Assembly: GCF_041075285.1 (NCBI RefSeq)
Contig: NZ_CP163512.1
Span: 3,472,001-3,536,000 of the forward strand
Source of the DNA: Providencia rettgeri
GTDB lineage: Bacteria > Pseudomonadota > Gammaproteobacteria > Enterobacterales > Enterobacteriaceae
Direction: 5' to 3'
Length of the DNA stretch: 64,000 nucleotides
Shown: in pieces, positions 1 through 64,000 of the stretch
Position numbering within the stretch: the first letter of the stretch is position 1
Layout of the letters: each line of letters starts with the position of its first letter
Translations under genes and position numbers: made by a program
Notes under the pieces: model-generated
Databases searched by the model: none
The model's input: the letters and a program-made list of their open reading frames with translations, nothing else
Told to the model about the DNA's origin: nothing

Positions 1-1455
1 GAGGTAGATTTAAACCCGAAACTGGCCAATCGCAATAAAGGTGAACGCCGCACCCCTGAGAAGAATTTATTTAGCGAAGAACAGATTGAAAAGCTGGAAG
101 AAATCTTTCGTGAAAATATGTTTGCGTACCAAAAGGTTTGGTACGGCGCAGGCCATAAACACCGCATTCGTAACATATTAAAATCACGGCAAATCGGGGC
201 AACCTATTTTTTTGCTCGAGAAGCCTTTATGGATGCGCTGACCACTGGACGCAATCAGATTTTTCTCTCTGCAAGTAAAGCACAGGCCCATGTCTTTAAA
301 GGCTATATCATTGATATGGCGCGAGAGGTTGATGTTGACTTAAAAGGTGACCCTATTGTTTTACCCAATGGCGCAACACTTTATTTTCTTGGTACTAATG
401 CTCGAACTGCGCAAAGCTATCACGGCAATCTGTACTTAGATGAATATTTCTGGATACCCAAATTCCAAGAATTACGCAAAGTCGCCTCCGGTATGGCCAT
501 GCACAAGAAATGGCGTCAAACCTACTTTTCGACCCCATCCGCACTAACACACAGCGCGTATCCGTTCTGGTCAGGCAAATTATTTAATCGTGGTCGTCGT
601 AAGGCCGATCACATTGAGGTCGATATCAGCCATCAAGCGTTAGTGAATGGCATGATGTGCGGGGATGGTCAGTGGCGGCAAATTGTCACCATTGAAGATG
701 CCATGCGCGGCGGATGTAATTTATTCGATATTGATCAACTCTATTTAGAATACAGCCCTGATGAATTCGAAAACTTGCTGATGTGTGAGTTTGTCGACGA
801 TATCGCATCCATTTTCAATTTGCAGCTAATGCAAAAATGCATGGTGGACAGTTGGGAAATATGGGACGACGTTCAACCGTTAATGATACGCCCCTATGCT
901 TTCCATCCCGTTTGGATTGGTTACGACCCTGCAAAAGGTACTCAAAACGGAGATAGTGCCGGTTGCGTAGTGATTGCCCCACCGCTACATAAAGGCGGTA
1001 AGTTTCGCATACTTGAACATCACCAATGGCGCGGCATGGATTTTCGCGCACAATCGGATGCAATAAAAGAACTCACTGAGCGCTACAACGTGCAATACAT
1101 CGGGATTGATTCCACAGGTATTGGCCATGGTGTCCTGCAAAACGTACGCGAATTTTTCCCCGCCGCAAAAGAATTTGTCTATAACCCTGCGTTAAAAAAT
1201 GCGTTAGTGCTTAAGGCTTATGACGTGATTAGCCATGACCGCCTTGAATATGATGCGGGAAGCAATGATATCACGCAATCTTTTATGGCCATTCGCCGTG
1301 CCACTACCGCCAGTGGTAACCGCCCAACTTATGAAGCTGACCGCAGTGAGGAAGCCAGCCATGCCGATTTAGCGTGGGCAACCATGCATGCGCTTTATAA
1401 CGAACCGATCACCGGTGAAAATCACAATCAACATAATATCGTCGAGGTCTTTTAA
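1..1455 (+). CDS. P: P2-like phage terminase large subunit, gpP (5' end outside window)
   Basis: ATPase/nuclease that packages phage DNA into proheads from the cos site. The frame is open from base 1, so the start lies upstream; 484 residues are visible against about 590 in P2. Visible are an ATPase P-loop region (KSRQIGATYFF, residues about 61-71), a Walker B-like LYLDEYFW (about 144-151), and a C-terminal RNase H-like nuclease with acidic clusters IGYDPAKG, YIGIDSTGIGHG and EEASHADLAWA. It overlaps the portal gene by one base (TAATG), and the P-Q order and direction match the P2 head operon. Family identification is secure; the N-terminus cannot be judged. Confidence 0.93.
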   Translation, partial: EVDLNPKLANRNKGERRTPEKNLFSEEQIEKLEEIFRENMFAYQKVWYGAGHKHRIRNILKSRQIGATYFFAREAFMDALTTGRNQIFLSASKAQAHVFKGYIIDMAREVDVDLKGDPIVLPNGATLYFLGTNARTAQSYHGNLYLDEYFWIPKFQELRKVASGMAMHKKWRQTYFSTPSALTHSAYPFWSGKLFNRGRRKADHIEVDISHQALVNGMMCGDGQWRQIVTIEDAMRGGCNLFDIDQLYLEYSPDEFENLLMCEFVDDIASIFNLQLMQKCMVDSWEIWDDVQPLMIRPYAFHPVWIGYDPAKGTQNGDSAGCVVIAPPLHKGGKFRILEHHQWRGMDFRAQSDAIKELTERYNVQYIGIDSTGIGHGVLQNVREFFPAAKEFVYNPALKNALVLKAYDVISHDRLEYDAGSNDITQSFMAIRRATTASGNRPTYEADRSEEASHADLAWATMHALYNEPITGENHNQHNIVEVF

Positions 1456-2492
1456 TGAGCCGTAAAAATAAAAAACGCCAATCACAAACACTGGCGCAAA
1501 AAACCGACAGCGCATCAATGGAAGCATTCACTTTCGGTGACCCAATCCCCGTACTGGATAAGCGTGAAATTTTTGATTATTTAGAATGTGTGCAAATTGA
1601 TAATTACTATGAGCCGCCCATTAGTTTTAATGGCCTTGCTCGCACGTTCCGTGCAGCTCCACACCATAGCAGCGCAATTTATGTAAAACGTAATATTCTC
1701 ACCAGTACCTTTATTCCTAATAAATATTTAAGTCGTCAGACGTTTGATAGTTGGGCATTAGATTTTTTACTGTTTGGTAATGGGTATCTTGAAGAACGAA
1801 ATAACCGTCTGGGGCAATCACTGAATTTCAAACATTCGCCGGCTAAGTTTACCCGCCGCGGTGTTGACTTAGAAACTTACTGGTTTGTGCAATATGGCTA
1901 CGATATTAAACCGTATGAATTTCAAACGGGCAAAGTGTTTCACTTGATTGAGCCGGATATTAACCAAGAGTTATACGGTTTGCCGGAATATCTCGCGGCA
2001 ATCCCCTCCGTACTGCTTAATGAATCGGCAACACTATTTCGCCGTAAATATTATCTCAATGGTTCGCACGCAGGCTATATCTTGTATATCAGTGATGCAG
2101 CACAAAAAACCGATGATGTGGATAAAATTCGTGAAGCCCTGAAAAGCAGCAAAGGGCTGGGAAATTTCCGCAATTTATTTTTGTATGCACCAGGGGGAAA
2201 GAAAGACGGCATCCAAACAATCCCACTCTCTGAGGCGGCGGCAAAAGATGAATTCCTCAATATTAAAAATGTGAGCCGTGACGACATGTTAGCGGCACAC
2301 CGTGTGCCACCACAAATCATGGGGATCATTCCTGAAAATGTGGGCGGCTTTGGTGATGTTGAGAAAGCGGCAAAAGTATTTGTGCGCAATGAGTTGATGC
2401 CGTTACAAAGTAAGATGATGCAATTGAATGATTGGTTTGGCGGGGAGATTATAAAGTTTGAAAAGTATTCTCTGGACTTAGACGACGAATAA
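1455..2492 (+). CDS. Q: P2-like phage portal protein, gpQ
   Basis: Portal protein that forms the dodecameric ring at one capsid vertex, through which terminase pumps DNA. Its 345 residues match P2 gpQ in length. Family features include the N-terminal FTFGDPIPVLDKREI, a central LLFGNGYLEERNN, the HLIEPDINQELYGLPEY segment and the C-terminal HRVPPQIMGIIPENVGGFGD. The start codon overlaps the terminase stop by one base, indicating translational coupling. It is the last gene of the P-Q unit: a strong hairpin with a T-run follows within 50 bases, and then the cos region. No sign of decay. Confidence 0.94.
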   Translation: MSRKNKKRQSQTLAQKTDSASMEAFTFGDPIPVLDKREIFDYLECVQIDNYYEPPISFNGLARTFRAAPHHSSAIYVKRNILTSTFIPNKYLSRQTFDSWALDFLLFGNGYLEERNNRLGQSLNFKHSPAKFTRRGVDLETYWFVQYGYDIKPYEFQTGKVFHLIEPDINQELYGLPEYLAAIPSVLLNESATLFRRKYYLNGSHAGYILYISDAAQKTDDVDKIREALKSSKGLGNFRNLFLYAPGGKKDGIQTIPLSEAAAKDEFLNIKNVSRDDMLAAHRVPPQIMGIIPENVGGFGDVEKAAKVFVRNELMPLQSKMMQLNDWFGGEIIKFEKYSLDLDDE

Positions 2493-2513
2493 TATCACGC
2501 GTAAATTCAATGA

Positions 2514-2541
2514 TACCGCCCACTGAGGCGGTATTTTTTTT
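2514..2541 (+). terminator. Rho-independent terminator after gpQ
   Basis: A 7-bp perfect stem (TACCGCC 2514-2520, GGCGGTA 2527-2533) with a 6-base loop is followed by eight T residues. It closes the P-Q packaging unit. Confidence 0.9.
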
Positions 2542-3016
2542 GCCCGTAGGTAGGTGATCTCGATGCCCTAAATAATAATAGAACCCCACTGTATTATACC
2601 AAACCTAACTCACCAAGACGAATCCGCAATAAATTACCCCCATCAAATAGCGATTTAAACGCACTATACGCCACCACAAAGCGTGCAAAATTAATTGCTA
2701 TCTAGTTATAGAAATTTGATTTTAACGCTGTGACGGCTCGGAGATTTTGCGGACGAATATTTAACAATAAACACCTCGCCGCGCAATCGTGACCCCGCCA
2801 CGCCTGCCCACTAAATAGGTCGGTTTTCATGCACCTGCAAGAGATCGTCTGAACCGCGCCAGTAGTGGAGCCTCGCACAGGTAACGATCCTTTTTTGATC
2901 TTGCTAATTTAGGCGGAAAAATGCGAAATTTACGCGTCAGGCAAAGTAAAAATAAAAACCGCCTTTTATGTATCAAGAGTCCGAAAAATAATCTCGTCTA
3001 AAACCCAAAACGCGCG

Positions 3017-3035
3017 ATTGCTCCCCCGCCTCGCC
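3017..3035 (-). other. Probable cos (cohesive-end) site
   Basis: Read on the minus strand this is GGCGAGGCGGGGGAGCAAT. It shares its first 12 bases and its 19-base length with the P2 cohesive end, and occupies the same place beyond gene Q. The exact nick positions are not visible from sequence. Confidence 0.65.
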
Positions 3036-3171
3036 CGCACACAAAAGGTGTGCTTTTTTGTGCAGTTGTGCCGATCACTAAAACCCGCACCAGTACAGGT
3101 ACCGAGCAGAAAATAAGTTAAGGCTAAATTTGTGCAAATTGATGCGAAATTGTGAGGTTATTTTAGACAAC

Positions 3172-3194
3172 AAAAAACCGCTAAAAAGCGGCTT
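3172..3194 (-). terminator. Probable terminator of the accessory operon
   Basis: On the minus strand a short hairpin (GCCGC, TTTTTA loop, GCGG) is followed by TTTTTTG, about 90 bases beyond the stop of the last accessory gene. The stem is short, so termination may be weak. Confidence 0.55.
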
Positions 3195-3282
3195 ATATTT
3201 TCAATTAAAAAATTAAATTATTGTTGTATTAGCTATTATATGTTTTGACATATTACAATTAAAAATAGCCATTTAGATATGT

Positions 3283-4239
3283 TTAATTGACTAACTCTTG
3301 CTCGTTTCCGCTAATGAACTCCGCTGGATAAGATGCTTCTTCCTCTGAAGAAAAGCTATATTCTTCCAACGAATATCTACTGAATTCTCTTTCTAGCCTT
3401 TTTGTGAATTCATCTTCACTTAAAATTTGTATTTTTTGTTTTGACTTTGTATTTTCAACTAATGTTATATGACAAATCCGTTTTTTGATTTCTTCACCTG
3501 AGGGAGCGGTATCGATTTTATCTTGACCGATCGCAGCAAAGATACCGAGTAGTGCCTCTTTTTCTTCATCATTTATGCGATCCTTAATATCTTTATACTC
3601 TCTACCTTTAAATTTCGATGGTATTGTTAGTATAATTTGTAGCTTATAGTCGATGTCATCAGGTAACTCATCATGCGTATCAAGTTTGAAGTACACCCCT
3701 GAACAATACTCAGAAAAATTTTCTTTACCCCATATTCTTTTTAACCGCTTTTTCTTTGTATCTATTCGCCTATTAAATGCATCTGGAAATACTGATTTTC
3801 TATATCTCTCTGCAATCCAATCAAGCAAACAACCGAGCTCTCCCGCCCCCCATTCAATATCCTTTTCAACCTTGCATTCTAATAAAGATTCGCGGCTGAT
3901 TTGTAAAAAACCCATTGCTGAGAACTCAATACATAATTCATCACTACCTTGTTTAGCGGTTAAATGAATTCTTCTCGGGTGCTTACCATAACGAAAATTT
4001 GAGTGCGGGTCAGTACATGTTCCGACCAATACCTGCACCCATGGCTCACTATCAAAATCAGTTGATATCAACGCACAATCATACAACACAGGAACCATAA
4101 AAATAGGCTTAGATAAATCATATAGCTTTTGTAACTTCTCAGGTAAAAGAGAAACTAATTGAGTATTCTTACTCAGATCAACAAAAGCTCCTCTCTTCCA
4201 GCCTGCGTCAATCCATCGCTGTCTGATATCATGTGACAT
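3283..4239 (-). CDS. Accessory phage protein of unknown function (third gene of tin/old-position operon)
   Basis: A 318-residue protein I do not recognise. It looks soluble, with no signal peptide or membrane segment. The N-terminal half is rich in aromatic residues (RQRWIDAGWKRGAF; EPWVQVLVGTCTDPHSN); the middle is basic (RRIDTKKKRLKRIWGK); the C-terminus is acidic (SSEEEASYPAE). No catalytic signature is evident. It starts 12 bases after the preceding gene's stop with AAGGA eight bases before the ATG, and is the last gene of a three-gene unit with the HTH-membrane and TIGR04255-like proteins. Base composition is AT-rich compared with gpA. The location between cos and gpA equals that of P2 tin and old, so a role in phage exclusion is a reasonable but untested inference. 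Confidence 0.8.
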   Translation of the reverse strand: MSHDIRQRWIDAGWKRGAFVDLSKNTQLVSLLPEKLQKLYDLSKPIFMVPVLYDCALISTDFDSEPWVQVLVGTCTDPHSNFRYGKHPRRIHLTAKQGSDELCIEFSAMGFLQISRESLLECKVEKDIEWGAGELGCLLDWIAERYRKSVFPDAFNRRIDTKKKRLKRIWGKENFSEYCSGVYFKLDTHDELPDDIDYKLQIILTIPSKFKGREYKDIKDRINDEEKEALLGIFAAIGQDKIDTAPSGEEIKKRICHITLVENTKSKQKIQILSEDEFTKRLEREFSRYSLEEYSFSSEEEASYPAEFISGNEQELVN

Positions 4240-4251
4240 GATTATAAATCC

Positions 4252-4971
4252 TTAAACAATCCCAGAACGAGTCACATACCCATCCAAAATACTGTATGAA
4301 TCGTAATATGCTTTCAGTAAAACATTTAAATCTAACTTAGGAGCAGTAAATGCTCTAGCTAGATCTTCATCATAAATATTTCCAAAAATCATTTTTGCAA
4401 AGTAAAATTTATGTGAATCATCAAATTCTCTAGAAAATTGATTTAAAATATTTAAATTTTCTTCAATATTTTTATTTATTCTAATCTCGTTATTTTTCTT
4501 CCAATTATAAAGAGTTTTTCTTTCTACTCCTAAAATTTTTGCCCACTGAGAGATATTAAAGCCAAACTTATTTCTTAAATTTTCACTAGTTACAACTGCA
4601 CCATTGGACAAAATATCAGAATCAGAAACTTGAGTAAAATTTGCATCAGAAGCTATATTGCTGTAGCTTTCTACTGGTTTACTCTCGGAATCATCATCTG
4701 CCAGATTCTGAGGAAAACATAAAAAACTAGTAAATAAAGCCAAAATTAGCATTTTTAATAGAAAAGAATTTTGAGCATCTGTATTTGCTTCTGTATTATG
4801 TAAATTATATTGAGGATTATCTACATTATAAATCCCAGCATCAAAATCATGCCCTTGGCTTTCGGCTATGGCTTTATCGCTACATAAATCAGAATCCTTA
4901 ATCATAGTATGGATATTTCCGATATTTTTATTGCAGTCAACAAAATAATCCCCATAGTTACTCACACTCAT
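4252..4971 (-). CDS. Membrane-anchored helix-turn-helix protein (second gene of accessory operon)
   Basis: A 239-residue protein of unusual layout. About 65 hydrophilic residues are followed by one hydrophobic stretch (about 70-86, SFLLKMLILALFTSFLCF), an acidic linker, and a helix-turn-helix at about 131-165 (NISQWAKILGVERKTLYNWK, the classic pattern of a recognition helix ending in W-K). The tail of about 75 residues includes FYFAKMIFGNIYDEDLARAF. It could be a membrane-tethered regulator or a sensor-antitoxin-like component. Start chosen at ATG 4971, with AAGGGA seven bases upstream and 20 bases after the preceding stop. AT-rich, with many ATA and AAA codons, unlike the phage core genes. 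I know no family name; the HTH call is firm and the membrane call is likely. Confidence 0.8.
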   Translation of the reverse strand: MSVSNYGDYFVDCNKNIGNIHTMIKDSDLCSDKAIAESQGHDFDAGIYNVDNPQYNLHNTEANTDAQNSFLLKMLILALFTSFLCFPQNLADDDSESKPVESYSNIASDANFTQVSDSDILSNGAVVTSENLRNKFGFNISQWAKILGVERKTLYNWKKNNEIRINKNIEENLNILNQFSREFDDSHKFYFAKMIFGNIYDEDLARAFTAPKLDLNVLLKAYYDSYSILDGYVTRSGIV

Positions 4972-4991
4972 AATTTATTCCCTTCTAACTA

Positions 4992-5765
4992 TTACTGGGT
5001 AATTACTATATCATTAAATATGATATTTGCATTATCTCTTAATTCACTTAATTTATCCAGTATCTCATTGATATTAAAGTCATTACTCTCTCCTTTTCTT
5101 CTCGGAATATAAAATGAATTTATATCTAATAATGCCATAGGCCCTTTTACCGTACTGGAAAAATCCGCAAAATCTGACGATATATCAAATAGTTCAGGAG
5201 GAATCTTTGTTCCATTCAATGCTATTCCGCTATTAATGGCAACCGCATTATCCTCAATAACATACGTTGAACTTAAATTACTTCCACCTTTACGCCATCC
5301 ATTCAAATCCGGCTGTAGGAAATCACGACGTTTTATTACATCTTTAAAATCATAATCAGGGTTGTAATCAAAATTATTTATATATCTAATTGACACACTC
5401 TTGAGATAGTTTATTTCAAACTTACTCTTAATGAACTGAAGAACAGGTTCTATCCGCTCGGATAACCCTGCAAAATTTTTATAAACCTTTGTTTGAACAA
5501 CAAGGGAGTCTGTAGAGAGACGAATAGACCAGTCAGAATTCATCGATAAAAGAACACAAATTCTCTGCTCTATCTTTTCTATTCTCGGCACTCCACCATC
5601 ATTCAATTTTATTTCAATCCCTTCCCTTACCTTATTACTATCAAATATAGGATAATGTAATCTAAATTTTTCTATAAATTCCTCGACTAAAGAAGAAAAT
5701 CGCCCCTCAGTTATTCCCATGAATTCAATTTTTGAGAGTACATATACTAAATGGTTAGCACTCAT
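4992..5765 (-). CDS. TIGR04255-like protein (first gene of accessory operon)
   Basis: 257 residues when started at ATG 5765, which has AAGGAG six bases upstream; a longer frame to 5792 lacks such a site. The N-terminus (HLVYVLSKIEFMGITEGRF, then a helix with EKFRLHYPIFD) and the C-terminus (ALLDINSFY, then NEILDKLSELRDNANIIF and a terminal I-T/V-T) follow the pattern of the sporadically distributed TIGR04255 family. That family is about 250 residues long, has no established activity and is often found beside small accessory or regulatory genes. The gene leads a three-gene unit with short gaps (20 and 12 bases). AT-rich composition suggests recent acquisition by the prophage. Family call moderately sure; function unknown, defence plausible from position. 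Confidence 0.8.
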   Translation of the reverse strand: MSANHLVYVLSKIEFMGITEGRFSSLVEEFIEKFRLHYPIFDSNKVREGIEIKLNDGGVPRIEKIEQRICVLLSMNSDWSIRLSTDSLVVQTKVYKNFAGLSERIEPVLQFIKSKFEINYLKSVSIRYINNFDYNPDYDFKDVIKRRDFLQPDLNGWRKGGSNLSSTYVIEDNAVAINSGIALNGTKIPPELFDISSDFADFSSTVKGPMALLDINSFYIPRRKGESNDFNINEILDKLSELRDNANIIFNDIVITQ

Positions 5766-5795
5766 AGTAAGCTCCTTATTAACTCTCCGCATATT

Positions 5796-5863
5796 TTACA
5801 CAATTTTTCATGCTTACGCACTAGATTACACAAAAAATCATCAGTAATGAGGCAAATTACACA
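5796..5863 (-). promoter_or_regulatory. Three phased TTACACA repeats upstream of the accessory operon
   Basis: TTACACA occurs at 5796-5802, 5826-5832 and 5857-5863, spaced 30 and 31 bases (about three helical turns each), each flanked by A/T runs. On the minus strand they read TGTGTAA, upstream of the operon's ribosome binding site. This resembles a phased operator, and the HTH protein encoded in the operon is the obvious candidate ligand. That link is inference. Confidence 0.5.
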
Positions 5864-5891
5864 CTTTTTTTTTGTTTAGCGCTTATTATTT

Positions 5892-8318
5892 TCATTCATG
5901 ATGCTTTTTTAATTCACCAACTCTAGCCAACACATCAGCGCACCGTTGTTTATACTTCCGACTTCTAGCCTCTTTTTGTGCTGCTATTTCTTGTTTTCTT
6001 TGCTCTTTTCCATCCTCTGTCAGCTCTAACCTCAGCCGTTCCCCGTCTAATTTCAGATAATAGTCACCATCACTAACCCCCATGCCTTTAGTAAACATGA
6101 TTTCAACGTGTGGAATATCAAAATCAATACCAACCTCTTTGGCAAAAGTGACTATTTCGGACTGAATTTCTTTATCACTCTCACTTAGTTCAATTTTTGA
6201 TATCTGTCTTTGCTGATTACACTGTGATATTTCGCTGCCTGCGGCGTTATTAGCGTCTGTTTCTATAAACGCGAAACCGTATTCCTTAATGTTGCATACT
6301 TCACCTGAACCCTGTTCAGGCTCGTAAAATTGCACATCTGATAGATTGGACGTGATCCGCGATCTACAGTTATTGACAGGACTCCGAGGCGCTCCGCTGT
6401 CGCTTCTTAAAAGATTAAGGTCAACGTCAACGGCGCTTTTCTTGACGATTTGATACTTTCTGTCGCGTGTTTTGATGACTGGAGAAGCAGATTTTAGTTG
6501 GTTGTAGATACCAACAACTTTCTGAACATCTTCACCGTAGACATTTACATCACTGTTCTCACGAGCAACGCGTATCGTTTCTTCACTCCGACGAATACAT
6601 GGGCCACCTTGTGACATCACATACTCAAAGAAATCACCACTATCTGCTGCTGCGCGCACGCGCTCTGCAACTTCACCGAGCTGATCAGCAATAGAAACAC
6701 CACGCAAACAAGAACGACGACACTCTCGATAAGCGCCTTTTGATGGGAGTTTATAGAAATGAAATTGTGGAATACGCCAAGTTGAAGCCCACGCACTAAC
6801 TGCCGCCGCCATACTTTTTAAATCTTTTCCGGTTTCGTGGTCTATCTCACCATCAAGGGCGTATCCGTCGATATTTTTAGCAATATATTTTGCGATATAG
6901 CCTACTGCACCACCGCGATTCATGTGTTTACATTCAAAACGGTACTTATGTGCGCCGGCCTCGTCACCATCTTCTTTTAATGCACGTTTGCGCATGATCT
7001 CAATGGCTTTTGCCCGACTTGCTTTATCAACAAATAACAACATGTGCCAATGCGGTGTACCATCATGATGTGGTTCGACAACCCGAACACCATAAATATT
7101 GATATTGTTATCATTGAAAGCGGAACGAATACGCGACCACACTTTGACTAAATAACGCTGCCCGTCTTTTGGTGTATAGGCTTCATCTTTCCATTTATGG
7201 TTTAGTACGGCGTAATAATCATCTTTTCCGGTTTCTTTATTTTTCTCTTTACGTTGCTTTGTCGGGTGGTACTTTGACGGGCACGTCAGCGTGATAAACA
7301 TCCCGATATCACCGCGTTCTTTTGCCACGCGCTCAATCCCTGCCATTTGCGCCATTAATTCCATGCGGCGAATTTCAGGGTTTGACACACTGGCCATCAC
7401 TTTATCGAACAGATCAAAACGCTCACCTGTTTCAACATCTTGAATATCCATACCCTGTAAATATTGCATGTTGGATAAACGCTGTACTTGAACAGCGCGG
7501 ATCGCTTGCTTACTGGCGTATGGGTGGCGATTAATGCACACATCCATATTGGCAATCATGATTGCCTCAATCCACTGTGTTCTATGGGCTTTTAGCTTAC
7601 GGTGCCAGTAATCTGCATTTACAAGGCGAGAAATAGCTGCGATCACTTGGTGCATGGTTAGGTTTTGCTTCCCTTTGCGGTGCTTTCGGTTTTTTAACAC
7701 TTTGAGATAACTTTGGTGATAAAGCGGTGTGACATGCAAATTTAAAGATAATTCAGCCAGTGCCCCGTAAATTTGAGTTTGTGCTGAATCTTCATAGATA
7801 ATTTTACGGTCGCCACCATTTTGCTCAGTTAGCTGGTCACAATATGTTTCATATAGCGTGAAAAAACCATTAGAAATGTGCTCTGCCAGTTTTTTGATTG
7901 GTTTGTCATAAAGGTCAAACAACCGGTTAAATTGACTGATTTCAGGTGTAAAGCGAGTTGAAAGTGTCAATAGCGCTTTCGTTTTTAATTCATATCGTGA
8001 ATTAACCGCTGTGATACGTGGAAATATCCGCTTATAAAAATCAGAGCGTAAAAATTCATAAGCTTTATAGTGGCCTGATTCTTTAATGATGTATTCATAA
8101 TGCTTTTGAATGCGATAACGTAAAATACGCGGTAAAGTTTCAATTTCATCTAAAATCGCTTGCGCATGAATTTGTTGTTCATGGGTAAGGGATTTCTCAA
8201 GTGCGTCAATATCAGCTTTGTAGTAATTATTTTTTTCTGGCTTATTCCACGGATACGGAAATACCATATCCGCAGTATAAGTTAACGGTTGCTGCGTAAA
8301 ATCTAATACCTTAGACAT
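5892..8318 (-). CDS. A: P2-like replication initiator endonuclease, gpA
   Basis: Rolling-circle initiator that nicks the phage origin and remains covalently bound to the 5' end. At 808 residues it is slightly longer than P2 gpA (about 760). The HUH-endonuclease motifs are in order: ITLTCPSKYHP (about residue 350), the metal-binding GTPHWHMLLFV (about 420) and the double catalytic tyrosine in YIAKYIAKN (about 473, a Y-x3-Y pair). The N-terminal third is helical and basic; the C-terminus is charged and variable, ending in a coiled-coil-like stretch (EQRKQEIAAQKEARSRKYKQ). Its start overlaps the preceding gene's end by eight bases. Intact and confidently assigned. Confidence 0.95.
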   Translation of the reverse strand: MSKVLDFTQQPLTYTADMVFPYPWNKPEKNNYYKADIDALEKSLTHEQQIHAQAILDEIETLPRILRYRIQKHYEYIIKESGHYKAYEFLRSDFYKRIFPRITAVNSRYELKTKALLTLSTRFTPEISQFNRLFDLYDKPIKKLAEHISNGFFTLYETYCDQLTEQNGGDRKIIYEDSAQTQIYGALAELSLNLHVTPLYHQSYLKVLKNRKHRKGKQNLTMHQVIAAISRLVNADYWHRKLKAHRTQWIEAIMIANMDVCINRHPYASKQAIRAVQVQRLSNMQYLQGMDIQDVETGERFDLFDKVMASVSNPEIRRMELMAQMAGIERVAKERGDIGMFITLTCPSKYHPTKQRKEKNKETGKDDYYAVLNHKWKDEAYTPKDGQRYLVKVWSRIRSAFNDNNINIYGVRVVEPHHDGTPHWHMLLFVDKASRAKAIEIMRKRALKEDGDEAGAHKYRFECKHMNRGGAVGYIAKYIAKNIDGYALDGEIDHETGKDLKSMAAAVSAWASTWRIPQFHFYKLPSKGAYRECRRSCLRGVSIADQLGEVAERVRAAADSGDFFEYVMSQGGPCIRRSEETIRVARENSDVNVYGEDVQKVVGIYNQLKSASPVIKTRDRKYQIVKKSAVDVDLNLLRSDSGAPRSPVNNCRSRITSNLSDVQFYEPEQGSGEVCNIKEYGFAFIETDANNAAGSEISQCNQQRQISKIELSESDKEIQSEIVTFAKEVGIDFDIPHVEIMFTKGMGVSDGDYYLKLDGERLRLELTEDGKEQRKQEIAAQKEARSRKYKQRCADVLARVGELKKHHE

Positions 8319-8634
8319 TTAGCGCACCACCCAAGGTTTCAGGCCGCAATGCGTTGATGGCCGTTTCACAACGGCGTGAAATGATATCAACTGTTTGGCG
8401 GTAAACATCTAATGATTTGATGCCTTTACCTTTAACGCGGCTAACATGATAAGAAGTTAATTCAATCGCCAGCATCCACGGATCAGAATGGCAACAAACC
8501 AACTCATAGCAACGAGCAATTTTATTGATTTGCAATAGTCGCCATTGAACCGCTTTTGAATCTTCGTCAACATGACGTTGAATAGCAAAAGCGGTCCCGC
8601 TGATGTATACGCCGTCTTTAGGATCGAGAATCAT
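8311..8634 (-). CDS. Small P2-like early protein, unknown function
   Basis: 107 residues, soluble, with no recognised motif. It is coupled on both sides: its ATG overlaps the dam stop (TAATG at 8634-8636) and its end overlaps the gpA start by eight bases. That makes translation as part of the early operon convincing even though I cannot name the family. The middle holds two cysteines (ELVCCHSDPW), and the C-terminal half looks helical. It sits immediately before gene A, where P2 relatives carry small uncharacterised early proteins. Confidence 0.8.
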   Translation of the reverse strand: MILDPKDGVYISGTAFAIQRHVDEDSKAVQWRLLQINKIARCYELVCCHSDPWMLAIELTSYHVSRVKGKGIKSLDVYRQTVDIISRRCETAINALRPETLGGALNV

Positions 8635-9452
8635 TAGTGAATCCCCGCTAAAACAGCAATAATTTCTTTAGCCGGCGTTCGCTTTCCATTACTAGCAATG
8701 GTGCGTGGTGCTTCTATCTCGTGGATAGTAAAACCGAGGTCAGCGTAAAGCGCCTTTGCTTCTGGTGAATTAGAAACGGTGATTGGATTGCCTTGGATAT
8801 CATTAATATCTTTTAGAGCTATTGCTAATGCTTCGTGGTCTGCATCAGTAAAGCTGGCGGTATGATATTGCGTGAAGCTATCACGCCCGCCCATATAGGG
8901 TGGATCACAATAAACACCATCACTGAAATCAACTAATGAAAGGGTGTCTTGCCATTCAAGATTTAAAATTTGAGTTTTAGTGAGATAGGCCTTATCACAG
9001 AAACTATCAATTTCACTTTTAGGAAAATAGGGAGCTTTGTATTGACCAAAGGGGACGTTGAATTTGCCTTGTTGGTTATAACGACATAACCCGTTGAAAC
9101 AATGTCTGTTTAAGTATAGAAATAAACTTGCTTGTCTTAGCCGTGATAATGCTTGTTTACTATCATTAAACTCTGATCTAGCAAGATAATAATCAGCGCT
9201 ATTATTCCTTCTAAAAAGTGGCAAAGCCTCTATTAACATACTCTCAGGTAAGATAGTGAGAGTTTCATATAAGTTAATTAAATCAGGGTTAGCATCAGCA
9301 ATTAAATACTGCTCATAGTCAGTATTCATCATCACAGCGCATGAGCCTGCGAACGGCTCGACTAAGCGTTTAGTTTTTGGTAAGTGTGGGCGTAATTGCT
9401 CCATGATACGAACTTTAGAACCGGCCCATTTAAGTATGGTTTTATTAGCCAC
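8634..9452 (-). CDS. dam: Phage DNA adenine methyltransferase (Dam family)
   Basis: Methylates adenine, probably at GATC, using S-adenosylmethionine; phages carry it to shield DNA or to tune replication. Visible motifs are the AdoMet-binding LKWAGSKVRIMEQLRPHLP at the N-terminus, VEPFAGSCAV, IADANPDLINLY and the catalytic DPPYMGG. I place the start at GTG 9452 (272 residues). Translation from there gives the family N-terminus (NKTILKWAG), GGAG lies eight bases upstream, and the GTG is one base after the stop of the zinc-finger gene. The longer frame to 9590 would run through that gene. Length is normal for Dam (about 270-280). Confidence 0.92.
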   Translation of the reverse strand: MANKTILKWAGSKVRIMEQLRPHLPKTKRLVEPFAGSCAVMMNTDYEQYLIADANPDLINLYETLTILPESMLIEALPLFRRNNSADYYLARSEFNDSKQALSRLRQASLFLYLNRHCFNGLCRYNQQGKFNVPFGQYKAPYFPKSEIDSFCDKAYLTKTQILNLEWQDTLSLVDFSDGVYCDPPYMGGRDSFTQYHTASFTDADHEALAIALKDINDIQGNPITVSNSPEAKALYADLGFTIHEIEAPRTIASNGKRTPAKEIIAVLAGIH

Positions 9453-9453
9453 T

Positions 9454-9675
9454 TCACACGCTCCGATAATGTTTACTTTTAAGCTCAAAAATCGTTTGGC
9501 AATCAATACAGCGTGTACAACCCTGTGATGCAATGCGGCGCGCTTCTGAAATAGGTTTACCGCAGTCTTCACATTCAAAAGCGGAAACATTGACTAGACG
9601 ATTAGTAATGGTTTTGATTTGTTGCTCACGCATGAGCATTTCGTGCTCGCTTGCGCGGTCAATTTCTTTAGACAT
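9454..9675 (-). CDS. TraR/DksA-type C4 zinc-finger protein
   Basis: 73 residues. The signature is a four-cysteine zinc finger, CEDCGKPISEARR followed by CTRCIDCQ, as in the C-terminal domain of DksA and TraR and in small early proteins of P2-like phages. The N-terminus is a short charged helix (SKEIDRASEHEMLMREQQIK). Such proteins can bind RNA polymerase through the secondary channel; that role is family knowledge, not shown here. Its end lies one base before the dam GTG and its start overlaps the preceding gene by eight bases. Confidence 0.9.
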   Translation of the reverse strand: MSKEIDRASEHEMLMREQQIKTITNRLVNVSAFECEDCGKPISEARRIASQGCTRCIDCQTIFELKSKHYRSV

Positions 9676-9928
9676 GATCCAGCTCCGCAGCTAGGTTTGA
9701 GTAATGCTCAGACTCACCAACTAATAACTGGTGAATTTGTTCATCGTTTAGTTTTTCGTTAATTAACTTGCACGCGATGGCTTCAAGGCGAGAGGAAAAT
9801 TTATCAAACATGACTTTTCTCTCATCCTCGCGAATAGCCTTAATACTGATTGCGACAACGGAATAATCATGTTCACCCGTTGCAGGATCAGCACCGATTA
9901 ATATTGGTTTTATTTCTTTATTTTTCAT
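9668..9928 (-). CDS. Small P2-like early protein, unknown
   Basis: 86 residues from ATG 9928, which has GAGGG seven bases upstream; a longer frame to 9979 has no such site. The N-terminal part (PILIGADPATGEHDYSVVA) resembles the short degron-like or RNase H-like opening seen in several phage small proteins. The C-terminal half is helical (LEAIACKLINEKLNDEQI) and faintly recalls the DUF2732 small proteins of P2-like phages. It overlaps the zinc-finger gene by eight bases. Real gene by context; function unknown. Confidence 0.72.
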   Translation of the reverse strand: MKNKEIKPILIGADPATGEHDYSVVAISIKAIREDERKVMFDKFSSRLEAIACKLINEKLNDEQIHQLLVGESEHYSNLAAELDHV

Positions 9929-9997
9929 TATCAAACCCTCAGATTTAGAATGTAGAAATCCCTGACGCGTTAACGTCATTAATTTTGTTTCTTTACC

Positions 9998-10429
9998 TTA
10001 AATAGGCATGGCGATATGTTTAGGGAATAGCGCCGTAAGTGCTTTAATTTGATTTATTGCTGAAATAATTGCTTGTTGTTCCTCTTTATTAAATTCATCG
10101 AAACCTAAATGATGTTGGTTGCTTTTTATTTCCGCTAAATAAAAAATCATATTTAGCATCCGTACATCACTTAATCTCAAGTACTCAATAAATCCGGCTA
10201 GCTCTCTATTATCTGGATTTTGTTTATCACAATGAAATACCGATGTTCTTAACTTTGCGGCTTGGTTTAACCCATTTACTCTATTTTCAAAGGTTGCCCC
10301 TTGATTTTGATAAAGCTTGATATTTGCTTGGTGCGCGATGATATCGGCTGGCCTTGCATCTTGCTTTACGTTATCTAGTAACTGGATTAACTGTTTAGTT
10401 TTCACTAATACAGCCACTGAATTACTCAT
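9998..10429 (-). CDS. P2-like early protein, possibly DUF5347 family
   Basis: 143 residues, predicted all-helical and soluble. The central text (GATFENRVNGLNQAAKLR, then FIEYLRLSDVRMLNMIFYLAEI) resembles the DUF5347 family found in prophages of Providencia, Proteus and Xenorhabdus; I give this from memory with limited confidence. It lies five bases after a small membrane-protein gene in the early operon. P2 gene B (helicase loader) sits in a similar place, but I see no direct similarity and do not claim that role. Confidence 0.72.
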   Translation of the reverse strand: MSNSVAVLVKTKQLIQLLDNVKQDARPADIIAHQANIKLYQNQGATFENRVNGLNQAAKLRTSVFHCDKQNPDNRELAGFIEYLRLSDVRMLNMIFYLAEIKSNQHHLGFDEFNKEEQQAIISAINQIKALTALFPKHIAMPI

Positions 10430-10434
10430 TGTTT

Positions 10435-10596
10435 TTATCTAATAGCAACTGAGAACAAGTACAATAAAAACAAAATACCAGCGACCAATAATATTTTATC
10501 CATCAAGGTTAATTGGCGTTTTTTATTTCGTTTGTGTTCATTAAATGATGAACTCGTTAATTTATGTTTGTGTTGCTGAAATTGTAATTGAGTCAT
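10435..10596 (-). CDS. Small phage membrane protein (53 aa)
   Basis: A 53-residue reading frame from ATG 10596. Its N-terminal half is polar and basic (QFQQHKHKL ... HKRNKKRQL), followed by a single hydrophobic helix (KILLVAGILFLLYLFSVAI). AGGAA lies six to seven bases before the ATG, and the stop is five bases before the next gene's ATG, so it fits the early operon precisely. Function unknown; the layout of a basic cytoplasmic tail plus one membrane helix suggests a small inner-membrane effector or an exclusion-type protein. Confidence 0.65.
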   Translation of the reverse strand: MTQLQFQQHKHKLTSSSFNEHKRNKKRQLTLMDKILLVAGILFLLYLFSVAIR

Positions 10597-10674
10597 TTTT
10601 TATTCCTATTTTCGCGTGTTCTAAATTACACTATGGTATCTTTTGCTTTAACCTAAAATATAAAGGACCAAGTA

Positions 10675-10962
10675 ATGTACGAAACACCTATTCAGCACAC
10701 TATCCGAAAAGAACTAGAACCTTTACTAGAGAAACTTAGTGATTTAACGTTTCAAGTTAACCTACAGCACCGACTGATAATTGCATTAATGAGCGAATTA
10801 CCAGATGGAGCATTAAAAGGTTTTACTCCTTTTGATATGGCTATAAGGGATTACATAAAACACTTCCCAGTAAACTCTGATCAACACTATGATGTGATTA
10901 CAACTATCAATCAATGCATTGAATTAGCTGAAAATTATAAGAATACATCTCCAGTTGAATGA
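10675..10962 (+). CDS. Small plus-strand phage protein inside the minus-strand early operon
   Basis: 95 residues, acidic and helical, no recognised domain (N-terminus YETPIQHTIRKELEPLLEKL; middle LPDGALKGFTPFDMAIRDY). ATG 10675 has AAAGGA seven bases upstream, and an AT-rich promoter-like stretch precedes it. It runs against the operon direction and its last 28 bases overlap the 3' end of the gene on the other strand. Composition and the ribosome binding site favour a real gene, perhaps a lysogenic-conversion (moron) gene expressed on its own. What it does cannot be told from sequence. Confidence 0.6.
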   Translation: MYETPIQHTIRKELEPLLEKLSDLTFQVNLQHRLIIALMSELPDGALKGFTPFDMAIRDYIKHFPVNSDQHYDVITTINQCIELAENYKNTSPVE

Positions 10963-11156
10963 TACTCACCCTCATTAAACTCCTCGCCATCGGATATATG
11001 TATCAAAACCTCTTTTAGGTCGGTGGCATTGTATTTCTTTCCATTTGATAAGATTAAACACATACAACCCAATGAAGCTACAGGATAGTTTGCTGTAATC
11101 ATTTGAGGGTTAACTAAGTGATTTTTCCCATTAGCTCTAAACATTAAGTATTTCAA
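10935..11156 (-). CDS. Small P2-like early protein with TTG start
   Basis: 73 residues. TTG 11156 has AGGAG with a six-base spacer and overlaps the previous stop (TTGA), whereas the first ATG is 12 bases further in and badly placed, so TTG is preferred. The protein is rich in beta-forming residues (YLMFRANGKNHLVNPQMI; MCLILSNGKKYNATDL) and has no recognised domain. Part of the early operon by overlap with the upstream gene. Confidence 0.65.
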   Translation of the reverse strand: MKYLMFRANGKNHLVNPQMITANYPVASLGCMCLILSNGKKYNATDLKEVLIHISDGEEFNEGEYHSTGDVFL

Positions 11157-11344
11157 TTTCTACTCCTAAGATAGAGCTTATTTATATAGAGTGCCGCATC
11201 ACTCATTGAATCAAATAAACCGAATGAATCATCATTTCGTTGGACATGATAGCGGGTTACTGGATTCATAGATTTAGCGGGCAATTTGATAATTAAAAAG
11301 CCACGATATTTAAAGCTGTGAGTTGAAATTTGTTCGACTTTCAT
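11153..11344 (-). CDS. Small P2-like early protein, unknown
   Basis: 63 residues with the text HSFKYRGFLIIKLP and YHVQRNDDSFGLFDSMSDA, a compact layout resembling small phage early proteins that bind other factors. It starts one base after the cox stop and overlaps the next gene at TTGA, which supports translation. No family assigned. Confidence 0.68.
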   Translation of the reverse strand: MKVEQISTHSFKYRGFLIIKLPAKSMNPVTRYHVQRNDDSFGLFDSMSDAALYINKLYLRSRN

Positions 11345-11345
11345 A

Positions 11346-11618
11346 TTACAACCCTACCCATAAAAGCCATGTTTTCCGTTGCTCTTCTGTACGGCTATAA
11401 AATGCCTCATCCATACCACGGTTAAACTCAGTAATGCTTACCCAAATTTCACCAGCACGGCTTTTTGGTTTCGCTGGATCACGAAATTCGATAATGGGTA
11501 ATTTTCCGTGTTTAGCCATTGTCTTGACCGCTTCATGATTTTTACCGATCAACTCCGCAAATTTTGCCAATGGCACTGCATTCACCGGATATTTGACATT
11601 GATTTGCTCTTTATTCAT
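11346..11618 (-). CDS. cox: P2-like Cox excisionase / lytic switch regulator
   Basis: Cox is the directionality factor for excision and the repressor of the lysogenic promoter in P2-like phages. Its 90 residues match P2 Cox (91). Recognisable segments are VPLAKFAELIGKNHEAVK and MAKHGKLPIIEF (winged-helix/HTH), SRAGEIWVSITEFNRGMDEA, and the C-terminus WLLWVGL, equivalent to P2's WLMWLGL. It is the first gene of the early operon and divergent from the C repressor across a 120-base operator region, exactly as in P2. Confidence 0.93.
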   Translation of the reverse strand: MNKEQINVKYPVNAVPLAKFAELIGKNHEAVKTMAKHGKLPIIEFRDPAKPKSRAGEIWVSITEFNRGMDEAFYSRTEEQRKTWLLWVGL

Positions 11619-11683
11619 TTGTTACCCTCGTTAGATCAAACCTTTTAAAACCTTTCATTTCGGGTTTTATGGGTTTTTGCGCG

Positions 11684-11737
11684 TCAATCGGTTCGTATAA
11701 AGAACCGATTGACTGAATACTAGTTCGTTAAAGGAAC
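11684..11737. promoter_or_regulatory. C-repressor operator pair in the cox-C switch region
   Basis: A perfect 11-bp inverted repeat (TCAATCGGTTC 11684-11694, GAACCGATTGA 11702-11712; 7-base spacer) is followed by a related shorter repeat (GTTC 11723-11726, GAAC 11734-11737; also 7-base spacer). The two centres are about 32 bases apart, three helical turns. Between divergent cox and C these are the expected repressor operators. Confidence 0.75.
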
Positions 11738-11738
11738 C

Positions 11739-12038
11739 ATGTCAATGGACATATCTCAAAAAATTAAAGCTGTGAGGCAAGCTGAAGGATATAGCCAATC
11801 TCAACTATCTGATTTAGTTGATATATCTATTAGTACCCTAAAGAAAATAGAGGCTGGCTATCAAGAACCCAGCGTTTCAACTCTGTCGAAAATAACCAAA
11901 CATCCTAAATTTGATAAGTATGCCTTATGGATAATTAGCGATAAAACACTCCCTGAAGCTGGTCAGATTGCACCAGCCCTCGCACACAATGGGCCAGAGA
12001 AAGAAACCTCACCCCACTCAGGAAAGAAAACTGGTTAG
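11739..12038 (+). CDS. C: P2-like immunity repressor C
   Basis: Maintains lysogeny by blocking the early promoter. The 99 residues equal P2 C in length. The HTH is at about residues 18-40 (SQSQLSDLVDISISTLKKI), and the C-terminal half carries the diagnostic ESGQ-type text (EAGQIAPALAHNG) and TSPHSGKKTG, nearly identical to P2 C. The first ATG (11739) aligns with the P2 start, although its AAGGA is only three bases away; ATG 11745 is the alternative. Cotranscribed with int. Confidence 0.95.
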   Translation: MSMDISQKIKAVRQAEGYSQSQLSDLVDISISTLKKIEAGYQEPSVSTLSKITKHPKFDKYALWIISDKTLPEAGQIAPALAHNGPEKETSPHSGKKTG

Positions 12039-12104
12039 ACGTTCTATATCTATATTCTGACTACTGCTGGTCACAGTCAGTCAGCTACATCGGAGGGCTT
12101 ACTT

Positions 12105-13082
12105 ATGGCAATTAAGAAGCTCAATGATGGTCGATACGAAGTGGACATACGCCCCAATGGAAAAGGTGGTACACGATTAAGACGGATTTTTGATCGTAAA
12201 GTGGAAGCTGTTACTTTTGAAAAATATGTCATTGCAAATGCAAAAAAATTCTCTGGTGACGTAGAGCAGGCAGGAAAAGTAAGACTGATAGAATTACTTG
12301 ATAGGTGGTGGCTATACCACGGTCAAACCTTAAAAAATGGTGTTATCGAAAAAAGGCATTTACTCAAAACAGTAAAAGCCCTCGGCAATCCAACGATGAA
12401 CCAGTTAGATAAACATGCACTTCTTGAACATCGTAGCTCAAGACTAATTGACGGTATTAGTCCAGCAACAATTAACAGAGATTTGTATCGCTTATCTGGG
12501 ATGTTAACAGCCCTTGAAAAGCTAGAATTATTCAAGAGCAAAAACCCGTTAAAGGGTTTACCACCACTTAAAGAAAAGCAGCCCGAGCTAACTTTTTTAA
12601 GTGATCGTGAAATAGAAACATTACTTAGCTCTGTGTCTGGTGATTACAAGCTTATCGCCCTACTTTGTTTAAGCACCGGCGCAAGGTGGAGCGAAGCTGA
12701 AACATTGCATAGTGAGCAAGTCCAAAATGGGCGAGTTACGTTCTTACAGACGAAGAATGGCAAGAAAAGGGTTATCCCTATTTCTGACGAATTGGTAAGC
12801 CAAATCAAAACCAAGAAATCAGGAAAATTATTTAAAGTGGATTACAACACATTTAGAGAAAAGCTAAAGGAAATAAAGCCTGATTTGCCGCGCGGACAAG
12901 CAACACACGTCTTACGACATACGTTTGCTAGCCACTTTGTAATGAATGGGGGAAATATTGTTGCACTAAAAGAAATATTAGGACACGCGAGCATTAACCA
13001 GACAATGGCCTATGCTCATTTAGCACCTGATTATTTGCAGTTAGCAATAAAACTTAATCCACTAAATGGCTTGAAAATTTAA
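12105..13082 (+). CDS. int: P2-like tyrosine integrase
   Basis: Site-specific recombinase that inserts and (with Cox) excises the prophage. Length is 325 residues (P2 Int 337). Catalytic residues are in place: Arg in STGARWSEAETL, the H-x-x-R box HVLRHTFASHF, then LGHASINQTMAYAHL with the histidine and the nucleophile tyrosine. The N-terminal arm-binding domain is GRYEVDIRPNGKGGTRLRR. GGAGGG lies about nine bases before the ATG. It lies directly beside the probable attachment site, as in P2. Confidence 0.95.
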   Translation: MAIKKLNDGRYEVDIRPNGKGGTRLRRIFDRKVEAVTFEKYVIANAKKFSGDVEQAGKVRLIELLDRWWLYHGQTLKNGVIEKRHLLKTVKALGNPTMNQLDKHALLEHRSSRLIDGISPATINRDLYRLSGMLTALEKLELFKSKNPLKGLPPLKEKQPELTFLSDREIETLLSSVSGDYKLIALLCLSTGARWSEAETLHSEQVQNGRVTFLQTKNGKKRVIPISDELVSQIKTKKSGKLFKVDYNTFREKLKEIKPDLPRGQATHVLRHTFASHFVMNGGNIVALKEILGHASINQTMAYAHLAPDYLQLAIKLNPLNGLKI

Positions 13083-13100
13083 TTATATTGAGGTGGGCGA

Positions 13101-13119
13101 CCGTCCACTTTCCGTCCAC
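13101..13119 (-). other. Possible integrase arm-binding repeats
   Basis: CCGTCCAC occurs twice (13101-13108, 13112-13119), reading GTGGACGG on the minus strand, similar to the TGTGGACA arm consensus I recall for P2 Int. The two copies are 11 bases apart, between int and the core site. An inverted GAGGTGG / CCACCTC around them could alternatively be the int terminator. Confidence 0.4.
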
Positions 13120-13202
13120 CTCTGCGAGCTTTGATGAACTTTCATAGCCTTTTAAAAATTGATAAGTTGCTGTTTTTAAAGGATTGAGAATATAACTTAT
13201 TG

Positions 13203-13226
13203 AAAAAAAAGCCCCTAACAGGGGCT
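13203..13226 (-). terminator. cpxP terminator overlapping the probable prophage att core
   Basis: On the minus strand AGCCCC-TGTTA-GGGGCT is followed by eight T residues, a strong terminator for cpxP. On the plus strand the same bases (a run of A, AGCCCC, five bases, GGGG) resemble the P2 attB core (A-run, AAGCCC, six bases, GGG), known at the cpxP-fieF junction of E. coli. I therefore place the right attachment site here; the left copy is outside the window. Confidence 0.75.
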
Positions 13227-13356
13227 ATAAAAGACAGGGATGGTGTCTATGGCAAGGAAAAACTTCATTAATTGCTACTTCACTACTTACTTCAACATTA
13301 AGGGTCTAAAACTAACTTGCTTACTTAACAACAACTTCAGGTACTCTCAATCTGAT

Positions 13357-13929
13357 TTATTGGAACTGCATCGCTTGATATTCCGCCATTTTGTGTTGGT
13401 GGATCTGCTCAAGCTGGCTTTTCTGCTCTGGCGTTAATAACTGGTATAATTCATGGTGAATACGTGCCATTTCAACGCGTTGTTCCAACTCTCTTTGCAT
13501 TCTTTTTTCAAGTTGCTGGCGAACCGCTTGATCATCAAAGCGATCCGCGATAATTAATTTATGTAACGCTTCACGTTCCTGCATTAATGCCGTGTTATCA
13601 GCATGATAGTGGCGCTGTGTTGCCATCAAATCACGAAGTTGTTGGCGCTGTTTCTCATTTAATGTGATGCCATTAAACATAAACGTACTGGCGCGTTCTT
13701 CGCTACTAAACATCTCATGTGCTTGGAATGGCACCACGACTTGATGGGCTGTCGAGGATGCTTGTTCAGGTTGCATCTGCAACATCAGCGGTGCTGGGCT
13801 TTCATTCACAGAGGTTGGCGCAACCTCTGCAAAAGCAATTGCAGGTCCGAACACAAATGCAGAAGCAAAAACTAACATTGCGGTTTTATGTACTGTATTA
13901 TGTACTTTGCTATGTGTTGTTCTTCGCAT
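13357..13929 (-). CDS. cpxP: CpxP, periplasmic inhibitor of the Cpx envelope stress response
   Basis: Periplasmic chaperone-like protein that binds the CpxA sensor domain and damps signalling, and helps deliver misfolded pili to DegP. From ATG 13929 it has 190 residues; AAGG is six bases upstream, and the longer frame to 13974 lacks a site. A signal peptide (FASAFVFGPAIAFA) is followed by a helical domain with LTxxQ-type motifs (LNEKQRQQLRDLM and LTPEQKSQL) and conserved MQRELEQRVEMARI. Divergent from cpxR, with a CpxR box between them, so it is induced by CpxR. Confidence 0.93.
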   Translation of the reverse strand: MRRTTHSKVHNTVHKTAMLVFASAFVFGPAIAFAEVAPTSVNESPAPLMLQMQPEQASSTAHQVVVPFQAHEMFSSEERASTFMFNGITLNEKQRQQLRDLMATQRHYHADNTALMQEREALHKLIIADRFDDQAVRQQLEKRMQRELEQRVEMARIHHELYQLLTPEQKSQLEQIHQHKMAEYQAMQFQ

Positions 13930-14010
13930 TTGACACCTTGTCTCCGAACTGTGCTCGTGATTCAATGTGAACAAATATACACCTGTGGCTGCAAACTAGC
14001 GTCAGAGCAT

Positions 14011-14025
14011 GTAAAAGAACGTAAA
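14011..14025. promoter_or_regulatory. CpxR box between cpxP and cpxR
   Basis: GTAAA-AGAAC-GTAAA matches the CpxR consensus GTAAA-N5-GTAAA without a mismatch. It lies about 80 bases from cpxP and 55 from cpxR, able to serve both divergent units. Confidence 0.9.
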
Positions 14026-14079
14026 GTCATGGAAACGCACAGATTGTTATCGTATTTTGGCAGTTGGAGGACTTAAAAA

Positions 14080-14778
14080 ATGCACAAAATCCTATTAGTT
14101 GATGACGACCGTGAACTCACGTCGCTGTTAAAAGAACTGCTGGAAATGGAAGGTTTCAATGTTGTCATCGCCTATGATGGTGAACAGGCATTGCAACAAA
14201 TCGACTCGTCCATTGATCTGCTTTTACTCGATGTCATGATGCCGAAAAAAAATGGTATCGAGACACTCAAAGAATTACGCCAAATTCATCAAACGCCAGT
14301 CATTATGTTAACCGCTCGCGGCAGTGAACTGGATAAAGTGCTGGGCTTAGAGTTAGGTGCCGACGACTACCTGCCAAAACCATTCAACGATCGCGAACTT
14401 GTGGCGCGTATTCGTGCATTACTGCGTCGCTCAAACTGGAGTGAGCAAACGCAAGGGGATAACGGCAACACCCCTGTATTGCAAGTCGATAAATTGCAAC
14501 TCAACCCAGGTCGTCAAGAGGCCAGTTTTAATAATGAAATCTTGGACTTAACCGGTACTGAATTCACCTTATTATATCTATTAGCACAGCATTTAGGCCA
14601 AGTAGTTTCACGGGAACACCTTAGCCAAGAAGTACTGGGCAAGCGTCTAACGCCGTTTGACCGTGCTATTGATATGCATATTTCGAATTTACGCCGCAAA
14701 CTGCCAGAACGCACCGATGGTCAACCCTGGTTTAAAACCTTACGTGGCCGCGGATATTTAATGGTTTCTGCCACATGA
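14080..14778 (+). CDS. cpxR: CpxR response regulator
   Basis: OmpR-family regulator of envelope stress genes. 232 residues as in E. coli. The receiver domain has the acidic pocket DDD at 8-10 and the phosphoacceptor D51 in LLLLDVMMPKKNG. The C-terminal winged helix includes EFTLLYLLAQHLGQVVSREHL and the DNA-contact segment RAIDMHISNLRRKL. GGAGG is eight to nine bases before the ATG. It overlaps cpxA by four bases (ATGA). Confidence 0.97.
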   Translation: MHKILLVDDDRELTSLLKELLEMEGFNVVIAYDGEQALQQIDSSIDLLLLDVMMPKKNGIETLKELRQIHQTPVIMLTARGSELDKVLGLELGADDYLPKPFNDRELVARIRALLRRSNWSEQTQGDNGNTPVLQVDKLQLNPGRQEASFNNEILDLTGTEFTLLYLLAQHLGQVVSREHLSQEVLGKRLTPFDRAIDMHISNLRRKLPERTDGQPWFKTLRGRGYLMVSAT

Positions 14779-16145
14779 TCAACAGCTTAACCGCACGGAT
14801 CTTTGCGATTTTCTGGTTCACCCTCGCACTCGTGCTAATGCTAGTGCTGATGGTGCCTAAGCTCGACTCTCGGCAGATCACGGTTCTGATGGAAAGTGAG
14901 CAACGCCAAGGGGAGATGCTTGAGCAACATATTGAAGCCGAACTTGCACAAGCGCCAATGAATGACCTACTTTGGTGGCGTCGCATTTCGAACGCCATCA
15001 AAAAATGGGCACCGCCGGGCCAGCGGCTGATCATCGTCACCAGTGAAGGTCGTGTTATTGGTGCGATGCCAAGTGAAATGCAGGTGATCCGTAACTTTAT
15101 TGGTCAATCCGATAACGCTGATCACCCTAAAAAGAAAAAATATGGTCGTGCTGAAATTCTTGGGCCATTCTCTATTCGTGATGGTGAAGATCACTATCAA
15201 CTCTATTTAGTGCGCCCAGCCAGCAGCCCACAATCTGACTTTATTAACTTGTTGTTCGATAGGCCATTCTTGCTGTTAATTGCGACCATGTTAATCAGTG
15301 CCCCACTGTTATTATGGTTATCTTGGAGCTTAGCGCGGCCAGCACGAAAACTCAAAATGGCAGCGGACGATGTGGCTAAAGGGAATCTGCGACCGCACCC
15401 AGAACTGGAAGCGGGTCCCCAAGAATTCCTGTCGGCGGGGAACAGTTTCAACCAGATGATCAGCGCACTGGATGGTATGGTCAGTGCACAACAGCGCTTA
15501 ATCTCTGATATCTCACATGAATTACGTACCCCGCTTACTCGCTTACAATTGGCAACCGCCCTATTACGCCGTCGCCATGGTGAAAGCAAGGAACTGGAAC
15601 GCATCGAAACCGAAACACATCGTTTAGATAGCATGATCAATGATTTACTGGTGCTCTCCCGTAGCCAGCACAAAAATGAGATCCTGCGTGAAAATATCAA
15701 AGCCGATGAACTTTGGGGGGATATTTTAGATGATGCCAGCTTTGAAGCTGAGCAGATGAATAAAACCCTCGATATCACATCAAACCCAGGCCCTTGGCCG
15801 TTGTATTGTAACCCTTCGGCGATCGGTAGTGCGTTTGAAAATATCGTGCGTAATGCGTTGCGTTATTCGCACACACATATTGCCGTTGATTTTAAAGAAG
15901 AAAACAACGGCATTTTGATCACGGTAGATGATGATGGCCCAGGTGTCAGCCCTGCTGATCGCGAGCATATCTTCCGCCCATTCTACCGTACAGATGAAGC
16001 GCGAGATCGTGAAACTGGCGGCACAGGGTTAGGCTTAGCCATCGTTGAAACTGCGATAACACAGCATAAAGGCTGGGTTAAAGCCGATGATAGCCCTCTC
16101 GGTGGGTTAAGGTTACAAATCTGGCTACCTGAACACGGCCGCTAA
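14775..16145 (+). CDS. cpxA: CpxA envelope-stress sensor histidine kinase
   Basis: Inner-membrane kinase/phosphatase that senses misfolded envelope proteins and phosphorylates CpxR. 456 residues. Two membrane segments (about 8-28 and 165-185) flank the periplasmic sensor, followed by HAMP. The H-box SDISHELRTPLTRL places the histidine at 248, the E. coli position. N-box NIVRNALRYS, G1 DDDGPG and G2 TGGTGLGLAIV are intact. Start overlaps cpxR. Confidence 0.97.
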   Translation: MINSLTARIFAIFWFTLALVLMLVLMVPKLDSRQITVLMESEQRQGEMLEQHIEAELAQAPMNDLLWWRRISNAIKKWAPPGQRLIIVTSEGRVIGAMPSEMQVIRNFIGQSDNADHPKKKKYGRAEILGPFSIRDGEDHYQLYLVRPASSPQSDFINLLFDRPFLLLIATMLISAPLLLWLSWSLARPARKLKMAADDVAKGNLRPHPELEAGPQEFLSAGNSFNQMISALDGMVSAQQRLISDISHELRTPLTRLQLATALLRRRHGESKELERIETETHRLDSMINDLLVLSRSQHKNEILRENIKADELWGDILDDASFEAEQMNKTLDITSNPGPWPLYCNPSAIGSAFENIVRNALRYSHTHIAVDFKEENNGILITVDDDGPGVSPADREHIFRPFYRTDEARDRETGGTGLGLAIVETAITQHKGWVKADDSPLGGLRLQIWLPEHGR

Positions 16146-16171
16146 CCACCTTCAACATTTCGATTCAAAAT

Positions 16172-16202
16172 AGCCTTCTAGTTTCATATAGAAGGCTTTT
16201 TT
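16172..16202 (+). terminator. Terminator after cpxA
   Basis: AGCCTTCT (16172-16179) pairs with AGAAGGCT (16190-16197) across a 10-base loop, followed by TTTTT. Confidence 0.85.
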
Positions 16203-16634
16203 CTATCTATGCATTAAATAGCAAGATATGAAGCTAATAGAGAATATTCTTATATTGCCTATTCAGTGAAATAGCCCCTAAACCGCTTAGCCAAACATTA
16301 TTCTTTTTATTATAAAAAAACCCCATCAAATAAAATGAACAAACTATTAAAGCAAGATAATTAACATATAAAACCAAGCAGGATAACATCACTATATATC
16401 TTAATAAGTTACCTACCCCTATGCCGAATGTATTAATCTGATATTCTATTTTACTTAATTTAATTGTGATGATTGCTACTGCTCATAAAAGAATTGATGG
16501 CGACGGTTTAGCTTTCACATACTGATAATAAAACAAAATATCACTACATTTTATATTGGTTTAATTTTTAAAAACTGATTTATCTTTATTAACCTGTTCA
16601 ATATTGGCGAACTCAACTTCAAACGGATTTATCA
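16203..16634. other. AT-rich intergenic stretch before wzi
   Basis: About 430 bases with no coding potential that I can support. It presumably holds the wzi promoter and regulatory DNA; no clear consensus box was found. Confidence 0.5.
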
Positions 16635-18074
16635 ATGAAAAAATTCAAGCTTACCAAACTGGCCATGCTTGCTGTACTGGGCGCAATAAGCACGCACAGT
16701 GTTGCTGGGGGATTGGTGTTACCCAACGATAACTTACGCAGCGATTTAGCGTGGCTTGCAGAACGTAACGTGATCCAAATTAGCTTATCCACTTGGCCAC
16801 TCTCCCAAGAAGAAATTACTCGTTCTTTGAATAATGCGAACATTACTAATAACGAACAAGAAGCGATTATTCAACGTATTAAGAAAAACCTAGATCGCAA
16901 AAAGAACAGTGTCCAATTGGAAACGCACTTTGCTTCTAGTCACAATTCGATGCCTCAAGGCTTTGCTCAAAGTGAAAAAAGTGACATTCGTTATACCGTT
17001 TCAGGTAACTACAGCACGGACGATGTGGATTTAAACCTTACCGCCAGTGGTGAACGTGCTCTACGTGTTGAAAACGGTTCTGACTACAACCTGAACGGTT
17101 CATACGGTGGGGTTAAAGTCTGGAACCAGTGGATCACTTTCGGTGAGATCCCACAATGGTGGGGCCCCGGCCATGACGGCAACTTAATTCGCACCGATGC
17201 CGCTCGCCCTGTTACCGGCTTTTTACTGCAACGTGCTGACCAAAGCCCATTTGAAACCCCGTGGTTATCGTGGATTGGCTCTTGGCAATACCAGCTAACT
17301 GCGGGACAGATTAAACAATATTCTTCACAGCCAAATACTAAGCTTATCGGCTTACGTATGACCATGAACCCAACCGACTTCTTCGAACTGGGCGGTTCTC
17401 GCGTCGTCATGTGGGGAGGCGATGGACGGCCTGATAACTGGAGCTCATTCTGGGATGCTATGGTAGGCAAGGACAATACAGGCGATAAAAATAAAGACCC
17501 AGGTAACCAACTGGCGGGTTTAGACTTTAAACTGAAGCTGTACCCATTAATTGACTTACCTGTCAGCGTATATGGGCAAATGGTTGGTGAAGATGAAGCA
17601 GGTATGTTCCCATCGAAAAATGCCTTTATGGGGGGTATCGAGGGGTATCACACCCTGTGGGGTCAACCGTTAAATTGGTATATTGAGGGGGCTAATACCC
17701 ATCACGAATGGGATAAAGATGGCGTAATGTATCGCCACTTTATCTACAAAAATGGTTATTACCAACAGGGTGCATCATTAGGTCACGCCATGGGCGGTGA
17801 TGGTCGTATGCTCACCACTAAAGTGGAATACACCCTTGATGACGATAACCGTGTTAGCACGCGTTTAATGTATGCCAAGGTGAATAAATCGAACTTTGAT
17901 GGCAATAAATTATTTCCACGATCTGAAACCATCAAAGGGGCCGATGTAGGCTGGTGGCATAACTTTGATAACGATGTGAGCACTGACGCAAAAGTGTGGG
18001 TTTCAAAAACCGATTACGAAACACGCAATGACTTGGGTGCCGCAGTGACAGTAAACGTGCCGTTTAAGTGGTGA
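16635..18074 (+). CDS. wzi: Wzi outer-membrane capsule/polysaccharide attachment protein
   Basis: Outer-membrane beta-barrel lectin that helps anchor group 1-type capsule at the cell surface. 479 residues. Signal peptide KKFKLTKLAMLAVLGAIS with cleavage near SVAGG. The mature N-terminus LVLPNDNLRSDLAWLAERN and ISLSTWPLSQEEI are diagnostic of Wzi. The remainder alternates amphipathic strands and ends in an aromatic-rich strand (VTVNVPFKW), as outer-membrane proteins do. It is a single-gene unit with its own terminator, separate from wza-wzb-wzc across the variable locus. Its presence argues that the polymer is exported capsule-fashion by Wza. Confidence 0.93.
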   Translation: MKKFKLTKLAMLAVLGAISTHSVAGGLVLPNDNLRSDLAWLAERNVIQISLSTWPLSQEEITRSLNNANITNNEQEAIIQRIKKNLDRKKNSVQLETHFASSHNSMPQGFAQSEKSDIRYTVSGNYSTDDVDLNLTASGERALRVENGSDYNLNGSYGGVKVWNQWITFGEIPQWWGPGHDGNLIRTDAARPVTGFLLQRADQSPFETPWLSWIGSWQYQLTAGQIKQYSSQPNTKLIGLRMTMNPTDFFELGGSRVVMWGGDGRPDNWSSFWDAMVGKDNTGDKNKDPGNQLAGLDFKLKLYPLIDLPVSVYGQMVGEDEAGMFPSKNAFMGGIEGYHTLWGQPLNWYIEGANTHHEWDKDGVMYRHFIYKNGYYQQGASLGHAMGGDGRMLTTKVEYTLDDDNRVSTRLMYAKVNKSNFDGNKLFPRSETIKGADVGWWHNFDNDVSTDAKVWVSKTDYETRNDLGAAVTVNVPFKW

Positions 18075-18109
18075 TCGTTTTATAACCGTAAGTGATGGCA
18101 TTATCAAGA

Positions 18110-18144
18110 CGGATTATCGGCAAAGGATAATCCGTTTTTTTTTT
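18110..18144 (+). terminator. Terminator after wzi
   Basis: CGGATTATC (18110-18118) pairs with GATAATCCG (18126-18134) and is followed by ten T residues. Confidence 0.93.
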
Positions 18145-18616
18145 GCAATTTGTGTCTGTTTTGTCGCAAAATATATATAGTCGAAAAAACAACCATAAAG
18201 ATTGGATAAATTACAATAATCAATCACACCAATTATTAATCTATACCCACACCTATTTGGTGTGGAAATAAGCGCAATTTATTTTTGCGCTTATTATATC
18301 CATACTAAAGCTAATGATATAAAAGGATTAACTTAAGCAAAATATTTAATCACATTACGAGTGTATTAAAAGAATTATAACCTGATAATTTAAAATAATT
18401 TATTTATTTGATACTCCTATTAGGACTATTCTTTAAGACTATCACAGCGATAGTCACCCACTAGGATTAATGGTATTATTAGTCGTTTTCGCTTGACCCG
18501 ATCCGCCATGAGGCATACTCTTTGGTCGGCAAAAAACAATAAGCTATGCTTATCAATTGAGCGCGATGCAAAAAGTGTAACGTTTTCAATTAATAAGTAT
18601 GCATTTACAATTTTAA
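18145..18616. other. Leader region of the polysaccharide locus
   Basis: No gene seen in about 470 bases. It contains a perfect 7-bp inverted repeat (GACTATC 18437-18443, GATAGTC 18449-18455) and likely holds the locus promoter upstream of the JUMPstart element. The reading frame opening at 18493 runs through JUMPstart and is not taken as coding until 18679. Confidence 0.5.
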
Positions 18617-18656
18617 TGGTGCTCTGGGACCCGATAACCCAGTGCGGTAGCTATGG
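18617..18656 (+). promoter_or_regulatory. JUMPstart / ops element (RfaH recruitment)
   Basis: TGCTCTGGG at 18620-18628, CCAG at 18639-18642 and GCGGTAG at 18644-18650 occur in the order and spacing of the 39-bp JUMPstart element. GCGGTAG is the ops core that pauses RNA polymerase and loads the antiterminator RfaH. It lies 20-60 bases before the first gene of the locus, the standard position, so long-range transcription of this AT-rich operon is probably RfaH-dependent. Confidence 0.88.
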
Positions 18657-18678
18657 GTTATTAATAAAAATACTTCTT

Positions 18679-19575
18679 ATGAAATTATCAAAATCAGAGT
18701 TTAGTAATATAGCGAAAATAGTCAAAAGCATCTATATGGATGAGGATATTATCAAAATAAATAAAATTGGCGGAATGACTAATATCAATTACTTCTGCGA
18801 GACTAGTGTGCGCCAATGTGTTGTACGCATTCCCGGAGATAATACTGAAGTTATGATAAATAGAGAATACGAAAAATTTAACTGTCAGTTAGCTACAGAA
18901 TTACAATTGAACCCTGAATTATATCACTATGACCTTGAATCTGGAATAAAGATTACAGCATACATTAATCAAAGCTTAACATTAACGCCGCAAAGCGTTA
19001 CTGAAAAAAACACACTAAAAATGATAGCTAGTACATTAAAAAAACTACATTCATCTAACTTAAAATTTGCGAATCATTTCAATGTATTTGAGCAATATAG
19101 AAACTATATAAAAACACTAGTTAAAAGTGATATTAGTTACAATAAATTTGAAAAAACAGAAGAGTTTTTTTACGCGTTAGAGGAAATACTTAGATATAAA
19201 TCTAACGTTTTAGTTGCGTGCCATAATGACCCTGTACCTGAAAATTTTTTACTCAAAAATAGTAATATCTATCTCATCGATTGGGAATATTCTGGAATGA
19301 ATGACCCTATATGGGATATCTCTGCATTTTTTGAAGAATCCAATCTTTCAGATGAATATGAACGTTATTTTTTAGAATTATATTATGAAAAAGAAGTAAG
19401 CAATGAAATTCTTGAAAAAATTTTAATATATAAAATATGTCAAAATTTCTTATGGTCTGTTTGGACATTAATTAAAGAGAAAAATGAAAAATTATTTGGT
19501 GATTATGGAAACATTCGATATCAAAAATGCTTAAAACAAATAGAGCTATACAAGGAAAGGCACTATGAAAAGTAA
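18679..19575 (+). CDS. licA: LicA-like choline kinase
   Basis: Phosphorylates choline, the first step in making phosphocholine for surface glycan decoration. 298 residues from ATG 18679; the longer frame to 18493 crosses JUMPstart. The aminoglycoside/choline kinase fold shows in KIGGMTNINYFCET (nucleotide loop), the catalytic loop VACHNDPVPENFLLKN and the metal-binding LIDWEYSGMNDPIWDIS. No clear ribosome binding site. It overlaps the licB-like gene by 11 bases. Very AT-rich. Ethanolamine as substrate cannot be excluded, but the licB/licC/licD neighbours favour choline. Confidence 0.87.
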   Translation: MKLSKSEFSNIAKIVKSIYMDEDIIKINKIGGMTNINYFCETSVRQCVVRIPGDNTEVMINREYEKFNCQLATELQLNPELYHYDLESGIKITAYINQSLTLTPQSVTEKNTLKMIASTLKKLHSSNLKFANHFNVFEQYRNYIKTLVKSDISYNKFEKTEEFFYALEEILRYKSNVLVACHNDPVPENFLLKNSNIYLIDWEYSGMNDPIWDISAFFEESNLSDEYERYFLELYYEKEVSNEILEKILIYKICQNFLWSVWTLIKEKNEKLFGDYGNIRYQKCLKQIELYKERHYEK

Positions 19576-20503
19576 ATGGATTATAATTGGTTTATTATCT
19601 GGTATTTTTTGGGCTTTAGATACATTATTATTAGATAATCATATTTCAAAAACCCATATACCTGATTATCTTTTTATTCTCATTCCATTATTAATAGCAC
19701 TTTTCCATGATCTTTTCTCTAGTTTATGGCTTTTACTGAACATTCAAATTAGAAATGATCAGAAAGAATTGTTATATTCTTTAAAAAAGAAGAATAGTTA
19801 TGTAATTTGTTTAGCCGCGCTCGCAGGTGGTCCTATAGGTATGTCGTTTTACATACTGAGCATATCATATAGTAATGCATCTATTGCTGCTACGATATCA
19901 ACTATATACCCAGCTATCGGGTGTATCATTGCCTTTATCTTTTTAAAAGAAAAAATAAAAATAGTTAATATTTTAGGTATAATGCTAGTTATACTATCCA
20001 CATTTTATCTCGGTTTAGATATAGATAGTATTAAAAACAGTTCATTACTAGGTTTTATATTTGCTTTAATATGCGCTTTGGGCTGGGGTTTAGAAAGTAG
20101 TATTTGTTCATATGCATTAAACAACAATCTAAAATATAATATTGCCCTTCTATTTAGACAGGTAACTTCATCTATTATATATATATTGATAATTGTAATT
20201 TTTTTCGATTTTACTGAAACAAAAGAAAGTTTATCTATATTATTTAATGGATTAATTTTTTATTTAATACCAATTTCATTAGTTGGTACAGTATCGTACC
20301 TATTTTATTATAACGCTATTGGTTTTTTAGGACCAATTAAAGCTATGGGGTTAAACATAAGCTACTCCGCCTGGTCTATACTTTTAGGCTTTACCATTTT
20401 TAATCAAGACTTCTATATGAGCTTATTATTTATAAGCATAATTATTATTTCAGGTTCTTTACTAACCAATATTAATAATACAAAATTGGACACACTAAAA
20501 TGA
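19565..20503 (+). CDS. licB: LicB-like choline permease (EamA/DMT superfamily)
   Basis: High-affinity choline importer feeding LicA. 312 residues with about ten hydrophobic segments and the internal duplication of drug/metabolite transporters (SYSNASIAATISTIYPAIG in repeat one; GFLGPIKAMGLNISYSAWS in repeat two). The opening IGLLSGIFWALDTLLLD is typical of LicB. AAGGAAAGG precedes the ATG inside the licA 3' end, and its own end overlaps licC by four bases. Substrate assigned mainly from context. Confidence 0.85.
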   Translation: MKSKWIIIGLLSGIFWALDTLLLDNHISKTHIPDYLFILIPLLIALFHDLFSSLWLLLNIQIRNDQKELLYSLKKKNSYVICLAALAGGPIGMSFYILSISYSNASIAATISTIYPAIGCIIAFIFLKEKIKIVNILGIMLVILSTFYLGLDIDSIKNSSLLGFIFALICALGWGLESSICSYALNNNLKYNIALLFRQVTSSIIYILIIVIFFDFTETKESLSILFNGLIFYLIPISLVGTVSYLFYYNAIGFLGPIKAMGLNISYSAWSILLGFTIFNQDFYMSLLFISIIIISGSLLTNINNTKLDTLK

Positions 20504-21192
20504 ATGCAATAATATTGGCAGCTGGTTTTGGCTCACGATTTGGTGATATTACAAAGAAAACACATAAAGCGTTACTACCGGTAAATGGCATACCAAATAT
20601 AGAAAGAACCATATGCTATTTAAAAGAAAAAAATATAGATAATATCATCATAGTAACTGGATATTTGGAACATCAGTTTAGCTATCTAGAAACCAAGTAT
20701 AATTGCATTATAATACACAACGAAAAATATGATATATATAACAATATATATACCATTTATAAAGCATTAAAATATTTTGGTGATTGTGAAGGAACTTATG
20801 TCATTGATGCTGATGTTGCTATATTTAGAAATTTTTTCTCCACAACGGAAAAAAATAGCTATTATTATTTAATACAACGACCACTTAGCCAAAATAAAGA
20901 ATGGGTTCCTATCATTGATAAGGATACAATCATAGATATTACTGTATCTAACGAATATAAACCATCTTTGCTTGGAATATCATTTTGGAATGATAAAGAA
21001 GCCAATAGAATAAAAAAAGAATTTGATAAATATATTAATAAAAAAACATTAACTAATAGCTCATTATATTGGGATGACATCCCTAAAAATATTTTAAATG
21101 AATTAAAGCCAAAGTATAAATTAGTTGACAGCACTGCTGCTATTGAAATGGACACCGTAGACGATTATAAAAAAGCCAATGGTTTTTATTAA
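20500..21192 (+). CDS. licC: LicC-like CTP:phosphocholine cytidylyltransferase
   Basis: Activates phosphocholine to CDP-choline. 230 residues, about the length of Haemophilus LicC. N-terminal nucleotidyltransferase signature AIILAAGFGSRFGDITKKTHK with KALLPVNG, a conserved YNIYNNIYTIYKAL-like stretch, the metal-binding YVIDADVAIF and C-terminal EMDTVDDYKKA. Start overlaps licB by four bases. Three bases separate it from the flippase gene. Confidence 0.88.
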   Translation: MNAIILAAGFGSRFGDITKKTHKALLPVNGIPNIERTICYLKEKNIDNIIIVTGYLEHQFSYLETKYNCIIIHNEKYDIYNNIYTIYKALKYFGDCEGTYVIDADVAIFRNFFSTTEKNSYYYLIQRPLSQNKEWVPIIDKDTIIDITVSNEYKPSLLGISFWNDKEANRIKKEFDKYINKKTLTNSSLYWDDIPKNILNELKPKYKLVDSTAAIEMDTVDDYKKANGFY

Positions 21193-21194
21193 AA

Positions 21195-22445
21195 ATGATT
21201 ATAAAAAAAATAATAAATCATAGCCTATTTCAAAATACTTTTTTCTTAAGTTTAGTGAAGGCTCTTGATCTTATTTTGCCATTAATGACGATTCCTTATC
21301 TAACTCGAACATTAAATGTAGATGAGTTTGGTTCACTCATTGTTTGCATGGCTGCATATAGTATGGCAAATATCTTGACTGATTTTGGTTTTGGTTTATC
21401 AGCCCCTTATGATATATCAAAAAATAAGCATGACAAAAACTATATAAATTCATATTTAACTTCAATATTCACCTTGAAGCTAATATTTATTTTTACCGCA
21501 ACTATAATTCTTTATATCTATTTCAATTTAGACCATAATTTGTCTGGCGTAGATGAATATACCATATTTCTAATTTTTGGAATCGTTTTTAGCTTAGCTT
21601 ATCAAGCACAATGGTTCTTCTTAGGCATAGAAAAAATGAAATCCATAGCAATCTTAGCATCGCTAGGGAAACTAAGCTACTTTGCTTTTATCTTTATAAT
21701 TGTTCCGCATTATAAAACAGTTAATTCAGTATTACTTTGTTCCTTTATTAGTAATTTTATTCCCTTTGTTTTTTATATGAAGTTTATTCACGCAGAAGGA
21801 TATAGAATAACCAGAATAGAACTAAATAACTTAGTTAAAATATTTTATAGTAGCTTAAGCTTTTTTATATCTAGACTTGCTGTTGGAGTATCAACTACAG
21901 CTAATGGAGTGATAATTGGCACTATATTAGGTGTGAATGCCGCAGGATTATATGGAGCAGCAGAAAAAATTTATAATGCTGGCATCAGTTTAGTTATGCC
22001 GATTTCTAATGTATTTTATCCTTACATGGCAAGGACAAAAAACTATAAATTATTAATAAAATCTATAATTGTATTAGCTTTGCTCGCTATAGTTGGATGC
22101 ATAGTGATTTCCAATATTTCCTCTTGGTTTTTTGTCGCATTTTTTGGTCCTGAATATAAAGAGTCTGCAAAAATATTTGATTTATTTTTAATATTAATCC
22201 CAATAAATGTCATTTCTATTTTTCTTGGTTATTCAGCTTTTGCTATTGTTAATAAGCCTGAAATAGCAAATTATACTGTTATATTTAGTGCTGTAGTATA
22301 TATAATAACATTTTTTCTTTTATACATTACAAATAGTATTTCTATCTTTAACATTATGATAATGATAATTAGTATCGATATCTTTACTGTCCTTACTCGA
22401 AGTTTCCTATTTTATAAAGAAATAAAAAAAATCAAAAAGGATTAA
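21195..22445 (+). CDS. wzx: Wzx O-unit flippase
   Basis: Moves undecaprenyl-linked repeat units across the inner membrane. 416 residues, about 12 hydrophobic helices. MATE/PST-family features: SLFQNTFFLSLVKALDLILP and LMTIPYLTRTLNVDEFG at the N-terminus, the central VSTTANGVIIGTILG, and YGAAEKIYNAGISLVMPIS. Placed between the lic-type activation genes and licD, with the polymerase further on. Sequence specificity cannot be read out. Very AT-rich. Confidence 0.92.
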   Translation: MIIKKIINHSLFQNTFFLSLVKALDLILPLMTIPYLTRTLNVDEFGSLIVCMAAYSMANILTDFGFGLSAPYDISKNKHDKNYINSYLTSIFTLKLIFIFTATIILYIYFNLDHNLSGVDEYTIFLIFGIVFSLAYQAQWFFLGIEKMKSIAILASLGKLSYFAFIFIIVPHYKTVNSVLLCSFISNFIPFVFYMKFIHAEGYRITRIELNNLVKIFYSSLSFFISRLAVGVSTTANGVIIGTILGVNAAGLYGAAEKIYNAGISLVMPISNVFYPYMARTKNYKLLIKSIIVLALLAIVGCIVISNISSWFFVAFFGPEYKESAKIFDLFLILIPINVISIFLGYSAFAIVNKPEIANYTVIFSAVVYIITFFLLYITNSISIFNIMIMIISIDIFTVLTRSFLFYKEIKKIKKD

Positions 22446-22450
22446 TAACC

Positions 22451-23278
22451 ATGCTTAATTCATACGAAACATTACGTTCAGCTCAAATTGTATTAATTGA
22501 AGGGCTTAAAGAAATAGACCGAGTCTGTAGAATACATAACATTGAGTATTGGATAGATTCAGGAACTCTATTAGGAGCAAAAAGGCAAGGAAAATTTATT
22601 GAATGGGATGAAGATATAGATATTTGTATGACTCGAGAAAATTTTGATAAATTCATGCTTTTAGCAAACCATTCACTAAACAAAGATTTATATTTTTTAC
22701 AAAATAAAATAACAGATAAGCACTATGACCTACATCCAGTTCCTGCAAAGCTAAGAGTCAATAATACAAAATTACTATGGACTGACCAAAATGGTCAAGA
22801 ATATAATTATAATAAGCTCGCTCACTCTGGTTTATATATAGATATTTTCGCTATGGATAAAACGCCAAGATTTATGCTACCTGGAAATATATTAAAATTA
22901 TTATATAAAATTTATTACCAAAGACGCTATAACAATAAAACTTTATATAAGAAAACAATTTCTTTATTTGGAAAAGTATTTATATATTATCCTATGCTTG
23001 AGTTCCTGAATAAAAAATATATAAAATGGGTGAATAAATATCCTAAAGCCATAGGATATGATTATTGCTGTGATATGGGATTAAGGCACTACCGTTATAC
23101 TAATGAGATGATTTTTCCATTATCATCAATTGAATTTGAAGGCAACCATTATCCATGCCCAGCAAAAGTACACGAGTATCTATGTGAAACATATGGTAGT
23201 GAGTATATGATACCACCAAAGGTCAAATATCAGCATGGTATTATAAAAAAAATATTCAACAAAGAATTTAATAAATAA
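22451..23278 (+). CDS. licD: LicD-family phosphocholine transferase
   Basis: Transfers phosphocholine from CDP-choline to a sugar of the repeat unit. 275 residues (Haemophilus LicD about 265). LicD signature at the N-terminus: HNIEYWIDSGTLLGAKR, then FIEWDEDIDICMTRENF, whose acidic residues bind metal. AAAGGA lies about nine bases before the ATG. Together with licA, licB and licC the activation-transfer chain is complete in one operon. Fukutin/LicD relatives can also move other phosphodiesters, but the neighbours favour choline. Confidence 0.9.
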   Translation: MLNSYETLRSAQIVLIEGLKEIDRVCRIHNIEYWIDSGTLLGAKRQGKFIEWDEDIDICMTRENFDKFMLLANHSLNKDLYFLQNKITDKHYDLHPVPAKLRVNNTKLLWTDQNGQEYNYNKLAHSGLYIDIFAMDKTPRFMLPGNILKLLYKIYYQRRYNNKTLYKKTISLFGKVFIYYPMLEFLNKKYIKWVNKYPKAIGYDYCCDMGLRHYRYTNEMIFPLSSIEFEGNHYPCPAKVHEYLCETYGSEYMIPPKVKYQHGIIKKIFNKEFNK

Positions 23279-23305
23279 TTCAATTGTAACTGAAAGGACT
23301 AACTT

Positions 23306-23839
23306 TTGACTCTAGATCTAGATATAGTTTTAATTTGGGTTGATGGTAATGACCCTGAATGGCAAAATGAATATAAAAAATATTCTAATAAGTATATTAA
23401 TGGTGATACTAGTGAGATTCGATTTCGAGATTTTGAATTACTGAAATATTGGTTCCGAGGGATAGAAAAATACACCCCATGGGTACGTAAAGTCCACTTT
23501 GTAACATGTGGTCACCTTCCAAACTGGTTAAATATTAATAATGAAAAAATTAATTTTGTCAGGCATAGTGATTTCATACCTAAGGAATACCTCCCAACAT
23601 TTAACTCACATACAATCGAACTTAATCTACACAGAATTGAAGGGTTAAGTGAGAATTTCATTTATTTTAATGATGATTTTTTTATTATAAATAAATTAGA
23701 AAATAATTATTTTTTTAACTTAAAAAATAAATTACCTAAAGACTGCTTGATTTTCAATCCTATTATATCTGGGGGAATTTCACATATAGTAATGAACAAT
23801 CTTGATGTCATAAAAAATACCATACAAAAAAAGAGATAA
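23306..23839 (+). CDS. Stealth-family phosphotransferase, N-terminal part (split gene)
   Basis: Stealth proteins are hexose-1-phosphate transferases of capsule synthesis. This 177-residue frame carries conserved region 1 (DIVLIWVDGNDPEW) and region 2 (RFRDFELLKYWFRGIEKY; NFIYFNDDFF), then ends in an A7 run. TTG 23306 is used with AAAGGA seven to eight bases upstream; no nearby in-frame ATG suits. Regions 3 and 4 are in the next frame, overlapping by one base (TAATG). One -1 shift at the A AAA AAG heptamer (23827-23833) would join both into a normal 334-residue Stealth protein. Either a frameshift-expressed gene, a phase-variable off state, or a mutation. Confidence 0.85.
   Translation: MTLDLDIVLIWVDGNDPEWQNEYKKYSNKYINGDTSEIRFRDFELLKYWFRGIEKYTPWVRKVHFVTCGHLPNWLNINNEKINFVRHSDFIPKEYLPTFNSHTIELNLHRIEGLSENFIYFNDDFFIINKLENNYFFNLKNKLPKDCLIFNPIISGGISHIVMNNLDVIKNTIQKKR
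23827..23833 (+). promoter_or_regulatory. A AAA AAG slippery heptamer at the Stealth split
   Basis: In the upstream frame the codons read CAA AAA AAG, giving the heptamer A AAA AAG used for -1 frameshifting in E. coli dnaX. A -1 slip continues into GAG ATA ATG AAA, the downstream frame, with no residue lost. I saw no strong downstream stem-loop or internal Shine-Dalgarno. It lies in a 7-A run (23826-23832). Confidence 0.55.
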
Positions 23840-24309
23840 TGAAAAAACACTGGAAAAAAATACTAAACTTAAAATATGGTACTGACCTACTACGAACCTT
23901 ACTATTAATGCCTTGGCCGGAATTGATAGGTTTTAAAGATACTCATCTACCTGTTCCATTCAATAAGAATACATATATTGAATTGTGGAAATTAGAATAC
24001 GACATCCTACACAAGACATGCAAATCTAAATTTAGAGAAGATAATAATATAAGTCAATATCTTATAAGATATTGGCAACTATCTAATGGCTTATTTGAAG
24101 CAACTAATGTTACAAAAAACTCAAAATACCTTGATTTAGGTAGAGATGATATTAAATATATCTGTAAGTTAATTGAGGATCAAAATAAGAGCATACTAAT
24201 TATAAATGATGCAAATGTAGAGGATTTTGAGAGTGTAAAAAACAAACTAATTAATTCTTTCAATAAAATATTACCTGAAAAATCCACCTTTGAGAATGAC
24301 GTAAACTAA
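23839..24309 (+). CDS. Stealth-family phosphotransferase, C-terminal part (split gene)
   Basis: 156 residues holding Stealth conserved region 3 (HLPVPFNKNTYIELWKLEYD, then SQYLIRYWQLSNG) and region 4 (SILIINDANVEDFESVKN). In intact relatives the text before it, KKxxMKKHWKK, is continuous with the upstream part; here it lies in the -1 frame relative to it. The ATG overlaps the upstream TAA, so coupled reinitiation could also make it as a separate chain. Alone it lacks the catalytic N-terminal regions. AT-rich like its neighbours. Confidence 0.85.
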   Translation: MKKHWKKILNLKYGTDLLRTLLLMPWPELIGFKDTHLPVPFNKNTYIELWKLEYDILHKTCKSKFREDNNISQYLIRYWQLSNGLFEATNVTKNSKYLDLGRDDIKYICKLIEDQNKSILIINDANVEDFESVKNKLINSFNKILPEKSTFENDVN

Positions 24310-24310
24310 A

Positions 24311-25375
24311 ATGCTTGAAACATACGTTATTTATAATTCAATCTTATTTTCATCTATAGCCTTATCCATTCTATATAAAAAAATAAACTCAAAATTAATA
24401 AGCAAATTTTTATTAATATTACTATTTTTAATTTTATGGGTACCTGCATCTATACGGTATGGTATAGGTACAGATTACTTTAGCTACTTAGGTATCTTTG
24501 AGAACGCTAAAACAGGTTATATAAACACTGAAATTGGTTATTATTTCATTAATATAGGTGTATCATTATTAGAACTAGATCCTCAATTTATATTTGTAAT
24601 TTCATCATTTATTATATACTTTAATTTAATTGCGTCACTTAATAAAAATTTTTTGTTAACAGCCACCTTTATCGCAATATGTACGTTTTATTTACCTTCA
24701 TATTCTTTAGTCAGACAAGCCATTGCGATCAGCTTTGCTGGATTAGCAACCGCACAAATAATTAAAGGTAATGATTTTAGATTTATCATATTTATTATAG
24801 CAGGTGCATTATTTCACACATCAATATTAATATTGATTCCATTTTATTTTTTAAAAAGAGTGAGCATACCTAAGAATTTATTAATTATAATTACTATATC
24901 TGCTTCAATAATCATATATAAATCTGAGGTTCTTATAGATGTTTTAAATAATTCAGTATTAGCATCAACTAAATATGGTTATTATGCAGAAAGTAAATTT
25001 AACACATCAGCTGAAATAGGTTCTGGACTTGGTGTCGTCATAAAAATATTAATTCCTATGTTAGCTATGATTTTCGTGAGAAATAATAAAGAAAACAATA
25101 TCATATTGTTGTTCTGTGTAGGTTCTATAATCGCTAATGTTGCATCTACAAAGATTTATATTTTTAATAGAGTAGCTGATACATTTATGTTCCTTCCATA
25201 TATAACGTTGCCTCTATTATTAGAAAGCTTTAAATTGAAAACAAATAGAATTATAATTATTATAGGATTACTACTATCTTTTGGTATTTATTATGAAAGA
25301 ACTATTTTTACTAATCTCTCAATAAATAATTCAGGGTTAGGTATCAATCCTTATGTTAGTATTTTTGACAGGTAA
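24311..25375 (+). CDS. wzy: EpsG-type polysaccharide polymerase (Wzy)
   Basis: Probable polymerase that joins repeat units at the periplasmic face. 354 residues, about ten hydrophobic segments. It has the EpsG-family text near residue 45 (WVPASIRYGIGTDYFSY), with the conserved R and the GxDY motif, and the loop SYSLVRQAIAISFAGLA, both typical of this Wzy class. It starts one base after the Stealth stop. Sole polymerase candidate in the locus. Confidence 0.87.
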   Translation: MLETYVIYNSILFSSIALSILYKKINSKLISKFLLILLFLILWVPASIRYGIGTDYFSYLGIFENAKTGYINTEIGYYFINIGVSLLELDPQFIFVISSFIIYFNLIASLNKNFLLTATFIAICTFYLPSYSLVRQAIAISFAGLATAQIIKGNDFRFIIFIIAGALFHTSILILIPFYFLKRVSIPKNLLIIITISASIIIYKSEVLIDVLNNSVLASTKYGYYAESKFNTSAEIGSGLGVVIKILIPMLAMIFVRNNKENNIILLFCVGSIIANVASTKIYIFNRVADTFMFLPYITLPLLLESFKLKTNRIIIIIGLLLSFGIYYERTIFTNLSINNSGLGINPYVSIFDR

Positions 25376-25378
25376 TTT

Positions 25379-26152
25379 ATGAATAATAAAGTTAGCGTAG
25401 TCATGCCTTGTTTTAATTCTGAAGCAACCATATCTAGAGCTATTAACTCTGTGCTTTCACAATCTCATTCTAATCTTGAGCTAATTATATGTGATGATTC
25501 ATCTACAGACTCAACAAAAAGTATAATCAAGTCATTTACTGACGAAAGAATAAAACTAATAAATAATAAATATAATAAAGGTGCAGCTGGCGCTAGAAAT
25601 TCATGCTTAGATTGTTCCAGTGGAAAGTATATAGCATTTTTAGATAGTGATGATTACTGGGGTGATACTAAACTGAGCAACCAATTATCCTTTATGGAAA
25701 AGCATAATAGTTTTTTTACATATGGTAATTATTTTATTGTAAATAATTCTCTTGTTACGGGCCGGTTTGAAGCTAATAATAAAATTTATTATCATGATTT
25801 AATTAAAAAATGCGATATAGGTTGCCTCACAGTTATGATTAAGCACGAATTATTAGGTAACTATCGATTTCCCGAAAACTATAAAGAAGACTACAGGCTA
25901 TGGTTAACTTTATTAGCTAAAGACAAAAAGCTATGTGCGCTCAATTATAATGGAACAGATTCATTTTATAATTGTGATACTAATAGCCTTTCAGGTAATA
26001 AAAGAAAAGAATTATTAAGGCAATGGTTAGTAATAAATGAACAACCAATACGGCTGTCAAAAAAAATATATTGTATAACTTATTATGTTTTTAATGGTAT
26101 CTACAAACACATTATACAATATAGATCAGGGGTTAAGAGCTGTGAAAAATAG
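25379..26152 (+). CDS. GT2 family glycosyltransferase
   Basis: Cytoplasmic transferase adding one sugar to the lipid-linked repeat unit. 257 residues, GT-A fold: VSVVMPCFNSEATISRAINS at the N-terminus, ICDDSSTDST, and the DxD-type FLDSDDYWGD at about 94-103. The acceptor-side EDYRLWLTLLA matches the ED-x-x-LW motif common in this family. It starts three bases after the polymerase stop; its end overlaps the next gene's GTG by 11 bases. Sugar specificity unknown. Confidence 0.9.
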   Translation: MNNKVSVVMPCFNSEATISRAINSVLSQSHSNLELIICDDSSTDSTKSIIKSFTDERIKLINNKYNKGAAGARNSCLDCSSGKYIAFLDSDDYWGDTKLSNQLSFMEKHNSFFTYGNYFIVNNSLVTGRFEANNKIYYHDLIKKCDIGCLTVMIKHELLGNYRFPENYKEDYRLWLTLLAKDKKLCALNYNGTDSFYNCDTNSLSGNKRKELLRQWLVINEQPIRLSKKIYCITYYVFNGIYKHIIQYRSGVKSCEK

Positions 26153-27245
26153 AAAAAAAATAGTATTTTTGATTGCTGATATATCTTGTGTTGGTGGTAT
26201 AGAGCGAGTTAATTCCTTATTAGCCAATGGATTTATCGATATTGGTTACGAAGTAGAAATCATTTCGTTATATAAAACCAATGATAATATAAATTATTTT
26301 TTAAATGAAAATGTCACCGTAAGCTATATAAATGAAGATAGTTATACTGGTCGACCTGGTAGTGTTTTAAGGCTTTTCAAACATCTATTATCATTTAAAA
26401 AACTTAATCAAAAACTTAATAAAACAGTTAAAAACTATACTATAGTTAATAGTTTTCCTATGGCAGTTTTAGCTTTTCCCACCTGTTTATTCTCAAAGTC
26501 TCGCTTTATTGTAATCGAGCACGTTCATGCTCTTTACTACAATAAGCCTCTTAGAATATTTCGAAATTTTATTTATAAATTCTATAATGCTATTGTTACT
26601 TTAACCGAACAAGATAAATTATTTTATGACAATAAACATCCCCATGTTTATAAAATTGAAAATCCTCTTAGCTTTGAAACTAAGATTAAAGCCAATATAG
26701 ATAGTAAAAATATAATTGCAGTAGGTCGTTTAGAAAAACAAAAAGGGTTTGATTTGCTAATAAATGCCTATTCTCAAATAGATAAAAAAACTAGAAGTGG
26801 TTGGACTTTGAATATTTATGGACAAGGCGGAGAAAAAGATCATCTTCAATATCTAATTAAAAAATATAGTCTTGATAATGAAATTTTTTTGCATGGCGTT
26901 GTAAGTAACATATCTGAAATCTATAATAAACACTCAATTTTCACATTTTCATCTCGTTTTGAAGGCTTTGGAATGGTTTTAGTTGAAGCTATGAATAGTG
27001 GATTACCATGTATTTCCTTTGACTGCCCAACAGGACCAAAAGATATTCTTTTAAATGGTGAAGTTGGGGTGTTAGTTGAAAATGGTAATATAGATAAATT
27101 CGCTTTAGCTCTAAAAAGCTTAATGATAAATGATAAATTAAGATATGATTATTCAAAAAAATCTATTATTCGTTCAAATGATTTCAAACTTGATACTATC
27201 ATCAATAAATGGGAAAAACTTTTTATGAATCTAGATTTGCTTTAA
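26142..27245 (+). CDS. GT4 family glycosyltransferase
   Basis: Retaining transferase, GT-B fold, last gene of the AT-rich locus. I start it at GTG 26142 (367 residues). The protein then opens KNRKKIVFLIADISCVGGIE, the normal GT4 N-terminus with the glycine loop, whereas the frame open to 26085 lies inside the previous gene. The C-terminal half has AVGRLEKQKGFDLLINAY and the donor-site SSRFEGFGMVLVEAM (E-x7-E). About 100 non-coding bases follow before wza, where base composition returns to normal. Confidence 0.9.
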   Translation: MKNRKKIVFLIADISCVGGIERVNSLLANGFIDIGYEVEIISLYKTNDNINYFLNENVTVSYINEDSYTGRPGSVLRLFKHLLSFKKLNQKLNKTVKNYTIVNSFPMAVLAFPTCLFSKSRFIVIEHVHALYYNKPLRIFRNFIYKFYNAIVTLTEQDKLFYDNKHPHVYKIENPLSFETKIKANIDSKNIIAVGRLEKQKGFDLLINAYSQIDKKTRSGWTLNIYGQGGEKDHLQYLIKKYSLDNEIFLHGVVSNISEIYNKHSIFTFSSRFEGFGMVLVEAMNSGLPCISFDCPTGPKDILLNGEVGVLVENGNIDKFALALKSLMINDKLRYDYSKKSIIRSNDFKLDTIINKWEKLFMNLDLL

Positions 27246-27346
27246 TATACTATATTTTAATTAAATATTAATAACCTTCTTTTAAAAATTTTATAAATTA
27301 AAAATCTATCTGGTATATCCATAGCATAAAAAATGAGAGCTATCAT

Positions 27347-28492
27347 ATGAAGAGTTACTTCATTACTTTATTATTTGTTTTAACACTTACTGGTTGTACC
27401 GTCACCCCCGGTGCCTATATGTCAACTTCAGGAAAAAATGTAGTTGATACTGGTGATCGAGATATTACCAAACTGGTTGATATCTACCCAATTTCGCCCA
27501 AATTATTGGATGAAATGTACACCGCACCGACTATCGCCAAACCCAATCCTCAGTTAGAAAAACAATTGATAAACTATGAGTACCGCGTGGGTGCAGGTGA
27601 TGTATTAACCATTACGGTTTGGGATCACCCTGAACTGACTATCCCTGCGGGTTCTTACCGTAGTGCACAGGATTCCGGTAACTGGGTACATGCAGATGGT
27701 ACTATCTATTATCCGTATATTGGTAAAGTGAAAGTCATCGGTAAAACCGTCACCGAAATCCGTACGTTAATTAGCAACCGCTTAGCCACCTATATTGAGT
27801 CCCCACAAGTGGATGTCAGTATTGCTGCCTTCCGTTCACAAAAAATGTATGTGTCGGGTGAAGTGGCTAAACCCGGTACGTTACCTATCACTAACGTCCC
27901 CCTCACTATCTTAGAAGCCTTTAATAATGCCGGTGGCTTAACGGAAAAAGCGGATTGGGATAATGTGGTGCTTACCCGCAATGGCAAAGAAATTAAAGTG
28001 TCATTACAGGACTTAGTACAGTATGGGGATTTAACCCAAAACTACCTAATGCTACCGGGTGATGTGCTATATGTACCGCGCAATGACGGTCAAAAAGTAT
28101 TTGTAATGGGTGAAGTGGGTCAACCAACCACATTGACTATCGACCGTGCAGGGATGAGTATTACTGAAGCATTAAGTAAAGCCAGTGGGATTGACCAAAC
28201 AACCGCCAATGCAACTGGCGTGTTTGTTATTCGCCCAATTAAAAACCAGCCAGCACAAGACAAAGAACTTGAAGCGTTACTGCCGAAAAAAATGGCGGCG
28301 GTATATCAGCTAGATTTATCCGATGCCACATCGCTGGTGATGGGAACCGAGTTTAAACTGCAACCTTATGATTTAGTGTATGTCACTGCGGCACCTGTGG
28401 TGCGTTGGAACCGCCTGATCACCCAATTATTGCCAACTATTGCATCTTATAACCAGCTAACAGAAGGCACCAAACGCATTCACGATTGGTAA
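27347..28492 (+). CDS. wza: Wza outer-membrane polysaccharide export lipoprotein
   Basis: Forms the octameric channel exporting capsule through the outer membrane. 381 residues. Lipobox LTLTGC gives a lipidated cysteine at about residue 17. Poly_export and SLBB domains follow ([33 protein letters not shown]), and the C-terminal helix [16 protein letters not shown] is that of the Wza alpha-barrel. GAGAG stands before the ATG. First gene of the wza-wzb-wzc unit, five bases before wzb. Confidence 0.95.
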
Positions 28493-28497
28493 TCGAC

Positions 28498-28926
28498 ATG
28501 TTTAATCATATTCTCGTTGTTTGTATGGGAAATATCTGCCGCTCTCCGACGGGGGAGCGGTTATTGCAACACTATTTCCCGACAAAAAAAATTGACTCAG
28601 CAGGAATTATTGCGAAAGATGGTATCCCTGCCTATGACAGCGCTATCCGTATTGCCAAACAGCATCAGCTTTCTCTTGACGGCCACCAATCACGGCGGTT
28701 AACCGGCGAAATATGCCATAAAGCCGATTTAATCCTCGTGATGGAAAACGACCATATTGCTAAAATCCACCAGCAGTTCCCTGAAACCCGTGGAAAAGTG
28801 ATGTTATTTGGTCAGTGGATTAATAAAACCGAAATCCCCGACCCCCATAAACGCAGTGATGAAATGTTTGAACATGTTTATCAGTTAATGGAAAAAGCTG
28901 CGATTGCTTGGCAAGGCAAAATTTAA
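28498..28926 (+). CDS. wzb: Wzb low-molecular-weight protein-tyrosine phosphatase
   Basis: Dephosphorylates the tyrosine kinase Wzc, allowing cycles of polymer assembly. 142 residues from ATG 28498, five bases after the wza stop; a GTG/ATG further up overlaps wza and is less likely. P-loop VCMGNICRSPTGERL (C-x5-R) close to the N-terminus and the general acid in IPDPHKRSDE. Complete. Confidence 0.95.
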   Translation: MFNHILVVCMGNICRSPTGERLLQHYFPTKKIDSAGIIAKDGIPAYDSAIRIAKQHQLSLDGHQSRRLTGEICHKADLILVMENDHIAKIHQQFPETRGKVMLFGQWINKTEIPDPHKRSDEMFEHVYQLMEKAAIAWQGKI

Positions 28927-28957
28927 TTTTATTGGATGACTTAACATTTAACCTATT

Positions 28958-31036
28958 ATGAACACAACAAAAAATAACTCCCCTGCTGCAGATGAAATCG
29001 ATCTGCTCGCCCTGTTTAAAGTTTTGAAATCCAACTCTATTAAAATTGGGTTTTTTACCGTAATTTTTGCGGCAATTGCGGTAACGTATAGCCTGCTAGC
29101 AACGCCGATATACCAAGCCAATGCCACACTGCAATACGATAAGCTAGGGCAAGTCTCATTACTTGACCAAATGAGTGATGTGTTGCCATTTGGTAATAGT
29201 AATAACCAAGTGGACTCTGAAATTGAAGTGATCAAATCGCGCATGGTATTAGGTAAAACCGTGGCCGATTTAAACCTTGATACCCTCGTTGCGCCAGCAG
29301 GCTTTATCAGTAAGCTGTTCGGTGAAACCGCACCTTTAGCTATCACTGTCTATCAACTGCCTGACCATTTAGTGGGTGAACCAGCAACCTTAACATTTAC
29401 TAGCGACAACACATACTCACTGAATATTGACGGTCAGGTCTTTGGTGGTAACGTGGGCGAAGTGCTTAAGCAAGGTGAAATAAATTTACTGGTTGCCCGT
29501 TCATCCGCGAAAGCGGGGGAGGAATTTGCCCTAGTCAAAAACGCCCGCTACTCGTCCATTGAAGATCTACGTAATGACCTAACCATTGGTGAAATCGGTA
29601 AAGGCACTGGCATTATCAACTTAGCGATAAAGGGTGCTGATAAAGCGGAAAATGTCAAAATTCTCAATAGCATTATCCAAAACTATGTTGACCAAAATAC
29701 TGAGCGTAAAAAAGAGGTTACGAATAATACCTTAGTGTTCTTAAATGATTACTTGCCAACTATTAAAGCAAAACTGGATAACTACGAAAACCAGCTTAAT
29801 GCGTTCCGTAAAAAGAATGAGTCTATTGACCTCTCTTTAGAAGCCAAAGCGGCATTAGACACCGCTTTACAGGTGGAAGAAAAACTGAATGAACTCACCT
29901 TTAAAGAGGTGGAAATTCAGCAATTATACACCCGTAACCACCCCGCTTATCAATCGTTATTAGATAAACGCCAGCAGTTGTTGCGAGAAAAAGAGAAAAT
30001 CAGTAAAAATATTCAAAAACTGCCGAATACCCAGCAAGAGATCGTGCGTTTAACCCGCGATGTCGCAGCAGAGCAGGCGATTTATACCCAACTCGTTTCA
30101 AAACAGCAGGAACTCAGTGTCTTGAATTCAGGGATTACCGCGGATGTGCGGATTATCGACTCTGCTGAATCCCAACCTAAAGCTGTTGCCCCAAAAAAAT
30201 CGCTGATTGTTGCTCTTGCCACCATCCTTGGTTTTATTGTCGGTTGTGCTTATGTGATTGCCCGTGAGTTCTTTAATAACAAAATTAAAAGCACCGAAGA
30301 TATCGATGCGCTGGGTGTGAATGTGTATGCCACTATCCCATTCTCTACCTATGAGAAAAAACTGATTGAAGCAGGGAATAAAAACCCATTAGCCTTAGAA
30401 AACCCTGCCGATACTGCTGTTGAAGCCATCCGTTCACTGCGTACCAGTGTGTATTTCTCGGTGATGAACCAAGGGAATAACCTAGTGATGGTCACCAGTG
30501 CCTCACCGGGGGTGGGGAAAAGCTTTGTGACCTCCAATATGGCGGTGGTACTGGCTAACGCAGGGAAAAAAGTGTTATTAATCGATACCGACTTACGCAA
30601 AGGCCGTTTACATAAAGCCTTTGGTTTAAATAATAAAGGTGGGTTATCGGAATATCTTTCACAACAAAGTTTAGAGGCTCCAACCATTCATGCCAATGTG
30701 ATTGAAAACCTCGATGTAATTTGCCGTGGTAAAAATGTTACCCACTCCTCGGAGCTACTAATGGGTGAGCGCTTTAAACAATTACTGGATAAAGTGAAAA
30801 ACCAATACGATATCGTGGTGATTGATACCGCACCAATCTTAGCCATTACTGACTCGGCGATTATTGGTAAATATGTGGGTACCTCACTGCTGATCGCCTT
30901 CTACGGCGTGAATACCGTGAAAGATGTGGATTTATCACTAAAACGCTTTAAGCAAAATGATATCGATATCACGGGTGTAATACTCAACGGTATTGATGCC
31001 AGATCCGACGATTATAATTATCACTACGAATATTAA
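28958..31036 (+). CDS. wzc: Wzc tyrosine autokinase / polysaccharide co-polymerase
   Basis: Inner-membrane protein controlling chain length and export together with Wza. 692 residues. An N-terminal Wzz domain sits between two membrane helices (about 30-50 and 425-445), followed by the cytoplasmic BY-kinase: Walker A SASPGVGKS (about 512), Walker A' VLLIDTDLRKG (about 540) and Walker B IVVIDTAPI (about 618). The C-terminus DDYNYHYEY is the tyrosine cluster that is phosphorylated. Base composition like the housekeeping genes, unlike the adjacent locus. Confidence 0.96.
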   Translation: MNTTKNNSPAADEIDLLALFKVLKSNSIKIGFFTVIFAAIAVTYSLLATPIYQANATLQYDKLGQVSLLDQMSDVLPFGNSNNQVDSEIEVIKSRMVLGKTVADLNLDTLVAPAGFISKLFGETAPLAITVYQLPDHLVGEPATLTFTSDNTYSLNIDGQVFGGNVGEVLKQGEINLLVARSSAKAGEEFALVKNARYSSIEDLRNDLTIGEIGKGTGIINLAIKGADKAENVKILNSIIQNYVDQNTERKKEVTNNTLVFLNDYLPTIKAKLDNYENQLNAFRKKNESIDLSLEAKAALDTALQVEEKLNELTFKEVEIQQLYTRNHPAYQSLLDKRQQLLREKEKISKNIQKLPNTQQEIVRLTRDVAAEQAIYTQLVSKQQELSVLNSGITADVRIIDSAESQPKAVAPKKSLIVALATILGFIVGCAYVIAREFFNNKIKSTEDIDALGVNVYATIPFSTYEKKLIEAGNKNPLALENPADTAVEAIRSLRTSVYFSVMNQGNNLVMVTSASPGVGKSFVTSNMAVVLANAGKKVLLIDTDLRKGRLHKAFGLNNKGGLSEYLSQQSLEAPTIHANVIENLDVICRGKNVTHSSELLMGERFKQLLDKVKNQYDIVVIDTAPILAITDSAIIGKYVGTSLLIAFYGVNTVKDVDLSLKRFKQNDIDITGVILNGIDARSDDYNYHYEY

Positions 31037-31054
31037 AACACAGGGATAGAATTG

Positions 31055-32077
31055 ATGAATCACCAAGTCTTAGTCACTGGCGGCCTCGGCTATATTGGTA
31101 GCCATACCTGTGTGCAAATGATCCAGCAAGGCATGCAGCCGATTATTTTAGATAACCTGCATAATGCTAACCTTGAAGTGCTTAACCGTATTGAAGCCAT
31201 TACCGGTATAAAACCCGTGTTTTACCAAGGTGATGTGCGTGATCGCCAAGCGTTAGACAGCATTTTTGCCAATCACCAAATTCATTCGGTGATCCACTTT
31301 GCTGGCCTTAAAGCAGTAGGGGAATCCGTCGAAAAACCGATTGAATACTATGACGTTAATGTTAATGGTACATTAGTGTTAGTGGAAAGCATGAAAAAAG
31401 CGGGTGTTAAAAGCCTGATTTTTAGCTCATCGGCCACTGTGTATGGTGAGCCGGAGCATATTCCATTAACGGAAGAGGCTGCGGTCGGTAATACCAATAG
31501 CCCATATGGTACCAGCAAATATATGGTTGAACGTATTCTAACTGACTTAAATATCGCAGATAACGAATGGTCCATTTCATTACTGCGCTATTTTAACCCC
31601 GTTGGTGCTCACAATTCAGGCCTGATGGGTGAAGACCCAAATGGTATCCCAAATAACCTTACCCCATTTATTGCCCAAGTCGCGGTAGGTCGCCGTAAGG
31701 AGCTCGCCGTATTTGGTGGCGATTACCCAACTAAAGATGGTACGGGTGTGCGTGATTATATTCATGTAATGGATTTAGCTGATGGCCATATTGCCGCGCT
31801 CAATAAGGTTAGTCAACAAGCAGGTCTGCATATCTATAACCTTGGAACAGGGACAGGAACAAGTGTTTTGGAAGTGGTCGCTGCCTTTGAAAAAGCAGTC
31901 GGTAAGCCAATACCTTATACTATTTCTGAGCGCCGTCCTGGTGATATCGCGGAATATTGGTCAACGCCCGCTAAAGCACAACGTGATTTAGGTTGGACGG
32001 CAAAATACTCCATTCAAGATATGGCAGATGACGTTTGGCGCTGGCAATCCATGAACCCGAACGGTTATAAAAGCTAA
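31055..32077 (+). CDS. galE: UDP-glucose/UDP-N-acetylglucosamine 4-epimerase (GalE/Gne)
   Basis: Supplies UDP-galactose or UDP-GalNAc for the polysaccharide. 340 residues from ATG 31055 (AGGGA eight bases upstream; the TTG one codon earlier is less likely). NAD-binding GGLGYIGSHT and the catalytic Y-x3-K in SPYGTSKYM are intact, with FSSSATVYG and the family's VGAHNSGLMGEDPNGIPNN. Sits 18 bases after wzc and ends at a strong terminator, so it closes the polysaccharide operon. Whether it prefers Glc or GlcNAc forms cannot be decided from sequence alone. Confidence 0.92.
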   Translation: MNHQVLVTGGLGYIGSHTCVQMIQQGMQPIILDNLHNANLEVLNRIEAITGIKPVFYQGDVRDRQALDSIFANHQIHSVIHFAGLKAVGESVEKPIEYYDVNVNGTLVLVESMKKAGVKSLIFSSSATVYGEPEHIPLTEEAAVGNTNSPYGTSKYMVERILTDLNIADNEWSISLLRYFNPVGAHNSGLMGEDPNGIPNNLTPFIAQVAVGRRKELAVFGGDYPTKDGTGVRDYIHVMDLADGHIAALNKVSQQAGLHIYNLGTGTGTSVLEVVAAFEKAVGKPIPYTISERRPGDIAEYWSTPAKAQRDLGWTAKYSIQDMADDVWRWQSMNPNGYKS

Positions 32078-32097
32078 CGTTAATTAGCAGTAATGAA

Positions 32098-32122
32098 AAC
32101 GAGCCCCTGTGGCTCGTTTTTT
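32098..32122 (+). terminator. Terminator after galE
   Basis: AACGAGCC (32098-32105) pairs with GGCTCGTT (32111-32118), 5-base loop, followed by T residues. Confidence 0.9.
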
Positions 32123-32221
32123 GTTTTTGCCGCGAAAATCAAAGTTCCACATGAAAATAATGTGATTTGCGCGTACACTCTTTCCATCATTTTTTATCAT
32201 CAAAAATATCAGTCAAACGTT

Positions 32222-32725
32222 ATGCCACACATTGTTTTATTCGAACCTGAAATACCACCAAATACGGGGAATATTATTCGCCTTTGTGCTAACACGGGTT
32301 TTAGCTTGCATCTGATCCACCCTCTTGGGTTTACGTGGGATGATAAGCGCCTACGCCGCGCCGGGCTGGATTACAGTGAGTTTGCCGATATCAAACATCA
32401 TCATGATTATTATGCTTTTTTAACTAGTGAAGGGCTAAATCCTGATAATAACCAGTCGGAAAGTGGTGCTCGCGTGTTTGCCTTAACCACCAAAGGTAAA
32501 CCAAGCCACAGTAATGTCAGCTACCAAGAAAATGACTACTTGATGTTTGGCCCTGAAACGCGCGGGCTACCGCCTTATGTGCTGGATAATATGCCAATGG
32601 AGCAGAAAATTCGTATTCCTATGCTAGCCGATAGTCGTAGTATGAATTTATCGAACTCTGTTGCTGTTGTGGTGTTTGAGGCATGGAGGCAATTGGGGTA
32701 TGCAGGGGCTCTACTGAAGGACTAG
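32222..32725 (+). CDS. trmL: tRNA (cytidine/uridine-2'-O-)-methyltransferase TrmL (YibK)
   Basis: SPOUT-class enzyme methylating the wobble base (position 34) of certain leucine tRNAs. From ATG 32222 it has 167 residues and the family N-terminus [19 protein letters not shown]. The knot region [16 protein letters not shown] and the AdoMet loop [19 protein letters not shown] are intact. The frame extends upstream to 32093 but that part covers the galE terminator. This is the right flank of the polysaccharide locus. Confidence 0.95.
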
Positions 32726-32760
32726 ACTATAAAAGGAGCTCAGTTTGAGTTCCTTTAGTT

Positions 32761-33117
32761 TTACTCAATAAAAAAATGCTCTCCACCAATTAATGGAATC
32801 AACCTTGCGAGTACATCATCAAGAACACCCTCATCAGCAACTACCCCAAACTTCATACTTCTATCTTTCCAAGATAGTGTTTGAATAAGGTTTGCCGCAG
32901 CAACACACGGAGTATCTAGGTTATTTATAGCAACCTCTGTAATATGTCCTCTAATACTTGTGCTAATAGGACAACAAATAACCAAACCTGATTTTTTATT
33001 ATATTCCACACTGGATAAAATGAGTGCAGGTCGATATTTTCCTATTTCTTTTCCTTTCGTTGGCTCAAAATCTAGCCAGATAATATCATTTCGCCTTGGG
33101 ATATAACTTTTACTCAT
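32761..33117 (-). CDS. MazF/PemK-type toxin (mRNA interferase)
   Basis: Probable ribosome-independent endoribonuclease of a type II toxin-antitoxin pair. 118 residues. The family opening RNDIIWLDFEPTKGKEIGKY, with the following RPALILS, and the strand GLVICCPIST are present. The MazF arginine (KYRPA) and the Thr/Ser of CPISTS are in place, so it looks active. ATG overlaps the antitoxin stop (ATGA). Inserted between trmL and cysE. Confidence 0.9.
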   Translation of the reverse strand: MSKSYIPRRNDIIWLDFEPTKGKEIGKYRPALILSSVEYNKKSGLVICCPISTSIRGHITEVAINNLDTPCVAAANLIQTLSWKDRSMKFGVVADEGVLDDVLARLIPLIGGEHFFIE

Positions 33118-33359
33118 TCACCAATTTCCATATCGCTAACTTGAGCTAGTTCATCTGCATGACTATTATATTCATTCATATTTTCAAGCAGATATGATTC
33201 AGAAAACATTCTCATCTTCTTTTTTGGAGAAAGTACCAAATTACCGTTATTAACGGTAAGATCAAGCTGCTGCCCAATATCAATACCTAATTGCTTCAAT
33301 ATAGCTGATGGTATGACAATACCTTGACTATTACCCCACTTTTTTATAGAAACACTCAT
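33114..33359 (-). CDS. MazE/AbrB-type antitoxin
   Basis: 81 residues. N-terminal swapped-hairpin AbrB domain (SVSIKKWGNSQGIVIPSAIL, then GQQLDLTVNNGNLVLSP) that binds operator DNA, and a flexible acidic C-terminus (NMNEYNSHADELAQVSDMEI) expected to wrap the toxin. It precedes the toxin gene in the usual order with a four-base overlap. Upstream, two TGTATAA repeats (33402-33420) may be an autoregulatory operator or simply -10-like elements. Confidence 0.9.
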   Translation of the reverse strand: MSVSIKKWGNSQGIVIPSAILKQLGIDIGQQLDLTVNNGNLVLSPKKKMRMFSESYLLENMNEYNSHADELAQVSDMEIGE

Positions 33360-33601
33360 TTCACTTACCTCATACTTATTTTGAGCATACCCATTACCGA
33401 ATGTATAAACATTGTATAACTCTATTCAGATCAACGCAAATTTTTGGTGTTTTTTTATACAAAAAATAATTACACTGAATCATACGAAAAAGGATTACAA
33501 TCCCGTATCAGACTAGTATCAATGAAGCATAAGACTGTAGCAAATCAAGAAAAAGCAATCCAACAGCTAAAATTACATAAATAGAGCAAGGATCCCACAA
33601 C

Positions 33602-34423
33602 TCAAATCCCATCCCCATCTTCAAAACCCCAAATACTGCCATTAAAGTTTTGATCCATTTCCAAGGATGGCTTATCACTGGTTGGTTTGCCAACAATGCG
33701 AGCAGGAACCCCCGCCACCGTTGTGTGAGGAGGTACAGGGTGAAGAACAACCGAACCGGCACCAATTTTGGCACCGCGACCAATTTCAATATTGCCTAAG
33801 ATTTTGGCACCAGCCCCTATCATTACCCCTTCTCTGACTTTCGGGTGGCGATCACCACAGGTTTTGCCAGTACCGCCGAGTGTAACGGATTGCAGAATAG
33901 ACACATCGTTTTCAACAATGGCAGTTTCCCCAATCACGATCCCCGTTGCGTGGTCAAGCATAATGCCACAACCAATACGGGCCGCTGGGTGAATATCCAC
34001 CCCAAATGAAACAGAGATTTGATTTTGCAGATAAACCGCAAGGGCTTGACGGCCTTCTTTCCACAACCAGTTGCCAATTCGGTAAGCTTGCAGTGCATGA
34101 AAGCCTTTCAGGTACAGTAATGGCGTGGAATATTTATCAACAGCAGGGTCTCGCAGGCGCACAGCGGATAAATCCATGGCGGCGGAGAAAATCATACTCT
34201 CATCATTGCGATACGCCTCTTCAACGATTTCGCGAACTTCAAGAGCAGGCATAATCGGTGAGCTGAGTTTATTTGCCAACATATAGCTGAGCGCACTACC
34301 CAAATTATCATGCTTTAATAATGTCGCGTTAAAAAAACTGGCTAGGAGTGGTTCGCAGTCAGCAAGCGACTTCGCTTCTTCTTTAATGAAGCCCCAAATT
34401 CTATCCAATTCTTCACGCGACAT
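33602..34423 (-). CDS. cysE: Serine O-acetyltransferase CysE
   Basis: Acetylates L-serine with acetyl-CoA, the committed step of cysteine synthesis. 273 residues as in E. coli. N-terminal helical domain (SREELDRIWGFIKEEAKSLA), then left-handed beta-helix hexapeptide repeats including FGVDIHPAARIGCGIMLDHA and GVMIGAGAKILGNIEIGRG, and the flexible C-terminal tail ending GFEDGDGI that carries the interaction site for CysK. Third gene of secB-gpsA-cysE. Confidence 0.97.
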   Translation of the reverse strand: MSREELDRIWGFIKEEAKSLADCEPLLASFFNATLLKHDNLGSALSYMLANKLSSPIMPALEVREIVEEAYRNDESMIFSAAMDLSAVRLRDPAVDKYSTPLLYLKGFHALQAYRIGNWLWKEGRQALAVYLQNQISVSFGVDIHPAARIGCGIMLDHATGIVIGETAIVENDVSILQSVTLGGTGKTCGDRHPKVREGVMIGAGAKILGNIEIGRGAKIGAGSVVLHPVPPHTTVAGVPARIVGKPTSDKPSLEMDQNFNGSIWGFEDGDGI

Positions 34424-34485
34424 AATGACTCACCTATCTGTTTTTATGTTTACCCTATTATGTAACTTAATTAGGCTAATTTTTA

Positions 34486-35514
34486 TTAATCATGCAGTTT
34501 GGGCATATCGGCAATTTCATCTTTTGTCGCACGACCTAATAGGGCCTGCGCCGCCTCCAACACGTTTTTATGGCGATAGAGGATCTGATAAATTTGCTCA
34601 GTGATTGGCATTTCAACCCCAGCACGTTCAGCAAGTGCACGGACTTCTTTGGTATTTCGATACCCTTCAACGACTTGACCAATCTCTTTTTCTGCTTCTT
34701 CCACCGTCACGCCATCGCCTAACATCATACCAAAGCGACGGTTACGGGATTGGTTATCGGTACAGGTTAACACTAAGTCACCTAGCCCTGCCATCCCCAT
34801 AAAGGTTGAAGGATCTGCACCGAGCGCGACACCAAGACGGCTCATTTCCGCTAAACCACGGGTAATCAACGCGGTACGCGCGTTTGCCCCAAACCCCATC
34901 CCATCAGAGATCCCAGCACCAATCGCAATGACGTTTTTCACTGCACCGCCAAGCTGCACACCGACCATATCGGGGTTTTTGTAAACCCGAAAGCTTTTAC
35001 CACAGTGAAACAACTTTTGCAGATCATCACCAAATTGGCTATCACTCGCAGCGACGGAAATCGCTGTCGGTAAACCTGCCGCTAATTCTTTGGCGAACGT
35101 TGGCCCAGATAATACTGCCAGAGGAATTTCGTTACCTAATACCTCACGCGCCACTTCTTGTAACAAACGCCCTGTATCCCTTTCTAAGCCTTTGGTTGCC
35201 CAAATAATACGTGAATCAGCACGCAAGTAAGGTTGGATTTGTTTGAGTACATCGCCAAAAACATGGCTCGGTACGACTATCAAGATATTGGGACTCGCTT
35301 CAACGGCACGTTTTAAGTCCGTTTCGAGAGATAAACTATCAGGGAAAGAAACGCCAGGCAAAAATGCCTGATTGCTACGATCTTGTTCTAATTGATGAAT
35401 GTGTTTTGGGTCATGACCCCACAACACGACTTGGTGTGCATTACGAGCAAGCGTAATGGCTAAAGCGGTGCCGTATGAACCGGCACCGATCACTGACATT
35501 GAAGCAGTATTCAT
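34486..35514 (-). CDS. gpsA: Glycerol-3-phosphate dehydrogenase [NAD(P)+] GpsA
   Basis: Reduces dihydroxyacetone phosphate to sn-glycerol-3-phosphate for phospholipid synthesis. 342 residues. Rossmann motif [33 protein letters not shown], catalytic lysine region [16 protein letters not shown], and [20 protein letters not shown]. Starts eight bases after the secB stop, so the two are cotranscribed. Confidence 0.97.
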
Positions 35515-35522
35515 TAAGCGTC

Positions 35523-35990
35523 CTATTGAACCTCTGAGTTCTGCGCTTGTTCGCCTTGTTGCTGCTGTAAGTAGTTCATGAACAGAGCATCAAAGTTAAC
35601 TGGCGCTAAATTCAATTGTGGGAATGTACCGCGGCCCACTAAACTCGTAATTGCTTCACGCGCATAAGGGAACAGAATGTTCGGGCAGTATGCACCTAAG
35701 CAATGTGCCATTTGTGTGCCATCGATCCCTTCGATAGAGAAAACACCTGCTTGTTGAACTTCACACAGGAATGCAGTCTCTTCACCTAAGGTGGCCGTCG
35801 TCGTCACACGTAAAACAACCTCATAAACGCCTTCTGACAGCTGGCTTGAAGAGGTGTCTAAGTCTAATTTAATCTCTGGCTGCCACTCTTGTTGAAAGAT
35901 GTGTGGTGCGTTCGGTGCTTCAAAAGAAACGTCTTTTGCGTAGATGCGTTGAATTTGAAAGACCATTTCTGAGTTGTTTTGTTCTGACAT
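35523..35990 (-). CDS. secB: Protein-export chaperone SecB
   Basis: Tetrameric chaperone holding preproteins unfolded for SecA. 155 residues; [35 protein letters not shown] and the conserved [20 protein letters not shown] are present, with the variable polar tail. Upstream (on the minus strand) lie the ERIC-like array and yibN. grxC, which separates yibN and secB in E. coli, is absent. Confidence 0.97.
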
Positions 35991-36020
35991 GTTTATGTAC
36001 CTTTAACTTCCATATGAATT

Positions 36021-36552
36021 TTCCCTGTTATTCTTTGAGCTACAGGGGTGTTCGCTGCGTTGCGCTACCCAAGTCACATACTGATGTATGCTCCTTGGAT
36101 ATCTTAACTTGCTGCCTACCTGTAGCCCAAATAATTTAAGGGAAACCCTATTATTCTTCGAACTACAGAGCTGTTCGCTGCGTTGCGCTACCCAAGTCAC
36201 ATACTGATGTATGCTCCTTGGATATCTTAACTTGCTGCCTACCTGTAGCCCAAATAATTTAAGGGAAACCCTATTATTCTTCGAACTACAGAGCTGTTCG
36301 CTGCGTTGCGCTACCCAAGTCACATACTGATGTATGCTCCTTGGATATCTTAACTTGCTGCCTACCTGTAGCCCAAATAATTTAAGGGAAACCCTATTAT
36401 TCTTCGAACTACAGAGCTGTTCGCTGCGTTGCGCTACCCAAGTCACATACTGATGTATGCTCCTTGGATATCTTAACTTGCTGCCTACCTGTAGCCCAAA
36501 TAATTTAAGGGAAACCCTATTATTCTTCGAACTACAGAGCTGTTCGCTGCTT
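36021..36552. repeat. Tandem array of a 123-bp ERIC-like element (four copies plus a part)
   Basis: TTCGCTGCG recurs at 36051, 36174, 36297, 36420 and 36543, a constant 123-base period, and the intervening text is identical by eye except at the outer edges. Each unit carries the ERIC/IRU-type core: ACCCAAGTCACATACTGATG, TATGCTCCTTGG, then ACTTGCTGCCTACCTG and AAATAATTTA. In ERIC the equivalents are CCCAGTCACTTACTTATGTAAGCTCC and CTTGCCGCCTACCTG. The array lies between yibN and secB, both on the minus strand. As 123 is 41 codons, it produces a spurious 41-residue repeat in a frame at 36003-36446. Confidence 0.88.
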
Positions 36553-36556
36553 TAAT

Positions 36557-36591
36557 GCAACCCAAGCCAATAATGTTTATGACTTGGGTGC
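36557..36591. terminator. Hairpin between yibN and the ERIC-like array
   Basis: CCCAAG (36561-36566) pairs with CTTGGG (36583-36588), extended imperfectly by GCAA/GTGC, with a 16-base loop and no T-run. May attenuate transcription leaving yibN; a weak call. Confidence 0.35.
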
Positions 36592-36608
36592 AATAATATG
36601 CCGGATAA

Positions 36609-37046
36609 TTACTTCTTACCACGAGCTAGAGGAAGGTTTTCACCTGCCCAGCCAGCAATCCCTTCTTTCAGGACAAAGACTTTTTCAAAACCGTGCTGCA
36701 CTAAGTGCTCAGCGGGTTTGTTTGATTCCATGCCACTTGCAGAAACGACAATCACCGGTTTCTGTTTGTGTTTTTCCAGTTCACCTAAATTATTATCTTT
36801 AATTTCAGACGGTGTTAAGTTAATAGAATCAATGATATGGCCTTTACGGAAATCGTCACGAGAACGCAGATCCACAATGACCGCCTCTTCTTTATTAATC
36901 AGTGTAATCGCTTGTGCACGAGCAATCACTTTCGTTTTAGAAAAGAGGCTTTTAAAGGTCATAACGACCACAGCAACTAATAGCGCTATCCACACCAGAC
37001 TCAATAACATGTTCCGGCTTACAAATTGCATGATTTCTTGGATCAT
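36609..37046 (-). CDS. yibN: YibN, membrane-anchored rhodanese-like protein
   Basis: 145 residues from ATG 37046 (family start [11 protein letters not shown]; a TTG three codons upstream is possible but too close to GGGAG). One membrane helix ([19 protein letters not shown]) is followed by a rhodanese domain: [44 protein letters not shown]. The active-site loop reads VSASGMES, with no catalytic cysteine, as in E. coli YibN, so sulfur transfer is unlikely. Upstream of secB on the same strand. Confidence 0.92.
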
Positions 37047-37481
37047 GGGGGGCAATCACTCCCGTTAGTTAAAAACAAATATCAAAGGGTTCAGAGTATA
37101 CCTGTGTGTTGAGCTAATTACAGCCAATTCGCGCAAACTACCGTGTTTTTTTTGCAGTAAAGCACGCAAAATTAATACCATTTTACTGAAAAAGAAAATT
37201 CCTTTCTCGAAGCTGTACGCAAATATTTTAACACAAACAGGGCTAAACGGGGCTAACCTGTAGATTAAATAGGCGCTCAGTAATAAAAAACGGTTCAAAA
37301 CTAGCTATACAAAATAAATCAGTGATAATAAAACTATATTATTTGACTTAATTAGCATTCATTGCAGGGCAAAAATCCGAATTTGTAAATGTTTTCAATA
37401 CTATTTGTTAGAGAGTGCTGGAAACCGTCACTTGCAGATGAAATAATCAGTTATTGCATTTAATTGAGGTGATCTATCACA
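37047..37481. other. Intergenic region between yibN and envC
   Basis: About 435 bases carrying the divergent promoters of yibN and envC. No gene supported; gpmI, which lies here in E. coli, is absent without remnants that I can see. Confidence 0.6.
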
Positions 37482-38774
37482 ATGGCCAATACACAATATC
37501 GAATGAAAGTGCCCTTTATTCGTCAGGCTATTACATCCGCCCTACTTAGTTTAGGGCTGCTTGCCATCGCCCCTACGCACACCGCGCTTGCAAACCAGAT
37601 CACTGAAAATAAAGGGCAATTACACGACTTACTCAAAAGTATTGCTGAAAAAGAAAAAAGCGTTAAAGAGCAACAAGCCAAACGCTCAAATTTACTTGAG
37701 CAGCTTAAACAGCAAGAACAAAGCATTTCGGCTGCGGGGCGCAGCTTGCACGAAACTCAAAATCAATTAAAACAATTAGAAAAAGAAATTACCTCGTTAA
37801 ATAGTCATATCAAACAGCTACAAAGTAAGAAACAACAACAAGAAAAATTACTCGCAGATCAACTTGATGCCGCTTTTCGTTTAGGTAAACACCAAGGGTT
37901 AACATTGATGTTTAAAGGAGAAGAAGGTCAGCGGGAAGAGCGAATTTTGGCTTACTATAGCTATTTAAATCAAGCCCGTGAAAAAACCATTGTTGCATTG
38001 GAAGAAACCACCAAAACGCTGCAACAACAAAAACAATTAGAGCAGAAAAAACAAGCTGAACAGAAAAGTACCCTGACTCGCCAGCAGCAAGAGAAACGTA
38101 AATTAGACAATATTCAAGCTTCACGACAAAAAACACTGGCCGCCCTCGAAAGTACGTTAAAAGAGGATCAAAAAAACCTTGCCGTTTTAAAACAAAACGA
38201 AGCGAGATTGCGTGACAAAATTGCTCGTGCAGAACGTGAGGCCAAAGCCAGAGCAGAACGCGAAGCCAAAGAAGCAGCACGAATTCGTGCTCAAGTTGCT
38301 GAAAAAGAACGCCAAGCAAAACAGAAAGGTTCAACTTATAAGCCATCTGAAAGTGAGCGATCACTTATGTCCCGAACCGGTGGTTTAGGCCGCCCGGCAG
38401 GTCAAGCCATGTGGCCCGTTCGAGGTCCACTGCTGCACAATTATGGCGATGTTATTTCCAGCGAGCTACGTTGGAAAGGTATGGTGATCGCGGCAAATGA
38501 AGGCACCCAAGTCAAAGCCATTGCAGATGGACGTGTTTTGCTTGCAGACTGGTTACAAGGCTATGGGCTGGTTGTTGTAGTTGAACACGGTAAAGGCGAT
38601 ATGAGCCTGTATGGCTATAACCAAAGTGCCTTAGTCAATGTAGGCCAAGAAGTTCGTGCGGGCCAACCAATTGCGCTAGTCGGTAGCAGTGGTGGTCAAG
38701 AACGCCCCGCCTTGTACTTTGAGATCCGCAGACAAGGCAAAACCGTTAACCCTCGCCCATGGTTAGGAAGATAA
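37482..38774 (+). CDS. envC: EnvC, murein hydrolase activator
   Basis: Periplasmic septal factor that, held by FtsEX, activates amidases AmiA/AmiB during division. 430 residues. Signal peptide ending APTHTALA; long coiled coil (about 40-290, rich in K, E and Q); C-terminal LytM/M23 domain from about 310 (AMWPVRGPLLHNYGDVIS; VVVVEHGKGDMSLYGYNQSA). The zinc ligands of active M23 enzymes are replaced (LYGYNQ where HxH is expected), as in EnvC, an activator without own activity. A methionine at about residue 8 is an alternative start. Confidence 0.95.
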   Translation: MANTQYRMKVPFIRQAITSALLSLGLLAIAPTHTALANQITENKGQLHDLLKSIAEKEKSVKEQQAKRSNLLEQLKQQEQSISAAGRSLHETQNQLKQLEKEITSLNSHIKQLQSKKQQQEKLLADQLDAAFRLGKHQGLTLMFKGEEGQREERILAYYSYLNQAREKTIVALEETTKTLQQQKQLEQKKQAEQKSTLTRQQQEKRKLDNIQASRQKTLAALESTLKEDQKNLAVLKQNEARLRDKIARAEREAKARAEREAKEAARIRAQVAEKERQAKQKGSTYKPSESERSLMSRTGGLGRPAGQAMWPVRGPLLHNYGDVISSELRWKGMVIAANEGTQVKAIADGRVLLADWLQGYGLVVVVEHGKGDMSLYGYNQSALVNVGQEVRAGQPIALVGSSGGQERPALYFEIRRQGKTVNPRPWLGR

Positions 38775-38811
38775 CCCCGTAAACTTAACATCAAACGATT
38801 AGGATGACATT

Positions 38812-39828
38812 ATGTTAAAGCGCTTGCCCTTTAGACTATTCATTAGTTTACCTCTGTTACTGATGAGTCTACAGGTGAGCGCAGCAAAGCTGGCGATAGT
38901 GATTGATGATTTTGGCTATCGCGCTAAAGAAGACAACCAAATTTTAGCCCTTTCTCCCGCAATCACTATAGCGATATTACCGAGCTCTCCCCATGGCCGT
39001 GAAATCGCAGAAAAAGCTTATCAGCAGGGGCGTGATATCCTGATCCACATGCCGATGAAGCCGTTAAGTAAACAACCTTTAGAAAAGGACACATTAACAC
39101 CATCCATGAGCACGGCAGAAGTTGACCGTATAATCAAAAATGCGATTGCTCGAGTGCCTCATGCAAAAGGGATGAATAATCATATGGGGAGCGAAATGAC
39201 CTCCAGCTTGTCTGGCATGCGTAATGTGATGCAGAGCCTAGCGCAATCGAATTTATTTTTCCTTGATAGTGTCACTATCGGCAATACACAGGCAGGGAAT
39301 GCTGCGAAAGAATTTGGCGTGCCAACATTACGCCGCCATATTTTTATTGATAATCACCAATCAGAAGAAGAAACTCGTATCCAGCTCAATAAAGCCGTAG
39401 CGTATGCACGTAAACACGGTAGTGCGGTCGCCATTGGTCATCCACACCCCTCCACCGTCCGAGCTTTACAAAAATACTTGCCCCAACTGCCTAGTGATAT
39501 TGAGCTCGTTGCCGTGAGCACATTAGTCAATCCACAAGACGCAGCAAAACAACCAGCGAAATCACTCAGAATGCTGTCTGAAGAGGCGCAGAAAAAAACG
39601 GCTCAAGCTAAAGTAGAGTACTCGAACGATGGGCAACCCCAAACATCCGAACCAATTGACGCTATCGAGAATAAACCCGAAGATAAAGCTGTTGTTGAGC
39701 CGTTAGGTATGTGTGAGGTCGACGTACCAGAAGCGAAACGGCAAGGCATCGAATTGATGATGTTTATCGTCGAAAATATATACCAAGACAAAACATTACA
39801 ACCGCTGCTTTTAGAAAAAAAACAATAA
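38812..39828 (+). CDS. yibQ: Divergent polysaccharide deacetylase family protein (YibQ)
   Basis: Periplasmic protein with a polysaccharide-deacetylase-like fold and unknown substrate. 338 residues: signal peptide (LFISLPLLLMSLQVSAA), then KLAIVIDDFGYRAKE with the paired aspartates, DILIHMPMKPLSK, the conserved KGMNNHMGSEMTS, and AIGHPHPSTVRAL. Metal-binding residues are kept. A variable low-complexity C-terminus (about 245-300) precedes a conserved-looking cysteine. AGGATGA precedes the ATG; 37 bases after envC, same operon as in E. coli. Confidence 0.93.
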   Translation: MLKRLPFRLFISLPLLLMSLQVSAAKLAIVIDDFGYRAKEDNQILALSPAITIAILPSSPHGREIAEKAYQQGRDILIHMPMKPLSKQPLEKDTLTPSMSTAEVDRIIKNAIARVPHAKGMNNHMGSEMTSSLSGMRNVMQSLAQSNLFFLDSVTIGNTQAGNAAKEFGVPTLRRHIFIDNHQSEEETRIQLNKAVAYARKHGSAVAIGHPHPSTVRALQKYLPQLPSDIELVAVSTLVNPQDAAKQPAKSLRMLSEEAQKKTAQAKVEYSNDGQPQTSEPIDAIENKPEDKAVVEPLGMCEVDVPEAKRQGIELMMFIVENIYQDKTLQPLLLEKKQ

Positions 39829-39870
39829 AAAACTATGCTCGTTAATACAGAGCACTAGATAGCGAGTTGC

Positions 39871-39900
39871 CCCCTTCTGAAGATACCCTCTCAGAAGGGG
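39871..39900. terminator. Hairpin between convergent yibQ and tdh
   Basis: Perfect 10-bp stem (CCCCTTCTGA / TCAGAAGGGG) with a 10-base loop; no clear T-run on either side. Likely an end-of-transcript hairpin for both genes. Confidence 0.6.
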
Positions 39901-39912
39901 ATGATTAGTCCA

Positions 39913-40938
39913 TTAATCCCAGTTTAAAATGACTTTTCCTGCTTGGCCTGACCGCATGACATCAAAGCCTTTTTGGAAGTCATCAATGGAAAATTGGTGG
40001 GTAATGATAGGGGATAAATCTAACCCTGATTGGATTAACGTTGCCATTTTGTACCAAGTTTCAAACATCTCGCGACCATAGATGCCTTTAATAAACAACC
40101 CCTTAAATATTACTTGGCTCCAATCTGTCGCCATTGAGGCAGGCGGGATCCCTAATAGCGCAATGCGCCCACCGTGGTTCATGGTATCTAACATGGTTTG
40201 AAAAGCGGCAGGTGCCCCTGACACTTCTAACGCCACATCAAAGCCTTCTTTCATGCCTAGCTCGTTCATTACCTCTTTTAGGTTTTCACGGCTAACATTT
40301 ACTGCCCGTGAAACACCCATTTTTTTCGCTAATTCAAGGCGATAGTCATTCACATCAGTAATAACAACATGGCGAGCCCCCACATGGCGACATACCGCTG
40401 CTGCCATAATCCCAATTGGCCCTGCACCTGAAACCAACACATCCTCACCCACGAGATCAAAAGAAAGTGCAGTGTGTACGGCGTTACCAAAGGGGTCAAA
40501 AATAGCTGCAATTTCATCTGGGATATTGTCTGGGATCTTAAATGCGTTGAAAGCGGGGATCACCAAATATTCGGCAAAACACCCTGCGCGGTTGACTCCC
40601 ACACCTATCGTGTTGCGACAAAGGTGGGTACGACCACCACGGCAATTACGGCAGTGACCACAGGTAATATGCCCTTCCCCTGACACTCGGTCACCAATAT
40701 TAAAACCTTTAACTTCCTGCCCAATCGCAACAATTTCCCCTATATACTCATGACCGACAACCATCGGGACAGGAATAGTTTTTTGCGACCATTCATCCCA
40801 GTTATAGATATGTACATCCGTACCACAAATAGCGGTTTTACGAATTTTGATCATCACATCATTGTGTCCGAGTTCCGGTTTCGGAACGTCCGTCATCCAT
40901 ATACCTGGTTCAGCTTTCAGTTTGGACAGTGCTTTCAT
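39913..40938 (-). CDS. tdh: L-threonine 3-dehydrogenase Tdh
   Basis: Zinc-dependent enzyme oxidising threonine to 2-amino-3-ketobutyrate, the substrate of Kbl. 341 residues as in E. coli. Catalytic zinc region [15 protein letters not shown] and GHEYIGEIV, structural zinc cysteines [14 protein letters not shown], and Rossmann [13 protein letters not shown]. Follows kbl on the same strand but with an unusually long 256-base gap containing an inverted repeat. Confidence 0.97.
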
Positions 40939-41093
40939 AAAAGACCTTTTATTTGATTATATTGAAGGGATGTTGACCTTTGCTGATGATTTTCACTGCT
41001 TAAATTGAGGCAAAAAATGGCATTGGTTATTTTTAGAGCCTTTGCTTTGAAGCACTAAACAATTTTAGTGCCACCGCAAAATAGCCCTTCGGG

Positions 41094-41186
41094 TTCGATT
41101 AAGCGTATTTTTCTACGTTGAAAGCCCCTTGCCAAGATTACTCGACAGCAGGGCTCTCCCTTTGCGAAAAACACGCTTAACTCGAA
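41094..41186. repeat. Long imperfect inverted repeat between kbl and tdh
   Basis: The arms TTCGATTAAGCGTATTTTTC (41094-41113) and GAAAAACACGCTTAACTCGAA (41166-41186) are near-perfect reverse complements (one extra base and one or two mismatches). About 50 bases separate them, with a further possible pairing AGCCCCTTGC / GCAGGGCT inside. It could be a small palindromic mobile repeat or a processing/attenuation structure in the kbl-tdh transcript. Confidence 0.6.
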
Positions 41187-41194
41187 TAAAGCCA

Positions 41195-42394
41195 TTAACA
41201 GCCAATAACCCCTAATTTTTTACCAATACGGGTGAATGCATCAACAGCGTGTAAAATATCCTCTTCACTATGTGCCGCAGACATTTGCGTGCGAATACGC
41301 GCCTGCCCTTGGGGAACCACTGGGTAGAAAAAGCCAGTGACATAAATGCCTTCGTCAAGTAGCGCTTTGGCAAAAGTTTGCGCAAGCTTTGCATCCCCTA
41401 GCATGACAGGGATGATGGCGTGATCAGCACCAGCCAGACTGAAGCCTGCGGCGGTCATTTTCTCTCTAAATAACACTGCGTTACGCCATAATTTTTCGCG
41501 CAAAGCTTGCCCTTCACTCATCATATCAATCACTTTGATGGAAGCGGCAACAATGGCGGGAGCAAGGGAGTTAGAGAATAAATAGGGACGAGAGCGCTGG
41601 CGTAACCACTCAACCACCTCTTTTTTGGCTGCGGTATAACCACCCGAAGCCCCTCCTAGCGCTTTACCTAATGTGCCCGTGATAATATCGACGCGCCCCA
41701 TGACATTACAGTATTCGTGGCTACCGCGACCATTTTCTCCCACAAAACCCACCGCATGGGAATCATCAACCATCACTAACGCTTGGTATTCATCCGCGAG
41801 ATCACAGATAGATTGTAAGTCGGCAATCACGCCATCCATAGAAAAAACGCCATCTGTAGCAATAAGAATATGACGAGCCCCCGCTGCTTTGGCTTCTTCT
41901 AAGCGTTCTTTTAGCTCCACCATATTGTTATTACTGTAACGGTAGCGCTTGGCTTTACTTAGCCGCACACCATCAATAATTGAAGCATGATTTAATGCAT
42001 CGGAAATAATGGCATCTTCCGGTCCTAATAAGGTTTCAAATAGACCGCCGTTCGCGTCAAAACAAGATGAATATAAGATAGCATCTTCCATCCCTAGAAA
42101 TGTGGCTAGCTTATTTTCCAATACCTTATGGCTATCTTGTGTTCCACAAATAAACCGCACTGAAGCCATCCCAAAACCGTGGCTATCCATTCCCTGCTTT
42201 GCCGCGTCAATTAGCGCCGGATGATTTGCTAACCCAAGGTAGTTATTGGCACAAAAGTTAATGACGCGCTTACCACCTGTAATTTCGATGTCTGCATCTT
42301 GAGAGCTTGTGATAATGCGTTCGTGCTTAAATAACCCGTCAGCGTCAATCTGGGTGAGTTGTTCACGGATTTGCTGATAAAATCTGTCTGACAT
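41195..42394 (-). CDS. kbl: 2-amino-3-ketobutyrate coenzyme A ligase Kbl
   Basis: PLP enzyme cleaving 2-amino-3-ketobutyrate with CoA to glycine and acetyl-CoA. 399 residues (E. coli 398). [15 protein letters not shown], the cofactor-binding [17 protein letters not shown] and the PLP lysine in [15 protein letters not shown] are intact. Works with Tdh in threonine degradation; in E. coli this operon is Lrp-controlled. Confidence 0.97.
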
Positions 42395-42625
42395 GCTGTA
42401 ATTCCTATCGAGTGGCTATTCATAGAGTTTAATAATAGTCTCTAGAAGTGACGATATTCTCAGCACAAAAAAGTTAAGTTTGCTGGCAAGATCACGATAA
42501 TTGTCTTGCGCGAATTCCTCTGCTTAGTTCAATTCTCTGCTATCAATACTACCGTCTCGCCAAAGAGATGTTATTATAGTCACCAATGATTTTTCTATTT
42601 TACTAACCCATTTGAGGTATACCCC

Positions 42626-43564
42626 ATGATCATAGTCACTGGCGGAGCTGGTTTTATCGGCAGCAATATCGTTAAAGCCCTAAACGCAATGGGCCGCACA
42701 GATATCCTAGTCGTGGACAATCTGAAAGATGGCACTAAATTTGCCAACCTGGTTGACCTTGATATTGCGGATTACGCGGATAAAGAAGATTTTCTTGTTA
42801 GCATTCTTTCTGGCGATGACTTTGGTGATGTCGATGCCGTATTCCATGAAGGTGCATGTTCATCCACAACTGAGTGGGATGGCAAATATATGATGGATAA
42901 TAACTATCAGTATTCTAAAGAGTTATTACACTACTGTTTAGAGCGCGAAATTCCATTCTTATACGCCTCTTCCGCGGCAACTTATGGCGGTCGTAGCGAT
43001 AACTTTATTGAAGAACGGGAGTTCGAAAAACCATTAAATGTTTATGGTTACTCTAAATTCCAATTTGACCAATATGTCCGTGAAATTCTACCTGAAGCCG
43101 AATCACAAATTTGTGGTTTCCGCTATTTCAACGTTTATGGTCCAAATGAAGAACATAAAGGCAGTATGGCGAGCGTGGCCTATCATTTAAATAAGCAAAT
43201 TAATGAGGGGCAAAACCCGAAATTGTTTGAAGGCAGTGATACATTCCGCCGTGACTTTATTTATGTTGGTGATGTTGCTGCGGTTAATTTATGGTTCTGG
43301 GAACATAACGTTTCGGGTATTTTCAACTGTGGGACTGGACGGGCAGAATCCTTCCAAGCGGTTGCCGATGCCGTGACTGATTTTCACAAAGATAAAAATG
43401 TGGCTATCGAATACATTGAATTCCCTGAAAAATTAAAAGGTCGCTACCAAAGCTTTACACAAGCTGACCTCACCAAATTACGTGCTGCTGGCTATACTGC
43501 CCCATTTAAAACGGTTGCAGAAGGTGTCACTGAATACATGCAATGGCTCAATAAAGACGCGTAA
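42626..43564 (+). CDS. hldD: ADP-L-glycero-D-manno-heptose-6-epimerase HldD
   Basis: Makes ADP-L,D-heptose for the LPS inner core. 312 residues. NAD/NADP fold [15 protein letters not shown] [36 protein letters not shown]; catalytic Y-x3-K in [23 protein letters not shown]. Starts the hldD-waaF-waaC operon and is divergent from kbl. Confidence 0.97.
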
Positions 43565-43573
43565 TTGGTATTT

Positions 43574-44620
43574 ATGAAAATATTGGTGATTGGCCCCTCA
43601 TGGGTGGGGGATATGATGATGTCACAGAGCCTTTATCGCACAATAAAGGCGCTGCATCCTCATGCGCAAATTGATGTAATGGCACCACAGTGGTGCCGCC
43701 CTTTGCTCGCAAAAATGCCAGAAGTTAATCAAGCTATCCCCATGCCTTTAGGCCATGGAGCCCTTGAAATCGGTGAACGTCGTCGATTAGGGATAAGTTT
43801 GCGGGAAAATGGGTACGATCAGGCGATTGTTTTACCTAATTCGTTCAAATCTGCACTTGTTCCGTTTTTTGCAAACATAGGCAAGAGAACGGGCTGGCGC
43901 GGGGAAATGCGTTATGGGTTACTCAATGATATTCGCCCTTTAAATAAAGACGCGTTTCCATTAATGGTACAACGTTATGTTGCGCTTGCTTATGATAAGC
44001 AAGCTATTCAATCTGCTAACGATATCCCATCACCAATATTAAAACCTAAACTTGTCACTGTTGCACAAGAGGTCAGTGAAACACGGCAAATTTTTGGCCT
44101 TGATGACTCTCGCCCGATTATTGGTTTTTGCCCCGGTGCCGAGTTTGGTCCCGCTAAACGCTGGCCACACTACCATTATGCGGCACTCGCTGAGGTGTTG
44201 ATCAGCTTAAAAGGCTATCGCGTTTTACTGTTTGGTTCGCAAAAAGACCATCCTGCGGGGGAAGAGATTCGCCAAAGTTTAACCGATGACGCCAAAGCAT
44301 ATTGCCATAATTTTGCAGGGGAAACTTCACTAGAACAAGCCGTTAACTTGATTGACGCCTGCCATGCTGTTGTCAGTAACGACTCAGGGCTGATGCATGT
44401 TGCGGCTGCATTAGATAAACCGTTGGTGGCACTTTATGGCCCAAGTAGCCCAGATTTCACGCCACCGTTATCTGATAAAGCAGAAGTGATCCGCTTAATT
44501 GAGGGGTATCATAAAGTCCGTAAAGGGGATGGCGAAAGTGGTTACCACCAAAGTCTGATCGATATCCAACCTAAAATGGTTTTAGACGCATTAGCACGTT
44601 TAAATATAGGTATTGAATAA
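43574..44620 (+). CDS. waaF: ADP-heptose:LPS heptosyltransferase II WaaF
   Basis: GT9 enzyme adding the second heptose. 348 residues from ATG 43574 (KILVIGPSWVGDMMMSQSLY); an in-frame TTG three codons earlier is less likely. Donor-site FCPGAEFGPAKRWP and ACHAVVSNDSGLMHVAAAL are characteristic. Nine bases after hldD; its stop overlaps the waaC start (TAATG). Confidence 0.96.
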   Translation: MKILVIGPSWVGDMMMSQSLYRTIKALHPHAQIDVMAPQWCRPLLAKMPEVNQAIPMPLGHGALEIGERRRLGISLRENGYDQAIVLPNSFKSALVPFFANIGKRTGWRGEMRYGLLNDIRPLNKDAFPLMVQRYVALAYDKQAIQSANDIPSPILKPKLVTVAQEVSETRQIFGLDDSRPIIGFCPGAEFGPAKRWPHYHYAALAEVLISLKGYRVLLFGSQKDHPAGEEIRQSLTDDAKAYCHNFAGETSLEQAVNLIDACHAVVSNDSGLMHVAAALDKPLVALYGPSSPDFTPPLSDKAEVIRLIEGYHKVRKGDGESGYHQSLIDIQPKMVLDALARLNIGIE

Positions 44621-45582
44621 TGCGAGTATTATTAGTCAAAACATCCTCAATGGGCGATGTTTTACATTCTTTACCTGCATTAACCGATGCTCAGCAGGCT
44701 ATCCCCGGTATCCAATTTGATTGGGTGGTTGAAGAAGGCTTTGCGCAAATCCCCACATGGCATAGTTCGGTCAACCAAGTGATCCCTGTTGCTATCCGTC
44801 GTTGGCGGAAAAACTGGTTTTCTGCGCCGATCAGAGCCGAACGTGCGGCATTTCGCGAAAAGTTGCAAGCAACCCACTATGATGCAATTATCGATGCTCA
44901 AGGGTTACTAAAAAGCGCTTTTCTCGTGACTCGTTTGGCTCACGGCGATAAACATGGTTACGATCGCCATAGTATTCGCGAGCCGCTAGCCAGTTTTTTC
45001 TACGATCACCGTTATTCAATTAGCAAGCAGCAGCATGCCGTTGAACGCATTCGCCAGTTATTTGCCAAAAGCCTTGGTTATACCTGCCCGACACAGCAAG
45101 GGGATTACGCCATTGCGCAGCATTTCTTGCAACCATCGGTCAATCATGAACCCCCTTATGTGGTTTTTCTGCATTCAACTACCCGTGATGATAAACACTG
45201 GCCGGAAGAAAATTGGCGCAAGTTAATTGCGTTAATGGCTGAGAGTGGTGTAAAAATTAAGCTACCTTGGGGCGCACCACACGAGGAACAACGTGCAAAA
45301 CGACTAGCAAATGGGTTTGATTTTGTTGAGGTATTACCAAAACTGACTCTTGCCGAGGTCGCACAGCAAATTGCCAATGCCAAAGCGGTTGTTTCTGTTG
45401 ATACTGGGCTTAGCCACTTAACTGCGGCATTGGATAAACCTAATTTTACGCTATTTGGCCCTACCGATCCGGGGTTGATTGGGGGCTATGGGCGGGAACA
45501 GCATGCTATTAAGTCTGTGGATAAGCTAATGATGTCAATTGAACCTTTAGAGATCTTCAAGAGCATTAATATGATACTTTAG
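44620..45582 (+). CDS. waaC: LPS heptosyltransferase I WaaC
   Basis: GT9 enzyme adding the first heptose to Kdo. 320 residues. N-terminus RVLLVKTSSMGDVLHSLPAL with the catalytic aspartate, FLHSTTRDDKHWPEENW, and AVVSVDTGLSHLTAAL. Coupled to waaF by a one-base overlap. Confidence 0.96.
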   Translation: MRVLLVKTSSMGDVLHSLPALTDAQQAIPGIQFDWVVEEGFAQIPTWHSSVNQVIPVAIRRWRKNWFSAPIRAERAAFREKLQATHYDAIIDAQGLLKSAFLVTRLAHGDKHGYDRHSIREPLASFFYDHRYSISKQQHAVERIRQLFAKSLGYTCPTQQGDYAIAQHFLQPSVNHEPPYVVFLHSTTRDDKHWPEENWRKLIALMAESGVKIKLPWGAPHEEQRAKRLANGFDFVEVLPKLTLAEVAQQIANAKAVVSVDTGLSHLTAALDKPNFTLFGPTDPGLIGGYGREQHAIKSVDKLMMSIEPLEIFKSINMIL

Positions 45583-45644
45583 TACTATATCTTACTATGT
45601 ATCATTGTGTAGCCACATAACCATACCTTATTAACTAAAATACT

Positions 45645-46505
45645 ATGAATAAATCAATTACAGTTGTGACCGCATTTTTTGATATTGGAAGAGGTAGTTG
45701 GAAAAACCAAAATAGTGATTTTGAGAAATTTGATCGCACAACTGAAACCTATTTTAACTATTTTAGTAGATTAGCTAGTTTAGATAATGAACTCATTGTT
45801 TTTACATCTGAAAATTTTAAAAATAAAATTTTATCTTTAAGAAAAGGGAAGCCGACACATATAGTCACCATTGATATCTATAAAAAATTCAAATTCACGC
45901 TTAAAAAGATATCAACAATTCAAAATAGCGATTCCTTTAAAAACTTAATCAACCCCGAACTACATAATAATCCTGAATACTGGTCTAGTAAGTATGTCTT
46001 AGTAACCAATTTAAAAACTTTTTTCGTCAACAAAGCCATTGAGATGAAACTTTCAAATAGTGAATTCATCTCATGGATTGATTTTGGATATATTCGAAAT
46101 AATAAGACATTATATGGTATCAAAACGTGGTATCACCCTTTTCGGCATGATAAAGTCCATTTTTTTACTATTAAAAATATATTAGATTTATCAGATAGAA
46201 AAGCCGTTTTGAATGCTGTTTTAAATAATGAACCCCATATTATTGGCGGGGTAATACTTGCAACTAGCGATAAATGGGTTGAGTTATATAAACTCGTTGT
46301 TGAAACCCAAAAAGAATTTCTCGCTTCCGGCATTATTGATGATGACCAAGGTATTTTCCTTACATGCGCCAGTAAAAAACCCTCTCTCTTTCAACTAAAT
46401 TATCTAGGCCGAATGCGATGGTTCAAAGTGTTTAAATTATTCCATAAAGGTTCAAAGGTTAATTATTTAACTCGCCTTGGCATACTACTAAGAATAATCA
46501 AGTAA
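45645..46505 (+). CDS. htrL: HtrL/YibB family protein, putative LPS-related glycosyltransferase
   Basis: 286 residues. The family opening ITVVTAFFDIGRGSWKNQ, FISWIDFGYIRN, the metal-site-like IIGGVILATSDKW and DDDQGIFLTC match the HtrL/YibB group, whose members lie near LPS-core genes in enterics and resemble glycosyltransferases. Activity is not established. AT-rich compared with waaC, 62 bases after it, and ended by a strong hairpin. Confidence 0.85.
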   Translation: MNKSITVVTAFFDIGRGSWKNQNSDFEKFDRTTETYFNYFSRLASLDNELIVFTSENFKNKILSLRKGKPTHIVTIDIYKKFKFTLKKISTIQNSDSFKNLINPELHNNPEYWSSKYVLVTNLKTFFVNKAIEMKLSNSEFISWIDFGYIRNNKTLYGIKTWYHPFRHDKVHFFTIKNILDLSDRKAVLNAVLNNEPHIIGGVILATSDKWVELYKLVVETQKEFLASGIIDDDQGIFLTCASKKPSLFQLNYLGRMRWFKVFKLFHKGSKVNYLTRLGILLRIIK

Positions 46506-46538
46506 CAAAATTACATTGGTCAACTTAATGGGGAAAAC

Positions 46539-46562
46539 GCCTTGAATTTCAAGGCATTTTTC
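46539..46562 (+). terminator. Terminator after htrL-like gene
   Basis: GCCTTGA (46539-46545) pairs with TCAAGGC (46549-46555); a T-rich tract follows. Confidence 0.85.
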
Positions 46563-48022
46563 TATTTCTGCGGCGCAATAAAACCAAAGCACATAGTTTC
46601 AGGTGCAGCATCGGGCTCCGAACGGTAAATCACATCTTCTTTTTCGATAGTAAATTGTGGCCAAAACTTACGCACTTTTGCGAAGTTTTCATGGGCACAA
46701 TCATCGTATTTTTTGCCTAGAAGCAGTGCACCATGCTGGCGAATTTCACCTTCAGTAATATCGCGGTTATACACATTCGGCGGCATATGCTTTTCCATCG
46801 ACCAAGGTTGGATCACATGTGGCCGATCTTTCCCATAAATAATAAACCATTGATATTGATTATCTTCACCACCAACATATTTAACAGGCGTACCATAACG
46901 TTGGTACCAGCGCTCTTCCCCTTCCGCTATCAAGGTTTTTACACCGATAAACTTTTGCCCTGCGCCACGAATATTCGCGGCCTGAACGGTGATATACCCC
47001 GCCACCACTAAACCACCAAAAATCGCAAGACCAACCAATGATTTCTTAAATGGTTTTCTGGGCATCACCGTTATTGAGCCAACAAACAAAGGTGCCATAA
47101 TGGCCATAAACGGCTGTAACCATTCCGTGATCCGCCCGCCATCATGGAAAGAGAACCAGCCGTATATTATGGCTAAGGGAAATAAAATAATAAAATTAGC
47201 CATGCGGTTAGGCAGAGCCTTAGGCCAGCCTAACTTTCCGCCGCTGCAATAAACAATAATAGTCGCAATCACTAACGGGTAAAAAACGCTTAATGCTGCT
47301 TGAGTTGTGTGGAAATTAAAGCCTGGGTCAATTTGAGAATCAACCCATTTAAAGGCGGAAAAATCCGTTGCCATCAACCAAAAGAAATTAGGTAGGACTA
47401 ACGCAAACCACAGTGCGATAGCCAAATAAAATACAGGATAACGATAGCTTTGACGGACTTGTTTAACAAAAAGGGTCAGTAAAAAAACTGAACCCACTAA
47501 GGCTAACGACGAGTATTTCCCCATGGTTGCCAGCCCAGCAAACAAAGCAAAAGGCAACCACCAAGCCGGGTTATCTTCAACGGCTCGCAAAAAGAAATAC
47601 AGCACCCATGGCCATAAGGTCACTAAGATATAGTTATCATTATAAGGAATAATATCAAAGTTAATGACACCGGATAAATTCAGCATCAACATCGCAAACC
47701 AAGCAAGGTCACGACGCCCCGTTAAACGATAAGCCAGTTGCCAAACGCCCAGCAAACCAAATGCAATACCAACAAAATGGATCAAATACCAATAAAAACT
47801 ATATGAAATCCCCAAATAGATAGCTGGCCACATCAATACGCCAACAAACCATGGATTTTTCGGTGAGCCCCATTCACCATTCATCCCCCAATTCACAGCT
47901 TCCACCGTGTCATAAGGCACTGTTGGGTCAAAATAGAAACTCGCTAAGATCCAAACTATGGCATAGCCTATGATCCATAAATAAACATATTTATTTGAAA
48001 TTGATTGATTAATTGCTGGCAT
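46562..48022 (-). CDS. GT39/ArnT-like membrane glycosyltransferase
   Basis: 486 residues with about ten membrane helices and a C-terminal periplasmic domain, the architecture of PMT/ArnT-type transferases that use polyprenyl-phosphate sugars. The first periplasmic loop carries the acidic motif DPTVPYDTVEAVNWG and PKNPWFVGVLMWP; later NFDIIPYNDNYIL and LATMGKYSSLALV. It probably adds a sugar to the LPS core or lipid A, but neither donor nor acceptor can be inferred. Transcribed alone, opposite to the htrL-like gene and towards it. Confidence 0.82.
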   Translation of the reverse strand: MPAINQSISNKYVYLWIIGYAIVWILASFYFDPTVPYDTVEAVNWGMNGEWGSPKNPWFVGVLMWPAIYLGISYSFYWYLIHFVGIAFGLLGVWQLAYRLTGRRDLAWFAMLMLNLSGVINFDIIPYNDNYILVTLWPWVLYFFLRAVEDNPAWWLPFALFAGLATMGKYSSLALVGSVFLLTLFVKQVRQSYRYPVFYLAIALWFALVLPNFFWLMATDFSAFKWVDSQIDPGFNFHTTQAALSVFYPLVIATIIVYCSGGKLGWPKALPNRMANFIILFPLAIIYGWFSFHDGGRITEWLQPFMAIMAPLFVGSITVMPRKPFKKSLVGLAIFGGLVVAGYITVQAANIRGAGQKFIGVKTLIAEGEERWYQRYGTPVKYVGGEDNQYQWFIIYGKDRPHVIQPWSMEKHMPPNVYNRDITEGEIRQHGALLLGKKYDDCAHENFAKVRKFWPQFTIEKEDVIYRSEPDAAPETMCFGFIAPQK

Positions 48023-48212
48023 ATCGTCTTAAAAGATAAGGGAAAAAATCCAAGTATTCTATTGGTGACTAACAAAACACAGCAGAATACCCCTATAACA
48101 AACGGTGCAGTCTACTATAGTTTAAATGTAATACTAAGATGTGGGAGAAAATATTCGTGTTTCATTGCTGTAATGTTCAAGTTAACCAATCTCAAAAAGA
48201 CACACTTAATCA

Positions 48213-49493
48213 TTATTGTTCTTTTGGCGGTAAATAGGGCTGTAATAATGTTAATAAACGTTGGAGAGCCCCTTGGTTTTCATGCAACACTTCCGCAGCA
48301 TGGCGACCATAATATAAGCGGTAATCTTCATCAGAAAGTAAGCTCGTCACCGCTTGTGCCATAGATTCACTGTCCGTCACAGTGATCAGCCCATCTGCTT
48401 GCGTTAACTTGCCACAAATATCTTTAAAATTAAAGGTATGCGGGCCCATTAAAACAGGTAATGCATGAGCCGCCGCTTCCAGAGGGTTATGGCCCCCCGT
48501 TTCAACTAAACTTCCACCAACAAAGGCAATATCCGCAATTCCATACAGCAGCATTAACTCCCCCATCGTATCGCCAATCACTACTTGGATATCTGCGGTC
48601 GGGATCGTGTTAGCACTACGGCGAATATACGTTAAGCCTGCTTTTTGGGTAAGTTCTTGCGCTTTTGCAAAGCGCTCGGGATGGCGTGGCACTAAAATTA
48701 ACAGTAAATCAGGAAAGCGTTTTAATAACTTTTGATGTGTTTCTAAAACAATGGCTTCTTCACCATCATGTGTGCTTGTCGCAATCCATACAGGTCGATG
48801 AGCAGCCCACTGGCGACGTAATGTAATGGCGCGTACCGCCAATTCGGGAGTCACGGAAATATCAAACTTTAAACTTCCCGTCACACTTAATTGCATGCGC
48901 CTTAACCCCAACTGAACAAAACGCTCGCCATCTTCTTGGTGTTGTGCTGCAATCATCGTGACATTACGCAACATGCGTTTCACAAAACTACCTAATTTTT
49001 GATACCCCGCCGCAGAGCGCTCTGATAATCGTGCATTGGCGATAACCAATGGGATTTTTCGCTTATGTAGCTGATTTATCATGTTAGGCCAAAGCTCAGT
49101 TTCCATGATAATCACAAGTTTAGGGTCAACCTGCTTGAGAAAACGGCGCATCGCCCCCGGTAAATCATACGGGAGGTAAACATGGTCAACATCATCACCA
49201 AATGCAGATAATACGCGCTCTGAACCCGTTGGCGTCATTGTTGTAACAGTGATAGGTAAGGAGGGATAGTGATGGCGAAGAGCTCTCACTAAAGGGACAG
49301 CAGCGAGGGTTTCGCCAACAGAGACTGAATGCAATAAAATGCCTTGTGGGCTAACTTTACCCGCACAAAAACCATAGCGTTCCCCCCAACGTTTACGATA
49401 CGCAGGCGCTTTTCGGCTACGCAGTAAAAGGCGAACCCATATAAATGGCTGGATAAGATAAAGAAGTACCTGATATAACCGCAGCAATAACAT
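48213..49493 (-). CDS. waaA: 3-deoxy-D-manno-octulosonic acid (Kdo) transferase WaaA
   Basis: GT30 enzyme attaching Kdo to lipid IVA. 426 residues from ATG 49493, opening LLLRLYQVLLYLIQPFIW as in E. coli WaaA (425). The frame extends to 49547, but that part does not match the family. RKAPAYRKRWGERYG, LHSVSVGETLAAVPL (catalytic Glu), and FVGGSLVETGGHNPLEAAA are intact. Confidence 0.96.
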   Translation of the reverse strand: MLLLRLYQVLLYLIQPFIWVRLLLRSRKAPAYRKRWGERYGFCAGKVSPQGILLHSVSVGETLAAVPLVRALRHHYPSLPITVTTMTPTGSERVLSAFGDDVDHVYLPYDLPGAMRRFLKQVDPKLVIIMETELWPNMINQLHKRKIPLVIANARLSERSAAGYQKLGSFVKRMLRNVTMIAAQHQEDGERFVQLGLRRMQLSVTGSLKFDISVTPELAVRAITLRRQWAAHRPVWIATSTHDGEEAIVLETHQKLLKRFPDLLLILVPRHPERFAKAQELTQKAGLTYIRRSANTIPTADIQVVIGDTMGELMLLYGIADIAFVGGSLVETGGHNPLEAAAHALPVLMGPHTFNFKDICGKLTQADGLITVTDSESMAQAVTSLLSDEDYRLYYGRHAAEVLHENQGALQRLLTLLQPYLPPKEQ

Positions 49494-49684
49494 TCGATCT
49501 GATTCACTTACCAAAATTGGCGCTATCTTACCATAAACATTCTGCAAAAGTGTGCAGAATATGCACCTAAAAATTCACAGGACCTCACTAACTCTTGTTG
49601 CAACCCTGCATGATAGCCGATATGGTTAAACTCTTACATCGCTTATTTACACGACTATTTTGAATAAGCAAGAACAAACAATGA

Positions 49685-50182
<498 letters not shown>

Positions 50183-50192
50183 CCATCACGGC

Positions 50193-51002
50193 CTATTTTT
50201 GGCATTGAGGGCAAAAAAACGTACTGCGCTGGCCTTGTTTAATACTTTCTATTGGTGCTCCGCACATTGAACAAGGCTCCCCCTTCTTACCATATACAAA
50301 CAACTCTTGGGCAAAATAGCCCGGCTTGCCATCAGACTGTAAAAAATCTTTTAAGGTTGTGCCGCCTTGTTCAATGGATCGCTTTAAAACTAATTTAATT
50401 TGCTTAACAAGTTCAGTAGTTTCAGCCATTGTTAGTGTATTCGTCAGTTTTTCAGGTGAAATTTTTGCCGCAAATAGCGCTTCATTGGCATAAATATTAC
50501 CCACACCAACAACCACTTTGTTATCCATCAACCAAGGTTTAACCGCCACTTTCTTTTTTTGTGCAAGTTGGTAAAGATATTGCGCATTAAATGCATCAGA
50601 TAATGGCTCTGGCCCTAAATGTGCTAGTACTGAACTGGTTTCTAAATCGTCACACCACAGCCAAGCGCCAAAACGCCGTGGGTCGGTGTAGCGCAAAACT
50701 TTACCATCACGCATCACTAAATCTACATGGTCATGTTTTTCCTCTGGTAACTCTTCCGTCAAAATTCGCACACTTCCCGACATGCCGAGATGTACGATAA
50801 TCCAGCCCTTTTTCAATTCAATTAATAGATACTTTGCACGGCGCTGCACGCTCAGTACAATCTCATCAGATAGGCTTTTAATTTGTTCGCTGACCGGCCA
50901 GCGCAAGCGGCTGTTGCGTACTATTGCATAAGAGATTGTATTACCGACTAAGTGTGGTTCAATGCCACGGCGGCTGGTTTCGACTTCAGGTAGTTCTGGC
51001 AT
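50193..51002 (-). CDS. mutM: Formamidopyrimidine-DNA glycosylase MutM
   Basis: Removes 8-oxoguanine and nicks the strand. 269 residues from ATG 51002, giving the obligatory N-terminal [13 protein letters not shown] whose proline is the nucleophile; two extra codons upstream would block it. Helix-two-turn-helix [14 protein letters not shown] and zinc finger CSMCGAPIE...FFCPQC are complete. Confidence 0.97.
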
Positions 51003-51208
51003 TTTCAAATCCTACATAAATCAGATATTCAATACACAATACAATATGTAACTCATTAAACGAAACGGGTTATAGCATAGAATACTCATTGTATATTGGC
51101 TTTTCTCAACTTATTTCTCACTATACTATGTTTACATTTAATGCGCTTTACCGCATGATAACTCATCTATTTATAGATGATTAAATCAAAGACAATAAAG
51201 GCAATTTT

Positions 51209-52447
51209 GTGAAATTAAACCATATTATCCCCCACCAATTTCCTTTTTTATTACTCTTTTTAGTCACTCTAGGAATGTTCACTAATGATACACAGGGTGT
51301 GCTAAATGTCTCTGTTGTCTTGCTTTTTTTATATACGATTTTTACACTTTTAAAGAATAAAATTAATATCAAAGATGACCTTCTTGTTTTAATTAAAGCT
51401 AGGAAAATGCTTTTCCTGTTTGGTGCGTGGGGGTTATTTTGCGCTATATTTTTTACTTATTCAGGTTTCACCCAAGACGCCATCAAAGCTTTCTTTGATG
51501 ATTGGCGATATATTTTTATTATTGTGTTTTTTTTACTTGTATTTAAAAGCGATACAGAAAAATCAAAAAAAACAATCTGCTATGCACTAATTGCTACACT
51601 AGCCTTTACAATATTTATTATTCCAATACTAAAACAATTTAAAAATAGTGAACTGCCTCTTTATCTACAGCTTAGATATGGGTTTGCACACTATATGACG
51701 CTCTTATTTCCCTTTACTTTCAGTGCATTATTTCTATTCAAGAAAAAAATATTAAAAGCTATAATGTTGATCCTTTCTATACTCGCTTTCTTATTTTTAT
51801 TGTATACAGGGAGCCGAGGAGGAGGGCTTTCTATTGTTATTGAGGCTGTCATTCTCCTATTTATTTTATCTCCAAACTACAAAAAATTAATTATTAATAT
51901 TGCGAGTTTCGGTGTTCTAGCAATCGCAATCATTTTCACCTCGTATCACTATATTCCGCAAGTTAAAAATAAAATAAATCAATCACTCTATGCAGCAGAT
52001 ATCACCTCAGCAAGAGGCAAAATCATTGAAACTCGATATCCAATTTTTACTCAGGATCTCTCATATCAGTTGATGGGAGTCGGTTACGGTTCGGTCGCAT
52101 ATAATCAGTTCTTATTCGATAATAATGCACCCAAATTTAGCGGTGGAATGGGGTATTCAAGAAGTAAAAAAGAATCATTTTACAACAATGATGAGCCCTT
52201 TTTTCTCAATATTAGCTATAACATAGGTCTTATTGGTCTGGTTTTGTTTCTAGCAACATTTTTCATTAATATGAAAGAATTAGTTAAGAGCATGCGAGTG
52301 AAAAAAGATATCCTCAATGTCGGTATATTTGTTTCATCTATTGGTTATTTTTTAGTATATTGCCTATTTGAATTTATCTTTATTGATATATTTATTTTAT
52401 ATAATATTTTAACGGCGATTCTTGTTAGAAAGGTACTTATTAAGTGA
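51209..52447 (+). CDS. waaL: O-antigen ligase WaaL
   Basis: Periplasmic-side ligase joining undecaprenyl-linked O polysaccharide to lipid A-core. 412 residues, about 11-12 membrane helices, large loop at about 260-340 (SARGKIIETRYPIFTQ; MGVGYGSVAYNQF). LYTGSRGGGLSIVIEA and LRYGFAHYMTLLFPFTF correspond to conserved WaaL segments. GTG start with AAAGG seven bases upstream. AT-rich and surrounded by core glycosyltransferases. O-antigen ligases and polymerases look alike, but context favours ligase. Confidence 0.88.
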   Translation: MKLNHIIPHQFPFLLLFLVTLGMFTNDTQGVLNVSVVLLFLYTIFTLLKNKINIKDDLLVLIKARKMLFLFGAWGLFCAIFFTYSGFTQDAIKAFFDDWRYIFIIVFFLLVFKSDTEKSKKTICYALIATLAFTIFIIPILKQFKNSELPLYLQLRYGFAHYMTLLFPFTFSALFLFKKKILKAIMLILSILAFLFLLYTGSRGGGLSIVIEAVILLFILSPNYKKLIINIASFGVLAIAIIFTSYHYIPQVKNKINQSLYAADITSARGKIIETRYPIFTQDLSYQLMGVGYGSVAYNQFLFDNNAPKFSGGMGYSRSKKESFYNNDEPFFLNISYNIGLIGLVLFLATFFINMKELVKSMRVKKDILNVGIFVSSIGYFLVYCLFEFIFIDIFILYNILTAILVRKVLIK

Positions 52448-52474
52448 AAATACAAGCACGTAATCACTTTTAAA

Positions 52475-53452
52475 TCAAAACACCTTTTTTATCAAGTATT
52501 TAAAAGTTGTTAACAAAAAGCCTAGATAATCTCCATTTTTTCTTAAATGCGATTTTTTTCTTGATAGCTGTTTATAACCTTCTGGTTTTATTAGTTCAAT
52601 GTCTTCCCATGGTGAATGGCTCCGAGCAACTTCAAAAAAAGAATATTCTTCATAAAATGTCGCCCATTCATGAAATGGTTTTGTTAAACCAACAAAATGA
52701 ATAAAGACAACATCGGAAGGGATTTTTGGAATGCTCTCTTTTTTCCCAATATACCAATCTAAAGAGAACATATAATTAAAATTTTCACTGATATTCAATA
52801 GATTAGAATTTAATAAAATATTCAAAGCATCTTGGTCTGGGTGACTGAAATCACTACGACTGACTAATTCAATGACTTTATTAGGTATATTATTTTCAGC
52901 TAATTTCTGTACTGACATATATAAAAAACCAGAATTAAAATACATTGACATATCCATAGGCAATGTTTTTTTCTCACTACGGAATTTGTCTTTTACCGCA
53001 TACAAAAAAACGTTTTCATCAAATTCTAGTGAATCAAGATAAGACAAGTTACCTTTACAGATAATATCTGCGTCTAGGTACAATAATTTATTGATGTTTT
53101 TTTCTGCTAGATAAGAGATGATAACTAGACGAAAATAAATCGCAGCGCTCCATCCTTTTGATGGTAAAGGCAGCGATGTAAATTTTTCATTATCAATCAA
53201 ATAGATAGTCAACCTATGTTGTGTTCCTTCAATCAATCGATGAAAAAGCAATTCATCTTTGAATTTATCCACAAAAACATGAAAATGAAAACGGCGTTCA
53301 GGATTATAGATGAGAATTGAAGCGATAGACGTACCGACTCCGTATAAAAAGTTTTCATCGACACCATAAGCAATATGAAAGTAGTTCCCGTCATTGATCT
53401 TGGCATCTGAACCTATCTCTATTTTTGATTTTATCATCTCATTACTTAACAT
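52475..53452 (-). CDS. GT8 family LPS-core glycosyltransferase (WaaJ/WaaO-like), copy 1
   Basis: 325 residues from ATG 53452 (AGGAA six to seven bases upstream); the frame to 53494 lacks a site. Retaining GT-A fold with FHIAYGVDENFLYGVGTS, metal-binding LLYLDADII, YFNSGFLYM, SHPDQDALNILL and the C-terminal HFVGLTKPFHEW. E. coli WaaO/WaaJ glucosyl- or galactosyltransferases share these. Sugar unknown. Separated from the two other GT8 genes by the eptC-like gene. Confidence 0.9.
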   Translation of the reverse strand: MLSNEMIKSKIEIGSDAKINDGNYFHIAYGVDENFLYGVGTSIASILIYNPERRFHFHVFVDKFKDELLFHRLIEGTQHRLTIYLIDNEKFTSLPLPSKGWSAAIYFRLVIISYLAEKNINKLLYLDADIICKGNLSYLDSLEFDENVFLYAVKDKFRSEKKTLPMDMSMYFNSGFLYMSVQKLAENNIPNKVIELVSRSDFSHPDQDALNILLNSNLLNISENFNYMFSLDWYIGKKESIPKIPSDVVFIHFVGLTKPFHEWATFYEEYSFFEVARSHSPWEDIELIKPEGYKQLSRKKSHLRKNGDYLGFLLTTFKYLIKKVF

Positions 53453-53909
53453 CGTACATTCCTGTTGCAAACGCTTTACCTTCCTAACGTTCAAATCCCG
53501 TATTTTGCTATAAGCATCATCAATAGTATAAACTATTCTTAGTTTGATTTTAGATTATTCACTCAGCTTTACACTTTATCTTTTACCACCAAAGGGCATC
53601 ATATAAACGACACACTAAGTGATAATGGTTATCACTACCGACAATAAAAAGTTTGAGCCACCCCTCTTTATCTACTGGCAAACATAATCAATAATGCTAT
53701 ATTTACTTAACTTACTGAAAACATTTTAAATAGCGTCACAATAAGAGCATATATAGCGCCAATATTTTCCTTTTTTATTCGTGTAAGTACTTTAGCTTTC
53801 CTTTATAATTACAAATTATAAGCATTTTACAAAATGCACAATAGAAAAATACAATAAGCTCAATGAGTAAAGCTTAAAACGGTTTAATTTTTAATCACAT
53901 GGCAACCTT
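53453..53909. other. Divergent regulatory region between GT8 copy 1 and the eptC-like gene
   Basis: About 460 bases with no gene. It contains a perfect 8-bp inverted repeat with a 3-base centre (AGTGATAA 53618-53625, TTATCACT 53629-53636) and several AT-rich promoter-like stretches. Confidence 0.55.
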
Positions 53910-55463
53910 ATGGTACAAAAATTCGAGTTAAAAAAAGCCTTATTGGTTTTATTTTCCCTAATTATCCTAGCCTCTATCGCTAAACTTATGTTGCTTGGTT
54001 CAGGAAATGCTCATCCTACAGTAAGAGAAATAACATTAGTCTGTTTTTTAATTATCATACTAAGTTCCTCAAATAAAGCCTATTGGTACATAGGATTCCC
54101 AATTGTCTTGATTAATGCAGTGTATACACCCATTGGTTTAAACTTCGGAGAGCCTACCTATCAGTACATTTCATCTGTAATTGCTACGGATGCTATGGAA
54201 TCTAAGGAGTTTTTTACCCAAATCCCGATAAAAAATTATATTTTTGCAATAATGATAGTTATTGGTTTTATTTTTTATCGGAAAATAACAATCAAAAACC
54301 AAATTTATTTTTATAAAAATAAAACGTTACTTGTTTGTCTAGCTGTCCTTGCATTGATTAACCAGTCTCCTTTTAAACTGTTTAATAATATGTACCACTC
54401 AACATTAAATGTGAAAAAAGAAGTCGATAACTTGAATAAATTTACTAAAAATAGTGAATGGGGAACGTCTACTTTAGTAAAAGATAGAGTGCAGTATGAT
54501 GACTATGTTTTAATTATCGGTGAAAGTGTACGCCGCGACTATATGAATGCTTATGGCTATCCAATCAATAATACACCATTTATCAATCAAACTAATGGGA
54601 TCATTGTCGAAGGATTAACTTCTGGTGGAACAAATACGGTTTCTTCGTTACGAATGATGTTGACACAATCAAGTAAAGAAAGCTGGGAACCCAATTATGG
54701 GTTAAATTTTGTTGATCTAGCAAAATCAGCGGGGTACAAAGTTTACTGGATTTCAAATCAAGGGTTTCTTGGCGAATTCGATACACCAATTACTTTTATA
54801 GCAAAAAGAAGTGATGTTAAAAAATTTAACAAAATGGGAGCTTTTAATTCTAATGATGCTAGTGACTTTAGCTTAATCAATATGTTTAAAGATGAATTAG
54901 ATGAAAAAGTTAATAAAAAACAAAAAAGGTTGTTTGTAATCCATTTATATGGCTCTCATCCTGATGCTTGTGCTCGCATTGAAGATTATGAAAATAAATA
55001 TATCACTAAGGATAAAAAATATACCAATATTTCATGCTATGTTTCGAGCATAGAAAAAACAGATAAGATACTCAGCTCAATATATAATCTCTTAAGGGAG
55101 CAAGAAAAAGTAAATAATCGAAGCTTTTCAATGGTATATTTTGCAGACCATGGCGTTTCACACTCAATTACAAATGATGAAATTAAATTAAATCTCAGCA
55201 ATTCCTCAGCCAAGGTGTTAAATATACCACTCGTCATCTTCAACTCTGATAGCCAGAAAAGAGAGCGTATAGTAGTTTATAAATCGGGTAAGTTATTTAC
55301 TCAAGGGATTGCAAATTGGTTAAATATTAAGAATAAAAAAATAGACCTAGATTATAATTTATTCTCTGCTGCTGATGATGATAATGTAATTGATAACAAA
55401 AATTTTAAAAACTTAAGAAGTGGTGAAATTGATGATGTTCCTATAGATATACGGAATAGATAA
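53910..55463 (+). CDS. Phosphoethanolamine transferase (EptC-like, sulfatase fold)
   Basis: Inner-membrane enzyme moving phosphoethanolamine from phosphatidylethanolamine to LPS. 517 residues: about five N-terminal helices, then a periplasmic alkaline-phosphatase/sulfatase domain with VLIIGESVRRDYMNAYGYP (metal-binding Glu), SGGTNTVSSLRMML (nucleophile threonine), FVIHLYGSHPDACAR and VYFADHGVSHS (D and H ligands). Its place among core genes favours core heptose or Kdo as acceptor rather than lipid A, but EptA- or EptB-like activity cannot be excluded; the former matters for polymyxin resistance. Confidence 0.88.
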   Translation: MVQKFELKKALLVLFSLIILASIAKLMLLGSGNAHPTVREITLVCFLIIILSSSNKAYWYIGFPIVLINAVYTPIGLNFGEPTYQYISSVIATDAMESKEFFTQIPIKNYIFAIMIVIGFIFYRKITIKNQIYFYKNKTLLVCLAVLALINQSPFKLFNNMYHSTLNVKKEVDNLNKFTKNSEWGTSTLVKDRVQYDDYVLIIGESVRRDYMNAYGYPINNTPFINQTNGIIVEGLTSGGTNTVSSLRMMLTQSSKESWEPNYGLNFVDLAKSAGYKVYWISNQGFLGEFDTPITFIAKRSDVKKFNKMGAFNSNDASDFSLINMFKDELDEKVNKKQKRLFVIHLYGSHPDACARIEDYENKYITKDKKYTNISCYVSSIEKTDKILSSIYNLLREQEKVNNRSFSMVYFADHGVSHSITNDEIKLNLSNSSAKVLNIPLVIFNSDSQKRERIVVYKSGKLFTQGIANWLNIKNKKIDLDYNLFSAADDDNVIDNKNFKNLRSGEIDDVPIDIRNR

Positions 55464-55465
55464 AA

Positions 55466-55502
55466 AAAGGGTTAGTGAATATAATTCACTAACCCTTTTT
55501 TA
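55466..55502. terminator. Bidirectional terminator
   Basis: GGGTTAGTGAAT (55469-55480) and ATTCACTAACCC (55484-55495) form a perfect 12-bp stem with a 3-base loop, flanked by an A-run and a T-run. It serves the eptC-like gene and the convergent GT8 gene. Confidence 0.95.
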
Positions 55503-56477
55503 TTTAAATAGTTTATACTTAATTAAGCTAGTAATTCCATTTATTATTTTTCCTTGATGAATTTCATGCTTATACCTTTCTTGGTACTCTACTTTTTTAT
55601 AAGCAACAACTAATGGATCATTCTTCCATGGTGAGCATTCAAAAGCGACCTTAAATGTTTGGCTTGCAGGATAATCTACCGCCCAATAATGCCATGGTTT
55701 TGTTGCTCCAGTGTAATGAATTAGTTTAGTATTATCGTTAATATAATCTTTATAATTTATATTTTTTAATTCATTTTTTAGCGTATAGATACAGTTGTAG
55801 TCTCTTGAAAGATAAATATTTTTACATTCAAATAGAATATTTAATGCATCTTGATCTAAGTATTTTAATTGTTTGCCCGTATGATTATTCACAATTAAAT
55901 CAAATGCTTTTTTTGTAAATTGTTTTTCATCCCACATCTTTAAATTAAGAAAAATAACACCCGCATTAAAATATTTATTTTTTAAACCTGAAATTTGCAA
56001 TCGCAATTCACATGAATCTTGCATATATTGTACATCAGGGATTACTGCGGCATACTCATTTTCAAATTTTATTTCAGTATAGCCTAATAGACTTCCTTTA
56101 CAAAAAACATCTGCATCTAAATATAAAATTGATGGAATGACATTACACAAATGATCGAATATAAAAAATCTAAAATAGGTTGCATATGACCATACGTGAG
56201 ATGTAGGAAGTTTTTTAAGCTCATCAGAATTTAAAACATAAACATCAATATTAACATTATCATTTAAAGCTAATTTTTCTAATCCGTTCAAAAATCTATC
56301 ATCAATAAAATCTGTGAACAAATGAAATTTCAAATTAATATTTCTATTATTTATAATAATGGAATTCATAGATATACCAGAGCCAAATAAAAATCCTTTA
56401 TCTACTCCATATGCAATATTTAAATCAGCTTTAGATTTTCTATTTCCTAACTCAATTTTCTCTTTTATTAATTCCAT
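55500..56477 (-). CDS. GT8 family LPS-core glycosyltransferase, copy 2
   Basis: 325 residues. LNIAYGVDKGFLFGSGIS, ILYLDADVFC, YFNAGVIFLNLKMW, KYLDQDALNILF and HYTGATKPWHYW. Strongly AT-rich compared with copy 3 (many ATA, AAT), suggesting that it arrived separately rather than by a recent local duplication. It follows copy 3 by 11 bases in the waaQ-waaG-waaP direction. Confidence 0.9.
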   Translation of the reverse strand: MELIKEKIELGNRKSKADLNIAYGVDKGFLFGSGISMNSIIINNRNINLKFHLFTDFIDDRFLNGLEKLALNDNVNIDVYVLNSDELKKLPTSHVWSYATYFRFFIFDHLCNVIPSILYLDADVFCKGSLLGYTEIKFENEYAAVIPDVQYMQDSCELRLQISGLKNKYFNAGVIFLNLKMWDEKQFTKKAFDLIVNNHTGKQLKYLDQDALNILFECKNIYLSRDYNCIYTLKNELKNINYKDYINDNTKLIHYTGATKPWHYWAVDYPASQTFKVAFECSPWKNDPLVVAYKKVEYQERYKHEIHQGKIINGITSLIKYKLFK

Positions 56478-56488
56478 TTGAATACCTA

Positions 56489-57502
56489 CTATCGCATTAT
56501 TTTATGGATAAAATACTGAATATAAATCATAACACCAGAAAAAACTTTTCCTTGGTTAAATAAATGCTTCGCACAGTAACGCAAGTGGTTACTGCTATTT
56601 GCTTTTAATAAAGGAATATTCTTCCAAGGTGAGGCATTTTTTGCATCAACAAAAGATTGAGCCGTTGGATAATTCGCCCATTCATGCCAAGGTTTTGTTG
56701 GGCCAATATAGTGGATTAGAACCGTTTCAGGCGTTATGGGGTTTTCTTTTTTACCTTTTTGCAGTTCGTAGTTGATGCTGTATTGAGTATTGTATTTTCC
56801 ATCAAGGTAAATAACTTTCTCAGTTAGAAGCATATTTAAAATATCCTGATCTAAATAGGATAACTTAGCTTTAATGGCATCTTGAGAAAGTAATTCCATT
56901 GCTTTAGTCGATATGTCAAATTTTGACCAGTTCACTAAATTAAGGACTAAAAAGCCTGCATTAAAATACCCTGAAGCGATACTTGGGACTCCTAAAGCAT
57001 CCGCCCTTTTTTGCCACCATATGCTGTCTCTTTCAGGTACAACAGCAGCAATTTCGTTCGGTTCAAATTGAATGTCTAATAACGGCTTTAATGAGCCTTG
57101 GCACATGATATCCGCATCCATGTAGATCATTCTTTCTAATTGATTTGAAAAATAATCCGCAATGATAAACCTGAAATAGGTTGCATAAGACCAATTTTTA
57201 GTGCTTGGCAGCGATTTTAATTGTTCACAATCAACCAGATAAACCTTAATACTCGTTTTGTATTGCTCCGCGAGTTGTTTAAATAATTGCGATTGTTCAT
57301 CGTCAAAATAGTCGGTAAAAACATGGAATGAAAATGAGATATCAGAATTTGTTTTTAATAGTGATGCAATAGAAATCCCACAGCCATACAAAAAGTTACG
57401 GTCAATACCATACGAAATATGCAAGCTATCACCAGTAATAACAGCTTCAGATGATGACAAATCAATCTGTTTTGTGACTGCATTTTCCTTATTGAAGAAC
57501 AT
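56489..57502 (-). CDS. GT8 family LPS-core glycosyltransferase, copy 3
   Basis: 337 residues. LHISYGIDRNFLYGCGISIA, MIYMDADIMCQG, YFNAGFLVLNLVNW, SYLDQDILNMLL and HYIGPTKPWHEW. Closest in base use to waaP/waaG, so probably the long-standing core transferase of this operon. It starts 29 bases after waaP. Donor sugar (glucose or galactose class) not determinable. Confidence 0.9.
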   Translation of the reverse strand: MFFNKENAVTKQIDLSSSEAVITGDSLHISYGIDRNFLYGCGISIASLLKTNSDISFSFHVFTDYFDDEQSQLFKQLAEQYKTSIKVYLVDCEQLKSLPSTKNWSYATYFRFIIADYFSNQLERMIYMDADIMCQGSLKPLLDIQFEPNEIAAVVPERDSIWWQKRADALGVPSIASGYFNAGFLVLNLVNWSKFDISTKAMELLSQDAIKAKLSYLDQDILNMLLTEKVIYLDGKYNTQYSINYELQKGKKENPITPETVLIHYIGPTKPWHEWANYPTAQSFVDAKNASPWKNIPLLKANSSNHLRYCAKHLFNQGKVFSGVMIYIQYFIHKIMR

Positions 57503-57531
57503 GTATTCTGTCTCTCTAATTTCGATTGTAT

Positions 57532-58329
57532 TTACAATGATTTTCTAATTGTACGTTCTTTAATCTTTTCTGCTTTACGACTAACTTTCTCGATAAGCGC
57601 TTGCTCTTGTTTTAAAATTTCTTTTAGTGGCAAGGCAAAATAAATCCTCATAAAACGAAAAATATCACGCGGTGTTAAACCAATGTTTAATGAAGAATAA
57701 TAGAGGCCAATTAAATCTTTGTCACGCCAACGTGTTGGAACGGATTTTCGAAGTTGCGCTCGGTGCAAGTCAATCACCGATATTTTTAATTCACTTTCGT
57801 TACCTGTGAATGGTAAATGCAATAAGAAATGGCAAATATAGCAGTCACGGTGGTTTATACCTGTTTTGTGCATCTCACGCACCATTTTAGCGACTCGGCG
57901 AATAATCATTTGTTTGGTGCGAAACAACGGAGGCTCATTTAACCAGTTTGCACAGTAATCTTCCAAACTAATAGTGGGTGTTAAATCTTCCGTAATAATA
58001 AAGGAGTGGCGGCGAAGGGGGTTTATGCCTTTTTGCCCAAATGCACGCCCATTCATTGTATCGACTCCCACTTGTGTAAGTCGATGAATTGCATTCCACT
58101 CTCTATCTGCGCCTAAAACAGGTAGCCGAAAAGAAATAAGATTTTTCAGGACTTCTTTTAATGTTGTGCCGTAGTGAATTTTAATAAAATAGCTGCGGTT
58201 TGCTATCTCAAAGCGTAGCGTTTTTCTCGTTTCTAATGCACGAAAAACTTCACCTTGCAGTTTATCCGTTTCAATAAACGGGTCTTTATTTTTCCAAAGT
58301 TCATCAAAAGGTGATTTTAATTCAATCAT
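57532..58329 (-). CDS. waaP: LPS core heptose(I) kinase WaaP
   Basis: Phosphorylates the first heptose, which stabilises the outer membrane. 265 residues. Kinase-like motifs: [45 protein letters not shown], catalytic [14 protein letters not shown] and [11 protein letters not shown] (metal-binding Asp). Overlaps the waaG end by eight bases. Confidence 0.95.
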
Positions 58330-59446
58330 TTTGGCACCCTAAAATAATATCAGCTGCCTTTTGCGGTAAGCTATACAAGTCTTCCGTATCTGCAAAATGT
58401 TGGGCATTTTTCACCCACTGTAAGCGCTTTTCAGTGTCTTCTAAAGCATTTTGTAATGCATGGTTAAGTTGTGATTGCGCAAAAGGTTCGCTAATAACAA
58501 CCCCACATTGCGCTTTTTGAATAAATGGGGCATACCCACACACTTCAGTGACAATAATAGGTAACCCCGCCGTCATCGCTTCGAGTAATACGATACCCGC
58601 CGCTTCTTGGTAGGCCGGATGCATTAAGATATCGGCCGCAGCCATTAATTCTGCAATATCATTGCGCCCACTAAAGAAAGAGACTTGCTGACTAATGCCT
58701 AATGTGGCTGCTAGTTGCTGGTATTTAGCTGGTTTATCTTGACCTACCACCAGCAAATACGTATTTTTTTTGATATTTTCAGGCAGTGCAGCAAGGGCTT
58801 TCAACGTGCGGTCAACCCCTTTACGTTTAAAATCGGAGCCCACTTGCAGTAACAAAAATGCGGATTCTGAGATTTGGTTTTTTTGGCGATAAATACGCTT
58901 TGCATCCGCAATTTGCTTATCATATTTGCGATCCAGCGCTATCCCTGGTGGCAACATATGAAAACGCACATCTTCGGTTTGATAGTGTTTTTTGAAATGT
59001 GCAATTTGATGGGGTGTTAACATTAATAATTGAGTCGGCTTGCCCATTGCAAAAACCGCTTTTTCAAATGCCGCATAATGTTTATAACGCGGTGTTAGTT
59101 TATAGAAAAAGCCTTTTTCTTCAGCAACTTTCTGTGCATAACACACATCAGCGGCATAATAAATATCCAAACCAGGCATCTTATTAAAGCCGACAATACG
59201 GTCAACTGGATGCTGTTTGATATTTGCCAGCACCCAATCACAATACTGTGCATTTCGCCCATGGTTGGTACTGGAAGTAACGGGGACAATGACTATCTCA
59301 AACCCATCGGGCTTTTCGCCTTCCCACGATTGGGTATACACTCGCACATGATGGCCACGAGATTGGCATTCTGTTGCAATACGCAAAAAATCGCGCTGTA
59401 AACCGCCAAAAGGGAAGTATTTATACAAGCAAAATGCCAATTTCAT
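58322..59446 (-). CDS. waaG: LPS core glucosyltransferase I WaaG
   Basis: GT4 enzyme adding the first outer-core hexose to heptose II. 374 residues as in E. coli. [53 protein letters not shown] and the donor-site [13 protein letters not shown] are diagnostic. One base after the waaQ stop. Confidence 0.96.
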
Positions 59447-59447
59447 G

Positions 59448-60512
59448 TTAATACCTTGTCATTTTTGAACGGATATTCATTGGCAACAATTTTTCAGTTG
59501 CTTTAATGACATCTGATGCAGGAATGATGGATAGATATTTTTTATTTCTGTCCAGTTCGTCCCGTGGCGGCATTGTTTCATAATCACCCGCCCAGAATTG
59601 CACCGCATTTTCTGTCCAAGGACGCCAAAATATATGGTTGGTTGCGCCAAAAAGGCAAACAATAGGTGTATTTACCGCAGCCGCAATGTGCATCGGAGCA
59701 GAATCAACGCCAATAAACAGTGCCGCATGAGCGATCAGCGCACCAAGTTCAGGGAACGTGGTTTTACCGGCTAATTCAACAACGGGTTTTGTTTGGCAAC
59801 CATTCGCAATATGATCCACACAGTCAAGATCTTCTTTACTCGGCCCCGATGTTAACACCACTTGGTAACCACGAAGTTGTAGCGCATCAATAACCGCAGA
59901 GAACTTCTCATCATCCCAACACTTAAAAATTTGTCGTGCTGTTGGTTGAATAACCACATAACTACTGTGCACACCTAAGTCTAATAGCTTTTGGTCAATA
60001 TTTTTCCAATCATCTTGTGTGTAAGACATCGTTAGATTTGTTTTAAGCTCTTTTAATTTTAAAGGCTTAAGCACAGAGAGATTGTTTAAAACAACGTGTT
60101 CCCCTTCTGGGACCGTTAAGTGCGTAAAACTGTTACGCCAATATTTAGAATCACGATGACCAAATTGGTGTGAGATTTTTGTTTCTGCCGGGATAGCACG
60201 CACCAGTAAACTGACCATCCACTGATCTGCCAAATTAACAACCAAATCGTATTTATTTTTACGCAGCGTTAGGAGCAATTTGATAAAATTGCATCCTTTT
60301 CTTATTCCGCTACTTTTTTTATTCGCTATCCCATATAGCGCATTAATTTCGCTATTTTCAGATAAAATAGGGCGCGTATCCTGATAAAGCAAAACATCAA
60401 TTTCAGCATCAGGATATTGGTGTTTTAATGAGCTGATAACTGGCGTTGTCAGCAACATGTCCCCATGAAACCGCATCTTGATAACAAGAATTTTTTTAAA
60501 CTGTTTTTTCAC
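59448..60512 (-). CDS. waaQ: LPS core heptosyltransferase III WaaQ
   Basis: GT9 enzyme adding the side-chain heptose. 354 residues. ILVIKMRFHGDMLLTTPVIS at the N-terminus, VIQPTARQIFKCWDDEKF, and HAALFIGVDSAPMHIAAAV. First gene of the waaQ-waaG-waaP-GT8-GT8 operon. I found no JUMPstart element in the roughly 200 bases upstream, unlike the E. coli waaQ operon. Confidence 0.95.
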   Translation of the reverse strand: MKKQFKKILVIKMRFHGDMLLTTPVISSLKHQYPDAEIDVLLYQDTRPILSENSEINALYGIANKKSSGIRKGCNFIKLLLTLRKNKYDLVVNLADQWMVSLLVRAIPAETKISHQFGHRDSKYWRNSFTHLTVPEGEHVVLNNLSVLKPLKLKELKTNLTMSYTQDDWKNIDQKLLDLGVHSSYVVIQPTARQIFKCWDDEKFSAVIDALQLRGYQVVLTSGPSKEDLDCVDHIANGCQTKPVVELAGKTTFPELGALIAHAALFIGVDSAPMHIAAAVNTPIVCLFGATNHIFWRPWTENAVQFWAGDYETMPPRDELDRNKKYLSIIPASDVIKATEKLLPMNIRSKMTRY

Positions 60513-60671
60513 CAGGCACTCTTAGTCAGGTCTATATGTAAAATTAAAAAGACAATAGATATTTGACAATAAATATCATTATTAATTCAATGAATACTCT
60601 CTATGTTACTACTTTCAAGATAATGGTCATAGCCTCGCGTGCGCATATCTCTATTCAATTAAAATTTAGGC

Positions 60672-60702
60672 AAAAAAAAACTCAGCCAAGGCTGAGTTTT
60701 TA
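60672..60702 (-). terminator. Terminator after rpmG
   Basis: On the minus strand CTCAGC-CTTG-GCTGAG is followed by nine T residues; it closes rpmB-rpmG. Confidence 0.92.
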
Positions 60703-60717
60703 ACGCAGAAAGCAAAA

Positions 60718-60888
<171 letters not shown>

Positions 60889-60896
60889 TTAGCTCC

Positions 60897-61154
<258 letters not shown>

Positions 61155-61385
61155 TCAGCTCGAGCTTTTTTGTTCTGGGTATGGCCGCCTCGTCAGGCTT
61201 AGGAGCCCATCTCAGCAAACTTTCATTGACTGAAAAAACCGTTTATACCTGAGTAAAAATTTACTGAGATAGGCCCTTCTCGCCAAACCCAAGATCCTTA
61301 AAGGTGGCGTAGTATACGCTTTCAATCGTTTTCACTCAAGCCCAACAGCGTAAAAGTTGTCATTTTTTAGACAAAAAAAATAATT

Positions 61386-62063
61386 TTATAACCATCCCCG
61401 TTCCACAAAAGAGACGCATTGCTTATGCCCGACCACAAAATGGTCAAGTAACTTCACCCCCATAATAGAACAAGCACTTTCAATCCGCTCAGTCACCTGC
61501 CTATCTGCCATACTTGGTTCAGGGTTACCTGATGGATGGTTATGGGCCAAAATGATTGAACTTGCATTCATTTTAATTGCAAAACGAATAATTTCTCTTG
61601 GATGCACTTCTACGCGGTTTAATGTGCCCTTAAACATTTCTTCATGGCAAATAATTTGATTTCGGGTATTTAAAAAAAGCACCACAAAAACCTCACGCTC
61701 TTGCCCCGCAAACAAATCAAGCAACCTCGATTTTAAACGGTCAGGCTCGCTTATCACATCTTCATGAAGAAATTGTTCTGAGAAAAAACGACGGGCTAGC
61801 TCACTGACCGCTTGTAGCTGGGTAAACTTGCAATTACCCATGCCTTTACATCCCATTAGCCGCGTATAGTCAGCTTGAATTAATAAATACAACGAACCAA
61901 ATTCATTAATCAGGCGTTCCGCAAACTTTAAGACCGGTTCACCTTGGCTGCCAGTTCGTAAAAAAATGGCTAACAATTCGGCATCTGATAGCGCCGCTGC
62001 ACCATAGGCCAATAGCTTCTCTCTTGGGGGTAAGTTTTGATATTCATCCATTATATTATCCAT
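61386..62063 (-). CDS. radC: RadC family JAB-domain protein
   Basis: 225 residues from ATG 62063 (AGGAG 11 bases upstream); ATG 62051 is an alternative, and the frame to 62111 begins with TTG. N-terminal helix-hairpin-helix-like region (PREKLLAYGAAALSDAELL; MGCKGMGNCKFTQLQAV) and a C-terminal JAMM metal-binding motif HVEVHPREI-type VEVHPREIIRFAIK with AHNHPSGNPEPSMAD. A role in DNA repair was once proposed, but the biochemical function is unsettled. Divergent from coaBC. Confidence 0.94.
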   Translation of the reverse strand: MDNIMDEYQNLPPREKLLAYGAAALSDAELLAIFLRTGSQGEPVLKFAERLINEFGSLYLLIQADYTRLMGCKGMGNCKFTQLQAVSELARRFFSEQFLHEDVISEPDRLKSRLLDLFAGQEREVFVVLFLNTRNQIICHEEMFKGTLNRVEVHPREIIRFAIKMNASSIILAHNHPSGNPEPSMADRQVTERIESACSIMGVKLLDHFVVGHKQCVSFVERGWL

Positions 62064-62234
62064 CCCTGAACGCTCTCCTACCACTTTTATTGCATTTTCA
62101 ATAGAGCGCAATGGCGTGTATAAGGCTTTGCGTAGCGCTTCGCAAAAATAATAAGTTGATGCGAAATCGAGCGCGCCACCTAAACGCGCAATGTGGTAAT
62201 ATGCCGTTCATGTTGAGCAAAGCGGATAAAAATA

Positions 62235-63446
62235 ATGAATCAACTATCACTATTGGGTAAACAGATAGTTATTGGTATCAGCGGGGGGATCGCCGCCTAT
62301 AAAATCCCAGAACTGACGCGTCGCTTACGTGATCAAGGTGCAATTGTGCGTGTCGTGATGACTCAAGGCGCAAAGGCCTTTATTACCCCTCTGACTTTAC
62401 AAGCCGTCTCTGGTCACCCGGTTGCTGACGACTTATTAGATCCTGCCGCTGAAGCGGCAATGGGTCATATTGAATTAGCTAAATGGGCAGATCTCATTAT
62501 TTTAGCCCCAGCAACAGCGGACTTAATTGCTCGGCTTAATGCGGGTATGGCGAATGATTTACTCACCACAATTTGCCTTGCCAGTGCTGCACCGATCGCG
62601 GTTGTGCCAGCAATGAACCAACAAATGTATCGTGCTTATGCAACACAAGATAATTTAATCAGATTGAAACAACGCCAATATATGATTTGGGGACCCGCAG
62701 ATGGGAGCCAAGCCTGTGGTGATATTGGTCCAGGTCGCATGATTGATCCACTCGACATTGTTCGTCTGGCTGGTGAATATTTCAATCCTAAGCTAGATTT
62801 ACAAGGCATAAAACTGATGATCACCGCAGGCCCTACTCGCGAAGACTTGGATCCTGTTCGGTTTATCAGCAATCACAGTTCCGGAAAAATGGGGTTCGCT
62901 ATCGCCCAAGCGGCAAGTCAACGAGGAGCCATAGTGACGCTAGTTGCAGGGCCTGTGAACCTAGAGACACCCATAGGCGTTAATCGGATTAACGTGGTAA
63001 GTGGCTTAGATATGTATGAAAAAGTGCACCAATCTGTCACTGAGCAAGATATTTTTATTGGCTGCGCGGCTGTTGCCGACTATCGAGCCAAGGTTGTCGC
63101 TGAAAATAAAATAAAAAAACAAGGGGATGAGTTTACGATCACACTTGTCAAAAACCCAGATATTGTGGCAAGTGTTGGCGCGCTTACAGAAAATCGCCCT
63201 TATGTGGTCGGATTTGCAGCGGAAACACAAAATGTGGAAGAATACGCACGACAAAAACGACAACAAAAACAATTAGATTTAATTTGTGCTAATGATGTTT
63301 CCCTTGCTGATAATGGGTTTAATAGCGACAACAACGCATTACACTTGTTTGATGCCAAAGGCGATACACGCTTGCCACATAGTAGTAAAATCGAATTAAG
63401 CCACTATTTACTTGACGAGATACTTCAACGTTATGAAAAAAATTGA
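62235..63446 (+). CDS. coaBC: Phosphopantothenoylcysteine decarboxylase / synthetase CoaBC (Dfp)
   Basis: Bifunctional coenzyme A enzyme. 403 residues. N-terminal flavoprotein Coa[20 protein letters not shown], active-site histidine [26 protein letters not shown] and the substrate-flap region with [13 protein letters not shown]-terminal Coa[29 protein letters not shown] and catalytic [19 protein letters not shown]. Overlaps dut by 14 bases. Confidence 0.97.
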
Positions 63447-63888
63447 CCTAAAAATCCTTGATAGCCGTATCGGTAATGAGTTTCCTTTACCTACTTATGC
63501 AACAACAGGCTCAGCAGGCTTAGACTTACGCGCTTGCCTTGATGCACCTATTGATTTGGCACCAGGTCAAACAGAATTAATCCCAACAGGTTTGGCGATC
63601 CATATCGCGGATGAAAGCCTTGCGGCCGTTATTCTGCCTCGCTCAGGGTTAGGTCATAAACACGGCGTTGTACTCGGAAACCTTGTCGGCCTTATTGATT
63701 CAGATTATCAAGGCCAACTGATGGTTTCTGTTTGGAACCGTGGTGATAAAACCTTCACTGTGGAGCCTGGTGAACGTATGGCACAAATGGTTTTTGTTCC
63801 TGTTGTTCAAGCTGAATTTAATCTCGTTGATGATTTTGATGCAACCGAACGTGGTGAAGGTGGATTTGGCCATTCGGGTCGCCAATAA
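63433..63888 (+). CDS. dut: Deoxyuridine 5'-triphosphate nucleotidohydrolase (dUTPase)
   Basis: Converts dUTP to dUMP, keeping uracil out of DNA. 151 residues from ATG 63433; the frame to 63412 lies inside coaBC. Five dUTPase motifs in order: [43 protein letters not shown] and the C-terminal [12 protein letters not shown]. Confidence 0.97.
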
Positions 63889-63915
63889 ATAAAATATATT
63901 GATATTTAATATGCT

Positions 63916-63945
63916 ATATAGAACCTGTTTTAGGTTCTATATTTA
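63916..63945 (+). terminator. Terminator after dut
   Basis: ATATAGAACCT (63916-63926) pairs with AGGTTCTATAT (63932-63942), 5-base loop, short T tract. Confidence 0.8.
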
Positions 63946-64000
63946 TCAATTAAAACAATCAGTCGCATATTACCAAACAGAAAAATTGCTCAAAATTTAC

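Follow-up and report, generated by a model that had tools for sequence, protein, structure and literature searches.

The three adjacent minus-strand genes that we call T, H and X probably form a mobile, tripartite toxin–antitoxin-like module carried as superinfection-defence cargo by a P2-like prophage. The window (the whole stretch of 64,000 nucleotides analysed) holds part of this prophage. The original prediction, in which a TIGR04255 effector or sensor, a membrane-tethered helix–turn–helix (HTH) partner and a third subunit formed an exclusion system without a name, was partly supported as a whole.

Organization of the locus

A terminase gene (118–1455, plus strand) adjoins the P2 gpQ-like portal gene (1455–2492, plus strand), which borders the hotspot on one side and is used here as a landmark only. 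Approximately 0.8 kb without a long gene lies between the portal gene and the trio, composed of gene X (3283–4239, minus strand, 318 aa), gene H (4252–4971, minus strand, 239 aa) and gene T. The other border is the P2 gpA-like replication protein gene (5892–8318, minus strand), likewise a landmark outside the module. The trio is therefore bordered by gpA and the portal gene, in agreement with its predicted placement in the P2 tin/old hotspot.

The tight spacing described at the outset was confirmed, at 20 bases between T and H and 12 bases between H and X. Shine–Dalgarno-like, purine-rich stretches were found before T, H and X, in line with the good ribosome sites claimed for all three, with that of T serving an inner ATG. 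The longer ORF of T runs from an upstream ATG at 5792 (4992–5792, minus strand, 266 aa); because a good site, AAGGAG, precedes the ATG at 5765, T probably starts there, giving 4992–5765 (minus strand, 257 aa). The G+C contents of T, H and X were 0.326, 0.292 and 0.365 respectively vs 0.416–0.460 in gpA, gpQ and gpP, so the trio is indeed more AT-rich than the phage core genes. Each protein matched a PHROGs family of unknown function (T, phrog_35157, E 1.2e-38; H, phrog_30764, E 1.2e-24; X, phrog_34320, E 7.3e-48).

The leader between gpA and T (5766–5891, minus strand) is a candidate operator or promoter. It holds three TGTGTAA direct repeats upstream of T, starting at 5863, 5832 and 5802 with a spacing of 30–31 bases, and these are three of the seven copies in the whole window on both strands. 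Triple 7-mer repeats were not general upstream of other trios (4/71 vs 6/355 control stretches), and operator repeats were ruled out as a family-wide feature on these counts. Elsewhere in the window, outside the trio, a canonical PemK/MazF gene is present at 32797–33096 (minus strand; PF02452, E 4e-19).

Conservation of the trio as a unit

Relatives of X were identified by profile in 5 of 394 genomes at the order level, 12 of 369 at the class level and 8 of 398 at the phylum level, with the window genome included in each count and some genomes recurring. A DNA pattern retrieved 37 viral stretches and at least 119 genome-contig stretches; 12 of the 119 genome-contig stretches listed hold no X by profile and, together with one broken copy, make up 13 loci without X by profile.

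Among the matches listed, 117 X ORFs had 1600 bases or more of sequence upstream; in 116 of these T and H were both located there on the same strand, and the remaining one had H only. Some loci are counted more than once in the 117, and three split X genes contribute their pieces. The order was T-H-X in all rows inspected, and 72 of the 94 complete triplets among the matches listed remained after reduction to X proteins less than 80 % identical. Pairwise identity to the window trio was 20–28 % for those Escherichia coli and Acinetobacter trios that were compared, and 32, 36 and 42 % for T, H and X respectively of a Providencia trio. That three fast-diverging genes keep their order at such distances is strong evidence of joint function. 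On this comparative evidence the three genes are a genuine unit, and the recurrence expected of such a unit was observed.

An Acinetobacter prophage contig carries the trio, as do genome records assigned by title to several phyla. Ten plasmid records had an X match and the trio was seen in all four viewed; on Meiothermus and Acinetobacter plasmids it is near type I restriction genes. P2 landmarks were present within 16 of 37 viral stretches vs 5 of 119 genome stretches among the matches listed, the latter figure indicating that the trio also occurs outside P2. When one trio was used as a blastn query against 5426 E. coli genomes, 19 held relatives, and a single one of these covered at least 80 % of the query. 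No matches to T or H were found by tblastn in phages, and a scan of genome contigs with T for close relatives gave 78 pattern stretches, none of them a relative. Megablast of positions 1–12000 of the window against phages gave only one match exceeding 4 %, to gpA in an Arsenophonus record.

Hotspot position and exchange of cargo

In the available passages of two reports, the gpA–gpQ interval of P2-like phages is described as a defence hotspot that has yielded validated systems (PMC9122126, PMC9519451), and partition-type cargo is also described for P2 hotspots (PMC9122126). A portal match was present in 13 of 16 same-genus genomes, and eight regions beside the best-matching portals were taken. 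Seven of these had both gpA and portal, the eighth being without a gpA match; two of the eight come from one genome. The portal protein was 95.6–99.7 % identical to that of the window in five of the seven regions, and 92 and 73 % identical in the other two. In six of the seven, the gpA–portal flanks had 80–95 % DNA identity on both sides.

The DNA between gpA and portal differed in every one of the seven intervals. One interval holds a divergent trio (32–42 % identical) and six hold other cargo, which by eye includes an ATPase of AAA type next to a small partner, a protein of 887 aa and a cytosine-methyltransferase-like gene. A by-eye tally of five of these intervals gave ATPase genes, the 887-aa protein, a pairing of an ATPase with an HNH-like gene and the cytosine-methyltransferase-like gene. 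In all four E. coli records viewed, T-H-X was located between the gpA side and the portal. The trio is exchangeable hotspot cargo between similar phages.

Gene X

No Pfam family over the cut-off and no NCBIfam family was found for X, which was thus rightly described at the outset as a 318-aa protein of unknown family. Comparison of X with PemK/MazF (PF02452) gave no match at E<=1, hhalign against six PemK/MazF proteins gave a probability of 0.1, and the best match among PDB sequences had an E-value of 0.1. The AlphaFold2 model of X was confident (pLDDT 86.9), and Foldseek and VIA-align assigned its N-terminal residues, about 7–150, to a MazF/CcdB/Kid-type fold; the Foldseek search with this model returned nothing at E<=1e-3. 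The predicted fold of X appears to be newly described here. An Arg and a Thr, which we take to be the catalytic residues of MazF, were not seen conserved in X in an alignment judged by eye. Taken with the model, the evidence points to X as the effector, a putative toxin. In two further loci X is split into two ORFs, with H and T apparently whole.

Gene H

An HTH is present in H, based on Pfam HTH_8 (21 bits vs a cut-off of 22) and further HTH profile matches. The H profile also met ordinary HTH regulators, and with better scores (CylR2, E 5e-4). The window H has one hydrophobic stretch, before the HTH, with a 19-aa mean hydropathy of 1.94. This N-terminal feature is present in part of the family and is uneven, with 21 of 73 H proteins reaching at least 1.6 and 44 of 73 at least 1.3. 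Of the membrane-plus-HTH protein initially envisaged, the HTH therefore stands and the membrane part is not conserved; a role as membrane anchor was rejected, only 21/73 proteins reaching 1.6. All 117 X ORFs with room (at least 1600 bases upstream) among the matches listed had H ahead of them on the same strand, and the listed H–X gaps were mostly −40 to +20 bases. These features suggest that H is an antitoxin-like regulator.

Gene T and the TIGR04255 operons

The TIGR04255-like identity proposed for T was confirmed, as T matched this NCBIfam family with 64.9 bits (E 9.6e-18, residues 13–262), above the curated cut-off of 30 bits. The model is named sporadTIGR04255, a family name that carries no function, and no mention of TIGR04255 was found in the literature searched. 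There was no Pfam match to T at E<=1, and hence none to SecB, and the best match among PDB sequences had an E-value of 0.75. The predicted model (pLDDT 86.7) shows a fold of two repeats, closest to the arginine-kinase, TBP and AdoMetDC types; SecB-type chains were not among the matches listed for it, which carries no weight either way.

TIGR04255 was present in 24 of 229 class-level and 23 of 259 phylum-level genomes sampled, and T-H-X was the most frequent type among 58 TIGR04255 loci examined. In loci without H and X, toxins were found downstream: Pfam matches in 69 second or third genes were to PIN (two), YhaV (one) and PemK/MazF (one), while the other 65 matched no Pfam family. These recognised toxins occupy the third position of their operons. 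The original reading of T as effector or sensor accordingly loses its first half, because the partners of T are recognised toxins and X has the MazF/CcdB-type fold, and we read T as a shared third component. As far as the literature searched goes, this operon logic of TIGR04255 with toxins is new.

Two further operon types were sorted among the TIGR04255 loci. In the first, sorted by eye in 12 loci, TIGR04255 is followed by a protein of 163–208 aa, mostly with a WDGYGA-like motif, and then by a protein of 93–193 aa; no Pfam match was found among the partner genes scanned, a set that left out the third gene of one locus. In the second, with seven loci, it is followed by a protein of 102–134 aa, most with a hydrophobic stretch, and then by a short QGD...SNTCD-like protein, perhaps a relative of X in minimal form. 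Among middle proteins of the other TIGR04255 operons, 6 of 14 reached a hydropathy of 1.5 (15-aa mean).

Defence databases and neighbouring genes

Against PADLOC-DB 2.0.0, T and X of the window trio, two E. coli trios and one Robbsia trio had no match at E<=1, and H had short matches around the HTH to mad1/RmrA (E 2.5e-4 or weaker). No system name was obtained from PADLOC, Pfam, NCBIfam or PHROGs, as would be expected of the unnamed system first proposed.

The flanks of 19 trio loci (133 ORFs) were compared with 19 control regions (133 of 140 ORFs, one region being left out). One further trio locus was left out for having no trio among the chosen ORFs, probably a fault of ORF choice. At E<=1e-15 the trio flanks matched 158 PADLOC model names vs 43 in the control, numbers that reflect redundant models from few genes. 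The 25 of 158 models listed for the trio flanks included type I specificity, methyltransferase and mad5-type models in two ORFs each; the 25 of 43 listed for the control included GajB-type helicase, HEC-02 and DRT-type models in one ORF each and mad2 in three. Pfam, on the trio flanks only, gave P2 gpA and portal in two ORFs each. Defence-gene neighbours of the 19 loci were thus modest, and strong defence-island enrichment outside prophages was rejected; PADLOC matches occurred in the control set too.

Proposed mechanism and alternative explanations

In the proposed module, X would be a growth-arresting effector, and H would bind and neutralise X and repress the operon. T would keep H folded or stable, possibly via the hydrophobic stretch of H, and/or sense infection, thereby making H conditional. 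Upon infection by another phage, T would be drawn away or inactivated, H would be lost and X freed, stopping the cell before the phage cycle is completed, in the way that CmdTAC and its SecB-like chaperone are described to work.

A defence system of another kind, in which phage nucleic acid or protein is the target of X and T as an effector and sensor pair and the role of H is limited to regulating the operon, has a lesser though real chance of being correct. It would fit the HTH of H and the operator-like repeats preceding T here, the lack of MazF sequence similarity in X, the hotspot position, and a two-repeat fold that might allow T to bind nucleic acid or some ligand. It fits poorly with the MazF/CcdB-type fold of X, and the PIN, YhaV and PemK proteins encoded third in TIGR04255 operons without H and X are what would be expected of neutralised toxins. 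Rather improbable is a selfish module that serves addiction, maintenance or prophage regulation and does not act against other phages. The presence of the trio on plasmids and chromosomes is consistent with such a module, as is the partition-type cargo noted in the available text on P2 hotspots (PMC9122126); its repeated presence in a site that is, in the passages available, a source of validated defence systems (PMC9122126, PMC9519451) argues against it, as do the restriction genes nearby on the Meiothermus and Acinetobacter plasmids.

That T, H and X are diverged phage core genes for replication, packaging or morphogenesis is very improbable. Their location between core genes and their PHROGs families of unknown function would allow this, but five same-genus intervals whose portal is 92–99.7 % identical carry other cargo and no trio, and plasmids and members of several phyla, by record title, also have it. 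The trio is accordingly accessory, as was claimed from the start.

Beyond the toxin–antitoxin-like module itself, we tentatively suggest, at less than even odds, that TIGR04255 represents a new class of toxin–antitoxin third component without a SecB match. It would have been shuffled before many toxin types (the MazF-fold X, the short QGD...SNTCD proteins, PemK, PIN, YhaV and several unnamed pairs), making the middle protein T-conditional and so generating infection-triggered suicide switches. If this is true, a family without an assigned function would offer a way to track down a whole group of three-gene toxin systems. The P2 hotspot trio would then serve as a ready example for testing how a prophage cassette makes a MazF-fold toxin respond to infection.

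Comparison with known systems

The trio shares its genomic slot with tin/old and other P2 gpA–gpQ systems. One of these, Rst_3HP, is described in the available passages as three genes from the P2 hotspot that protect against P1 (PMC9122126), and so resembles the trio in gene number and slot. It is set apart by description only, as no clear predicted domain is given for 3HP in those passages (PMC9122126) and H has an HTH, which speaks against identity of the two; further literature passages available give 3HP by name only. If the trio were 3HP, its activity in defence would not be new, whereas the toxin–antitoxin reading would be.

In the toxin–antitoxin–chaperone (TAC) systems, according to the available text, a SecB-like chaperone binds a short antitoxin addiction sequence, and some chaperones assist very distant antitoxin families (PMC5105189). 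In CmdTAC a phage capsid protein draws off the chaperone, freeing the toxin (PMC11618068), and CmdTAC and MqsRAC are both described there as defending against phage (PMC11618068, PMC9519451, PMC5105189). As far as these passages describe them, TAC systems (CmdTAC, MqsRAC, Mtb HigBA1-SecB) resemble the trio in having a three-gene operon, an antitoxin-like middle component and one third-component family that accompanies unrelated toxins, SecB-like in TAC and TIGR04255 here. Unlike in TAC, T belongs to TIGR04255 with no SecB sequence match (no Pfam at E<=1) and comes first in the operon; the ChAD is described as C-terminal in the text available (PMC5105189), whereas H has its hydrophobic stretch in the N-terminal part.

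A search for tripartite MazF-like systems gave nothing useful in the literature passages available. A feature of type II toxin–antitoxin systems, an HTH gene beside a toxin-like gene in one operon, is present, with H the presumptive antitoxin. MazEF, Kis-Kid and CcdAB resemble the trio in the fold of X residues about 7–150 and in having an HTH gene ahead of the toxin-like one; they differ in that X has over twice the length, including an additional C-terminal portion, has no PemK sequence match and is accompanied by a constant third gene. The trio would thus work like a TAC or a MazEF-type system while falling outside the sequence definition of either.
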